From Rhizobiaceae bacterium (lineage in GTDB: Bacteria > Pseudomonadota > Alphaproteobacteria > Rhizobiales > Rhizobiaceae): a DNA stretch of 49,442 nt. The stretch is taken from assembly GCA_016763155.1 (NCBI GenBank), contig JAESUH010000045.1, forward strand, positions 1 to 49,442, written 5' to 3'. This document shows positions 1-49,442 of this stretch, piece by piece (positions within the stretch are counted from its first letter, which is position 1; every line of letters starts with the position of its first letter). A program made the position numbers and the translations under genes. The notes below the pieces were generated by a model. The model had not been told where the DNA came from. It worked only from the letters and a program-made list of their open reading frames with translations, and made no database searches.

Positions 1-134
<134 letters not shown>

Positions 135-304
135 TTACCCAAGCTTTGTGACAAGCGCAAAGGGTGGCGAGAGAATATTCAGTGATTGGACAAAATTAAA
201 TCATGTAAAAGTCTGATTTTTGCCATATTTTTGACCATCCACAGCCAGATTCTCGTTTTATGACATAGTTAAGAATTCGTTAAGGCGTAATTTTGGAGAA
301 ACCC

Positions 305-667
305 ATGTTGAAAATCATTCCGCAGACCGTTGATAAAGCAGGCATTGCAGCAGCCTTGGCCCTAACAGCTGCAGCGCTGTTTTTACCCAATAATGCCAGC
401 GCACAGACGGTTCAGTGCGCGATTGCTAAAGCGCCTGCTGAACATGCCATTTGTAACAATGAAAACCTCATTGTACTTGATGAACAAATTGCACGTATGA
501 ACGCAGTGCGTAAAGTTGCTTTCACGACCTTGCCTGAGATTTCGAACTTTTCAAAACGCCATCAGGTTTGGGAACGCAAACGTAATTCTTGCGGGTTGGA
601 TTTCGATTGCATCGAATTGCGCTACCGTGAACGCATTAATGAACTGGGCTCGCTACACCTTCTCTAG
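305..667 (+). CDS. Exported small cysteine-containing protein, LprI/DUF1311-like
   Basis: About 120 residues. The ATG at 305 is preferred to the in-frame TTG at 293 because GGAGAA (295-300) lies just in front of it as a ribosome binding site. A Sec signal peptide is clear: a basic start, a hydrophobic run rich in Ala and Leu, and a cleavage site after NNASA. The mature part has four cysteines and the pattern C...IC...L..LD...W...R..C..D..C+..RYRERI. This pattern is typical of the periplasmic LprI-type lysozyme-inhibitor-like domain (DUF1311). The family match is inferred from this pattern. The biochemical function here is unknown. It converges on kdsA with only 7 bases between the two stop codons. 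Confidence 0.75.
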   Translation: MLKIIPQTVDKAGIAAALALTAAALFLPNNASAQTVQCAIAKAPAEHAICNNENLIVLDEQIARMNAVRKVAFTTLPEISNFSKRHQVWERKRNSCGLDFDCIELRYRERINELGSLHLL

Positions 668-674
668 TTTTGCG

Positions 675-2374
<1,700 letters not shown>

Positions 2375-2414
2375 TACAACGTATTGCCCGTTTTCCTTCG
2401 GCAATACAAGCGTG

Positions 2415-2840
2415 TCATATAGCCTTGCGCAGTTTTCGTGAATGATAGGTTAGCGCAATTGAGAGACAATGCGAAAGCGCCTCTTCAGGCACTTCGTCGT
2501 TTGACTTGAAGAGCAATGTCCGGTTTGCCTTGAAGGTAAAATCATTTGGATATAATTCACGAAATTCTTCAACTAAGGTCGTGGTACAGATGAAGTAAGC
2601 GGCATAATCGAATGGCGCATCGCCGGTTGCATCAATGCGGATCGTGCTGCCTGATTTTGGTCGAACCGTCACATAACTGGGTTGGCCCCATTTAAGCGTT
2701 TCCTGAATTACGCCCGCCCCTTCAGCCCTTTCGCCTGCAGAAAATATCAACTCCCGAAGGGCCAGTAATTTCTCACGCACAGGCGCTGGATAGGCATTGA
2801 ATATTTTTTCAATATTTGGGTCTTTAAAAGGGGTACCCAT
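2415..2840 (-). CDS. DUF1801 domain protein
   Basis: About 141 residues, starting MGTPFKDPNIEKIFNAYP. An upstream in-frame extension to 2906 overlaps the end of pyrG and is less likely, because the ATG at 2840 lies one base past the pyrG stop, an arrangement typical of translational coupling. The chain shows the DUF1801 (YdhG-like) pattern: a helical start with YPAPVREKLLALRELI, then LKWGQPSY, then a beta-rich middle ending in FKSNDEVP. The molecular function of the family is not established. It may be cotranscribed with pyrG, but nothing in the sequence links it to nucleotide metabolism. Confidence 0.8.
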   Translation of the reverse strand: MGTPFKDPNIEKIFNAYPAPVREKLLALRELIFSAGERAEGAGVIQETLKWGQPSYVTVRPKSGSTIRIDATGDAPFDYAAYFICTTTLVEEFRELYPNDFTFKANRTLLFKSNDEVPEEALSHCLSIALTYHSRKLRKAI

Positions 2841-2841
2841 A

Positions 2842-4488
<1,647 letters not shown>

Positions 4489-4534
4489 TTAACAGCAGAC
4501 TATTGATTCGGATAGGAGAAAATGCTCATTCCAC

Positions 4535-4566
4535 AAAAAAGTACGCCCCCGTTTCCAGGGGCGTAC
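4535..4566 (-). terminator. Intrinsic terminator of secG
   Basis: A perfect 9-bp inverted repeat GTACGCCCC (4541-4549) / GGGGCGTAC (4558-4566) is followed on the minus strand by a run of T (4540-4535). It starts 25 bases past the secG stop codon and precedes pyrG. The GC-rich stem, short loop and U-run make it a standard Rho-independent terminator. Confidence 0.88.
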
Positions 4567-4591
4567 TATTCAGGGCAAGCCTGAAAAGTAT

Positions 4592-4975
4592 TTACTGGCT
4601 CGTTGGAACCTGCGGTTCATCAGAATTCGTGCCAGTCGGAGCGCCTTCTGGGCGCAGCTGATCAAGAATACCACCACCGCTACCATCTTCGGTAGTTGTT
4701 GGGATGCGGTCCAGTATGCTGGTAGAATCAGCACCATATTTGGCCATTACACCCAAAGTCAGCGAAGTTGCAAAAAATGCAAAAGCCAAAAAGCCGGTTG
4801 TGCGTGTTAGCGCATTAGCTGCACCGCGTGCTGACATGAAACCGCCGCCGCCACCGCCGCCGCCTCCGCCACCGCCCATGCCAAGCGCGCCACCTTCGGA
4901 GCGCTGCAGCAAAACGACCGCAACTAGAGCAACAACAACCATCAAATGGATTACAATTATTACAGTTTCCATCAA
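4592..4975 (-). CDS. secG: Preprotein translocase subunit SecG, with a 12-glycine tract
   Basis: A 127-residue inner-membrane subunit of the SecYEG protein-export channel. It begins MMETVIIVIHLMVVVALVAVVLLQRSEGG (first membrane span), where VLLQRSEGGALG is the SecG signature, and has a second span around TGFLAFAFFATSLTLGVMA. Between them, after MG, is an uninterrupted run of 12 glycines (codons at 4841-4876), followed by FMSARGAANALTRTT. The C-terminal tail is Thr, Gly and Pro rich and looks disordered. Glycine-rich loops are common in alphaproteobacterial SecG, but this run is long and is encoded by a GGN microsatellite. Start choice between the two adjacent ATG codons is open. tpiA lies upstream on the same strand. 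Confidence 0.93.
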   Translation of the reverse strand: MMETVIIVIHLMVVVALVAVVLLQRSEGGALGMGGGGGGGGGGGGFMSARGAANALTRTTGFLAFAFFATSLTLGVMAKYGADSTSILDRIPTTTEDGSGGGILDQLRPEGAPTGTNSDEPQVPTSQ

Positions 4976-4994
4976 TTTACCTGATATATTAGGA

Positions 4995-5017
4995 TGGTTC
5001 AGATTGAAATCTAACCA
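4995..5017. other. Imperfect hairpin between secG and tpiA
   Basis: TGGTT-C-AGATT (4995-5005) pairs with AATCTAACCA (5008-5017) across a two-base loop, with one bulged C. It lies 20 bases in front of secG and has no T-run on either strand. It could be an mRNA structure in the secG leader or a protein site. No function can be assigned. Confidence 0.35.
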
Positions 5018-5125
5018 TCAACAATGAGTTTGCGCGGGTTTTACACCGAACTTTCCGAAATAGAAACCCCGCAATGAGTGATAAATGGCAGCTCGGCGCT
5101 GTTTTTCAAGGCAATTGGTGCCTAA

Positions 5126-5896
5126 TCAATCTTCAAGCGTTCCATATGCTGCACAAATTCCCAAAAAATCGTCAGCTTTTAGGCTGGCACCACCAACTAA
5201 TGCACCATCGACATTGGCAATTGCCATCAGTTCAACCGCATTTGATGGTTTGACCGAACCGCCATAGAGCAATCGTATGGCCTGCCCGCTATCTCCAAAG
5301 CGCCCGACAAGATGATCGCGGATGAAATTGTGCACTTCAGCGATTTGTTCAACGGTGGGAACCATGCCTGTGCCAATTGCCCAGACCGGTTCATAAGCAA
5401 CAACCAGTTTTCCCTCGCCAAAATCATTGGGTACTGAATTTGATAATTGATCTTCCAGCACTTTGAGGGTTTCACCCGATTTGCGCTGGTCTTCGGTTTC
5501 ACCAATGCAAACGATTGTCATTAATTCGTTGCGAAGGGCTGCCTCCGCTTTGGATAGAACGGTTTCATTGCTCTCTCCATGGTCGGTTCGCCGCTCGGAA
5601 TGTCCAACAATTACAGCAGAGCCGCCGCAATCAGCTACCATCATGGCTGAAATGTCGCCCGTGTGGGCGCCGACAGCGTTCATGTGGCAATCCTGCGCCC
5701 CAATTTGCACATGGCTTCCCACAGCGCTTAAAGCGGCTGTGTAAATCAATGTGGCAGGCATACAAAGGAGCATATCGAGGCGATTGCGCATCACCAGATC
5801 ATAGCCCTCCCCCATGGCTTGCAATTCTTTTAGAGAGTTGCGGAAACCGTTCATTTTCCAGTTTCCAGCGATTAGTGGTTTTATTCCAGGGGTCAT
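5126..5896 (-). CDS. tpiA: Triosephosphate isomerase
   Basis: A 256-residue TIM-barrel enzyme that interconverts dihydroxyacetone phosphate and glyceraldehyde 3-phosphate in glycolysis and gluconeogenesis. All catalytic residues are visible: Asn12 and Lys14 in GNWKMNG, His99 in VGHSERR, and Glu169 in [11 protein letters not shown]. The phosphate-gripping YGGSVKPSN (211-219) and GALVGGASL (231-239) are also present. The length is normal. The ATG at 5896 has a purine-rich GAGGCAGG just upstream. The gene is divergent from the PpiD-like gene, sharing a 190-base promoter region, and is followed by secG. This adjacency is common in alphaproteobacteria. Confidence 0.97.
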
Positions 5897-5956
5897 TAAC
5901 CTGCCTCACATATTGGGTATTACGAACAAAATATCTTGATCACTTGCTAGCAGAGT

Positions 5957-5971
5957 TGGCAAAAATTGCCA
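5957..5971. promoter_or_regulatory. Palindrome TGGCAA-AAA-TTGCCA in the tpiA/ppiD divergent region
   Basis: A perfect 6-bp inverted repeat with a 3-base centre lies 61 bases upstream of tpiA and 116 bases upstream of the PpiD-like gene. Its size and symmetry resemble an operator for a dimeric repressor. No regulator can be named from the sequence and chance occurrence is possible. Confidence 0.3.
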
Positions 5972-6086
5972 GTTCAACGATTGAAATGTTTGCTTCTCTT
6001 AACCTGTATCGAGAATTGTTATTGAGATTAGCCGCTTTAGTCGATATATCGCCCATATAATAGTTTTTCAAACGTCGGGACTCTTA

Positions 6087-7991
6087 ATGTTACAAATTCT
6101 TCGTAGTTCAGTTGGTGGATGGGTCGCAAAAATATTTATCGGGCTTTTGGTGCTCAGTTTTGCGGTTTGGGGTGTTTCCAGCGCATTCATCAATGGTACC
6201 GCCGATTCGGTTATTCAGGTGGGAGATACCAAGGTAAGCCTGCTTGATTACCGGCTAACTTACGATCAAAGGCTGAATGCCATGTCCCGCCAATTGGGAA
6301 TTCGCCTTTCACGTGAACAAGCGCGCGCCTTTGGGGTGGAGCAAACTGTTATGTCCCAACTGACATCTGGTGCAGTGCTTGATGAGAATGCCCGCAAGAT
6401 GGGCCTTGGGCTTTCTGAAGATGAACTGGCAAAGCTGATTGGCGATGATCCAGCATTCCGCGATGCATCCGGCCAGTTTTCCCGCAGCCAACTTTCTTTC
6501 GCCCTTCAACGTATTGGAATGCGCGAAGAAGACTATATCCGCAATCGTGGCAATGTTTCCATTCGTAGCCAAATTGTTGAAGGTACGGCTAGTGGAGTAG
6601 AGGCTCCGGAAGTATTTATGGAAGCGTATTCTGTTTTTCTGCGTGAAAAACGTCAGTTTGATTATGTCACCATTGATAAGGATTCCATTGGGGCAACTCC
6701 TGTTCCAACCGATAGCGATATTTCTGCCTATTATGCAGAAAACAAAGAGGATTACGTAGCGCCAGAATATAGAGCGTTGAATGTATTAAAGCTTGAAGCT
6801 GCGGATATTGCTGATGAAGACGCAATCGATGAAAAAGCAGTTACCGATGAGTATGAATCCAGAAAAGATCGCTTCATCGATGCAGAACAGCGCAAGCTTC
6901 AACAATTGGTGTTGAGCGACCCTGCAAAAGCAAAAACCATCAGTGAACGTCTGGAAGCTGGAGAATTGTTTGAAACAATCCTTAGCGAAGAGGGGAAAAC
7001 TGAAGCCGATGTTGAATTGGGCGTTTTCAAAAAAGTTGATTTGCCGGATGTGGCAATTGCTGATGCAGCCTTTGCGTTGGAATTGAACAAGCCAAGTGGC
7101 GTTGTAACCGGTATTTTTGGCCCTGTGATTTTGCGGGTAACGGAAATCACCCCGGAACAGACAACTCCTTTTGAAGAAGTCAAAGACCAGTTGCGCAAAG
7201 AGCTGTCTCTTAAAAAAGCATCTAATGAGCTGTTTGATATCCATGACAATGTGGAAGATGAACGTGCTGCCGGTGATTCCCTTACTGAAGCTGCTAAAAA
7301 GCTCGGTCTTGATATGCAATTTGTTGAAATGATTGACCGTACTGGTCGCCTTCCGGATGGAAGCGTCTTTTCAGACCTTCCGGCTTCTGCAAAAATGCTC
7401 GAAGAAGCCTTCAAAATCGATATCGGCGTTGAAGCTGATCCGATTTCACTGAGTGCCAACGGTTTTGCCTGGTTTGACGTTGCAAAGGTCATTTCCGAGC
7501 GCCAAAAGCCTCTTGATGAAGTTCGTGAAGAAGTGAAAACTGCCTGGATTGCAAAAACCATCAGTGACAAAATTACAGAAACTGCCAAAACCATTCGCGA
7601 CCGGATTGCCGCTGGTGAGGAAATTGGCGCCGTTGCAATCGCTGTTCTGCCTGCAAAGGCTGATGGAACCGCCATTGAAGCCAAGGAAAGCGCTGAATTG
7701 CTGAGGTCAGATGAAAGTGACGATTTGGCAACTGAGGCTGTTCAGGCCGGATTTGGCGTTGCTTCTGGTAAAGCTGTCGCTAGTGCATCGGGTTCAGACA
7801 GATTTGTCGTAATGGTGGTTAAAAAAGTTATCGCACCTGAATCAACAAATGTTGATATTAATGCCGCGACACAAATTAATGCGGGCATTTCAGACGATCT
7901 CCTTAATCAGGTGATAAATGACTTTCAGCAGGGTGTAACCATTAGCGTTAATCAGCAGGCAATCGAAACAGCTTTGACTATATCTAGATAG
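6087..7991 (+). CDS. ppiD: PpiD-like membrane-anchored periplasmic chaperone (SurA_N plus parvulin domains)
   Basis: A 634-residue protein anchored in the inner membrane by one N-terminal span (about 13-34, [20 protein letters not shown]) with the rest in the periplasm. Residues about 40-170 form a SurA-N-like helical chaperone domain. A parvulin-type (PPIC) module lies near 250-360, with the family's spaced pattern (VFKKVDLP..., then [12 protein letters not shown]). The C-terminal third is helical and charged. PpiD helps outer-membrane and exported proteins fold near the Sec exit. The classical active-site residues are poorly conserved, so the protein may be mainly a chaperone. It precedes trpD by 32 bases on the same strand, the usual rhizobial order tpiA-ppiD-trpD. 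Confidence 0.88.
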
Positions 7992-8023
7992 ATAAAAGAA
8001 GCCTTGGGAATGGGGGTAATTTG

Positions 8024-9043
8024 ATGCCGGATTTGAAACCTGCTTTAGCCAAACTGGCCGATGGAAACTCCCTTTCAAGGGATGAGACGGAAGAAGCTTT
8101 CGACACCTTGATGTCGGGACAAGCCACACCGTCCCAAATTGGCGGTCTGTTGATGGCCATGCGCGTTCGTGGTGAAACCGAGGACGAACTGGCTGGGGCG
8201 ATCAATGCGATGCGCTCCAAAATGATCACGGTGGACGCGCCAATTGATGCCATCGATATTGTTGGCACTGGCGGAGATGCCAAGGGCTCGTATAATATCT
8301 CGACATGTACGGCACTTGTTGTTGCAGGCTGCGGTGTCAAAGTTGCCAAACACGGCAATCGTTCACTTTCTTCTCTCTCTGGAGCAGCTGAAGTGTTGAA
8401 ATGTCTCGGGGTAAATCTGGAACTTTCTCCTGGTCAAATCACAGATTGTATCGAAGAGGCCAATATAGGCTTTATGTTTGCGCCAGCTCATCATCCAGCC
8501 ATGCGCCATGTGGGGCCAACTCGCATGGAATTGGGCACTCGTACGATCTTCAATTTGCTCGGCCCCATTTGCAATCCGGCGGGCGTCAAGCGACAGTTGC
8601 TTGGTGTCTTTTCTCCCAAATGGCTGATACACATCTCCACAGTAATGCGTGATTTGGGGTCTGAAAGGCTCTGGGTTGTGCACGGTCAGGGGTTCGATGA
8701 AATTACCATTACCGGCAGCACCTATGTGAGTGAGCTAGCCGATGGCGAGATCAAAAACTTCGAGGTTGCGCCAGCTGATTTTGGTCTGGCTGAAGCCTCT
8801 GACTCCGATATTGCTGGTGGTGAACCTGAATATAATGCTACGGCCCTGCGCCGGGTATTGGACGGGGAACAATCCGCCTATCATGATATGGTGCTGATGA
8901 ATGCTGCGGCCTCCTTGATGGTGGCTGACAAGGTTTCGAACCTGCTTGAAGGCGTAGAAATGGCACGTCAGTCGATCACCAGTGGCAATGCCAATATCTG
9001 CCTTGATAAATTGGTAGCGACATCCAATCAGGGCCTTGCATAA
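8024..9043 (+). CDS. trpD: Anthranilate phosphoribosyltransferase
   Basis: About 339 residues. The enzyme joins anthranilate to phosphoribosyl pyrophosphate in tryptophan synthesis. The ATG at 8024 is chosen because GGGGG (8012-8016) lies 7 bases in front of it; a TTG sits just upstream. The PRPP-binding motif GTGGD (81-85) and KHGNR (109-113) are present, followed by [36 protein letters not shown] and VHGQGFDEI are also family landmarks. The stop codon lies one base before the preferred GTG start of trpC, so the two are probably translationally coupled. No leader peptide with Trp codons was found in front of it. Confidence 0.96.
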
Positions 9044-9044
9044 A

Positions 9045-9854
9045 GTGGTCGATATTCTCAAAAAAATTGAACTCTATAAGCGGGAAGAAATCGCTGCTGC
9101 AAAGCAATTATTGTCGCTGGATGATTTGAAGGCAAAGCTTGGTGATGTGGAAGCGCCCAGAGGGTTTCTCAATGCCATTCAGGCAAAAATCAATTCCGGC
9201 GGATATGGTCTGATTGCAGAAATCAAGAAAGCCAGCCCGTCCAAGGGGCTTATTCGCGAAGATTTTCACCCGGCCAATCTCGCCAAGGCTTATGAGGCTG
9301 GTGGCGCTGCCTGTCTTTCAGTCTTGACGGATGCGCCAAGCTTTCAAGGCGCGCCAGAGTTTCTCATTCAAGCGCGTGCGAACACAGCCCTGCCCTGTTT
9401 GCGCAAGGATTTCCTCTATGAATCCTATCAGGTTTATGAAGCGCGCAGTTGGGGTGCCGATTGCATTTTGATCATCATGGCAAGCGTGACAAATGAAGAA
9501 GCAATCGCGCTGGAAGAAGCTGCGTTTGAACTTGATATGGATGTGTTGGTTGAAGTCCATGACGAATCAGAACTTGAACGTGCATTGGAGCATCTAAAAT
9601 CGCCAATGCTGGGCATTAATAACCGTAATTTGAAAACTTTTGAAACTGATCTCGCCACAAGCGAACGTCTGGCAAAGCTAGTGCCCGATGACCGGCTATT
9701 GGTTGGCGAAAGTGGTATGTTCACATCGGTCGACCTTGCCCGTATGGCAAAAAGCGGCATTCGTGCCTTCCTGATCGGCGAAAGCCTGATGCGGCAAGAT
9801 GATGTGGCTGCCGCCACAACCAATTTGCTGGCAAACCCGCTAAAGGCTGCCTGA
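9045..9854 (+). CDS. trpC: Indole-3-glycerol phosphate synthase
   Basis: About 269 residues from the GTG at 9045, giving (V)[18 protein letters not shown], which matches the usual rhizobial TrpC start. A TTG at 9036 is the alternative. It is a stand-alone TIM-barrel enzyme closing the indole ring in tryptophan synthesis, not fused to TrpF as in E. coli. Visible landmarks are [13 protein letters not shown] (58-70), [53 protein letters not shown] and LVGESGM. The stop TGA overlaps the ATG of moaC (ATGA), pointing to one transcript. Confidence 0.96.
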
Positions 9855-10336
9855 TGACCCAGGATAAGCTCAGTCATATTGATGCCAAGGGTGAAGCCCA
9901 TATGGTTGATGTGGGTGCCAAGAGCCATACGCAACGTGAAGCAGTCGTCACCGGCAATATTTCCATGAAGCTGGAAACTCTGGCCATGATCCTTGATGGC
10001 AACGCGAAAAAGGGTGACGTGCTGGGAACCGCAAGAATTGCTGGCATTATGGCCGCTAAGAAAACCAGTGATTTGATCCCGCTTTGCCATCCGCTTGCGC
10101 TCACCAAGGTAACGGTCGATATCGAACCGGACGAATCCTTACCCGGTTTTCAAATTCGCGCCACTGCTAGGGTAAACGGCCAAACCGGTGTGGAAATGGA
10201 AGCGCTCACCGCTTGCAGCATCACCTGTTTGACGATTTACGATATGGCCAAGGCCGTTGATCGCGGCATGGTGATTTCTGATATCAAACTGGTTGAGAAA
10301 TCTGGCGGCAAGTCAGGCATTTGGAAATCTGAATAG
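9854..10336 (+). CDS. moaC: Cyclic pyranopterin monophosphate synthase (molybdenum cofactor)
   Basis: A 160-residue enzyme that, with MoaA, turns GTP into cyclic pyranopterin monophosphate, the first intermediate of molybdenum cofactor synthesis. Family motifs are LCHPL (77-81), [12 protein letters not shown] (111-122) and [11 protein letters not shown] (129-139). These contain the conserved His, Glu and Lys/Asp residues of the active site. The length is typical of MoaC. The start overlaps the trpC stop (ATGA), and moeA follows on the same strand, so the tryptophan and molybdopterin genes form a mixed operon, as in many alphaproteobacteria. Confidence 0.97.
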
Positions 10337-10352
10337 CCGGTTTCAATCCGGC
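10336..10352 (+). other. Short hairpin at the moaC stop
   Basis: GCCGG (10336-10340) and CCGGC (10348-10352) can pair across a 7-base loop starting at the last base of the moaC stop codon. There is no T-run, so it is unlikely to end transcription. It may modestly separate moaC from moeA or stabilise mRNA ends. Confidence 0.3.
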
Positions 10353-10394
10353 ACTGCGCCATTGCCATGAACTGGGTCAGGACCTATTGGTAGT

Positions 10395-11672
10395 TTGAGC
10401 AACTATTTCAGGACCAAATTATTGTCTGATATCAAATTTCGTGACGAACTTGTCCCCGCAGATGAAGCATTAAACATTGTTCTTTCAGGCGCTGGCCCTG
10501 TAGGCAGCGAAAACCTCGATTTGATGGATGCTGCTTGTCGTGTGCTGGCGGAAGACTTGAATTCCCGCAGAACCCAGCCCCCCTTTGATGCCTCAGCCAT
10601 GGACGGTTATGCAGTGCGGGCAGAAGACCTTGAACAAATACCCATCACCTTGAAACTCATTGGTGAAGCGGCAGCTGGCCATCCGTTTTCAGGAATTGTT
10701 TCATCCGGAGAAGCTGCGCGAATATTCACTGGGGCTATCGTGCCTGATGGTGCCGATACAATCATCATTCAGGAAAATACCGAGGCTGGAGAGGGTGAAG
10801 TCACCATTCTAACCGGCGCGCCTGAAGGAAAGTTTATTCGCCGTGCAGGGATGGATTTCGCTGAGGGTGACCAATTATTGAAAACAGGCGATGTATTGGA
10901 TGCCCCTCGCCTATCTCTGGCGGCTTCTATGAACTATCCGCAGGTGAAGGTCTATCGCAAGCCCATCGTTGCCCTGATGACCACAGGCGACGAACTGGTG
11001 ATGCCAGGGGGTGACCTCAAGCCCGGCCACATCATCGCTTCCAACGTCTTTGGCCTACAGGCTTTGGTGCAGGAAAATGGCGGTAAAACAATTGATCTCG
11101 GCATCGTGCCCGATACGATCGAGGCGCTTCAATCAGCAATCCGCAAAGCGATTGCCGAAAAAGCAGATATCATTGTGACGACTGGTGGTGCATCGGTTGG
11201 TGACCATGATTTGGTGAAGCCAGCCTTTGAACGGGAGGGCTTCAAATTTGCCTTCCATAAAATCGCCATGCGACCCGGAAAACCGCTGCTTTTTGCCAAA
11301 CGAGATGGTGATGATCATGTATGCCGTTTGGTTGGACTGGCAGGTAATCCTGTATCAAGTCTGGTGGCTGGTCCAGTATTTTTACGACCGCTTATTCGAA
11401 CGCTTGCAGGCTTCCCACCTGATATGATTGAGCCGATTTCGGCAAGCCTTGCAATGGCGCTTCCTGCCAATGACGAACGCATGGAATTCATGCGGGCAAT
11501 GGCTGAAGTTGATGCCAATGGTGCAATCAGTGTCACGCCGTTTTCCAAACAGGATAGCTCCATGCTGGCAAACCTTGCCAAGGCCAATTGCCTCATGATC
11601 CGCCCCATTAACGCCCTTGCGGCCAGTGCTGGAGACCCCTGTCAGATTGTGCCATTGAGAAGGTTTCTGTAG
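10395..11672 (+). CDS. moeA: Molybdopterin molybdenumtransferase
   Basis: About 425 residues. MoeA inserts molybdate into adenylylated molybdopterin, the last step of basic cofactor assembly. Key motifs are PPFDASAMDGYAVRAED (near 60-76), IFTGAIVPDGADTI, TTGDELVMPG, TTGGASVGDHDLV and MRPGKPLLFA, then GLAGNPVSSLV. The order matches MoeA domains including the MoCF-binding fold. The start is uncertain. No ATG is available, and TTG at 10395 or TTG at 10422 are the best candidates, with only weak ribosome-binding purines. It follows moaC by 58 bases and ends the trp-moa-moe gene run. Confidence 0.93.
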   Translation: MSNYFRTKLLSDIKFRDELVPADEALNIVLSGAGPVGSENLDLMDAACRVLAEDLNSRRTQPPFDASAMDGYAVRAEDLEQIPITLKLIGEAAAGHPFSGIVSSGEAARIFTGAIVPDGADTIIIQENTEAGEGEVTILTGAPEGKFIRRAGMDFAEGDQLLKTGDVLDAPRLSLAASMNYPQVKVYRKPIVALMTTGDELVMPGGDLKPGHIIASNVFGLQALVQENGGKTIDLGIVPDTIEALQSAIRKAIAEKADIIVTTGGASVGDHDLVKPAFEREGFKFAFHKIAMRPGKPLLFAKRDGDDHVCRLVGLAGNPVSSLVAGPVFLRPLIRTLAGFPPDMIEPISASLAMALPANDERMEFMRAMAEVDANGAISVTPFSKQDSSMLANLAKANCLMIRPINALAASAGDPCQIVPLRRFL

Positions 11673-11725
11673 TCGCTGAGGCCTCTCGCGGTTGGTGTTC
11701 AGGGGGGTGTCAACATGAGCTAAAT

Positions 11726-12085
11726 CTAGCCATAAAAAGTCAAAGTGCGCTGAATAAAGGAAAACCCTGCAAATATAACCGCAAGAAATAGGATTAATGG
11801 TGCTGTTGTATGAACTTCACGCATTGCCCCATCCACATCTTTCTTCTTAACCTGAATTCCGGTTTTACTGCCTATAAAGTTCACAAAAAACGCTGCAAAA
11901 GCCGTTGCAATTCCCGGGATGACCACTCCGATTGAACCCGATACTCCTTCTGAGAAATAGATGGCAGTTGCAATAATAAATGCAGCAAAAACTCGTATGC
12001 TTTCAAATTTGCACACTTGGGATGTTTCTATAACCCAGCAGTATTTCCCATAAAACCCGCGAACAAAAACCTTCTCATGTTCCAT
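11726..12085 (-). CDS. Uncharacterised small membrane protein (second gene of an unknown pair)
   Basis: About 119 residues from the ATG at 12085, which is preceded by GAAGG with suitable spacing; a GTG at 12103 is in frame but lacks such a site. I do not recognise a family. The sequence shows a Tyr/Cys-containing hydrophilic start, two hydrophobic stretches in the middle (FAAFIIATAIYFS and VVIPGIATAFAAFFVNFIG), a charged loop with KKKDVDGAMREVHTT, and a third span (LILFLAVIFAGFSFI). The C terminus is short. It lies 8 bases after the stop of the small ORF at 12094-12255 and probably shares its transcript. Both point away from lexA. The low G+C of this segment is unlike moeA and suggests a later insertion. 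Confidence 0.6.
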   Translation of the reverse strand: MEHEKVFVRGFYGKYCWVIETSQVCKFESIRVFAAFIIATAIYFSEGVSGSIGVVIPGIATAFAAFFVNFIGSKTGIQVKKKDVDGAMREVHTTAPLILFLAVIFAGFSFIQRTLTFYG

Positions 12086-12093
12086 ATCAACCT

Positions 12094-12255
12094 TCAGCTG
12101 CACAAGTAATTACCAACTTTGTGGTTTATAGCATATGCGAATACTTTATCTACATGAAAATATTTTCCGAAATAAATAGTATATGTGTCCATTGCGGGAA
12201 CACTATAAGTACCAACAGCAACAAATAAAATAATTGTGCCACCGCCCAAAAACAC
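12094..12255 (-). CDS. Short ORF for a 53-residue membrane peptide (first gene of an unknown pair)
   Basis: Reading leftwards from a GTG at 12255, the 53-codon frame encodes VFLGGGTIILFVAVGTYSVP, then a Tyr/Phe-rich part with KYFHVDKVFAYAINHKV, ending NYLCS and a TGA at 12094. Residues 4-19 are a clear membrane span. There is no ATG upstream in this frame, so the start codon must be GTG (or the internal ATG 22 codons in). The ribosome binding site is weak. It is supported as a gene by its protein-like composition and by the downstream ATG at 12085, whose binding site GAAGG overlaps this stop codon. No family is recognised. This short ORF is easy to miss. Confidence 0.5.
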   Translation of the reverse strand: MFLGGGTIILFVAVGTYSVPAMDTYTIYFGKYFHVDKVFAYAINHKVGNYLCS

Positions 12256-12345
12256 AGCGGCTTCAACTTAACGATTACAATTGGCGCGACCAGATAACAG
12301 AGATAATGATCTCAGCTACGTCTTAACCTGATATTCAGACTTGCG

Positions 12346-12360
12346 GAACATTAATAGAAC
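12346..12360 (-). promoter_or_regulatory. SOS box (LexA operator), exact consensus
   Basis: GAAC-ATTAATA-GAAC on the plus strand reads GTTC-N7-GTTC on the minus strand. This is an exact match to the alphaproteobacterial LexA operator. It sits about 91 bases from the ATG of lexA and about 90 bases from the GTG of the divergent small ORF. In this orientation it reads towards the small membrane-protein pair. Confidence 0.8.
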
Positions 12361-12370
12361 ATGTATGAAT

Positions 12371-12385
12371 GTTCGTGATTTGTTT
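12371..12385 (+). promoter_or_regulatory. Second SOS box, one mismatch, facing lexA
   Basis: GTTC-GTGATTT-GTTT differs from the GTTC-N7-GTTC consensus by one base. It is 66 bases upstream of the lexA ATG and its last half overlaps TTGTTT, a possible -35 element for lexA, with GATACT (12405-12410) as a possible -10 at a rather long 19-base spacing. Its centre is 25 bp from the centre of the first box. LexA bound here would block its own promoter, as in the usual autoregulation. Confidence 0.6.
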
Positions 12386-12451
12386 CTTTCGATTCTGCTA
12401 CTGCGATACTAATGTTTGCGGCAGATTCGCAACACCTGAAAAGAGGCTGTG

Positions 12452-13207
12452 ATGCTGACCAGAAAACAACAGAACCTTTTGATTTTCATCCATGAAAGAA
12501 TGCAGGAAGAAGGTATTCCTCCATCTTTTGATGAAATGAAAGATGCGCTGGAGCTGAAATCGAAGTCTGGTATTCACCGGCTTATCACCGCATTGGAAGA
12601 GCGCGGGTTTATCCGGCGCTTGCCAAACCGCGCTCGGGCATTAGAGGTTTTGAAATTGCCGGATGCCTATTTAAATGGTCTTACCGGGCAAAAATCTGTT
12701 GCTGCAGAAACTCGGCCTAATGCTCCTGAAATTGGTAATCAGGCTGTTGGCAGCAATGTTCATCAGTTTCCTGGTTCGCCCAAGAATACCCCAGCTCCTT
12801 CAAACAGTGATGATGAAGCTTTTGGGTTTTCCATTCCGGTTATGGGTCGTATTGCTGCGGGTGTTCCAATCGCTGCTATTCAGGATAATACGCATAACAT
12901 TACTGTGCCGCCGGATATGATTGGTGGTGGAGATTATTTCGCCCTTGAGGTTCAGGGTGAATCAATGATTGATGCTGGTATTTTCGATGGGGATACTGTG
13001 ATCATTCGCGAAACCCCTACCGCTACCGTTGGAGATATCGTGGTGGCATTGGTTGATGATGAAGAGGCTACGCTAAAAACATTTCGCCGCGAAGGAAGTA
13101 ACATTGCGTTGGAAGCTGCAAATAAAGCCTTCGAAACACGGATTTTCAGCCCTGAAAGGGTTAAGGTTCAAGGCAAGCTCGTTGGCTTGATACGGCGTTA
13201 TAACTAA
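12452..13207 (+). CDS. lexA: LexA repressor of the SOS response
   Basis: About 251 residues; the ATG at 12452 follows AAGAGG at good spacing, and [17 protein letters not shown] is the standard rhizobial start. Residues 1-65 form the winged-helix DNA-binding domain ([34 protein letters not shown]). A long Pro/Asn-rich linker runs to about 124. The S24 peptidase domain has the self-cleavage bond Ala136-Gly137 in RIAAGVP, the nucleophile Ser171 in GESM and the general base Lys209 in ATLKTF. When RecA filaments form, LexA cleaves itself and releases SOS genes. Two SOS boxes lie upstream. It converges on comEC. Confidence 0.97.
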
Positions 13208-13228
13208 CAGGCTCTGGCCGGAAAATGA

Positions 13229-15580
13229 TCAAAGTTTTTCTTTGACCTGCCTGTTCCATGGTCGTGATTTGTTGGGTAAAGCGCGTTCAATACGATAGGC
13301 TGAGGTTTGAGTGCTGGCAGGGTTATTTGCCGTAAAGTAGATTGTATGAGTGCCGAATTGCTCGAAATCGTGACGTTTTAATATGAGTTCGGGCATTCGC
13401 TCACGACAATTTACCCACCAAAGACGTGGAGCAATCAGTATATCTGCCGTTTCGCAAGCCTGTTCCAGCAAGGCTGGCTTATAAACCACATGCAAGGTTT
13501 TCCCATTCTCCAATGATACTATGCATTGTTCTTTATCGCATATGCGTTTTTGTTTGTTTGAAGATTGGGTTGAAGGGGCATTATCCGCCCGATCAGGCCA
13601 GGCTTTCTTCCAGATGTCGGTAACAAATTTCCCGCGTCTGGGATAAAGCAACTCCAGATTCCCGATTCCATTTTTTACCGCAATCGCCCGCCCGGTTTCA
13701 GCAATGATGATATCAGGAGGCATTGCCTTGTTGGCTAAAAATGGCAGGGGCAGAAGTAGAAGTACGCCAAATAATCTCAACCGCGTTTTCAGCAATGTCA
13801 GAACCAATAGAGAGGCTAATCCCAATGCTAAAAAAGCTGGAGAGATCATTCCTGTAACACCAGGTATTTGAAATCCATTCACCCAATCAGAAACTTCAAC
13901 CACCAAATTAACTGCGGCAGCGAGCGGTGTCAGCGTTAGGTTTTCCAGCCCATAGGGCATGAGCAAAATGGAAAACAGTGCTAGCGGCATCACGCCAATT
14001 GAGACCACGGGCATTGCACCAAGATTTGCGACAAGCCCCATTGGAGCCACTTGATGAAAATGATAGGCAGAAAACAAAGCCGTCGCCCCGCCGGCAATCA
14101 GGCTGGTGAATCCTAACCCAATCACATATTTCCAAAGGGAAGCAAACACCGATACGAGTTTTGAATTTGAACTGGAAATGGAATTTCTTCGCCACTGCTC
14201 CGCCTTTTTCCTCCAAACCTCATAGGCTGCCACCAAAGCGGCAACAGCGGCAAAAGACATTTGAAATCCGGGTGAAAGCAGGCTTTCGGGTGCAAGCACA
14301 AGAATAATCAACGCTGCAATTGCGACACTCCGCATGGTGATTGCTCGCCTGTCCATCAAAGTGGAAAGCAACATGACGCTAATCATGATCCACGCCCGCT
14401 GTGTAGCGATGCCCGCACCAGATATCACCAGATAGGAAGAAGCAGCAGTAAATCCGGCAATGGCCGCCCATTTGTGCACTGAATAGCGCAATACCAATGT
14501 TGGAAACAGCGCCAGTCCGGTGCGTACCAGCCAGACAATTGTCAAAGTTACGAGTGCCATATGCAATCCGGATATTGCTAATATATGAGCCAGCCCTGAT
14601 TGTCGCAAACTGTCTTGTGTCTTCCGGTCAAGGCCCGTGCGGTTGCCGGTAATCAGTGCAACAGCAATATCACCTTCCTCTCCCGGAATGGCCTGATGTA
14701 TTCGCGTTTCAATGCTACCACGCAGCTGATTGACCCAAATATGAGCCTGTTCATATTTGGTCGGTGCTGTATTATTGAGATTGCCGCTCGCTTCAACTTT
14801 CTGCGGCTTCCCCATGAAAAAGCCCGTACCGCCGATCCCCTTGAACCAGGCATTAAAATAGAAATTGAAACCACCTGGATAGGCAGGACCGGAGAACGGG
14901 TATATTCTGACAAGGCCCGAAATAATTTGCCCCGGCTGATATTCACCCTGTTTTGAGGATGCGGACGACAATCGGATCTTTTTCGGCAGGGCTTCGGTGA
15001 CGATATTTTCAGCACTGATCGGACGTACCAAATAGCGAGGTGACCCCCGACTATTTTGCGATACAGATAGAATTAACCCAGATATTTTTGTTGTAATTTG
15101 TCGTTCAATCACCGGTGTTGCGACATATGTTGTCCGCAATTTTGCTGCACTCATCCCGGCAAAAAGAGTTGCCAATACAGCAAAAACTAAAAACACCCTG
15201 CCATGGAATATCTGTCGCCACGCCAAGCCCATAAACAAAATCGCACTCACGAGCAAAACGGAAATAAAAGGTTCGGCTGGAGATTTGAAATAGATGAAGC
15301 ACCCGGCACCAAAAACAACCGGAAGCCAGTTAAACGGTGTGCGCTCATCTCCTTCTTGTAAAAGGGCGTGTTTGAAACCCTCTGACTTTTCCAGATAGAA
15401 ATTCGAAAGTCTGTATTTTACCGATACAATTTTTCCGGGAAACCGCATTGCCCAAAATAGATTGGGAGGGGGAAATTTTTGCTTTGGTTCCCGTAGAGTC
15501 GCGAGAGGTCCGGCCGGGTCCTTTCCCGGCAAATCATTATTGTTCTTATCGACCAATATGCTGACCCCTTGCCTCTTCAA
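13229..15580 (-). CDS. comEC: ComEC/Rec2 family DNA-uptake channel protein
   Basis: A 783-residue polytopic inner-membrane protein. The N-terminal quarter has a few spans followed by a soluble DUF4131-type domain (about 150-290, VIERQITTKISGLILSVSQ onward). The central Competence domain has many spans and the signature GDIAVALITGNRTGLDRKTQDSLRQSGLAHILAISGLHM near 300-340. The C terminus is periplasmic and short, without a clear metallo-beta-lactamase HxHxDH motif, as is common in alphaproteobacterial homologues. In other bacteria ComEC moves single-stranded DNA across the membrane. The start is uncertain (TTG at 15580, or TTG at 15556 with AAGGGG in front). It is divergent from gltX and converges on lexA. 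Confidence 0.9.
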   Translation of the reverse strand: MKRQGVSILVDKNNNDLPGKDPAGPLATLREPKQKFPPPNLFWAMRFPGKIVSVKYRLSNFYLEKSEGFKHALLQEGDERTPFNWLPVVFGAGCFIYFKSPAEPFISVLLVSAILFMGLAWRQIFHGRVFLVFAVLATLFAGMSAAKLRTTYVATPVIERQITTKISGLILSVSQNSRGSPRYLVRPISAENIVTEALPKKIRLSSASSKQGEYQPGQIISGLVRIYPFSGPAYPGGFNFYFNAWFKGIGGTGFFMGKPQKVEASGNLNNTAPTKYEQAHIWVNQLRGSIETRIHQAIPGEEGDIAVALITGNRTGLDRKTQDSLRQSGLAHILAISGLHMALVTLTIVWLVRTGLALFPTLVLRYSVHKWAAIAGFTAASSYLVISGAGIATQRAWIMISVMLLSTLMDRRAITMRSVAIAALIILVLAPESLLSPGFQMSFAAVAALVAAYEVWRKKAEQWRRNSISSSNSKLVSVFASLWKYVIGLGFTSLIAGGATALFSAYHFHQVAPMGLVANLGAMPVVSIGVMPLALFSILLMPYGLENLTLTPLAAAVNLVVEVSDWVNGFQIPGVTGMISPAFLALGLASLLVLTLLKTRLRLFGVLLLLPLPFLANKAMPPDIIIAETGRAIAVKNGIGNLELLYPRRGKFVTDIWKKAWPDRADNAPSTQSSNKQKRICDKEQCIVSLENGKTLHVVYKPALLEQACETADILIAPRLWWVNCRERMPELILKRHDFEQFGTHTIYFTANNPASTQTSAYRIERALPNKSRPWNRQVKEKL

Positions 15581-15660
15581 GGCTATATGCTACATCAACA
15601 CTCAGAGTTTAACCAATCCATTCGCCGCAAGGGCGAATTGCTGAACAGGCCCATTTAGAT

Positions 15661-17091
15661 ATGTCCGAATTGAAATCCGAAGTCGTTACCCGATTTGCCC
15701 CTTCACCTACCGGTTTCCTGCATATCGGAGGTGCCAGAACAGCGCTCTTTAACTGGCTTTTTGCAAAAGCCAATGGTGGCAAAATGCTGCTGCGCATCGA
15801 AGATACCGACCAGGCGCGCTCTACAGATGAGGCGGTTGAAGCAATTAAAGACGGTTTGTCCTGGCTGGGTCTCACCTGGGATGGAGATCCAATTTCACAA
15901 TTTTCCAGAGGCAGCCGCCACCGGGAAATTGCAGAACAAATGGTTGCCGATGGGAAGGCCTATTATTGCTACACCACACCGGAAGAATTGACAGAAATGC
16001 GCGAGAAGGCTCGCGCCGAAAAACGTTCGCCGCGTTATGACGGCAGGTGGCGCGATCGCGACCCATCTGAGGCGCCTGAGGGTGTTGCTGGCGTTATCCG
16101 TCTCAAGGCCCCGCTTGAGGGCGATACAATCGTCCATGATATGGTGCAAGGGGACGTGAAATTCTCCAATAAGGATCTGGATGATCTGATTTTACTGCGT
16201 TCTGATGGCTCTCCCACTTACATGCTGGCCGTAGTCGTTGATGACCACGATATGGGCGTCACCCATATCATTCGTGGCGATGATCATTTGACCAATGCCG
16301 CCCGTCAAATTTTGATTTTTAATGCGCTTGGTTGGGATGTGCCGATCATGGCACATGTGCCTTTGATCCACGGCCCAGACGGCGCAAAATTATCCAAACG
16401 CCATGGTGCTGTTGGAGCTGAAGCTTACCGTGCCATGGGGTATCTACCTGAAGCCATGCGCAATTATCTGGTGCGCCTTGGTTGGGCCCATGGAGATGAT
16501 GAAATCATACCCACTGACCAATTGATCAAACTATTTGGTTTTGATGGCATGGGTAAAGCAGCCGCGCGCTTTGATTTCAAGAAACTGGAAAATCTCAACG
16601 GCCATTATATTCGTGCGGCGGATGATGACTATTTGCTTTCCCAGCTGGAACTTATTGCCCCGGAGATTGAGAGCGGCGCAGAGATTGCAGCGGGCTTAAG
16701 CGAGAAACAGCGGGCTCAAATTCTATCCGCAATGCCATCGCTGAAAGAGCGCGCAAAAACCTTGATTGAACTGGCAGCAGGTACAAAATTTATAACGGCT
16801 ACCCGCCCGCTTGATATCAATGAAAAAGCGGCGGCCACTTTGGAAAACGGTGGCACTGACATCCTTGCCAATCTGCAGCCGCATCTTGTCGCACTTGATG
16901 AGTGGGATGCTGATTCTATTGAGGCCGCTATTCGGGAATTTTCGGAGAGTGCTGAACTAAAACTTGGCAAGGTAGCGCAACCCTTGCGGGCAGCACTTAC
17001 TGGTACAAATGTATCCCCCGGGGTGTTTGATGTTATGGTTGTGCTGGGCAAAGACGAGTGTATTTCCCGCTTGGCCGATCAATTGAAATGA
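15661..17091 (+). CDS. gltX: Glutamyl-tRNA synthetase
   Basis: A 476-residue class I aminoacyl-tRNA synthetase that charges tRNA-Glu, and in organisms with GatCAB often tRNA-Gln as well. The ATP-binding motifs are [20 protein letters not shown], with HIGG (21-24) as the HIGH box, and KLSKR (243-247) as the KMSKS box. The fold then continues into the helical anticodon-binding region. The length is normal for GltX. gatC, gatA and gatB occur further along in this window, consistent with the indirect route to Gln-tRNA. It is transcribed divergently from comEC and precedes gltA by 217 bases. Confidence 0.96.
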
Positions 17092-17308
17092 TCAACCCTC
17101 GCACCCAATTCTGAAAATAAATTCTGAACCAAGATTGGGCATAACTAATGTCTGACTTGTCTCAATCACCCAAATCAGATAGCAAGAGAGAAATAATTTT
17201 GCATCGCAGCATTTTAAGATGCTGAAACAATTGGAAGATAAAACTGTTTTTCAAAGTGGATGGATATTACGAACTCAGAATCGCTGAGAAAATTGGAAGG
17301 AAGATATT

Positions 17309-18598
17309 ATGACAGATAAAAAAGCAACACTGACCATTGGTAACGAGAACTGGGACTTCCCGATCCGCCAAGGTGAGATTGGACCGGATGTCATTGATAT
17401 CAGCTCACTTTACGCTAAAACAGGTCGCTTTACATTTGACCCTGGTTTTACCTCTACAGCTTCTTGTGACAGCGATATTACATTCATCGATGGCGATGAA
17501 GGCATCTTGTTGCACCGTGGCTATCCGATTGATCAACTGGCCGAGAACGGTGATTTTCTGGAAACCTGCTATTTGCTGCTTTATGGCGAACTGCCTACTG
17601 CTGCGCAAAAAGAAGATTTCGATCACCGTGTGACACACCACACAATGTTGCATGAGCAAATGCACCGCCTTTATGCCGGTTTCCGTCGCGATGCCCACCC
17701 AATGGCTATCATGTGCGGCGTAGTTGGTGCTCTTTCAGCATTCTATCATGATTCCACTGATATTTCTGATGAGCATCAGCGCATGGTTGCATCCTTCAGA
17801 ATGATTGCAAAAATGCCAACAATCGCGGCTATGGCGTTCAAATATCATATTGGTCAGCCTTTTGTTTATCCTCGCAATGATCTGGATTATTCCAGCAATT
17901 TCCTGAGCATGTGTTTTTCCCATCCGTGCGAAGATTATGTAGTGAACCCTGTCCTATCCAAAGCCATGGACAAGATATTCATCTTGCATGCAGACCATGA
18001 GCAAAATGCTTCGACTTCAACCGTGCGTCTTGCCGGTTCATCTGGTGCAAATCCATTTGCTTGTATTGCTGCTGGCATTGCTTGCCTTTGGGGCCCTGCA
18101 CATGGTGGTGCTAATGAAGCTGCACTAAACATGCTTGCGGAAATTGGAACGGTTGACCGTATTCCAGAATATGTTGCAAGAGCAAAAGATAAGAACGATC
18201 CATTCCGTTTGATGGGCTTTGGTCACCGGGTTTATAAAAACTACGACCCTCGCGCTCGTATCATGCAAAAAACCTGCCATGAAGTACTCAAAGAGCTTGG
18301 CATTAAGGATGATCCATTGCTGGAAGTCGCTATGGAACTTGAGCATATCGCGCTTACGGATGAATATTTCATTGAGAAAAAACTTTATCCGAATATCGAT
18401 TTCTATTCCGGCATCACGCTTAAAGCTCTTGGTTTCCCAACCACAATGTTCACTGTGTTGTTTGCTTTGGCGCGTACAGTTGGCTGGATTGCACAGTGGA
18501 AAGAAATGATTGAAGATCCAAATCAGCGCATTGGCCGTCCGCGCCAGCTCTACACAGGTGAGAAACAGCGCGAATATACGCCTATTAACGATCGTTGA
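17309..18598 (+). CDS. gltA: Citrate synthase (type II, hexameric class)
   Basis: A 429-residue enzyme condensing acetyl-CoA and oxaloacetate at the entry of the TCA cycle. The catalytic trio is in place: His265 in [10 protein letters not shown], His306 in [14 protein letters not shown], and Asp364 in NIDFYSG. The N-terminal beta domain ([26 protein letters not shown]) is that of the NADH-sensitive Gram-negative class. The ATG at 17309 follows GGAAGG. An intrinsic terminator (18613-18645) lies just after the stop. The 217-base region before it has no obvious gene and probably holds its promoter. Confidence 0.97.
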
Positions 18599-18612
18599 TT
18601 GTAAAAACATTG

Positions 18613-18645
18613 GGAGGCCATTGGCCTCCTTCTTCCTGTCTTTTT
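18613..18645 (+). terminator. Intrinsic terminator of gltA
   Basis: GGAGGCC (18613-18619) and GGCCTCC (18623-18629) form a 7-bp GC-rich stem with a 3-base loop, followed by a T-rich tail ending in TTTTT near 18641-18645. It begins 15 bases after the gltA stop codon. Confidence 0.85.
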
Positions 18646-18648
18646 ACA

Positions 18649-18668
18649 GGCTTTCCTGATGGAAAGCC
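18649..18668. terminator. Perfect 8-bp hairpin between the gltA and lpxB 3' ends
   Basis: GGCTTTCC (18649-18656) and GGAAAGCC (18661-18668) pair across the loop TGAT. It lies 5 bases past the lpxB stop on the minus strand. There is no adjoining T-run on either strand (on the minus strand it is followed by TGTAAAAAG), so it may act as an RNA end stabiliser or a weak terminator for the lipid A operon. Confidence 0.5.
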
Positions 18669-18672
18669 TTGG

Positions 18673-19830
18673 TCAGGACCTAATTACCTGAAGAATTTTC
18701 CGGGCAGCAAGCAGACCCGGTCTCTCTGATTGTTGCATGTTTTGCGCAACAGATTCAAAGCCTTCCAGCTGAAATTGGCGGGCTGGTCCCGCCACCATTA
18801 ATTGTTCAATCTGCCGAGCAATCATATTTGAATTTGCAAATTCATTAAATTGCTCAGGTACGATTGCCTGATCCGCAATCAAATTGGGTAAGGAAGCCGT
18901 CCAGGCATACATAAACCGCCTGGCCATCATCATAATTGAATCAAGCTTGTAGATTGAAACCATTGGTACTTTATAGAGCGCCAGTTCCAGGGTAACCGTG
19001 CCGGAAGCAGCGAGCGCCACATCGGCTTTGGAAAATGCATCAATCCGCGCATCGTCACCTGCGACAATCTCAGGTTTTACCGGCCAATCCGCAACGCTGG
19101 AGCGAATGTCTTCTATCAAATGGTCAACGGCTGGAAGAATTGCGGTGAATGAATTCCCGCGCTCCCTCAACAGGGCGAGAGTATCTCTGACTACGGGTAG
19201 CAGGCGGGATGTTTCCGATTTTCTTGATCCGGGTAACACAACCAGATTAACTGGAGATTTTGGTGTGGTGGCATCACGCTCCGCATTTTCCTCAATCAGG
19301 CGCATCAATGGATGGCCGATATAGATGGTTTCTGGCCCATTCAGTTTTTTCATCACATCAGGTTCAAACGGCAGAATCGCCAGGATCTGATCAATAAAGG
19401 CGCGCATTTTGACAGCTCTGCCTGGCCTCCACGCCCAGACTGACGGACATATATATTTTATAATTGGAATATTCGGATTGATCTTGCGAACACGTTTTGC
19501 CACGGCATAACCAAAATCCGGGCTGTCAATCAGCACGATCACATCTGGTTGCTTTTGGATAATATCGGCGACTGTTTGTTTCACCCGCTTAATGATCGTG
19601 GGCAGTTTTCCAATGACGCCCGATATGCCAGTGACAGACAAAACGTTGATATCAAACAGGCTGGTTAAACCATACTGTTTTAGCCTTTTTCCGCCCAAGC
19701 CAATGGGTTGAACAGGCTCATTCAATTCTCTAAATGCATCCAGCAAATCAATTGCCAGATTTTCGCCGGACTGTTCGCCCATAACAAAATATAGTTTTAG
19801 GGGCTGTGGCTTTTCTGAAACTTCACTCAT
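18673..19830 (-). CDS. lpxB: Lipid-A-disaccharide synthase
   Basis: About 385 residues from the ATG at 19830 (MSEVSEKPQPLKLYFVMGEQSGENLAID). A longer in-frame start at 19881 would run into lpxI. LpxB is a peripheral membrane glycosyltransferase (GT19) that joins UDP-diacylglucosamine and lipid X into the beta-1,6 disaccharide of lipid A. Recognisable parts are GEQSGE near the start, PIGLGGKRLKQYG, IDSPDFGYAVAKRVRK, YICPSVWAWRPGRAVKMR, LPFEPD, YIGHPLM, VLPGSRKSE and ASGTVTLELALYKVPMVSIY. Its start overlaps the lpxI stop by 8 bases, so translation is coupled. Confidence 0.95.
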   Translation of the reverse strand: MSEVSEKPQPLKLYFVMGEQSGENLAIDLLDAFRELNEPVQPIGLGGKRLKQYGLTSLFDINVLSVTGISGVIGKLPTIIKRVKQTVADIIQKQPDVIVLIDSPDFGYAVAKRVRKINPNIPIIKYICPSVWAWRPGRAVKMRAFIDQILAILPFEPDVMKKLNGPETIYIGHPLMRLIEENAERDATTPKSPVNLVVLPGSRKSETSRLLPVVRDTLALLRERGNSFTAILPAVDHLIEDIRSSVADWPVKPEIVAGDDARIDAFSKADVALAASGTVTLELALYKVPMVSIYKLDSIMMMARRFMYAWTASLPNLIADQAIVPEQFNEFANSNMIARQIEQLMVAGPARQFQLEGFESVAQNMQQSERPGLLAARKILQVIRS

Positions 19831-20707
19831 CACTACCCACCAGACCGTAAATGAAAATGCCTTCTGCCTTGGCCTTTGCAAGGGTTTCGTCTTTACTCAA
19901 GATCAATGTGCGCCCCGCTTCAAGTGCGATGCCTAACAATCCGGCACGCTTCACGTTTTCAATCGTCTTGGGGCCAATTGTTGGCAGGTCTGCGCGCATA
20001 TCCTGCCCAGGCTTCATGGTTTTGACCAATACGCCTTGTTTGCCCTCTTGTGGCATTCGTCCGGATTTTCGCAACTCGATTATCCTCATGATCATGCCAT
20101 CAGTGCCTTCTACGCCTTCAAGTGCTACTACCCTGCCCGCTTCAACAATTGTCGCTTGGCCTACATCCAATGTGCCAAGCATTTTGCAAGCCGTGAAACC
20201 GAGTTGGATATTTTCCAGCAATTTCTTACTGGGTTTTTTTCCAACAATGGCACCAGCTTCACAAAGCAATTGAGGTGCTATTTCGTGTGCACCCACCATG
20301 GTGATATCCTCCGATTCAAAAATCTCGATTACGCCCTTTAGCAGGGTATTATCACCCGAAGCTATAAGAGACATAATTTTAGGGAGAAGTTTTACTGTCT
20401 TCAAGTCGAGCCGAAAGCTGGCGAAATTTGGTCGAGCCTTAATGCCACCTGCAAATGCTACATGACTAATTTCTCGTTCACGCAGCATCTCAAACATTTT
20501 CCCGACTTGACCATAGCCAAGATACACATGGGGAAATGCCTCAATTTTATCAGATGCAACATCGCGTATTCCAACAAGAAACGGTTCGATGCCCGCATCA
20601 ATTGCCCCTATTGCCAGTTCGATCGGTAAACTTCCGGAACCGGCAATAATGGCAACTTTTTTGAATGGGATCTGTTTACCCATGGCCGTGCGGGGTCTTG
20701 AATTCAT
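19823..20707 (-). CDS. lpxI: UDP-2,3-diacylglucosamine pyrophosphatase LpxI (DUF1009)
   Basis: About 294 residues from the ATG at 20707; an ATG at 20683 (MGKQIPFKKVAIIAGSGSLP) is an equally plausible start, and neither has a strong ribosome binding site. LpxI hydrolyses UDP-diacylglucosamine to lipid X and UMP. It replaces the unrelated LpxH in alphaproteobacteria. The N-terminal KVAIIAGSGSLPIELA is a Rossmann-like start, and the C-terminal domain carries ATIVEAGRVVALEGVEGTDGMI, GVLVKTMKPGQDMRADLPTIGP and LGIALEAGRTLIL, all typical of DUF1009. The gene sits between lpxA and lpxB, which is its normal place. Confidence 0.94.
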   Translation of the reverse strand: MNSRPRTAMGKQIPFKKVAIIAGSGSLPIELAIGAIDAGIEPFLVGIRDVASDKIEAFPHVYLGYGQVGKMFEMLREREISHVAFAGGIKARPNFASFRLDLKTVKLLPKIMSLIASGDNTLLKGVIEIFESEDITMVGAHEIAPQLLCEAGAIVGKKPSKKLLENIQLGFTACKMLGTLDVGQATIVEAGRVVALEGVEGTDGMIMRIIELRKSGRMPQEGKQGVLVKTMKPGQDMRADLPTIGPKTIENVKRAGLLGIALEAGRTLILSKDETLAKAKAEGIFIYGLVGSDE

Positions 20708-20848
20708 AGACGGGGACAAATGAACTATTTTCGAAGGCTAATGAAACCATCTTGATCTACCACGTCAAAGAGCTGGAATGAGCACATAGCCCACCTCGCG
20801 CTCTTGATCTTGCATGTCTTTGTGGTTTCAACGTCATATCGTTTCCGA

Positions 20849-21655
20849 TTAGGAGTCCATGCCTTTGGCCTTTGGAATACAAAGCGATCGATTTCCACTT
20901 TGCCTGATGAAATCAGCAATCTGTTTTACAACCGGATCATTGGCAAGCTCTTCGTCCAACTGATCTACGGCTTCCATGACCGGTATATTTGATGAAAACA
21001 GGAATTTAAGAGCATTTCTGGCATTGTGAATGCTTTGCCGGTCAATTCCTGCGCGCTTCATGCCAATCAAATTCAGGCCCCCAAGATAGGCCCGGTTTCC
21101 CAGAGCAATACCAAAAGGAATAACATCATTCTCAAGTGCTGCTAGACCGCCTACAAATGCGTTGTTACCAATGCGGCAAAACTGGTGTATTCCGGCGCCA
21201 CCGCCAAGAATTACATTTGAACCAATGTTGCAATGGCCAGCCAGCATCACGTTATTTGAAAAAATTGTATTATCACCAACAATACAATCATGGGCCACAT
21301 GTGAACTTGTCAAAAATACACATTTGTTTCCCACCACTGTGCGATTAATATCACCAGCTGTCCCGGGGTTCATTGTAACCCCTTCGCGAATGACACAATC
21401 ATCGCCAACATCAAGGGTGGATGCTTCACCAGCAAACTTTAAATCCTGAGGTTCATGGCCAATCGAAGCAAACGGAAATATTTTTGCTCTAGCACCAATT
21501 TTTGTATGCCCGGCAAGAACCACATGAGAATGGAGCAATGATTCATTGCCAAGTTTCACGTCTTTGCCAATATGGCAAAATGCACCAATGGAAACATCGT
21601 CACCGATTGAGGCACCGTCTTCAATAATTGCTGTAGGGTGGATTTTTGCCGACAT
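20849..21655 (-). CDS. lpxA: UDP-N-acetylglucosamine acyltransferase
   Basis: 268 residues from the ATG at 21655, which shares one base with the fabZ stop (TAATG). LpxA transfers a 3-hydroxyacyl chain from acyl carrier protein to UDP-GlcNAc, the first step of lipid A synthesis. The N-terminal two-thirds is a left-handed beta helix of hexapeptide repeats (IHPTAIIEDGASIGDDVSIG and so on). The catalytic His122 lies in SSHVAHDC (117-124). GLAALENDVIPFGIALGNRA and NLIGMKRAGI follow as family landmarks before the helical C terminus. It is fourth in the bamA-lpxD-fabZ-lpxA-lpxI-lpxB order. Confidence 0.96.
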   Translation of the reverse strand: MSAKIHPTAIIEDGASIGDDVSIGAFCHIGKDVKLGNESLLHSHVVLAGHTKIGARAKIFPFASIGHEPQDLKFAGEASTLDVGDDCVIREGVTMNPGTAGDINRTVVGNKCVFLTSSHVAHDCIVGDNTIFSNNVMLAGHCNIGSNVILGGGAGIHQFCRIGNNAFVGGLAALENDVIPFGIALGNRAYLGGLNLIGMKRAGIDRQSIHNARNALKFLFSSNIPVMEAVDQLDEELANDPVVKQIADFIRQSGNRSLCIPKAKGMDS

Positions 21656-22122
21656 TAATTTGTTGTTTCCTTTGCCGCTATCATTGCTGTGATTATGGCC
21701 TCTGCCACTTTGTCGTCGTTGACATGGGCAGTGCACTGAAATTTGTAAATATCTCTACGTTTTTTGATCCTGCGCACACGAAGTTGCAATACATCGCCCG
21801 GCACAACCATTTTACGAAATTTAACCGCGTCAACGGTCATCAAATAGACCAACCTAGGTTCGCCATCGGACACTTCTTTGGCACTTATTGCGCCCGCAGT
21901 TTGGGCCATAGCTTCAATAATCAAAACACCTGGCATAATGGGAGTGCCGGGAAAATGCCCCGTAAAGAACGGCTCATTGATCGTGACATTTTTAATGCCG
22001 ATACCATACTCACTACCATCCACCTCAATAACCTTATCGATTAGAAGGAAGGGATATCTGTGAGGTAGCAGGTGGAGCAATTCTACCACGTCAATTTCTA
22101 ACAATTGTTTATCTTCACTCAT
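21655..22122 (-). CDS. fabZ: 3-hydroxyacyl-[acyl-carrier-protein] dehydratase FabZ
   Basis: 155 residues from the ATG at 22122, 4 bases after the lpxD stop; an upstream in-frame TTG would overlap lpxD. FabZ removes water from 3-hydroxyacyl-ACP in fatty-acid elongation and so competes with LpxA and LpxD for the same substrate, which explains its place in the lipid A cluster. The hotdog-fold active site is seen in [14 protein letters not shown] (18-31) and [23 protein letters not shown], with catalytic His56 and Glu70. The length is normal. Confidence 0.96.
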
Positions 22123-22126
22123 TTTT

Positions 22127-23188
22127 TTAACCCGATTTATTATTGTCTTTTTTAGCTGCAATTCTTAATTTTGCAGCTTCTTTCATCCAAGTTTTAGCTG
22201 GTATGGCTGGATATCCTAGTACTTTTTCACCTGCTTTTAGGCTATTGAATACTCCAGAACCTCCACCAATTTGCGCACCAGCACCAATGGTCACGTGTCC
22301 GACGATGCCTGCCTGAGCTGCAACCACTACATAATCTTCCAGTGTCACGCTTCCTGCCATTCCGCTCATGGCAATCAACATGCAATGACGTCCGATGACG
22401 CAATTATGGGCAATATGGACCAGATTATCCATTTTGGTTCCCTGCCCAACAATTGTATCCCCATTTGTGCCGCGATCAATGGTGCAATTAGCACCAATTT
22501 CCACATCATCTTGAATTATCACGCGACCGATTTGCGGAATTTTACCAAGGCCATCGGTGCCTATAGCAAAGCCAAAACCATCCTGTCCAATTTGGGTCCC
22601 GTTATGGACGATGACATTATCTCCCAACAAGGCATATGATACGGATGCATTTGTACCAATGGTTGTATTTCTGCCGATTTGTACATCGCGGCCAATTACG
22701 GCTCCGGCCAATATATGGCATCCTCGACCAATGGAAGCGCCGGCACCTATTACGGCGTTGGCTTCAATTATTACATCGCCTTCAACCTGCGCTGTGTCAT
22801 CCACATAAGCTTGCTTGGAAATGCCCGTTTCGCTAGTCACCGGCATGGGTTTCATAGCGGTTGGGTACATCAAGCTCAACGCTTTCCCATAAGCCTCATA
22901 GGGCTTGGGATGGATCAGAGCGATGGTGGAAGAAGGGACTTTATCGAGGTGTTTCTCCTCTAAAATCACTGCGGTTGCTTTGGTTTCAACCAATGCATCA
23001 ATGAATTTTGGGTTGTCTAAAAATGTGATGCTGCCACTTATAGCAGTGGCAATGGGGCTGGCCATTTGAACAAATATGTCATCCCCGGATTTTTCGCCGC
23101 TGCCACCATTACCAAGGGATGCGCCTGTATGGGCGCAAATCTCAGCAATGCTTAATGTGACTGGGTGAAAAAAGGATGCGGCTGTCAT
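22127..23188 (-). CDS. lpxD: UDP-3-O-(3-hydroxyacyl)glucosamine N-acyltransferase
   Basis: 353 residues. LpxD adds the second 3-hydroxyacyl chain to the 2-amino group in lipid A synthesis. An N-terminal uridine-binding domain (about 1-115, with [10 protein letters not shown] and VILEEKH) is followed by the left-handed beta helix of hexapeptide repeats. The catalytic His258 or His261 lies in [13 protein letters not shown] (254-266). [21 protein letters not shown] is a family landmark. The ATG at 23188 is 66 bases past the bamA stop, and a hairpin lies in between. It ends GG...KSG with a TAA just before fabZ. Confidence 0.96.
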
Positions 23189-23196
23189 TGTAAAAC

Positions 23197-23237
23197 GCCC
23201 AACTGGCCTATGCCATTGTTACTCAGATCAATTGGGC
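23197..23237 (-). terminator. Hairpin between bamA and lpxD, possible attenuator
   Basis: GCCCAACTG (23197-23205) and CAATTGGGC (23229-23237) pair with one G-T wobble around a 23-base loop. On the minus strand the stem is followed by GTTTTAC and then the lpxD start. The long loop and short T-run make it a weak terminator, suitable for partial attenuation between bamA and the lipid A genes. Confidence 0.4.
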
Positions 23238-23254
23238 ATTACACATTCAAGTTA

Positions 23255-25678
23255 TTAGAATTTAGTGCTGATACCAAAGCTGAACTCACGTGTTTCGTCC
23301 CAGTCTTCTTTGAGCAATGGGAACGCATAGTCAAAACGTAACGGCCCAAATGGTGATGTCCAGATGATACTTGCTCCAACGGAAGCCCGTAAGGAAGTGC
23401 CATCCAATTGCTCCAACTGAGCTTCCGTCAATCCAGGGTTGCTGGCAATAACAAGATCTCTGCTTGCACTATCAAGACCAAATACCGTACCGGCATCTGC
23501 AAAGAAAGCACCGCGGAAACCAGCTGATTCCGGAACAAATGGCAACGGAAACTGTAGCTCGGCTGTCGCGTTATAGTAGTTTTGTCCACCAAGTGCATCA
23601 CCGGTAACAGGATCCCTTGGGCCAACGCCGGAGAATTTAAATCCTCGAATAGCTTTGGTATTGTTATAGAAATTGTCCTGAGCGCGATACTTATCGCCGA
23701 AGTTTGTGATATTTCCCGCACGGATACGTCCAAATGCCACGAGATCCAGATCGTCAGACAGCTCTTTATAACCAACCAAAGTTATTTCGCTCTGTATGAA
23801 TTCAGCATCCCCACCTGCCCCATAAATAGTCTGGGTAATATTTGCATATACGCCATTACTAGGATCTAGGTTATTGTCAAAATCACTGTAGGTTAATGCA
23901 TAACCAAACCCGGAAGCCAGCCACTCACCGCCATTTACAGCAAGTGCGTTTGACAATTCACCATTGGTGTTTCCCTGAATGCCATCATTATTATTGGCTG
24001 CATCCAGTGTGGATGCTGCAATATTAATCTGGCTGGCCTTGATTGCATAAAACCCTTGCAAATTCACATTGTCTGTCAGCGGTACCCCAAGAGCAAATTT
24101 GCCAGCAGTGGTATCGGAAGAATAAGCACGGTTTGATGACGCATCGATTGTTGTGAAATCAACATTTACGCCTGCAGACATCCGGTAGCCAAGAAAGAAC
24201 GGCTCAACAAATGAGAAGCCATAGTTCTGTCTGTCAGACCCTACACCAGCTTTAAGTCGAAGAAACTGACCGCGACCAAGGAAGTTTTTCTCTGAAAAGG
24301 AGATTTCAGCCAGCGGACCATCAGCAGAACTATAGCCACCACCGATAGAAAACTCACCAGTAGATTTTTCCAAAAGACGTACAACAAGAATCACACGGTC
24401 CGGGCTAGAACCAGGGCGCGTATTGATGGCAACCCGATCAAAGAATCCCAGATCTTCAAGACGCCGTTTTGTTTTCTGGATCAGTACCTGATTGAAAGCA
24501 TCGCCTTCGGAAACATCAAACTCGCGACGAATAACATAATCACGTGTCCGATCATTGCCGATAATTGTAATATCTTCAATGTAAACTCGCGCACCTTCAT
24601 CGATCAAATAAGTGACGTCAATTGTATTGGTGTCAAAATTACGATTGCCCCGTGGCACGACTTCAACAAATGCATAACCATCTTCGGCAACTTTTTGGGT
24701 TAACGCGATAATGGTTTTTTCAACTTTTGTAGCGCTGTAATGCTTTCCTGATCTCGTATCCAGCAGACCATAAAGGCTTTCTGAATCAACGCCAGAAATT
24801 GAGCTATCAATGGTTATTTCACCAAAATTGTACCGCACACCTTCGTCTACGGTAATGGTAATCATATATTGATTAGCTTCATCATCCATATCAGCAGTCG
24901 CTGAGATCACCTGAAAATCTGCATAGCCTTTGTTGAAATAGAAGCGACGCAACAACTCCTGATCGGCGGCAAGTTTATTAGGGTCATAAATATCACTGGA
25001 GCCAAGCCAGCTCAAAAAATTGGTTTGCTTGGTTCGGATAATATCTTTTAGTCGGCGGCCAGAAATAGCGTTATTGCCAACAAAAATAATTTTACCAATT
25101 TTGGTTTTATCACCTTCATCAACGCGGAACACCACATTCACACGTGCATTTGCCAAAGGAACAACTTCATAACTTACAGTTGCATCGTCACGACCAACCT
25201 TGGAATAAGCCTGAGAAATCCGATCTACATCGGATGCAAGTGTTTGCTCATTGAAGATGGAACGCGCTTTGGTGCGAACAGTTCCAGCAAGAGCCACGTC
25301 TTTCAAACGTTTATTGCCTTCGAAAAAGACTTTGTTGATGGTTGAATTTTCATCCACCTCAACAATCAATGTGCTGCCGGTACGATGAATGCTAACATCG
25401 CTAAATAAGCCAGTAGCATACAAGGATTTAACGGAAATATCGATGTCGGCATTTCCGAAAGTCCTGCCTGGCTTAATCGTCAGGTAGGAAATCACCGTGT
25501 CCGAGTCCATACGCGTGTTACCGCGTACGTTTATACGGCTAACAACAGCAGCCTCGGCCTGGGACGACCCAATGACCGTCACAACCATCGATGCGGCAAT
25601 AGGCGCAAATACAATTGCGCATGCAACAAACATAACTCTAAAAAGACGCATCTTAAAAAACTTGCTCAAAGGCTTCAT
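23255..25678 (-). CDS. bamA: Outer-membrane protein assembly factor BamA
   Basis: About 807 residues from the ATG at 25678; ATG at 25699 or TTG at 25705 would add a few more. A signal peptide (basic MKPLSKFFKMRLFRVMF, hydrophobic core, cleavage after SSQAEA) leads into five POTRA domains (about 45-430), starting VVSRINVRGNTRMDSDTVISYLTIKPG. The beta barrel follows with the conserved loop-6 motif AIRGF (KAIRGFKFSGVGPRDP) and a terminal strand REFSFGISTKF, whose last Phe is the outer-membrane sorting signal. BamA folds and inserts outer-membrane proteins. The gene follows rseP and heads the lipid A genes, the usual order in proteobacteria. Confidence 0.95.
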   Translation of the reverse strand: MKPLSKFFKMRLFRVMFVACAIVFAPIAASMVVTVIGSSQAEAAVVSRINVRGNTRMDSDTVISYLTIKPGRTFGNADIDISVKSLYATGLFSDVSIHRTGSTLIVEVDENSTINKVFFEGNKRLKDVALAGTVRTKARSIFNEQTLASDVDRISQAYSKVGRDDATVSYEVVPLANARVNVVFRVDEGDKTKIGKIIFVGNNAISGRRLKDIIRTKQTNFLSWLGSSDIYDPNKLAADQELLRRFYFNKGYADFQVISATADMDDEANQYMITITVDEGVRYNFGEITIDSSISGVDSESLYGLLDTRSGKHYSATKVEKTIIALTQKVAEDGYAFVEVVPRGNRNFDTNTIDVTYLIDEGARVYIEDITIIGNDRTRDYVIRREFDVSEGDAFNQVLIQKTKRRLEDLGFFDRVAINTRPGSSPDRVILVVRLLEKSTGEFSIGGGYSSADGPLAEISFSEKNFLGRGQFLRLKAGVGSDRQNYGFSFVEPFFLGYRMSAGVNVDFTTIDASSNRAYSSDTTAGKFALGVPLTDNVNLQGFYAIKASQINIAASTLDAANNNDGIQGNTNGELSNALAVNGGEWLASGFGYALTYSDFDNNLDPSNGVYANITQTIYGAGGDAEFIQSEITLVGYKELSDDLDLVAFGRIRAGNITNFGDKYRAQDNFYNNTKAIRGFKFSGVGPRDPVTGDALGGQNYYNATAELQFPLPFVPESAGFRGAFFADAGTVFGLDSASRDLVIASNPGLTEAQLEQLDGTSLRASVGASIIWTSPFGPLRFDYAFPLLKEDWDETREFSFGISTKF

Positions 25679-26015
25679 ACCTTCAAAATCCCTAAACATA
25701 GACAATCTATCAATCCTGCCATCAACATTCGCCTGGACACCTTATGGCTCGAAAACTCAACAGGAACCCGGTGTTCGTAATTATAAATCTCACTGCAATT
25801 AGTTAAGCCAATTTCTGACAGAATCCAACTGCAATTAACTATTCTTTTACAGTGTTTTGTAACGTGCGCAACCGCATGAACGCCATCATGTCTCCAAATT
25901 TCTAAATATGTTGCAAAAAGGTCAATGCAATCGCGCTTATAGTTAACGTTTCGCTGTTATAATTTTAACAAACCATTGCGAATAAATTTAACCAATTCAT
26001 CTATGATTTGGCGCT
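25679..26015. other. Intergenic region between rseP and bamA
   Basis: About 340 AT-rich bases with no supportable gene. It holds two copies of ACTGCAATTA (25792-25801 and 25828-25837), 36 bp apart, and a GTTAAC palindrome near 25942. It most likely carries the bamA promoter on the minus strand. No clear -35/-10 pair or terminator for rseP could be picked out by eye. Confidence 0.5.
25792..25837. repeat. Direct repeat ACTGCAATTA, two copies
   Basis: Two identical 10-mers at 25792-25801 and 25828-25837 lie upstream of bamA, spaced 36 bp start to start, about 3.5 helical turns. The flanks GTTAAG and ACTATT differ. They could be paired regulator sites, but the region is AT-rich and chance is possible. 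Confidence 0.4.
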
Positions 26016-27137
26016 TTAAAACAGCAATTGGGTAACATCATTCCAAGTTGCAAAAACCATAAGCATCAAAATTGCGGCTAAACCAATGCGAAAACCGATT
26101 TCTTGCGCATTCTCGCTCAATGGGCGGCCTCTGATTGCTTCATAGGCGTAAAATACCAAATGGCCGCCATCCAGCATAGGAACTGGAAAAAGGTTTAATA
26201 ATCCGATGCTTATGGATAATACTGCGGCGAGATTTAGTAAGGCTGCGACCCCTAATGTCGCAACATCACCCGATACTTTAGCGATTCGAATTGGCCCGCC
26301 CAACTGGTCTGCAGATTGTTTTCCAACGATAATATCGCCCAAATAACCAAGTGTTCGGGTGATCACGTACCAGGTTTCGCCAACAGCTGCACCGGTAGCC
26401 TCGAATAATCCATACTCTTTACGGCGTAAATTACCTGCTTTGTTGTTGCTGATAATCCCAATCATTCCCACTTTCTGGGTATTGCCGAATCTGTCGGTCA
26501 TTTCTCGGGATTTGGGGGTTGCCAGAAGCGTAACATCACGCCCGGAACGCCTGACTAAAAACTTTAATTCAACGTCAGGATTCGGGGCTACAATTCGCTG
26601 TATATCGGAAAAACTTGAGATAGGATCGTCGTCAATTTTGATAATCAGGTCTTCAGGCTGAAATCCTGCCAATTCCGCAGCGCTGTCCTTTTGTACCTCG
26701 ACCACGACGGGGTCGGTGACATAGCGGCCAACAAAATAGAAAGTGCCGGTAAAAATGACAATTGCCAGGATAAAATTGGCAATTGGACCAGCCGCAACCA
26801 CGGCAGCCCTTTGACCTACCCGTTTATGTTCAAAACTTCCGGCCTTTTCCGCATCGGACATTTTCGCGAGTCCGTCAAAATCAGGCACAGAGGCCGCATT
26901 TGAATCTCCCTTGAACTTTACATAGCCACCGAGCGGTATCATGCATAGTTTCCAGCGAGTGCCGTGTTTATCGGTGAAGCCGAACAATTCCTTGCCAAAC
27001 CCGATAGCAAACGCTTCGATATCCACCTTGTTCCATCTGGCCACCAGATAGTGTCCCAACTCGTGAAAAAACACGACGATGGTCAGCACGATCAGGAATG
27101 GAATGATGTAGCCGAATAATTGTGAGATGAATTCCAT
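26016..27137 (-). CDS. rseP: RseP-type site-2 zinc metalloprotease (regulated intramembrane proteolysis)
   Basis: 373 residues. An inner-membrane protease with the zinc motif HELGH (25-29) inside the first span and the third ligand region NLFPVPMLDGGHL near the C-terminal spans. One PDZ domain (about 120-200, VVEVQKDSAAELAGFQPEDLIIKIDD) lies in the periplasmic part; E. coli RseP has two. In other bacteria it cleaves anti-sigma factors and leftover signal peptides. The length is that of the one-PDZ alphaproteobacterial form. It follows cdsA by 36 bases and precedes bamA. Confidence 0.94.
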   Translation of the reverse strand: MEFISQLFGYIIPFLIVLTIVVFFHELGHYLVARWNKVDIEAFAIGFGKELFGFTDKHGTRWKLCMIPLGGYVKFKGDSNAASVPDFDGLAKMSDAEKAGSFEHKRVGQRAAVVAAGPIANFILAIVIFTGTFYFVGRYVTDPVVVEVQKDSAAELAGFQPEDLIIKIDDDPISSFSDIQRIVAPNPDVELKFLVRRSGRDVTLLATPKSREMTDRFGNTQKVGMIGIISNNKAGNLRRKEYGLFEATGAAVGETWYVITRTLGYLGDIIVGKQSADQLGGPIRIAKVSGDVATLGVAALLNLAAVLSISIGLLNLFPVPMLDGGHLVFYAYEAIRGRPLSENAQEIGFRIGLAAILMLMVFATWNDVTQLLF

Positions 27138-27173
27138 ATTTTGAAAATCCGATTTGTCGGTGAATTTTACAGA

Positions 27174-28043
27174 TCAACCATTTGATAGTGGCAACAAAAT
27201 GGTGTCCAGCAGAGGTTTGGCAATATTGCCAGTGTCGGGAGATGTCAATACTGCGGCATATATCCAGACTGCGACAACTGCAAAGATCAGTCCATCTACA
27301 CGGTCCAGTATGCCGCCATGACCTGGAATGATGTGGCCTGAATCCTTCTTGCCGAACTGGCGCTTTAATGCAGATTCCACCAAATCACCCATTTGCGAGA
27401 TGATTGCCACTATCAGGGCAAATAACATGAATTCCCCACCCGGCAGATATCCAAGCGCAAAAGCTGCAAGGCTTGCAACCAAAACAGCACCCAAAGTGCC
27501 GCCCACAAACCCTGACCATGTTTTGTTTGGCGATATTTTGGGGGCAAGTTTGGGTCCGCCTACGGGTTTGCCAACGAGGTAACCAAAGGAATCGGCACCC
27601 CATACGCACAGAAATAGGATCACAATAATATGCAGGCCTTCAGCCGCATTCCCGCGTAATGTCGCCAGCGCAAAGAATGGCAGGAGTGAATAAACCAATC
27701 CAGCGGCGAGCCAAGGGCGCTTTCCTTTGAATATTTCGAACAATGCCAGGGCGATTACGCCAATTGCTGCAACGCCAAACGCATATGTGGGACTACCTGC
27801 AAACCATGCAACAATGCAGATGATCCAAAAACCAGTCGCCAGAAACCGACCATACATTCCGGTAGAGGCCATTACAATTTGGCTGTACTCCCACAGAATG
27901 AAAAAACTCACCACAGCAGCAAACAGGCCAAAGCTAAGTCCGCCAATCCATGTCACGCCGATGGTAAAACTGGCTAAAATCACACCGGAAACCACCCGAA
28001 GTAACAATTCAGGCTTTGGCTTTTCCACGTCTGTCGTATTCAT
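27174..28043 (-). CDS. cdsA: Phosphatidate cytidylyltransferase (CDP-diglyceride synthase)
   Basis: 289 residues, polytopic inner-membrane enzyme making CDP-diacylglycerol from phosphatidic acid and CTP, the branch point of phospholipid synthesis. Multiple hydrophobic spans lead to the family signature in the C-terminal third: [20 protein letters not shown] then [11 protein letters not shown], with the Asp residues that bind metal. [14 protein letters not shown] is another conserved stretch. Its ATG overlaps the uppS stop (ATGA on the minus strand), so the two are coupled. Confidence 0.95.
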
Positions 28044-28789
28044 CAGGCAGTTACCCTTGAAAGGCCGCCAAATTTCCGGGTCCTGCGATAATATTCATCA
28101 ACAGCAAGGGAAAACTGCAATTCATCAAAGTCTGGCCACAGACAGTCTACAAACACAAATTCTGCGTAAGCTGCCTGCCAAAGCAGAAAATTGGATAGGC
28201 GTTTCTCGCCACTGGTTCTGATAATCAGATCAGGGTCTGGGATGTCAGCCGTTTCGAGGTGGCTGGAAATGAGATCGCTATTAATATCTTCAAGCTGTAA
28301 CTCACCATTGGCGAATTTGGTAGCAATCGCTTTGGTAGCGTTGGCGATTTCATCACGGGAGCCATAATTGAAGGCAATAATCAAATTTTGCCCGGTATTT
28401 GCAGCCGTCAGCGCTTCCGCTTCTACCAGCAAAGGGAGGATATCACCTGGTACGTTATTACGTTCGCCGATAATGCGGACCCGTACGTTGTTTTGATGCA
28501 GTTCAGCCAAATCCTTGCGGATGAAAATCTTCAGCAGTGAAAACAGTTCACTGATCTCGGATTTTGGCCGGCTCCAGTTTTCCGAGGAAAAGGAAAATAC
28601 CGTGAGATATTCAATGCCAAATTTACGGGCACTGCGGATCGCGCTTTTTAAGGTCTCGACGCCTTTACGATGCCCCTTATTGCGGCTCAGCCCACGCGCT
28701 TCCGCCCAGCGACCATTGCCATCCATGATAATGGCAATGTGCTTTGGAGGTTGTCGCTCCTCAAAACCTCTTTCGGCTGAATATTCCAA
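28043..28789 (-). CDS. uppS: Undecaprenyl diphosphate synthase (isoprenyl transferase)
   Basis: 248 residues. It builds C55 undecaprenyl diphosphate, the lipid carrier for peptidoglycan and O-antigen, by cis addition of isopentenyl units. The first motif [26 protein letters not shown] holds the catalytic Asp23 and Arg27. The C-terminal motif is [32 protein letters not shown], with the Arg and Ser that hold the diphosphate. The start at 28789 is a TTG; no ATG is available before the catalytic motif. It follows frr by 33 bases. Confidence 0.95.
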
Positions 28790-28822
28790 ATTCCCTGATC
28801 CAGTCTAGCTCGTAAAAGTGGG

Positions 28823-29386
28823 TTAAACCTGCATGATCTCTGTTTCTTTGGTGACAAGAACGGCATCGACATCGACAATCTTACTATCTGTTAATTGCTG
28901 TACCTTGTCAGACAGGGTATGTTGTTCGTCTTCACCAATGGTTTTTGCTTTTTCCAGTTTCTTTAATTCATCCATCCCGTCGCGGCGTACATGGCGCACT
29001 GCTACCCTCGCCTGTTCGGCATATTGATGGGCAATTTTGACCAGATCACGGCGGCGTTCTTCATTAAGTTCTGGCAGTGGAATACGCAAATTCGTGCCAT
29101 CTACAATCGGATTTAGACCCAGACCAGAATCGCGAATGGCTTTTTCCACCGCACCAACCATGGATTTGTCCCAAATTTGTACCGCAACCATACGTGATTC
29201 AGGCACAGTGACGGTTCCAACTTGATTGATCGGCGTCTTTTGCCCGTAAGCATCAACTATGACCGGGTCAAGCAAATTGATGGAGGCCCGCCCGGTTCTT
29301 AAACCGGCAAGATCGCTTTTTAACGAACTGATTGCACCATCCATGCGTCGTTCAACATCGACTAGGTCTATTGCATCATCTGCCAT
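28823..29386 (-). CDS. frr: Ribosome recycling factor
   Basis: 187 residues, a normal length. With EF-G it splits the post-termination ribosome. The chain is the typical three-helix bundle plus beta domain: [45 protein letters not shown], then [29 protein letters not shown], then [33 protein letters not shown]. It lies between pyrH and uppS on the minus strand. Confidence 0.97.
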
Positions 29387-29459
29387 TTGAAATACTCATT
29401 CCTGTAATTAATTTTTCCTGAAAGTCGGATATACTGCGGTGCAAAAGAATCCAGCGCTA

Positions 29460-30182
29460 TCAATTTCCATGCACAGTAGTGCAACGCCCCTCGCCTTTCA
29501 ATATTTTTGCGTATCCTCCAGCCTCATGGATAGAAAATACGATAATCGGGATATTTTCATCTTTTGAAAGGCTCACAGCGGTTGCATCCATGACTTCAAG
29601 TCCACGGTCTAGAATCTCGCTATGGGTGATCGTGTCAAACCGTTCTGCATTGGGGTCCTTCTTAGGGTCTGCAGAGTAAATTCCGTCCACCTGTGTCCCT
29701 TTAAACAAGGCATCAGCCCCCATTTCGCAAGCACGAAGTGCAGCTGCTGTATCGGTAGTGAAATATGGGTTGCCGGTGCCTCCGGCAAAGATCACAATTT
29801 TTTGCTCTGCCAGATAATCATTCATGACGCGCTGAGAAAAATTCTCGCATATTTCCGGCATGGCGATTGCAGATAATACAACTGCTTCAAGGCCCGCATC
29901 TTCAAGCGCCATGCGTAAGCCAATTGCGTTCATCACGGTGGCAAGCATTCCCATATGGTCGCCGGATACTCGGTCCGCACCTTTGGCTGCAAGCGAAACT
30001 CCGCGAAAGATATTGCCGCCGCCAACAACAATTGCAGTTGCTACACCCAGCGCTTGCGCTTCGGCCACATCACCGGCAATTCGTTTTGTTACGGATGGAT
30101 CAATGCCAAAGCCTTGATCCCCCATCAAAGCCTCGCCTGAGACTTTCAACAACACGCGTTTATATTTAATGGAATCTGTCAT
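29460..30182 (-). CDS. pyrH: UMP kinase
   Basis: 240 residues, a hexameric kinase that makes UDP from UMP and is allosterically controlled by GTP and UTP in most bacteria. Landmarks are KRVLLKVSGEALMGDQGFGID near the start, GGGNIFRG (54-61), DHMGMLATVMNAI, GTGNPYFTTDTAAALRA and TVDGIYSADPKKDPNA-like VDGIYSADPKKDPNAERFD. It follows tsf after an intergenic hairpin and precedes frr, the conserved rpsB-tsf-pyrH-frr order. Confidence 0.97.
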   Translation of the reverse strand: MTDSIKYKRVLLKVSGEALMGDQGFGIDPSVTKRIAGDVAEAQALGVATAIVVGGGNIFRGVSLAAKGADRVSGDHMGMLATVMNAIGLRMALEDAGLEAVVLSAIAMPEICENFSQRVMNDYLAEQKIVIFAGGTGNPYFTTDTAAALRACEMGADALFKGTQVDGIYSADPKKDPNAERFDTITHSEILDRGLEVMDATAVSLSKDENIPIIVFSIHEAGGYAKILKGEGRCTTVHGN

Positions 30183-30218
30183 GAATCACCGCTCAAGCTA
30201 TTTTGACGATGGATACAC

Positions 30219-30250
30219 GAAGGGCGCTTCGTTGTCACGAAACGCCCTTC
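30219..30250. terminator. Strong hairpin between tsf and pyrH
   Basis: GAAGGGCG (30219-30226) pairs with CGCCCTTC (30243-30250), and inside it TTCGT pairs with ACGAA around a 4-base loop TGTC, with one C-A mismatch between the two stems. The T-run (ATATTTTT) follows on the plus strand. On the minus strand, the direction of tsf and pyrH, the stem is followed by GTGTATCC instead. It may therefore be an mRNA structure or partial attenuator, not a full terminator. Confidence 0.55.
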
Positions 30251-30278
30251 ATATTTTTACTTAATAGTTGATGCAGAA

Positions 30279-31202
30279 TTAATTGCCGGACATTGCTGCG
30301 ACTTCAGCTGCAAAGTCTTCTTCCTTCTTTTCAACGCCTTCACCCAATGCAAGGCGAGTAAAGCCTTTCAAAGTGATTGGTGCGCCAACAGAAGCTTCTG
30401 CGTTTTTAATTGCCTGTTCAACTGTGTTTTCACCATCAATAACAAAGATCTGGGAGAGCAGAACGCTTTCCTGGAAATATTTGCGCATACGGCCTTCGAC
30501 CATTTTTTCCACGATGTTTTCAGGCTTGCCAGATTCAGCTGCTTGTTCGACGTAGATAGCGCGTTCGCGGGCAACCACTTCAGCAGGCATTTCGTCTTGT
30601 GTCGCTGCAACTGGATTGGTCGCTGCTACATGCATCGCGATCTGTTTGCCAATGGCCTTTAGTGCGTCTGTATCGCCGGTTGATTCTAGTGCAATCAGAA
30701 CACCCAATTTGCCGAGGCCTTCGCCAGCGGCGTTATGAACGTATGTTGCAACCACGCCGTTGGATACTTCCATGACAGCTGCACGGCGCAAATTCATGTT
30801 TTCGCCGATTGTGCCAATTGCTTTGGTGATTGTATCAGCAACACTTGCATCTCCACCAGAAATGGTTGCTGCAGCGATTGCTTCAACATTGCCGTCGCCA
30901 GCAAGAGCAGTTTTTGCAACGTCACGAACCATTTGCTGGAACTGCTCATTACGAGCAACGAAATCAGTTTCAGAGTTCAATTCAACGATTGATGATTTTG
31001 GACCGTCAGAAGCGACGCCGATCAAACCTTCCGCAGCAACGCGGTCAGATTTTTTGTCAGCTTTTGCAATACCCTTAGCGCGCAACCAATCGATTGCTGC
31101 TTCGATGTTGCCGTCATTTTCGGTCAATGCGTTTTTACAATCCATCATGCCAGCGCCAGTTTTGTCGCGTAGCTCTTTTACCATTGATGCTGTGATAGCC
31201 AT
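30279..31202 (-). CDS. tsf: Translation elongation factor Ts
   Basis: 307 residues from the ATG at 31202, which has GAGG at good spacing; an in-frame start at 31217 adds only MKEAD. EF-Ts reloads EF-Tu with GTP. The N-terminal UBA-like domain [41 protein letters not shown] and the core motif TDFVARN (79-85), which inserts into EF-Tu, are clear. The length and C-terminal EF-Tu-binding region ([18 protein letters not shown]) are normal. It follows rpsB by 189 bases containing a perfect hairpin. Confidence 0.97.
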
Positions 31203-31356
31203 ATCAGCCTCTTTCAATTTAAATTCGTCTGCCGGATAGGCAAAAGAATATCAGATTTTAGGGATTTGGTTCCAACAATTCGGCAAATGCCAGAGATTGC
31301 TGGTGACCATTAATTAGTCATCTAGGTATGATTTGGCGAATTCCAACCATACCAAA

Positions 31357-31386
31357 TTGCGCCAGCGAACCAAATCGCTGGCGCAA
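31357..31386 (-). terminator. Perfect 12-bp hairpin just after rpsB
   Basis: TTGCGCCAGCGA (31357-31368) and TCGCTGGCGCAA (31375-31386) pair perfectly around a 6-base loop, beginning 5 bases past the rpsB stop on the minus strand. The stem is followed by TTTGGT, a very short U-run. It probably ends part of the rpsB transcripts or stabilises the rpsB mRNA end before tsf. Confidence 0.6.
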
Positions 31387-31391
31387 ACTGT

Positions 31392-32468
31392 TTATTTGCT
31401 TTCAGCAGCAAGCGTTTTTGCCTGCTCCAGCCAACCGTCGCGTTCGATGCGACCTTTAAAGGCCAAACGATCATCAACACGAGCAATGTCTTCTGCAGTG
31501 AAATTGGCAATTTGTTCATATTTGGTAATGCCAAGGTCGTGCAATTTGCCTTCCAGCACAGGGCCAACGCCGGAGATTTTTTTCAAATCATCAGGCTCGC
31601 CTTCTAGACGGGTAAACAATGGAGCGCTGTCATCAGCAGCAGGGGCCGCTTCTTCTGCAGGTGCTGCAACTGGAGCTTCTTCAGCTGCCGGGGCTTCTAC
31701 TGCCACAGGCTCTGCAGCAAGCGTTTCTTCAACAGCAGGCTCAGCAGATGCGCCAAGATCAATACCGGCAGCGCCTTGTTGGCGTGCAATACCGTCCAAA
31801 GCAGCTTTAGCAATCAAATCGCAATAAAGCGTAATCGCGCGGGCCGCATCATCATTGCCAGGAATTGGGTAATCAACTTCATCCGGGTTACAATTTGTAT
31901 CCAGAATGGCAACGACAGGAATTTTCAACCGTTTGGCTTCTTTAAGCGCGATTGATTCCTTGTTTGTATCAATAATGAACAAAAGATCTGGCGTGCCGCC
32001 CATGTCTTTAATACCACCAAGAGCGCGCTCAAGCTTGTCGCGTTCGCGAGTAAGCATCAAAAGCTCTTTCTTGGTCAGTTGCTCGCCCTCAGGGCCAACA
32101 AGAATGGCATCTACCTGACGCAGACGTTTGATTGAATTGGAAATTGTGTTCCAGTTTGTAAGCATGCCGCCAAGCCAGCGGGAGTTTACATAATACTGAG
32201 CAGATTTTTTGGCAGCTTCCGCAATAATCGGAGAAGCCTGACGCTTGGTACCAACGAACAATACGCGGCCACCGCCAGCAACTGTGTCAGATACAAGTTT
32301 CAAAGCCTGATCCAAAAGTGGAACGGTCTGAGCCAAATCGATAATGTGAATGTTATTACGGGCACCAAAGATGTAGGTAGCCATTTTTGGATTCCAGCGC
32401 GATGTCTGGTGGCCAAAGTGTACACCAGCTTCTAAAAGCTGACGCATTGAATAATCAGGCAATGCCAT
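31392..32468 (-). CDS. rpsB: 30S ribosomal protein S2 with a C-terminal helix-hairpin-helix extension
   Basis: 358 residues from the ATG at 32468 ([29 protein letters not shown]); a longer in-frame start is unlikely. Residues 1-236 are a complete S2, with FVGTKRQA (71-78), [10 protein letters not shown] (97-106), [10 protein letters not shown] and [11 protein letters not shown]. coli S2 has 241 residues. After it comes a linker of about 50 residues rich in Ala, Glu and Pro (237-288). A compact domain follows, about 289-355, [20 protein letters not shown] then [20 protein letters not shown] and [14 protein letters not shown]. This is a helix-hairpin-helix-like module known from the C terminus of alphaproteobacterial NuoE and some L21 proteins (family knowledge). 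Its role on the ribosome is unknown. Confidence 0.95.
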
Positions 32469-32822
32469 GATGGTAGTCTCCTTTACCGGTTGAACCTCCA
32501 CGGGCAATGAACAACAATCACTAAGGACTGCCAGTCACCGGAACGCGATTTTTTGACCAATGCCATATTGAGTTATCAATAAATTGAGTTATCAATCAGG
32601 GGCTGAGGGCCAATCGCGTGAAATACCCGCGTGTGGAATGGGCGCGTTATAGCTGATTGTTGCTGGAATGCAACCCCATTTTCCAACATGAGCCGTTCGG
32701 TAAGCTTCCTTTTCTATTGCCGTGTCAAATCGGCTTTCAAAAATCGACAAAACTGGGTTGTATTTACATAAACACAACTTTAGATTGTGCGCACCAAGTT
32801 TACTCAACCAAATTGTCGAGAT
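32469..32822. other. Divergent intergenic region between rpsB and the nuclease gene
   Basis: About 350 bases. It should hold the rpsB promoter and leader (minus) and the promoter of the secreted nuclease (plus). It contains a tandem 16-bp repeat (32567-32598). A 71-codon minus-strand frame crosses it (32592-32807) but lacks a recognisable family or a convincing start, so it is not called as a gene. Confidence 0.6.
32567..32598. repeat. Two tandem copies of a 16-bp unit upstream of rpsB
   Basis: ATTGAGTTATCAATAA (32567-32582) is followed directly by ATTGAGTTATCAATCA (32583-32598). The first 14 bases are identical in the two copies. Each copy contains the palindrome TTGA-GTTA-TCAA, so the pair looks like a tandem operator or a recent duplication in the rpsB leader or promoter. 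Confidence 0.7.
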
Positions 32823-33251
32823 ATGTCTAGAGCTCCGATATTCACCCTGTTTTTTGCATTCGTGATTCTGCCAAATAATGCATTGGCTCAGGACTGTCTT
32901 CTTTACAGATATCAGGCCGAAATTACTAAGGTCTATGATGCAGATACGATCACTGCCGATATTGATTTAGGGTTCCACACCTGGCGCAAAGGCGAAAAGC
33001 TACGTTTGCATGGCATAAATGCCCCGGAAGTCCGTGGGCAGGAGAAAGCCCTTGGTATCATTGCGCGAGATGCTCTTAGAGAGCGTATATTGGGTAAGAA
33101 GGTGACCATTTGCACCATAAAGGCCAATAAAAAAGGACGCAGCGACAAACGTGGAAAATATGGCCGCTATCTGGCAAAGATCTATCTGGATGGTGAAAAT
33201 ATCAATGAATGGCTGGTAGCCCAAGGGTTTGCCATATTCAAAGAATATTAG
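32823..33251 (+). CDS. Exported thermonuclease-like protein (SNase domain)
   Basis: 142 residues from the ATG at 32823. A signal peptide (SRAPIFTLFFAFVILPNNALAQ) precedes an SNase-like OB-fold domain. Residues corresponding to the staphylococcal nuclease active site are present: the Asp pair in VYDADTI (38-44), Arg61 in LRLHGINAPE, Glu69 in NAPEV, and Arg115 in GKYGRYLAKI. A cysteine pair (C25 and C97) may form a disulfide. It is therefore probably an active secreted or periplasmic nuclease, though the substrate has not been tested. It is divergent from rpsB. The short interrupted ORF at 33261-33408 converges on its 3' end. Confidence 0.88.
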   Translation: MSRAPIFTLFFAFVILPNNALAQDCLLYRYQAEITKVYDADTITADIDLGFHTWRKGEKLRLHGINAPEVRGQEKALGIIARDALRERILGKKVTICTIKANKKGRSDKRGKYGRYLAKIYLDGENINEWLVAQGFAIFKEY

Positions 33252-33260
33252 GGCCAGCGC

Positions 33261-33408
33261 CTATACATTAGCTTCTGGCAGGATCACCTCGCGCTGATCC
33301 ACACGGCGACACATATAATCTGACCATTCTCTGTAATATGCTGCAACCAGATAGTTTTTGCGGCCTCTATTCCAGCAGTTTGCGTATTTTCAAAAATTCA
33401 TTCCGCAT
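33261..33408 (-). pseudogene. Small coding-like ORF interrupted by one extra base
   Basis: On the minus strand an ATG at 33408, preceded by GAGAG, reads MRNEFLK and then leaves frame at a run of A (plus-strand T run 33387-33390), reaching a stop after 13 codons. Dropping one A restores a 48-codon frame that continues YANCWNRGRKNYLVAAYYRE, then WSDYMCRRVDQREVILP, to a TAG at 33261. This has strongly protein-like composition. It may be a frameshifted pseudogene, an assembly or sequencing indel, or a gene using frameshifting. No family is recognised. It lies between the nuclease gene and cysG, overlapping no called gene. Confidence 0.45.
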
Positions 33409-33501
33409 ATGGCTCTCAAGTTGAAATACCATGCTTTCAAAACCGGCTACCGGATAACCATATTAGCATGGAGCAACAATTTTCCATTTGAAAGCTATCC
33501 A

Positions 33502-34563
33502 ATGCGCCATTTTCCAATATTTGCCGATCTGAACGACCGCAAAATTGTTGTGTCTGGCGTTGGCGCTATGGCTGAAGCAAAACTGCGGCTGCTGATGAAA
33601 ACGGGAGCAAGCATATTCGTTTATGGCGAAGCTCCAGCTTCAATTATTAAAGGTTGGGCTAAGGCTAAAAAAATTACGTTGATTGAGCGAGCTATCGTTC
33701 CTGCTGATACAATTGGCGCTACGCTAGTCTATTGCGCCTCTGGCGATAATGATTTTGATCTGCAAACGGCTGCATTTGGCCGCGCTAATGGCGCTATGGT
33801 CAATGTCGTTGATAATCTTGAAGCGAGCGATTTCATCACGCCAGCGATCGTGGACCGCTCTCCGGTTACTGTCGCCATTGGAACAGAAGGCACTGCTCCT
33901 GTTTTGGCTCGGAAAATCAAATCGGATATCGAAACCACCCTTCCCCATAACCTTGGGCTATTGGCGCGCATTAGCGAAAAGTTTCGCCCGAAAGTGCAAA
34001 CTGTTCCTAATAGTCGAACTCGTCGTAAATTCTGGCAGAGCTTTTTCTTTGATAATGGTCCAGTTGCTCTCAACCAAAATGAAACTGGTGCCGCAATTGG
34101 GAAATTGAATCAATTGCTTGATAAAACTCTGGCGGAAACACCAGAGCAGGGCCGTGTCAGCTTTTTGGGCGCAGGCCCTGGTGATCCGCATTTATTGACC
34201 GTTAAAGCCAGCACATCATTGCAAAGTGCAGATCTCATCGTTCATGACGCTGGTATCTCATCTGAAATTATCGACATTGCTCGTCGTGAAGCAAAAATCG
34301 TTGAATATGGGCCAGACAGCAATTCGCTCATGGTCGAACACGCGGCGCAGGGCGATCACGTGGTTCTCCTGAAAGCTGGAGATCCATCCATATTTGGTCG
34401 GTTGAATGGAGAAATTGAGGCGTTGGACAATGCCCAAATCCTTTACGAGATTGTGCCGGGAATTTCCTCTACATCTGCTGCATCTGCCCTAATGTTGGGC
34501 AATCATCCTCCCAAGGATACACGAAACGAAGAATTTGAACCAATCAAACAGGCCGGAGAATAA
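33502..34563 (+). CDS. cysG: Siroheme synthase CysG with a truncated methyltransferase domain
   Basis: 353 residues from the ATG at 33502 (MRHFPIFADLNDRKIVVSGVG). Residues 1-150 are the precorrin-2 dehydrogenase and ferrochelatase part, with the NAD-binding GVGAMAEAK (19-27) and the essential Asp104 in NVVDNLEASDF. A helical linker follows, with RRKFWQSFFF. The uroporphyrinogen III methyltransferase domain starts at 217 (FLGAGPGDPHLLT, KAGDPSIFGR) but ends soon after EIVPGISSTSA (about 326). Full bifunctional CysG has roughly 100 more residues, forming the C-terminal lobe of this domain. The next gene starts 1 base after the stop, so nothing is hidden. Siroheme serves CysI downstream. Confidence 0.85.
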   Translation: MRHFPIFADLNDRKIVVSGVGAMAEAKLRLLMKTGASIFVYGEAPASIIKGWAKAKKITLIERAIVPADTIGATLVYCASGDNDFDLQTAAFGRANGAMVNVVDNLEASDFITPAIVDRSPVTVAIGTEGTAPVLARKIKSDIETTLPHNLGLLARISEKFRPKVQTVPNSRTRRKFWQSFFFDNGPVALNQNETGAAIGKLNQLLDKTLAETPEQGRVSFLGAGPGDPHLLTVKASTSLQSADLIVHDAGISSEIIDIARREAKIVEYGPDSNSLMVEHAAQGDHVVLLKAGDPSIFGRLNGEIEALDNAQILYEIVPGISSTSAASALMLGNHPPKDTRNEEFEPIKQAGE

Positions 34564-34564
34564 C

Positions 34565-34870
34565 ATGGCTCGCGCATTTACCCCCAAAGTTGTAACCGCC
34601 AATGATTTACTCGACGGAGATGTCATCTACTTGACCAAAAATGGTGATTGGTCACGCAAACATGGTGCGGCTCATCTGCTGACAATTGAAGATGAGGCCA
34701 ATCAGTGGTTGGCAAAGGCGGAAGCACAGCAGGAAATGCTTGTGGGTGCATATCTGGCGGATGCAAGTCTTGATGATGATGGTAAACCGGCACCGATACA
34801 TTTTCGTGAGGCTTTTCGTGCCAAGGGCCCATCCAATTACCCAAATCACGGCAAACAGGCGGAGCTTTAA
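34565..34870 (+). CDS. DUF2849 family protein of the sulfate assimilation operon
   Basis: 101 residues from the ATG at 34565, one base past the cysG stop. The chain begins MARAFTPKVVTANDLLDGDV and carries YLTKNGDWSRKHGAAHLL, then an acidic tail. It is the DUF2849 family, known almost only from alphaproteobacterial cys operons, where it lies between cysG and the sulfite reductase gene. No enzymatic motif is visible. A small partner protein for CysI or a siroheme handling role is an inference from position alone. cysI starts 3 bases after its stop. Confidence 0.85.
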   Translation: MARAFTPKVVTANDLLDGDVIYLTKNGDWSRKHGAAHLLTIEDEANQWLAKAEAQQEMLVGAYLADASLDDDGKPAPIHFREAFRAKGPSNYPNHGKQAEL

Positions 34871-34873
34871 TCC

Positions 34874-36571
34874 ATGTATATTTACAGCGATTTTGATGCA
34901 GAATTTGTCCGCTCGCGGGTAAAGCAATTCAGAAGCCAGGTGGAGCGGCGTATCGATGGCTCCCTGACTGAGGATGAATTCAAACCCTTGCGTTTGATGA
35001 ATGGCCTTTATCTGCAACTTCACGCCTATATGCTTCGTGTGGCTGTGCCTTACGGTACGCTTGATGCGCCGAAAATGCGTAAACTGGCTGATATCGCCGA
35101 TAAATGGGATAAGGGCTACGGCCATTTCACCACTAGGCAAAATATCCAGTTCAACTGGCCGTTGCTAAAAGACGTGCCGGATATCCTCGATGCTTTGGCC
35201 GATGTGGAAATGCACGCCATTCAAACTTCCGGCAATTGCATTAGAAACGTGACCGCCGATCATTTTTCCGGCGCTGCCGCTGATGAAATTGAAGACCCTC
35301 GCCCAACGGCTGAACTCATTCGTCAATGGTCCACCGATCATCCGGAATTTGCCTTCCTGCCGCGTAAATTCAAGGTAGCCGTTACCGGTTCGCCAAATGA
35401 CCGCGCCGTTACCAAAGCCCATGATATCGGCCTTCGCATGGTGCGCAATGATGCGGGGGAAGCTGGTTATGAAGTCATTATTGGTGGCGGCCTTGGCCGT
35501 ACTCCGATGATTGGCAAAATTCTACGCGATTTCCTGCCAAAAGCTGATTTGCTGCCTTATCTGGAAGCTGTGTTGCGCATGTATAATCTTCATGGTCGTC
35601 GCGATAATAAATATAAGGCGAGAACTAAAATTCTGGTTCATGAAACCGGGTTGGAAACCTTGCGCGGTTGGGTAGAAGAAGCCTTTATCGAACATAAATC
35701 CAGTCACGAATCCCCTTCTGAAGCACTGGTCGCTCGCATTGAAAGTGCGTTCACACCGCCACCTCTCGATACAAATATTATGGATTTTAGCAGCCTAGAC
35801 AAAAAGATTGCCGATGATCCGATATTGCGGTCATGGGTTGAGGTGAATACTGACGAACACAAGAACCCCAATTACACAATCGTCACCATTTCGCTGAAAC
35901 CGATTGGCGGCACGCCGGGTGACGCTTCTTCCAGTCAAATGCGTGTTATGGCCGATCTGGCCGAACGTTATGGCCACAACGAACTGCGCGTAAGCCACGA
36001 GCAAAATGTTATCCTGCCTCATGTCAGACGCGATGATTTGCCAGCAGTCCACGCTGAATTGAAAAAAGCTGGATTGGCAACTGCCAATGTGGGCCTGATT
36101 TCCGATATTATCGCCTGCCCCGGTATGGATTATTGCGCATTGGCCACAGCGCGTTCAATTCCTATTGCCCAGGAGATTGCCGAGCGTTTTGAAGATATGA
36201 AACAGGCTCGCGATATTGGTCCGCTGAAAATCAAGATTTCCGGCTGCATTAATGCCTGTGGTCACCACCATGTGGGCCATATTGGCATTTTGGGCCTCGA
36301 TAAGGCAGGCGTTGAAAGCTATCAAATTACTCTTGGTGGCGATGGCACAGAGAACGCAACTATTGGCCAGCGTACCGGCCCGGGCTTTGGTGCGGATGAT
36401 GTTGTTTCAGCCATTGAACGCATCGTTGACTGTTATATGGACCTTCGCGAAGGTCCGGATGAAACATTCCTGAAAAGCTATCAGCGCACAGGTGCCGATC
36501 CCTATAAAATCGCACTTTATGGCGAGAATGCCCGTGTAGAATCACTAAAGGAGACTGTAAATGCTGCATAG
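34874..36571 (+). CDS. cysI: Siroheme and 4Fe-4S sulfite (or nitrite) reductase
   Basis: 565 residues. It reduces sulfite to sulfide with six electrons, using siroheme and a 4Fe-4S cluster. It has the two-repeat fold of the family: KWDKGYGHFTTRQNIQFNWP in the first half, and the cluster ligands Cys415 and Cys421 in CPGMDYC with Cys458 and Cys462 in GCINAC in the second. The sequence resembles rhizobial one-subunit ferredoxin-type reductases annotated as nitrite/sulfite reductase. Because it is next to cysH and DUF934, sulfite is the likely substrate. Its end overlaps the start of cysH by 11 bases. Confidence 0.93.
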   Translation: MYIYSDFDAEFVRSRVKQFRSQVERRIDGSLTEDEFKPLRLMNGLYLQLHAYMLRVAVPYGTLDAPKMRKLADIADKWDKGYGHFTTRQNIQFNWPLLKDVPDILDALADVEMHAIQTSGNCIRNVTADHFSGAAADEIEDPRPTAELIRQWSTDHPEFAFLPRKFKVAVTGSPNDRAVTKAHDIGLRMVRNDAGEAGYEVIIGGGLGRTPMIGKILRDFLPKADLLPYLEAVLRMYNLHGRRDNKYKARTKILVHETGLETLRGWVEEAFIEHKSSHESPSEALVARIESAFTPPPLDTNIMDFSSLDKKIADDPILRSWVEVNTDEHKNPNYTIVTISLKPIGGTPGDASSSQMRVMADLAERYGHNELRVSHEQNVILPHVRRDDLPAVHAELKKAGLATANVGLISDIIACPGMDYCALATARSIPIAQEIAERFEDMKQARDIGPLKIKISGCINACGHHHVGHIGILGLDKAGVESYQITLGGDGTENATIGQRTGPGFGADDVVSAIERIVDCYMDLREGPDETFLKSYQRTGADPYKIALYGENARVESLKETVNAA

Positions 36572-37313
36572 ATTGTCAGATGACGCGAAAAGCTCCTCTG
36601 CTGGTGAAATCAGCGCGTCCGTTTTGAGTAATTTCTATGACCTTGAAGGCCTTTCAGCACAAAACCTGCTGAAAAAGGCAATCGAAGAAATGTTCAACGG
36701 CAGCATCGCTATGGTTTCATCCTTTGGCGCGGAATCGGTTGTGTTGTTGCACATGATTTCAAAGATCGACAAGTCTCTGCCGGTATTGTTTCTTGATACC
36801 CAATTCCTGTTTCAGGAAACGCTGGATTACCAACGCACCGTTGCTTATCGGCTTGGTTTGACCAATGTTCAAATCATCACACCTGATGCGAAGGCTGTAA
36901 GCGAGCGTGACCCGAATGGTAATCTGCATATCGATGATCAATCATCTTGCTGCACCTTGCGCAAGACTGAACCTTTGGACAATGCGCTCAAAGGTTATGA
37001 TGCATGGATCACTGGCAGAAAGCGCCATCAGGCTGATACGAGAAACCTGTTGCAACCGCTGGAACAAGGCGATGATGGGCGTTTCAAGCTGAACCCCCTG
37101 GCTGAATGGAACCATGCGGAATTGCGCCAATATATTGAAATGTTGAACCTGCCACCTCACCCATTGGTGGCAAAGGGTTTTGCCTCTATTGGCTGTGAAC
37201 CTTGCACAACAGCAGTTGCCGAAGGTGAAGACCCTCGCGCTGGCAGGTGGCGCAATAGTGAAAAAACAGAATGCGGTATTCATACCGACACAGCTTATGG
37301 CGGACAAATTTAA
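36561..37313 (+). CDS. cysH: Adenylyl-sulfate (APS) reductase, 4Fe-4S type CysH
   Basis: 250 residues. The enzyme reduces activated sulfate to sulfite with thioredoxin. Cys130-Cys131 in SSCCTLRKTEPL and Cys212/Cys215 in GCEPCTT bind the 4Fe-4S cluster typical of bacterial APS reductases; PAPS reductases lack it. Cys238 in KTECGIH is the catalytic residue near the C terminus. SSFGAESVVLLHM (53-65) is the nucleotide-binding loop. So this organism probably reduces APS directly. The gene overlaps cysI by 11 bases and the DUF934 gene by one base (TAATG). Confidence 0.95.
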   Translation: MLHRLSDDAKSSSAGEISASVLSNFYDLEGLSAQNLLKKAIEEMFNGSIAMVSSFGAESVVLLHMISKIDKSLPVLFLDTQFLFQETLDYQRTVAYRLGLTNVQIITPDAKAVSERDPNGNLHIDDQSSCCTLRKTEPLDNALKGYDAWITGRKRHQADTRNLLQPLEQGDDGRFKLNPLAEWNHAELRQYIEMLNLPPHPLVAKGFASIGCEPCTTAVAEGEDPRAGRWRNSEKTECGIHTDTAYGGQI

Positions 37314-37756
37314 TGGCGATCATTGTAACTGATAACGGATTTGGCTCTGATGAGTGGTCCAGCGAGCTTCCTGACCGGGAGGTGTTTTCTCTGGAGAGCC
37401 TGCTTGCTGGAGCCGCAACCGACCAGAATAAACTGATAGGCGTTGACCTGCCGCCGGATGCTAACGCTGCGGACCTTATTCCGTATTTTGAAAACCTTAG
37501 CCTGGTTAGTGTTCAATTTCACAGCTTTGCTGACGGGCGAGGTTTTAGTCTGGCCCGGCAATTGCGACTGAAAGGTTATAAAGGCACTTTGCGCGCCACT
37601 GGCCACGTTTTATCTGACCAGTTTGAAATGGCCCGCAAAGTTGGTTTTGATGAAGTGGCAATTGATGAGGCATTAAGCCAGCGTCAGCCTGAAGACCAGT
37701 GGCTTGCCCGTGCGCCAAAACCAAATGCCTATCAGGAGCAATTAGGCCAGATTTAA
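37313..37756 (+). CDS. DUF934 family protein of the sulfate assimilation operon
   Basis: 147 residues from the ATG at 37313, which shares one base with the cysH stop. The conserved DUF934 core is visible: LIGVDLPPDANAADLIPYFENLSLVSVQFHSFADGRGFSLARQLRL, then GYKGTLRATGHVLSDQFEMARKVGFDEVAI. The family accompanies sulfite reductase genes in proteobacteria. Its biochemical role is not established, and no catalytic motif is obvious. The start is set by overlap with cysH; a 14-residue extension upstream would run into cysH. A short hairpin follows its stop. Confidence 0.9.
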   Translation: MAIIVTDNGFGSDEWSSELPDREVFSLESLLAGAATDQNKLIGVDLPPDANAADLIPYFENLSLVSVQFHSFADGRGFSLARQLRLKGYKGTLRATGHVLSDQFEMARKVGFDEVAIDEALSQRQPEDQWLARAPKPNAYQEQLGQI

Positions 37757-37770
37757 CCGCGAACGGTTTT
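37755..37770. terminator. Short hairpin at the DUF934 / GNAT convergent ends
   Basis: AACCG (37755-37759) and CGGTT (37764-37768) pair around a CGAA loop at the DUF934 stop codon, followed by TTTT on the plus strand. The stem is only 5 bp but the loop type and T-run suit an intrinsic terminator for the cys operon. Confidence 0.4.
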
Positions 37771-38254
37771 AGAGCTTTCTGCTCATCAAGATTGCTTTGA
37801 TTCCCGAATCATTGGTGCCACAATTTTCTGTGGTACCCGTTTGTTCAAAACCAAATTTTTGATAGAATTTAATTGCGCCGGTGTTTTCTTCGTCGACCTG
37901 TAGGGTCACAGTTTTTGCCTCAGGAAAACAGGATAGAATTTCGTTCAGCAATTCGCTGCCCTGCCCTTTTTTCTGATTGCCGCCCAACACGTAAAGCTGG
38001 TGCAATACCAGCTCGTCATCGCCCTTCATGGCACCATAGGCCATTGCGGAAATGGTTTTACCGTCATCTGCCACCAGAAATTCTGATTTCGGCCGTTTCA
38101 TTTGTTGTTGCAGAATTGGAATTTTGTGCCACTCGGCAGTAATGGCCTCAACTTTTTTGGCCCCGTAAATATCATCATAGGTAGAATGCCAAACCTTTGA
38201 CAAAAGTTTTTGTATGGCCGGGGCATCGTTTTTCCCCGCCGTTCTGATCCACAT
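37769..38254 (-). CDS. GNAT family N-acetyltransferase
   Basis: 161 residues. The GNAT fold is recognised from the central strand and acetyl-CoA loop LVLHQLYVLGGNQKKGQGSELLNEIL (about 84-109), where Q-K-K-G-Q-G is the pyrophosphate-binding turn. It is followed by the later motif TLQVDEENTGAIKFYQKFGFEQTG (about 119-142). It transfers acetyl groups to an amine that cannot be predicted here. It stands alone on the minus strand, converging on the DUF934 gene. Confidence 0.88.
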   Translation of the reverse strand: MWIRTAGKNDAPAIQKLLSKVWHSTYDDIYGAKKVEAITAEWHKIPILQQQMKRPKSEFLVADDGKTISAMAYGAMKGDDELVLHQLYVLGGNQKKGQGSELLNEILSCFPEAKTVTLQVDEENTGAIKFYQKFGFEQTGTTENCGTNDSGIKAILMSRKL

Positions 38255-38402
38255 CTCATCAACCTTTCCCAGTGATAAATATTAAACTATCCTTGCTTGA
38301 GGAATAGAATTAAGTCCATATATAGAGTTGTAATCACATGAATGGACCGCGAAGTCTTTTTGTGTCCAACTAAAACTTTTAAATGACTACGAGGAGTACA
38401 CA

Positions 38403-38744
38403 ATGGGTAAAAGAGACGATCTAATTGCAACATATGCTGCTGACATGTCTGAAAAATGTGGCATTACAGCTGATATGGATTTGCTGACCAAAGTAACTAT
38501 CGGTTGCGGACCAGCAATCTATAATGATGATGCATCCACTGTTGCTGGCTCAGACCAGAGTGAACTGGATACAATCAAAAAGAATTTCCTCATTGGTAAA
38601 CTCGGCCTTGCAGATAGCGCCGATTTGGATGCAGGTCTTGCCTCAGTGCTTGAAACCTATGGCAAATCAAACCGCAATAAATACCGCGCTGTAGTTTATT
38701 ATATGCTGACCAAACATTTCAAAAAAGAAAGCGTTTACGGCTAA
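38403..38744 (+). CDS. DUF2853 family protein
   Basis: 113 residues. The start MGKRDDLIATYAADMSEKCG is placed by a GAGGAG ribosome binding site just upstream. The family pattern is clear and very conserved: ADMDLLTKVTIGCGPAIYNDDASTV, KKNFLIGKLGL, LDAGLASVLETYGKSNRNKYRAVVYYMLTKHFKKESVY. It is a small helical cytoplasmic protein of unknown function, widespread in alphaproteobacteria. A good intrinsic terminator follows its stop. Confidence 0.9.
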   Translation: MGKRDDLIATYAADMSEKCGITADMDLLTKVTIGCGPAIYNDDASTVAGSDQSELDTIKKNFLIGKLGLADSADLDAGLASVLETYGKSNRNKYRAVVYYMLTKHFKKESVYG

Positions 38745-38774
38745 TTTCGCTGCAAACATTTCAACGACGATATT

Positions 38775-38804
38775 ATCCTCGGATCAATGGTCCGGGGATT
38801 TTTT
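38775..38804 (+). terminator. Intrinsic terminator of the DUF2853 gene
   Basis: ATCCTCGGA (38775-38783) pairs with TCCGGGGAT (38791-38799) with one G-T wobble around a 7-base loop, followed by TTTTT up to 38804. It lies 30 bases past the stop codon. Confidence 0.85.
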
Positions 38805-38880
38805 GTGCCTCGTTTACACTGTTTTTTATCAATCTCCATTTAAATTTCATCAGCTTCTATTTCATCCAAAAGACCTATTT

Positions 38881-38998
38881 CCGTCATACCTGTGCTTGTC
38901 ACAGGTATCCATTCCTCTTGCCGACCAGCACAATTGACATTTCCCAAATGCCGCACGCCTTCTGGCGTGGATTCCTGTGACAAGCACAGGAATGACGG
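38881..38998. repeat. Palindromic intergenic repeat with nested hairpins
   Basis: Two 31-base arms, 38881-38911 and 38968-38998, are inverted copies differing at 2 positions. Each arm is itself a hairpin around CCTGTG-CTTGT-CACAGG. A third small stem, CACGCC (38954-38959) / GGCGTG (38964-38969), overlaps the inner edge of the right arm. The outer ends are CCGTCAT and ATGACGG. This matches, from memory, a dispersed palindrome seen in intergenic DNA of many alphaproteobacteria. Whether it is mobile, a RNA structure or a protein site is not known. Confidence 0.8.
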
Positions 38999-39035
38999 TG
39001 TGAATTGTAGATATCTGAGTGGATTGGTCCCGATC

Positions 39036-39060
39036 AAAACGCCGCCTTTTGGCAGCGTTT
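39036..39060 (-). terminator. Intrinsic terminator of gatB
   Basis: On the minus strand AAACGCTGCC and GGCGGCGTTT pair around an AAAA loop with one wobble, followed by TTTT overlapping the end of the stem. It begins 7 bases past the gatB stop codon at 39067. Confidence 0.7.
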
Positions 39061-39066
39061 TAATGT

Positions 39067-40572
39067 CTACTCAATACCAAGTTTCTGGCGCACCAGTGCT
39101 TGTACTGCTTGAGGGTTGGCTTTGCCGCCTGTGGCTTTCATCACCTGCCCGACAAACCAGCCAGCAAGATTTGGTTTTTCAACCGCCTGTTGTGCTTTAT
39201 CCGGGTTGGCAGCGATGACCTCATCAACGGCTGCTTCGATTGCACCGGTGTCGGTCACCTGTTTCATGCCGCGTTCTTCGACAATTGCTGCAGGATCGCC
39301 ACCTTCTTCCCAGATGATTTCAAAGAGGTCTTTGGCAATTTTTCCTGAAATCGTGCCTTCTTTAATCAAGTCGACGATGCCACCAATCTGATCTGGTTTT
39401 ACCGGGCTGGCATCGATGGTGGTGCTAACTTCATTCAATTTGCCAAGCAAATTGTTGATGATCCAGTTTGCAGCCAATTTGCCGTCACGCCCTTTGGCTA
39501 CGGCATCGAAATAATCAACAATGGCTTTTTCTGAAACAATAATCGAAGCGTCATAAGCTGATAGTCCCACATCGCCGACCAACCGTGCTGTGATCTCATC
39601 AGGCAATTCTGGAAGGTCTTTTGCCAGCTCATCCACATATTCCTGAGTGAATACAAGCGGCAGCAAATCCGGGTCAGGGAAATAACGATAATCATGCGCG
39701 TCTTCCTTGGAGCGCATGGAACGGGTTTCGCCTTTGACCGGGTCAAATAGACGGGTTTCCTGATCTATTTTGCCGCCATCTTCAAGTATCGCAATCTGGC
39801 GACGTGCCTCATATTCAATCGCTTGTCCGATGAAGCGGATAGAGTTCATATTCTTGATTTCGCAACGTGTACCAAACTCGCCGCCGGGACGACGCACGGA
39901 AACGTTCACATCCACACGCATGGAGCCCTGATCCATATTGCCGTCACATGTTCCAAGATAGCGAACAATGGTCCGCAATTTGGTCACATAAGCCTTAGCT
40001 TCATCAGAAGAGCGCATATCCGGTTTGGAAACGACCTCCATCAGCGCAATGCCGGTACGGTTCAAATCAACAAACGACATGGTTGGATGCTGATCGTGCA
40101 TGGATTTTCCTGCATCCTGCTCCAAATGCAAGCGTTCAACGCCGATTTCAACTTCTTCGAAATTACCTTTTTTATCAGGGCCAACCGAAATGTTGACGAT
40201 CCCCTCCCCAACAATTGGGTCTTTGAACTGGGATATCTGATAACCTTGCGGCAAATCCGGATAGAAATAGTTCTTACGATCAAATACTGAGCGAAGATTG
40301 ATCTTCGCTTTCATGCCAAGGCCGGTACGCACCGCCTGGGCCACGCATTCCTCGTTGATCACGGGCAACATGCCGGGCATTGCCGCATCGACCAGTGAAA
40401 CATTGCTGTTTGCCTCTGCGCCAAACTTTGTTGAAGCGCCGGAGAACAGTTTTGCTTTTGATGTTACCTGGGCATGAACTTCAAGCCCGATGATCACTTC
40501 CCAATCGCCGGTTGCGCCTGCAATAAAGCGTTTTGGTTCCGGGGTGCGGGTATCTACTAATACAGGGGTCAT
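39067..40572 (-). CDS. gatB: Aspartyl/glutamyl-tRNA(Asn/Gln) amidotransferase subunit B
   Basis: 501 residues from the ATG at 40572, one base past the gatA stop. An upstream frame would overlap gatA. GatB activates the misacylated Glu-tRNA-Gln or Asp-tRNA-Asn with ATP and hands it to ammonia from GatA. The N-terminal catalytic part has [47 protein letters not shown] and [27 protein letters not shown]. The C-terminal helical YqeY-like tail binds tRNA. Its terminator follows at 39036-39060. Confidence 0.97.
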
Positions 40573-40573
40573 A

Positions 40574-42055
40574 TTACCACCATTTCTTCGCTTCGAACGA
40601 GCCTGCGGCTTGTTCGATGACATTGGAAAGCTGGAAGAGTTCTTCTTCCATAAACGGTTTTCCGATCAGTTGCAGGCCCATCGGCAGGCCTTTACTATCA
40701 AGACCGGCAGGAACAGAAATGGCCGGTAGTCCGGCCATATTCACCGTGACGGTGAAAATATCGTTCAGGAACATTTTAACCGGATCAGCGGCCATTTCTT
40801 TATCACCAATTGCAAAGGCTGAAGAAGGGGTTGCCGGTGTTAGGATGGCATCAATGCCATCGGCATAGGCCTTGTCGAAATCCTGTTTGATCAGCGTTCT
40901 TACTTTTTGCGCCCGCAAATAATATGCATCGTAATAGCCGGATGAGAGCACGTAAGTACCGATTAAAATCCGTCGAATGACTTCGTCACCAAAGCCTTCA
41001 GCGCGAGTTTTTTCGTACATATCCTTGATATCGTCGCCGGTGACCCGAAGGCCGTAGCGAACGCCATCATATCGGGCAAGGTTTGAAGAAGCCTCGGCCG
41101 GTGCAACGATATAATAGGCTGGAAGCGCATATTTTGTATGTGGCAGCGAGATATCGACAATCTCGGCACCAGCATCTTTATACCATTCAATACCCTGCTG
41201 CCACAGGGCTTCAATCTCTTCAGGCATGCCGTCCATGCGATATTCCTTGGGAATACCAATCTTCATGCCTTTGACTGATTTACCAATATGGCTCTCATAA
41301 TCGGGCACTGGCATATCAACCGATGTGGTGTCTTTCAAATCAAGGCTCGCCATTGATTTCAAGAGGATCGCTGAATCCCGAAGATCGCGGGTAATTGGCC
41401 CGGCCTGATCCAGTGAGGAAGCAAATGCTACCACTCCCCAACGCGAACATCGGCCATAAGTTGGTTTGATGCCAACGGTTCCGGTAAAGGCTGCTGGTTG
41501 GCGAATGGAACCGCCTGTATCTGTTGCAGTGGCGGCAACGCATAAATGTGCCGCAACCGCAGTTGCTGATCCTCCAGAGGAGCCGCCGGGAACCAAAGCC
41601 TGATTTGATCCTTCTGCTTGCCACGGATTTTTCACCGGACCATAATAACTGGTTTCGTTGGATGAACCCATGGCGAATTCATCCATGTTCAATTTACCCA
41701 GCATTACAGCGCCATCATCCCAAAGGTTCTGGGTGATGGTAGATTCGTAACGTGGTTTGAAACCATCAAGAATATGGCTGGCCGCCTGGGTGTGAACACC
41801 GCGCGTTGCGAACAAATCCTTGATGCCGAGCGGAATGCCTTCAAGCGCCCCGCCATTCCCGCTATTCAGGCGTTCATCTGATTTTTGAGCCTGAGCCAAA
41901 GCCTGATCGCCAGTAATTGAGATATAGGCGTTCAATTCTTCATTGGCTGCAGCAATTGCATCCAGATAGGACTGGGTGAGTTCAACGGAAGTAATTTCCT
42001 TGGCCACAAGTTTTTCACGGGCCTGGGCAAGGGTGAGTGAGGTAAGTTCGGTCAT
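40574..42055 (-). CDS. gatA: Aspartyl/glutamyl-tRNA(Asn/Gln) amidotransferase subunit A
   Basis: 493 residues. GatA is the glutaminase that supplies ammonia for the transamidation. The amidase signature Ser-cisSer-Lys triad is present: Lys79 in [14 protein letters not shown], the cis-Ser in [13 protein letters not shown] (157-169) and Ser183 in [12 protein letters not shown]. The length is normal. The order gatC-gatA-gatB on the minus strand forms the full amidotransferase operon, consistent with a single GltX charging both Glu and Gln tRNAs (inference). Confidence 0.97.
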
Positions 42056-42102
42056 GGGCTATCTTTTAATTTTTTGGATTAACAAAATAATATAAACAAT
42101 TG

Positions 42103-42390
42103 TTATTCAAGGACTTTTGGAACCATGAAATAATTGTCTTCGCTTGCTGGTGCATTAGCAATGATATCGTCGGCCTTGTTGCCATCAGTGACAACATCTG
42201 TTCTTTGCCGGGCTGTTATGTCGACAGCAGATGTCATCGGCAAAACGTTTTCAACGTCTACCTCATTGAGCTGTTCCACGAAGCCAAGAATAGCATTCAA
42301 ATCATGCTGCAATTGTGCAGCACGATCATCATCAACAGCAATATGCGCAAGCTTTGCCACGCGTTTAACGGTATCAATATCTACAGACAT
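42103..42390 (-). CDS. gatC: Aspartyl/glutamyl-tRNA(Asn/Gln) amidotransferase subunit C
   Basis: 95 residues from the ATG at 42390 ([20 protein letters not shown]), with a GGA-containing ribosome binding site. GatC is the small belt subunit that holds GatA and GatB together. The family pattern is [48 protein letters not shown], ending [11 protein letters not shown]. gatA follows after 47 bases. The UPF0173 gene lies upstream on the same strand. Confidence 0.95.
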
Positions 42391-42476
42391 TAATTCATCC
42401 AAATGAGTTTTGAAGGTTCAAACTATGTTTGTTGCTTCTGCTATAACGATGTGCGCGGGAAGGTTCAATAAAGAAC

Positions 42477-43181
42477 TCAAAATTCGCTGAACTGGCCCGG
42501 ATCTAGTACCAGAACCTTGTCTTTATCACCTTCCATACCGGCAATGAATTTGTCTGCGGTTTGATCGACAATTGGAAATGTACCGTAATGGCAGGGAATA
42601 ATTGTATCAAATTTGAAGTACCGACGGCAGGCCAAGGCTGCAACGTTCCCTCCCATGGTGAAACGGTCGCCAATGGGCACCATCGCAATTTGGGGTGCGT
42701 GCAATTCCTGGATCAATGCCATGTCGCCAAAAATATCCGTATCACCCATGTGATAAACTGTTTTCTGGCCTTCGATATGCAAAACAACCCCGTTGGAATG
42801 GCCAAGATCATGTGAAACGCCATTTTCATCAATCATCGCGGAGGAATGTTGCGCCTGAACATAGGTTACTGAAAACCCCTCCTGAAACAGGGTGCCGCCG
42901 GTATTGCCGGGATCAAGGTTTTCAACGCCCCTATATCCGAGCCATCCGCATAAATCGGCATTTGCCAGTACTTTGGCGCTGGTTTTCTTAGCGATATCAA
43001 TGGTGTCGCCCACATGGTCGCCATGACCATGGGTCAGCACAATATGGGTCGTGCCGGCAATCACCGTGGCAATGTCCTGTTCACCAAATGATGGATTGCC
43101 GCTAAAAAACGGATCTATGAGGACTTTATGATCGTTAAATTCCAGGCCAAAAGCCGAATGTCCGTACCATGTAATTTTCAT
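42477..43181 (-). CDS. UPF0173 metal-dependent hydrolase (metallo-beta-lactamase fold)
   Basis: 234 residues from the ATG at 43181, preceded by GGAGAA. It begins [30 protein letters not shown]. The zinc-binding motif HGHGDH (51-56) sits in [13 protein letters not shown], and further ligands lie in AQHSSAMI and [12 protein letters not shown]. It is therefore a probable active hydrolase of the UlaG-like branch. The substrate is not known. It lies upstream of gatC on the same strand and downstream of the PsiE-like gene. Confidence 0.9.
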
Positions 43182-43237
43182 GATGTTTCTCCATTTAAAT
43201 TTTACCGCCAAACCAACTCTTTGTTGGAGGCTATTAT

Positions 43238-43705
43238 CTAACCCTCTTGCTCTTCACTCCCGGATGCATCGGTATAGCGACGGTCCGATGGGAATCTGTA
43301 AGAACCGATTCTAAGAATAAGAACACAAACGGATAACACAAAAATTGCGCCCGTTACGATCAACAATTCATACTCAACTTTCATGTGTTCTACATTTGCC
43401 AATCCGATCAACATGCGCGTCAGTGCTGTGATGGCCACATAGATCAGGAAACGCACCGGCATTCGGTTGGTCTTGAAATAGATGCCAACCATCGCCCCAA
43501 GTTCCAGATAGATAAACAAAAGCAGCACATCTTCAACGCTCGCATGCCCCTTGAGTACCATGGAGATAAACGCCTGAATGGCAGCCCAAACAATGGTGCC
43601 GCCAATGGCAAAGAGCGCAAGAAGGTGAAACCCTTCCACCAACAGGCCGCCAATATCATCGGCAAACTGCTTAATGCGGCTTGGTAATTGCGATGTAGCT
43701 GCCAT
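43238..43705 (-). CDS. PsiE-like (phosphate-starvation-inducible) membrane protein
   Basis: 155 residues from the ATG at 43705 ([17 protein letters not shown]); an upstream frame overlaps the ruvX promoter. Four hydrophobic segments are visible: [59 protein letters not shown] and [18 protein letters not shown]. The spacing and the [35 protein letters not shown] core match the PsiE family. The function of this family is unclear; it need not be phosphate regulated here. It is transcribed divergently from ruvX. Confidence 0.85.
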
Positions 43706-43814
43706 ATCTTTTCTCCAAAACGAACGATCATAAATGGAAACTGGATTAATTGCTGAAAATAGACAATAGGTGTGACTGTTTGAAACAGATAGTGTGGATA
43801 ATCGACCGACAGAT

Positions 43815-44303
43815 ATGACCAATATATTAGATATTACCCAATTACCCCCGCTTCACAAAATCGGACAACGTCTGATTGGCCTTGATTTGGGCTCAAAAAC
43901 TATCGGCATTGCCTTGTCAGACGGCCGTTTGAGAATTGCCAGCGCCTTTCAAACCTTGCGGCGCACTAAATTTAAGCAAGATGCGGAATTCCTGTTGGCT
44001 CTTGCCGAGCGTGAACAGGCAGTCGGTTTTGTGATTGGCCTGCCGCTTAATATGGATGGGTCTGAGGGGCCAAGGGTTCAGGCAACGCGGGCCTTTATTC
44101 GAAATATGGGAAATCTTGGTGAGTTACCGTTTATCTTGTGGGATGAACGGCTTTCAACGGTTGCTGCTGAACGTGTGATGATTGAAGCGGATATGTCACG
44201 AAAAAAACGGGCCGAGAAAATCGACGCCGCAGCCGCAACTTTTATTCTGCAGGGTGCACTGGATAGGTTGAGCGTTCTATCGAGCGAAGCGCCATCGAGC
44301 TAA
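43815..44303 (+). CDS. ruvX: RuvX/YqgF putative pre-16S rRNA nuclease
   Basis: 162 residues from the ATG at 43815; a GTG at 43794 is in frame. The RNase H-like fold has Asp24 in [17 protein letters not shown], the motif [17 protein letters not shown] (71-87), [15 protein letters not shown] (109-122) and Asp137 in [12 protein letters not shown]. YqgF proteins mature the 5' end of 16S rRNA, and were first proposed as Holliday junction resolvases. The gene is opposite the PsiE-like gene, and its last 62 bases overlap the DUF6105-like gene on the other strand. Confidence 0.94.
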
Positions 44304-44670
44304 ATGCTACCGGTGCTACCAACGAATATTGCTCAATGTCGCTGGACTTGTTTCCAGCTACCGGATGATTATTCGACGTTTTGTTGAAACGTTCCAAAAC
44401 CCAAAGCTTTGCTTGGGGAAACCAGGATTTACGCCAGCGAAATGCTGCGAGTGTGAACAATAACATAGAATCAAAGGCAAATGTCGCGGCAATCAGTGCT
44501 GGAACCTCCTGCGGAGGTACACCCAATATATTGCCATAGAGGCGGAACATGTGATCATGGAACGGCCGTGACAGGAAGAAAGACCCCATATTAATGTCGT
44601 ACGCACTGAGGCCATACCAGCCCCAGAAAAACACTAACGGTGTAATCCATAGTATGATTATCAGACGCAT
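44242..44670 (-). CDS. DUF6105-like small membrane protein
   Basis: 142 residues from the ATG at 44670. Two hydrophobic segments ([21 protein letters not shown] and [22 protein letters not shown]) flank [29 protein letters not shown]. This resembles the rhizobial DUF6105 proteins from memory (start with FFWGWY, then MNxGxxxFSR, xHD, YGxILG). The C-terminal 50 residues are Asn/Ser rich and are unlike the rest; the last part lies opposite the end of ruvX, so the natural C terminus may have been extended. Function unknown. Confidence 0.7.
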
Positions 44671-44818
44671 TTCATCCTCGTTTCTGACATCACAATGCTT
44701 TAACGTGAGAATCAATGCAATTTAAACCATTTGTTAAGGTTAATTTTTGCAGGTCAGTCGGGATTTCAATCATTGCGAGAATCCTGACTTAGCCATTCCA
44801 GGGGAATATTGAACTCAT

Positions 44819-45760
44819 ATGAGCGTCGTATTTGAAGGGCTTTTGCCTGTATTTTTGATCATTGGCCTTGGTGTATTTATTAAATATATCAAATTGATAC
44901 CGGATGAGCACTGGAATGGCGCAGAACGCCTCTCCTTCTTCGTCCTGCTTCCGCCTCTAATGATTAACGCACTTTATAAGGCCGATTTCACCCAAATTTC
45001 CTTTGGCGGTGTTTCTCTTGCCTTTCTTTTAGGCATGACCTTCACGATAGTCGCAGGCCTTGCGATTCGCGCACCGATGAAAAAATTGTTTGCGATCGAC
45101 GATCCTGCATATTCCAGTGTTTTTCAGGGGTTCACCAGATGGAACCCGTTTATCGCCATGGCGGTGGTCGAAAAACTTTATGGTGGTCCAGGTATTACAA
45201 TTGCCATTTTGGGCATGGCGGTGATGACTGTGCCACTTAATGTGGTCAATGTGAGTGTGGTCGGCTGGCTTGGTAAACGCGAGGGCAATCCTCAGCCCTT
45301 ATTGAAAACCCTAATGTATAATCCGATCATCATTGGAACAATCATCGGTTTAGCCCTGAATTTCTTGGCGATAAAACTCTATGCACCCATAGAAGTGACG
45401 TTGGAATTGATGGCAAGAGCCACCCTGCCCGTCGCGCTTATCTTGCTGGGTGCAGGTTTGAAACTACGCATGCCGCGCAATTTCTTCGGTGCGGCGCTCT
45501 TTAGTACCTTTGTGCGGCTAATGGTCGGTCCGCTCATCATATTCACCATTGGCTATTGGTTTGGCATAAGAGGCAATGATTTGGCCGCCATGGCTATTTG
45601 TGGCGGCGTACCAACGGCGATGTCAGGCTATCTTCTGGCGCGCCAAATGGGTGGGGATGCTCCACTTCATGCAGCAATTACCACCATGCAAACAGTGTTG
45701 TCATTTGTGACGCTATATCTGGTTATTCTGGCGGCCGACTATGCGTTAAAAATTCTCTAG
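44819..45760 (+). CDS. AEC family transporter (auxin efflux carrier-like)
   Basis: 313 residues, a polytopic inner-membrane protein with about ten spans. The N-terminal GLLPVFLIIGLGVFIKYIKLIPDEHWNGAERLSFFVLLPPLMINAL and the C-terminal MAICGGVPTAMSGYLLARQMGGD are typical of the AEC family, which exports or imports small organic acids in bacteria. The substrate cannot be predicted. It ends in a CTAG whose reverse complement is also the stop of the acyl-CoA dehydrogenase gene on the other strand. Confidence 0.9.
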   Translation: MSVVFEGLLPVFLIIGLGVFIKYIKLIPDEHWNGAERLSFFVLLPPLMINALYKADFTQISFGGVSLAFLLGMTFTIVAGLAIRAPMKKLFAIDDPAYSSVFQGFTRWNPFIAMAVVEKLYGGPGITIAILGMAVMTVPLNVVNVSVVGWLGKREGNPQPLLKTLMYNPIIIGTIIGLALNFLAIKLYAPIEVTLELMARATLPVALILLGAGLKLRMPRNFFGAALFSTFVRLMVGPLIIFTIGYWFGIRGNDLAAMAICGGVPTAMSGYLLARQMGGDAPLHAAITTMQTVLSFVTLYLVILAADYALKIL

Positions 45761-47403
45761 CCGGCCAATAGCAACCCATCCACAATGCCTTTGGCATTAT
45801 ATCGATTATCAATCATGCCATAGGTTGTGCGCCAAAGGCCCCCAAGGCGAGTTTCAGTATACGCATCGGCAATTGCACCAAGACCCAGCCTGTTGAGTTC
45901 TGCCGCTGCTGCGGTCAATGCCAATTGTTCGGTCAGGATTCTTGCAGAACCCACATCTTCAATCGCCATTGAGGCAGCTGAGCGAATAACATCGACGGTT
46001 TTGGCAGCGCTTGGCCCACCAAGATCGCGTTCCAGCATGGCCAATACCCGGTGAATGATTTCACCGCCGCTTGAAATTACCCGCATGACATCCAGACACA
46101 TGACATTGCCTGACCCTTCCCATATGGCGTTTAGAGGCGCTTCGCGGTAATGGCGGGCAAGATTGCTATCGTCCACATAACCATTTCCTCCAAGGCACTC
46201 CATGGCCTCATAAATCATGGAAGGCGCAGTCTTGCAGACCCAATATTTGATGACTGGCGTCATTAAACGGGCATAAGCTGCACTATCTTCATCGGTTGCT
46301 GCCTGATCATAGGAATGGGCAAGGCGCATGGAGAGCGCTGTCGCGCCAGCGCCATCCAGTGCCATATCGGCAAGCACACGCACCATGACTGGCTGTTCGA
46401 TTAACAATTTGCCGAAGACATTGCGGTGACGGCAATGATGAGCGGCTTCTGCAAGAGATGCATGCATGAGGCCCGCAGAAGAAACCGCACAATCAAGTCT
46501 GGTAAGGGTGACCATCTCTAATATTGTGCGAATGCCCCGCCCCTCTTCGCCAACCAGATTGCCGAGAGCGCGATGAAATTCGACTTCGCTGGACGCATTT
46601 GAGCGGTTGCCCAGTTTTTCTTTCAGCCGTTGGATTCGAATGCCATTGTTTGAACCATCTGGCAGAATACGCGGCATCAAAAAACAACTCAGGCCTTTTT
46701 CAGTTTGGGCCAGCACCAAAAAGGCATCGCACATGGGAGCAGACATGAACCATTTATGTCCGGTGATCAGCCATAGCCCATCGCCAGCGCTTTCAGCTGT
46801 TGTGGTTGCAGCCCGCACATCTGTACCGCCCTGCTTTTCGGTCATGCCCATGCCTATGGTCAGTCCGGTTTTTTGAACAGGAGGTTTATGGGTGGGGTCG
46901 TATTTATCTGACTTGATACGTGGCAACCATTCTCCCAGTAATTCAGGAGATTCCATCAATGCTGCCACCGACGCATTGGTCATGGTGATTGGGCATAAAT
47001 GGCCGCTTTCAACACCGGATGAAATATAAAAACGCGCGGCTCGAACGGTATTGCGTTGGCCAGCTTCAAGTGCGTTGTCATCCCAGATGGATGAATGTAG
47101 CCCCATGGAGACACTGCGGCGCATGAAAGCGTGGTAAGATGGGTGATATTCAACCCGGTCAATACGATTACCTTTGGCGTCAAAAGCATTCAGAACCGGC
47201 AATTGCTGATTGGCCTGTCGCGCCAATGCAAGGGTATCTGAATGTCCGGCCCATGCTCCGTGGGAATTGAGGCCAGATTTGATTTCTTGCCCCATATCTC
47301 GGGTAATAATTTTTAATAAAGTATTATTGGCATAAGCGTTATGCCCACCAAATAACGGTGACTGGTTAAAAACGTCATGGGTAGAAAAATTCGAATCTGT
47401 CAT
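45757..47403 (-). CDS. AidB-like acyl-CoA dehydrogenase
   Basis: 548 residues from the ATG at 47403. It has the acyl-CoA dehydrogenase fold with GLTIGMGMTEKQGGTDVRAATTTAE near 187-211, the FAD-side motif ITGHKWFMSAPMCD, EAMECLGGNGYVDD and the end-of-fold EAPLNAIWEGSGNVMCLDVMRV, which holds the region of the catalytic Glu. The length and the extra N-terminal segment (HDVFNQSPLFGGHNAY) fit AidB, part of the adaptive response to alkylation in E. coli. No Ada gene is in the window, so that role is not established. It is divergent from pyrB. Confidence 0.88.
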   Translation of the reverse strand: MTDSNFSTHDVFNQSPLFGGHNAYANNTLLKIITRDMGQEIKSGLNSHGAWAGHSDTLALARQANQQLPVLNAFDAKGNRIDRVEYHPSYHAFMRRSVSMGLHSSIWDDNALEAGQRNTVRAARFYISSGVESGHLCPITMTNASVAALMESPELLGEWLPRIKSDKYDPTHKPPVQKTGLTIGMGMTEKQGGTDVRAATTTAESAGDGLWLITGHKWFMSAPMCDAFLVLAQTEKGLSCFLMPRILPDGSNNGIRIQRLKEKLGNRSNASSEVEFHRALGNLVGEEGRGIRTILEMVTLTRLDCAVSSAGLMHASLAEAAHHCRHRNVFGKLLIEQPVMVRVLADMALDGAGATALSMRLAHSYDQAATDEDSAAYARLMTPVIKYWVCKTAPSMIYEAMECLGGNGYVDDSNLARHYREAPLNAIWEGSGNVMCLDVMRVISSGGEIIHRVLAMLERDLGGPSAAKTVDVIRSAASMAIEDVGSARILTEQLALTAAAAELNRLGLGAIADAYTETRLGGLWRTTYGMIDNRYNAKGIVDGLLLAG

Positions 47404-47556
47404 GGACCAAATCAATATTGTTGCATCAATTGCGAAAACCTAGCCGGATTCTAAGGGCCAAGAACTGTTAAAATAGCATCATTCACATTAATTTTCACTC
47501 AACACGGCATCGAACCTTGTGATTTTTCCTCCAGCGCCATATAGCCTCTACCTTTA

Positions 47557-48525
47557 ATGACCAAAAAAATTGCGAACCATGACATCCCCTTCACCCGGCG
47601 CCATTTGCTGGGTATCAGCGATCTTTCCCCACAGGAAATCGAGACCCTGATTGATTTGTCTAATGAAGCCGTCTCCGTCTCCAGACAATATGAGAAGAAA
47701 AAGGCCGTATTGCGCGGCCGTACCCAGATAAACCTGTTCTTTGAAGCCTCGACTCGGACTCAATCCTCGTTTGAACTGGCAGGAAAGAGACTGGGTGCCG
47801 ACGTGATGAATATGTCTGTTGCATCCTCTTCGGTGACGAAGGGTGAAACCCTGATCGATACGGCCATGACATTGAATGCCATGCAGCCCGATTTGTTGGT
47901 CGTGCGCCATCAATCTGCTGGCGCGGTAGAATTGCTTGCCCAAAAAGTTGGATGTAGCGTCATCAATGCTGGCGATGGTTCCCATGAACATCCGACTCAA
48001 GCATTGCTCGATGCGCTGACTATTTTTCGCCATAAGGGAAAAATTGCACGACTCACGGTAGCTATTTGTGGTGACATCCTTCATTCGCGTGTGGCGCGAT
48101 CTAATATATTTCTGTTGAACGCCCTGGGTGCAAGAGTGCGGGTTGTTGCCCCATCGACTCTGTTACCTGCCGATATTGAAAAACTAGGCGTTGAAGTCTT
48201 TCGCAGAATGGAAGAAGGGCTTGAGGGCGTTGATGTGGTCATGATGCTACGCTTGCAACGTGAGCGTATGGCCGGAGCATTGGTGCCATCTGTTCGTGAA
48301 TATTTCCATTTTTACGGGCTGGACGAGCGTAAATTGTCTTTTGCTGCACCTGATGCATTAGTGATGCATCCGGGCCCAATGAATCGCGGTGTCGAGATAT
48401 CCTCTGCCGTTGCCGATGGCGCACAAAGCGTGATTGAGGAACAGGTCGAGATGGGGGTTGCCGTTCGTATGGCAATCATTGAAACCCTGATGGGAAATTC
48501 CAAGAATTCCGAGGTGAAATCATGA
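47557..48525 (+). CDS. pyrB: Aspartate carbamoyltransferase, catalytic subunit
   Basis: 322 residues. It joins carbamoyl phosphate and aspartate, the first committed step of pyrimidine synthesis. The carbamoyl-phosphate-binding motif STRTQSS (65-71) within [20 protein letters not shown], and HPTQALLD (145-152), are intact, as is [14 protein letters not shown] near the C terminus. No pyrI regulatory gene is present. Instead the next gene, overlapping by ATGA, is a dihydroorotase homologue with a broken metal site, as in the Pseudomonas-type pyrBC' arrangement, where the homologue is needed to assemble the enzyme. Confidence 0.96.
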
Positions 48526-49442
48526 GCAAGCTTGTGATCTCCGGTGGCCATTTGTTGGACCCTGCCCAGGGCATAGATGGCCCGGCGTCTTTATTGATTG
48601 AAGATGGTAAAATTTCCGAAATCAACGAAGGCACTGGCAAGGTTAGTGTTCCCGAAGGGGCAACGCACATAAATGCCAAAGACCTGCATGTTTTTCCCGG
48701 CCTGATTGATGCGCGCGTTTACGTTGGTGAACCCGGCAGTGAACACCGTGAAACCATTGCATCAGCCAGTAAGGCTGCAGCAAGCGGCGGTGTTACTGGT
48801 TTCATCATGATGCCCGAAACCAACCCAATCATTGATGATGTGGCGCTGGTTGATTTCATCCGTCGTGCGGCTCGCGAAACGGCTAATGTTCACGTCTATC
48901 CTGCTGTGGCTATTACCAAAGGCTTCAAAGGCAAAGAACTTTCAGAATTCGGACTGTTGCAACAGGCAGGTGCGGTAATGGTAACTGAGGGCAAGCGATC
49001 AATCGCCAGCAACCTCATTTTCCGTCGCGCCCTCACTTATGCCAAGGATTTTGGTCTCGTGGTTTCCAAGGAAACCAATGATCCCGAACTTTCGGCAAAT
49101 GGGGTGATGAATGAAGGCCTTAACGCAACCATTCTTGGCTTGCCCGGAATTCCTCGTGAAGCGGAAATCATTCCGCTTGAACGCGACCTACGTTTGGCTG
49201 CACTCACCGGCGCCGAATATCATGCCGCGAAAATTTCTACTGAGGCTTCTGCAAAAGCTATCGCTTTTTACAAGGATAACAACCATTCAGTGACGAGCGG
49301 TATTTCCATCAACCACCTTTCCCTGAATGAAAATGATATCGGACGCTATAAAACCTTCATGCGTCTTTCTCCCCCGCTCCGTTCTGAGGAAGATCGTCAG
49401 GCAATGATTGAAGCCTTAGCTAATGGTACAATCGATATCATC
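48522..49442 (+). CDS. pyrC: Dihydroorotase homologue lacking metal ligands (pseudo-DHOase, PyrC'), partial
   Basis: 307 codons before the window ends; the start ATG at 48522 overlaps the pyrB stop (ATGA). The amidohydrolase fold is clear (GLID...[53 protein letters not shown]). But the metal motif D-x-H-x-H-L-R-E-P-G is changed to [10 protein letters not shown] (63-72), so both histidines and the substrate Arg are lost. Position 183, where a His is expected, is Lys ([10 protein letters not shown]), and Lys237 replaces another His. This fits a structural partner of PyrB, not an active dihydroorotase. A second, active pyrC should exist elsewhere. Confidence 0.88.

Follow-up and report, generated by a model that had tools for sequence, protein, structure and literature searches.

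A truncated siroheme synthase of Alphaproteobacteria lacks half of its methyltransferase domain and probably keeps the remainder as part of the adjoining active site

The truncated cysG gene and its neighbours

The window (the whole stretch of DNA analysed, 49,442 nucleotides) contains a cysG gene whose product is 353 residues long, compared with 447-498 residues in the full-length relatives that were read. Its start is the ATG at 33502, the place where aligned relatives also begin, and its TAA stop occupies 34561-34563. The features of the locus are as follows.

33502..34563, forward strand: cysG, truncated siroheme synthase, 353 residues plus stop (frame and domain matches)
33502..34116, forward strand: CysG-B half, residues 1-205, precorrin-2 dehydrogenase/ferrochelatase with dimerisation and helical domains (PF13241, PF10414)
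33811-33813, forward strand: D104, within the CysG-B half
33898-33900, forward strand: P133, within the CysG-B half
34144..34467, forward strand: SUMT N-lobe stub, residues 215-322 (PF00590, 2-126 of 212; five strands predicted)
34282..34293, forward strand: RREA motif, residues 261-264, equivalent to Salmonella R260, R261, D262 and A263; it would form a wall of the pocket in CysG-B
34306..34314, forward strand: position at which the K270 loop of Salmonella CysG is deleted (alignments)
34366..34386, forward strand: LLKAGDP, residues 289-295, an altered RLKGGDP motif
34483..34560, forward strand: C-terminal tail, residues 328-353, predicted to be disordered
34565..34870, forward strand: DUF2849 gene, next in the run (PF11011)
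34874..36571, forward strand: siroheme-type nitrite/sulfite reductase (cysI-like), presumed siroheme user (PF01077 and PF03460 over cut-off)
36561..37313, forward strand: cysH, phosphoadenylyl-sulfate reductase (NF002537 over cut-off)

Pfam matched the dehydrogenase/ferrochelatase half of the window CysG in full (PF13241, 1-104 of 104; CysG dimeriser, 1-58 of 58), with Asp104 and P133 both present, and the original prediction that this half is intact was confirmed. In the methyltransferase (SUMT) half, PF00590 covered only 2-126 of 212 positions (85.4 bits, cut-off 27.8) and the SUMT model TIGR01469 only 1-124 of 238, with 115 bits against a cut-off of 185; the score for the trifunctional siroheme synthase model NF007922 was also below cut-off (331.7 bits, cut-off 400). 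The window CysG is thus not a complete two-lobe CobA/SUMT methylase, and the loss of the C-lobe that had been read at 34150-34563 holds. The same is true of the change from RLKGGDP to LLKAGDP, full-length relatives having RLKGGDP or RLKSGDP, while the estimate of about 10 residues after VPGISSTSA was too low, as we counted 27.

By sequence, the best match among solved structures was Salmonella CysG (1pjq), aligned over residues 1-330, and the window model was closest in fold to CysG chains (TM-scores 0.42-0.49). Alignments also showed that the window protein is without the loop that carries K270 in Salmonella, although its stub is among the less decayed ones read, with the GAGPG loop, D249 and GDP all retained. 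With the C-lobe and the K270 loop gone, SUMT activity of the window CysG is very unlikely. Dehydrogenase and chelatase activities are putative functions of the protein, in which equivalents of the SUMT-derived pocket residues are present: R261, R262 and E263 align without gaps with Salmonella R260, R261 and D262.

None of the NCBIfam models listed for the cysI-like reductase reached its cut-off. Elsewhere in the window, 31392-32507 on the reverse strand encodes ribosomal protein S2 with a C-terminal extension, in which a helix-hairpin-helix match (PF14520) was below cut-off.

Recurrence of truncation in Alphaproteobacteria

A family search of 199 genomes used residues 1-213 as the query. Among the 149 matches listed, 11 lay in open frames of 355-402 residues, the other 138 in frames of 475-642, a split that goes beyond chance, and none was shorter than 355. 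A draw of 389 genomes from across the class gave 132 listed matches, 25 of them 408 residues or shorter; the query of this survey spanned the RR motif at E 1e-30, so proteins consisting of CysG-B only or cut before the motif may be under-counted. Of these 25, 21 from 20 genomes ended at a true stop, two were interrupted by contig ends, and the remaining two belonged to the window's own genome. Among the best 80 of 579 relatives, three were truncated (two in Amylibacter records and one in a Rhodobacteraceae record) and one had an in-frame stop.

Altogether, 39 truncated CysGs were read in Alphaproteobacteria, truncated being defined as fewer than 400 residues in the analyses of these 39 sequences. 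Motif and length work used all 39, one alignment used 18 and the comparison with CobA used 14 (G002 was omitted for its undetermined bases). Left out of the counts were the second copy of G546 and the CysG of G388, whose frames run off contig ends; that of G264, a 335-residue piece of a 458-residue frame; and L156, a Neomegalonema full-length CysG frame interrupted by one in-frame stop at about codon 206.

Trees were built from residues 1-205. A careful tree of 54 sequences, 15 of them truncated, had nine changes between full and truncated forms, of which at least eight were forced by well-supported branches; a quick-method tree of 122 sequences, 39 of them truncated, had 20 changes, at least nine of them forced. 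The trees thus force at least eight to nine independent changes. These counts are directionless; with full-length forms in the majority, they are most naturally read as loss of the SUMT lobe.

What the stub keeps and loses

The four sets of SUMT motifs occurred together in 83 of 83 full-length proteins and in none of the 39 truncated forms, in which the D248 equivalent was found 31 times, the GGPG loop 10 times, K270 six times and an exact GDP once. D104 and P133 were retained in all 39, as was the pattern RR[DE]A (26 RRDA, 13 RREA), and R261, R262 and A264 were the only invariant positions of the 109 in the stub. Full-length proteins had the exact pattern in the aligned columns in 79 of 83 cases and lacked it in four. 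The arginine positions were not conserved in 18 free-standing CobA proteins (commonest residues R, 39%, and P, 28%), and the constraint is therefore specific to CysG. The pattern was followed by 31-110 residues in the 39 truncated forms and by 198-236 in 80 full-length proteins with the pattern, leaving a gap between 110 and 198.

Structures and mutants of Salmonella CysG show that the back wall of the CysG-B (dehydrogenase/chelatase) pocket is made up of R260, R261 and D262, which belong to the SUMT module (PMC7018833). In an S128A background, R260A had no dehydrogenase activity and about 100-fold lower chelatase activity, and R261A had about 40-fold lower dehydrogenase and about 20-fold lower chelatase activity (PMC7018833). 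In complementation of a cysG mutant, R261A was effective whereas R260A did poorly, and the authors did not regard D262 as strictly necessary (PMC7018833). These residues therefore enhance activity but are not indispensable, and in that test they mattered more for activity than for mere survival. The authors suggested that the pocket contribution of the SUMT module may be the evolutionary benefit of the CysG fusion (PMC7018833); loss of SUMT with retention of the RR residues is the pattern that this suggestion predicts.

The stub might instead be kept for folding or dimer stability, with the arginines serving that purpose and not substrate binding. Other well-kept stub positions look structural (A243 in 38 of 39, D244 in 37, G284 in 37, L290 in 33), and the sequence data are compatible with such a role. 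We nevertheless consider it unlikely, because the invariant positions are those that line the pocket in Salmonella and because the crystal structures of R260A and R261A are described as similar to wild type (PMC7018833).

AlphaFold2 predicted five strands for the window stub; its mean pLDDT per block was 87-95 over residues 231-320, apart from 66 at 291-300, and 76 at 221-230; confidence was low at 116-129 and 328-353, and pTM was 0.51. For the CysG of G523, which at 273 residues has the fewest after the motif, four stub strands were predicted, with block means of 82-92 over 191-260 and a pTM of 0.64. The stub is thus predicted to be folded in both proteins; both models are single chains, which do not show the position of the stub relative to the dimer pocket.

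Selection was compared as pN/pS in 10 truncated pairs, two of which share a genome and in which synonymous differences were often near saturation. Values were 0.09-0.35 for residues 1-205, 0.08-0.49 for residues 213-268 and 0.10-0.81 for residues 269-322; past residue 322 they were 0.26-1.20 in the six computable truncated pairs. Seven full-length pairs had values of 0.05-0.21 for residues 213-268. Two truncated pairs were fairly relaxed before the motif (0.42 and 0.49), and the pair own2-G002 was relaxed over the whole stub (0.53).

Relaxation past residue 322, and in several pairs over 269-322, would be expected if the stub were functionless, decaying debris of a redundant methyltransferase domain, as would the loss of SUMT motifs. 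Such decay is at odds with the presence of RR[DE]A in 39 of 39 proteins, pN/pS values that in most pairs stay low as far as the motif, the fold predicted in two models and the empty range of post-motif lengths between 110 and 198 residues in the set read, and we regard it as very improbable.

Origin of the cut and the window's own assembly

The window is contig C177 of its own assembly (G000), which has 3.99 Mb in 256 contigs and is 85% complete and 4.4% contaminated. This fragmentation, together with the finding by tree and alignment that the nearest relatives of the window CysG are full length, might point to an assembly error or a recent pseudogene. However, the K270 loop and R289, both upstream of the cut, are lost as well, the spacing to the DUF2849 gene is that of relatives, and the same kind of truncation occurs in assemblies of one to four contigs (G147, G140, G016, G043 and G007), leaving this explanation with hardly any probability. 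The original prediction had named full-length relatives and an assembly deletion as grounds against itself: the comparison of lengths did return full-length nearest relatives, whereas the truncations in few-contig assemblies argue against a deletion artefact.

Where relatives in the window's group have a full-length cysG, it abuts or overlaps the DUF2849 gene, with spacings of -4 to +4 bases, and truncated genes of the group keep this tight spacing (window +1, G147 -1). The next ATG, at 34565, follows the cysG stop by one base, as had been stated, and is closely preceded by GGAG inside the cysG tail. The unchanged spacing and the GGAG before the start suggest an internal deletion that spared the end of the cysG gene. 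A frameshift or late stop as the cause of the short CysG was rejected, the frame being open and the next gene lying at the relatives' spacing; the earlier exclusion of a simple late frameshift thus stands.

Three PF00590 matches were found in the own assembly at E 0.01: an RsmI-like protein, which we take to be RsmI, the window CysG and a second CysG. None is a C-lobe alone, so a SUMT split between two genes was rejected, and supply of the missing lobe in trans by a separate half-SUMT protein, which the loss of N-lobe SUMT motifs also speaks against, has almost no probability. The second CysG (contig C187, L034 5688-6746, reverse strand, 352 residues) adjoins nirB and is likewise truncated and degenerate, with RREA kept.

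No intact SUMT or CobA was found by PF00590 and TIGR01469 searches of this 85% complete assembly. The genus-mate G001 has cobA within a cluster with other methylases and CobN. Ten open reading frames of the right flank of this cluster, the flank that was compared, are matched in order by own contig C48, whose edge falls inside the SDR gene that adjoins cobQ (89.8% identical across residues 1-177 of 277); cob gene names other than cobA and cobN, as well as SDR and thiolase, are our presumed assignments from sequence. Because the contig breaks where the genus-mate's cob cluster begins, an assembly gap is likelier than loss of cobA. Loss from the window's species is less likely; on its side, neither CobN nor a cobalamin riboswitch was found in G000, although G001 carries such a riboswitch outside its cob cluster too.

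Free-standing CobA as the source of precorrin-2

We searched 32 genomes of at least 90% completeness in which a truncated CysG had been read. The first set contributed 12 of them (G012, in which a full CysG is present too, and 11 others) and the class set 20. A free-standing SUMT, defined as one over the TIGR01469 cut-off in a frame too short for a full CysG, was present in all 32 and was the only SUMT over cut-off in 28, the exceptions being G012, G440, G389 and G492. CobA is also present in G191, which was left out of the 32 as its CysG was unread. No SUMT over cut-off was found in G000 (85% complete) or G002 (68%). The earlier expectation that siroheme would need another methyltransferase is therefore supported by the lack of an intact SUMT in the own assembly and the free-standing SUMT in 32 of 32 relatives with a truncated CysG; the proposed search for a separate cobA was negative in the own genome and positive in relatives. 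The single-contig genome G499 has two truncated cysG genes (L234, L235) and one SUMT over cut-off.

SUMT activity in cells with a truncated CysG thus probably comes from free-standing CobA. All five genomes checked with a full-length CysG (G055, G213, G005, G011 and G012) have CobA too, so that it is at best a precondition of truncation and does not discriminate.

CobN was not found in G007, G125 and G191 (1.0-1.5 Mb) or in G132. In the 16 kb read of G125, a 1.5 Mb genome, the cob cluster (L218 5251-12667) is fragmented, and cobA is the one recognised gene of it that remains intact. The 18 kb read of G007 contains cobA without other cob genes, and in the 12 kb read of G132 only cobT, cobS and cobA were recognised, together at L217 3827-6456, the first two names being presumed from sequence. 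Retention of cobA amid a broken or absent cob cluster fits a need for siroheme.

CobT (PF06213) was rejected as a marker of the cob pathway, as it occurred in 10 of 11 genomes, including G007, G125, G132 and G191 without CobN, and was absent from G001 with its cob cluster. CobT was present in G007, G125, G132, G191, G000 and G002 although CobN was not found there.

Proposed role of the stub and comparison with known systems

We propose that the protein has two functions, precorrin-2 dehydrogenase and sirohydrochlorin ferrochelatase, and bears a dead half-methyltransferase. Free-standing CobA would make precorrin-2, rendering the fused SUMT activity dispensable and permitting deletion of the C-lobe. 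The N-lobe would be kept because R261, R262 and E263 help to bind precorrin-2 and sirohydrochlorin within the adjacent CysG-B active site, a role that others have shown in Salmonella and that the invariance of the motif suggests here; in the window protein, too, the stub would reach the pocket. The trees show that this endpoint was arrived at repeatedly in Alphaproteobacteria. Siroheme synthesis in each such cell would then hinge on cobA, and this would account for the survival of cobA when the rest of the cob cluster breaks up or disappears. This explanation as a whole, with a dead half-SUMT kept as part of the CysG-B pocket and CobA methylating, we hold to be very likely.

A broader statement also appears likely, if less firmly so: that a methyltransferase domain has been reduced, many times independently, to a dead half-domain that now serves chiefly to equip the active site of the enzyme fused to it with two arginines and an acid, that trimming never reaches the motif in the forms read, that cobA is locked in for siroheme even without the rest of the B12 pathway, and that the question posed in PMC7018833, whether the CysG fusion is of benefit to the dehydrogenase/chelatase, is thereby answered by evolution. 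The main reading of the original prediction, C-lobe loss and the need for another methyltransferase, is supported; the constraint on the remaining stub and the likely function of the stub are points it did not contain.

If correct, the proposal would provide a case in which a domain fusion stays beneficial after the fused domain has lost its own activity. The truncated forms would amount to dozens of natural deletion experiments bearing on the reason for the CysG fusion, which became a question once the Salmonella structures had been solved. The proposal also predicts that siroheme synthesis in many Alphaproteobacteria draws on free-standing CobA. Finding cobA by itself would then not indicate B12 synthesis, and annotation of the truncated genes as trifunctional siroheme synthases should be avoided. 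Recurrent CysG truncation was not found in the titles and abstract starts of the open-licence papers searched.

Among known systems, CysG of Salmonella and E. coli shares with the window CysG the domain order, D104, P133 and the RR-acid motif; the Salmonella SUMT is complete and active, whereas the window protein is without the C-lobe and its stub has altered SUMT motifs. CobA (TIGR01469) has an N-lobe homologous to the window stub but is a complete two-lobe enzyme without a conserved RR pair in the 18 sequences compared. Yeast Met8p and Bacillus SirC are likewise dehydrogenases without an active SUMT, which resides on a separate protein, and Met8p is also a ferrochelatase (PMC4063343, PMC7018833). 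Met8p is described as being without R260, R261 and D262 (PMC7018833), whereas the window CysG retains a SUMT stub with these residues. In proteins of the Met8p/SirC type no SUMT-derived sequence is expected, and the window CysG is set apart from them by its PF00590 stub, at 85.4 bits against a cut-off of 27.8.
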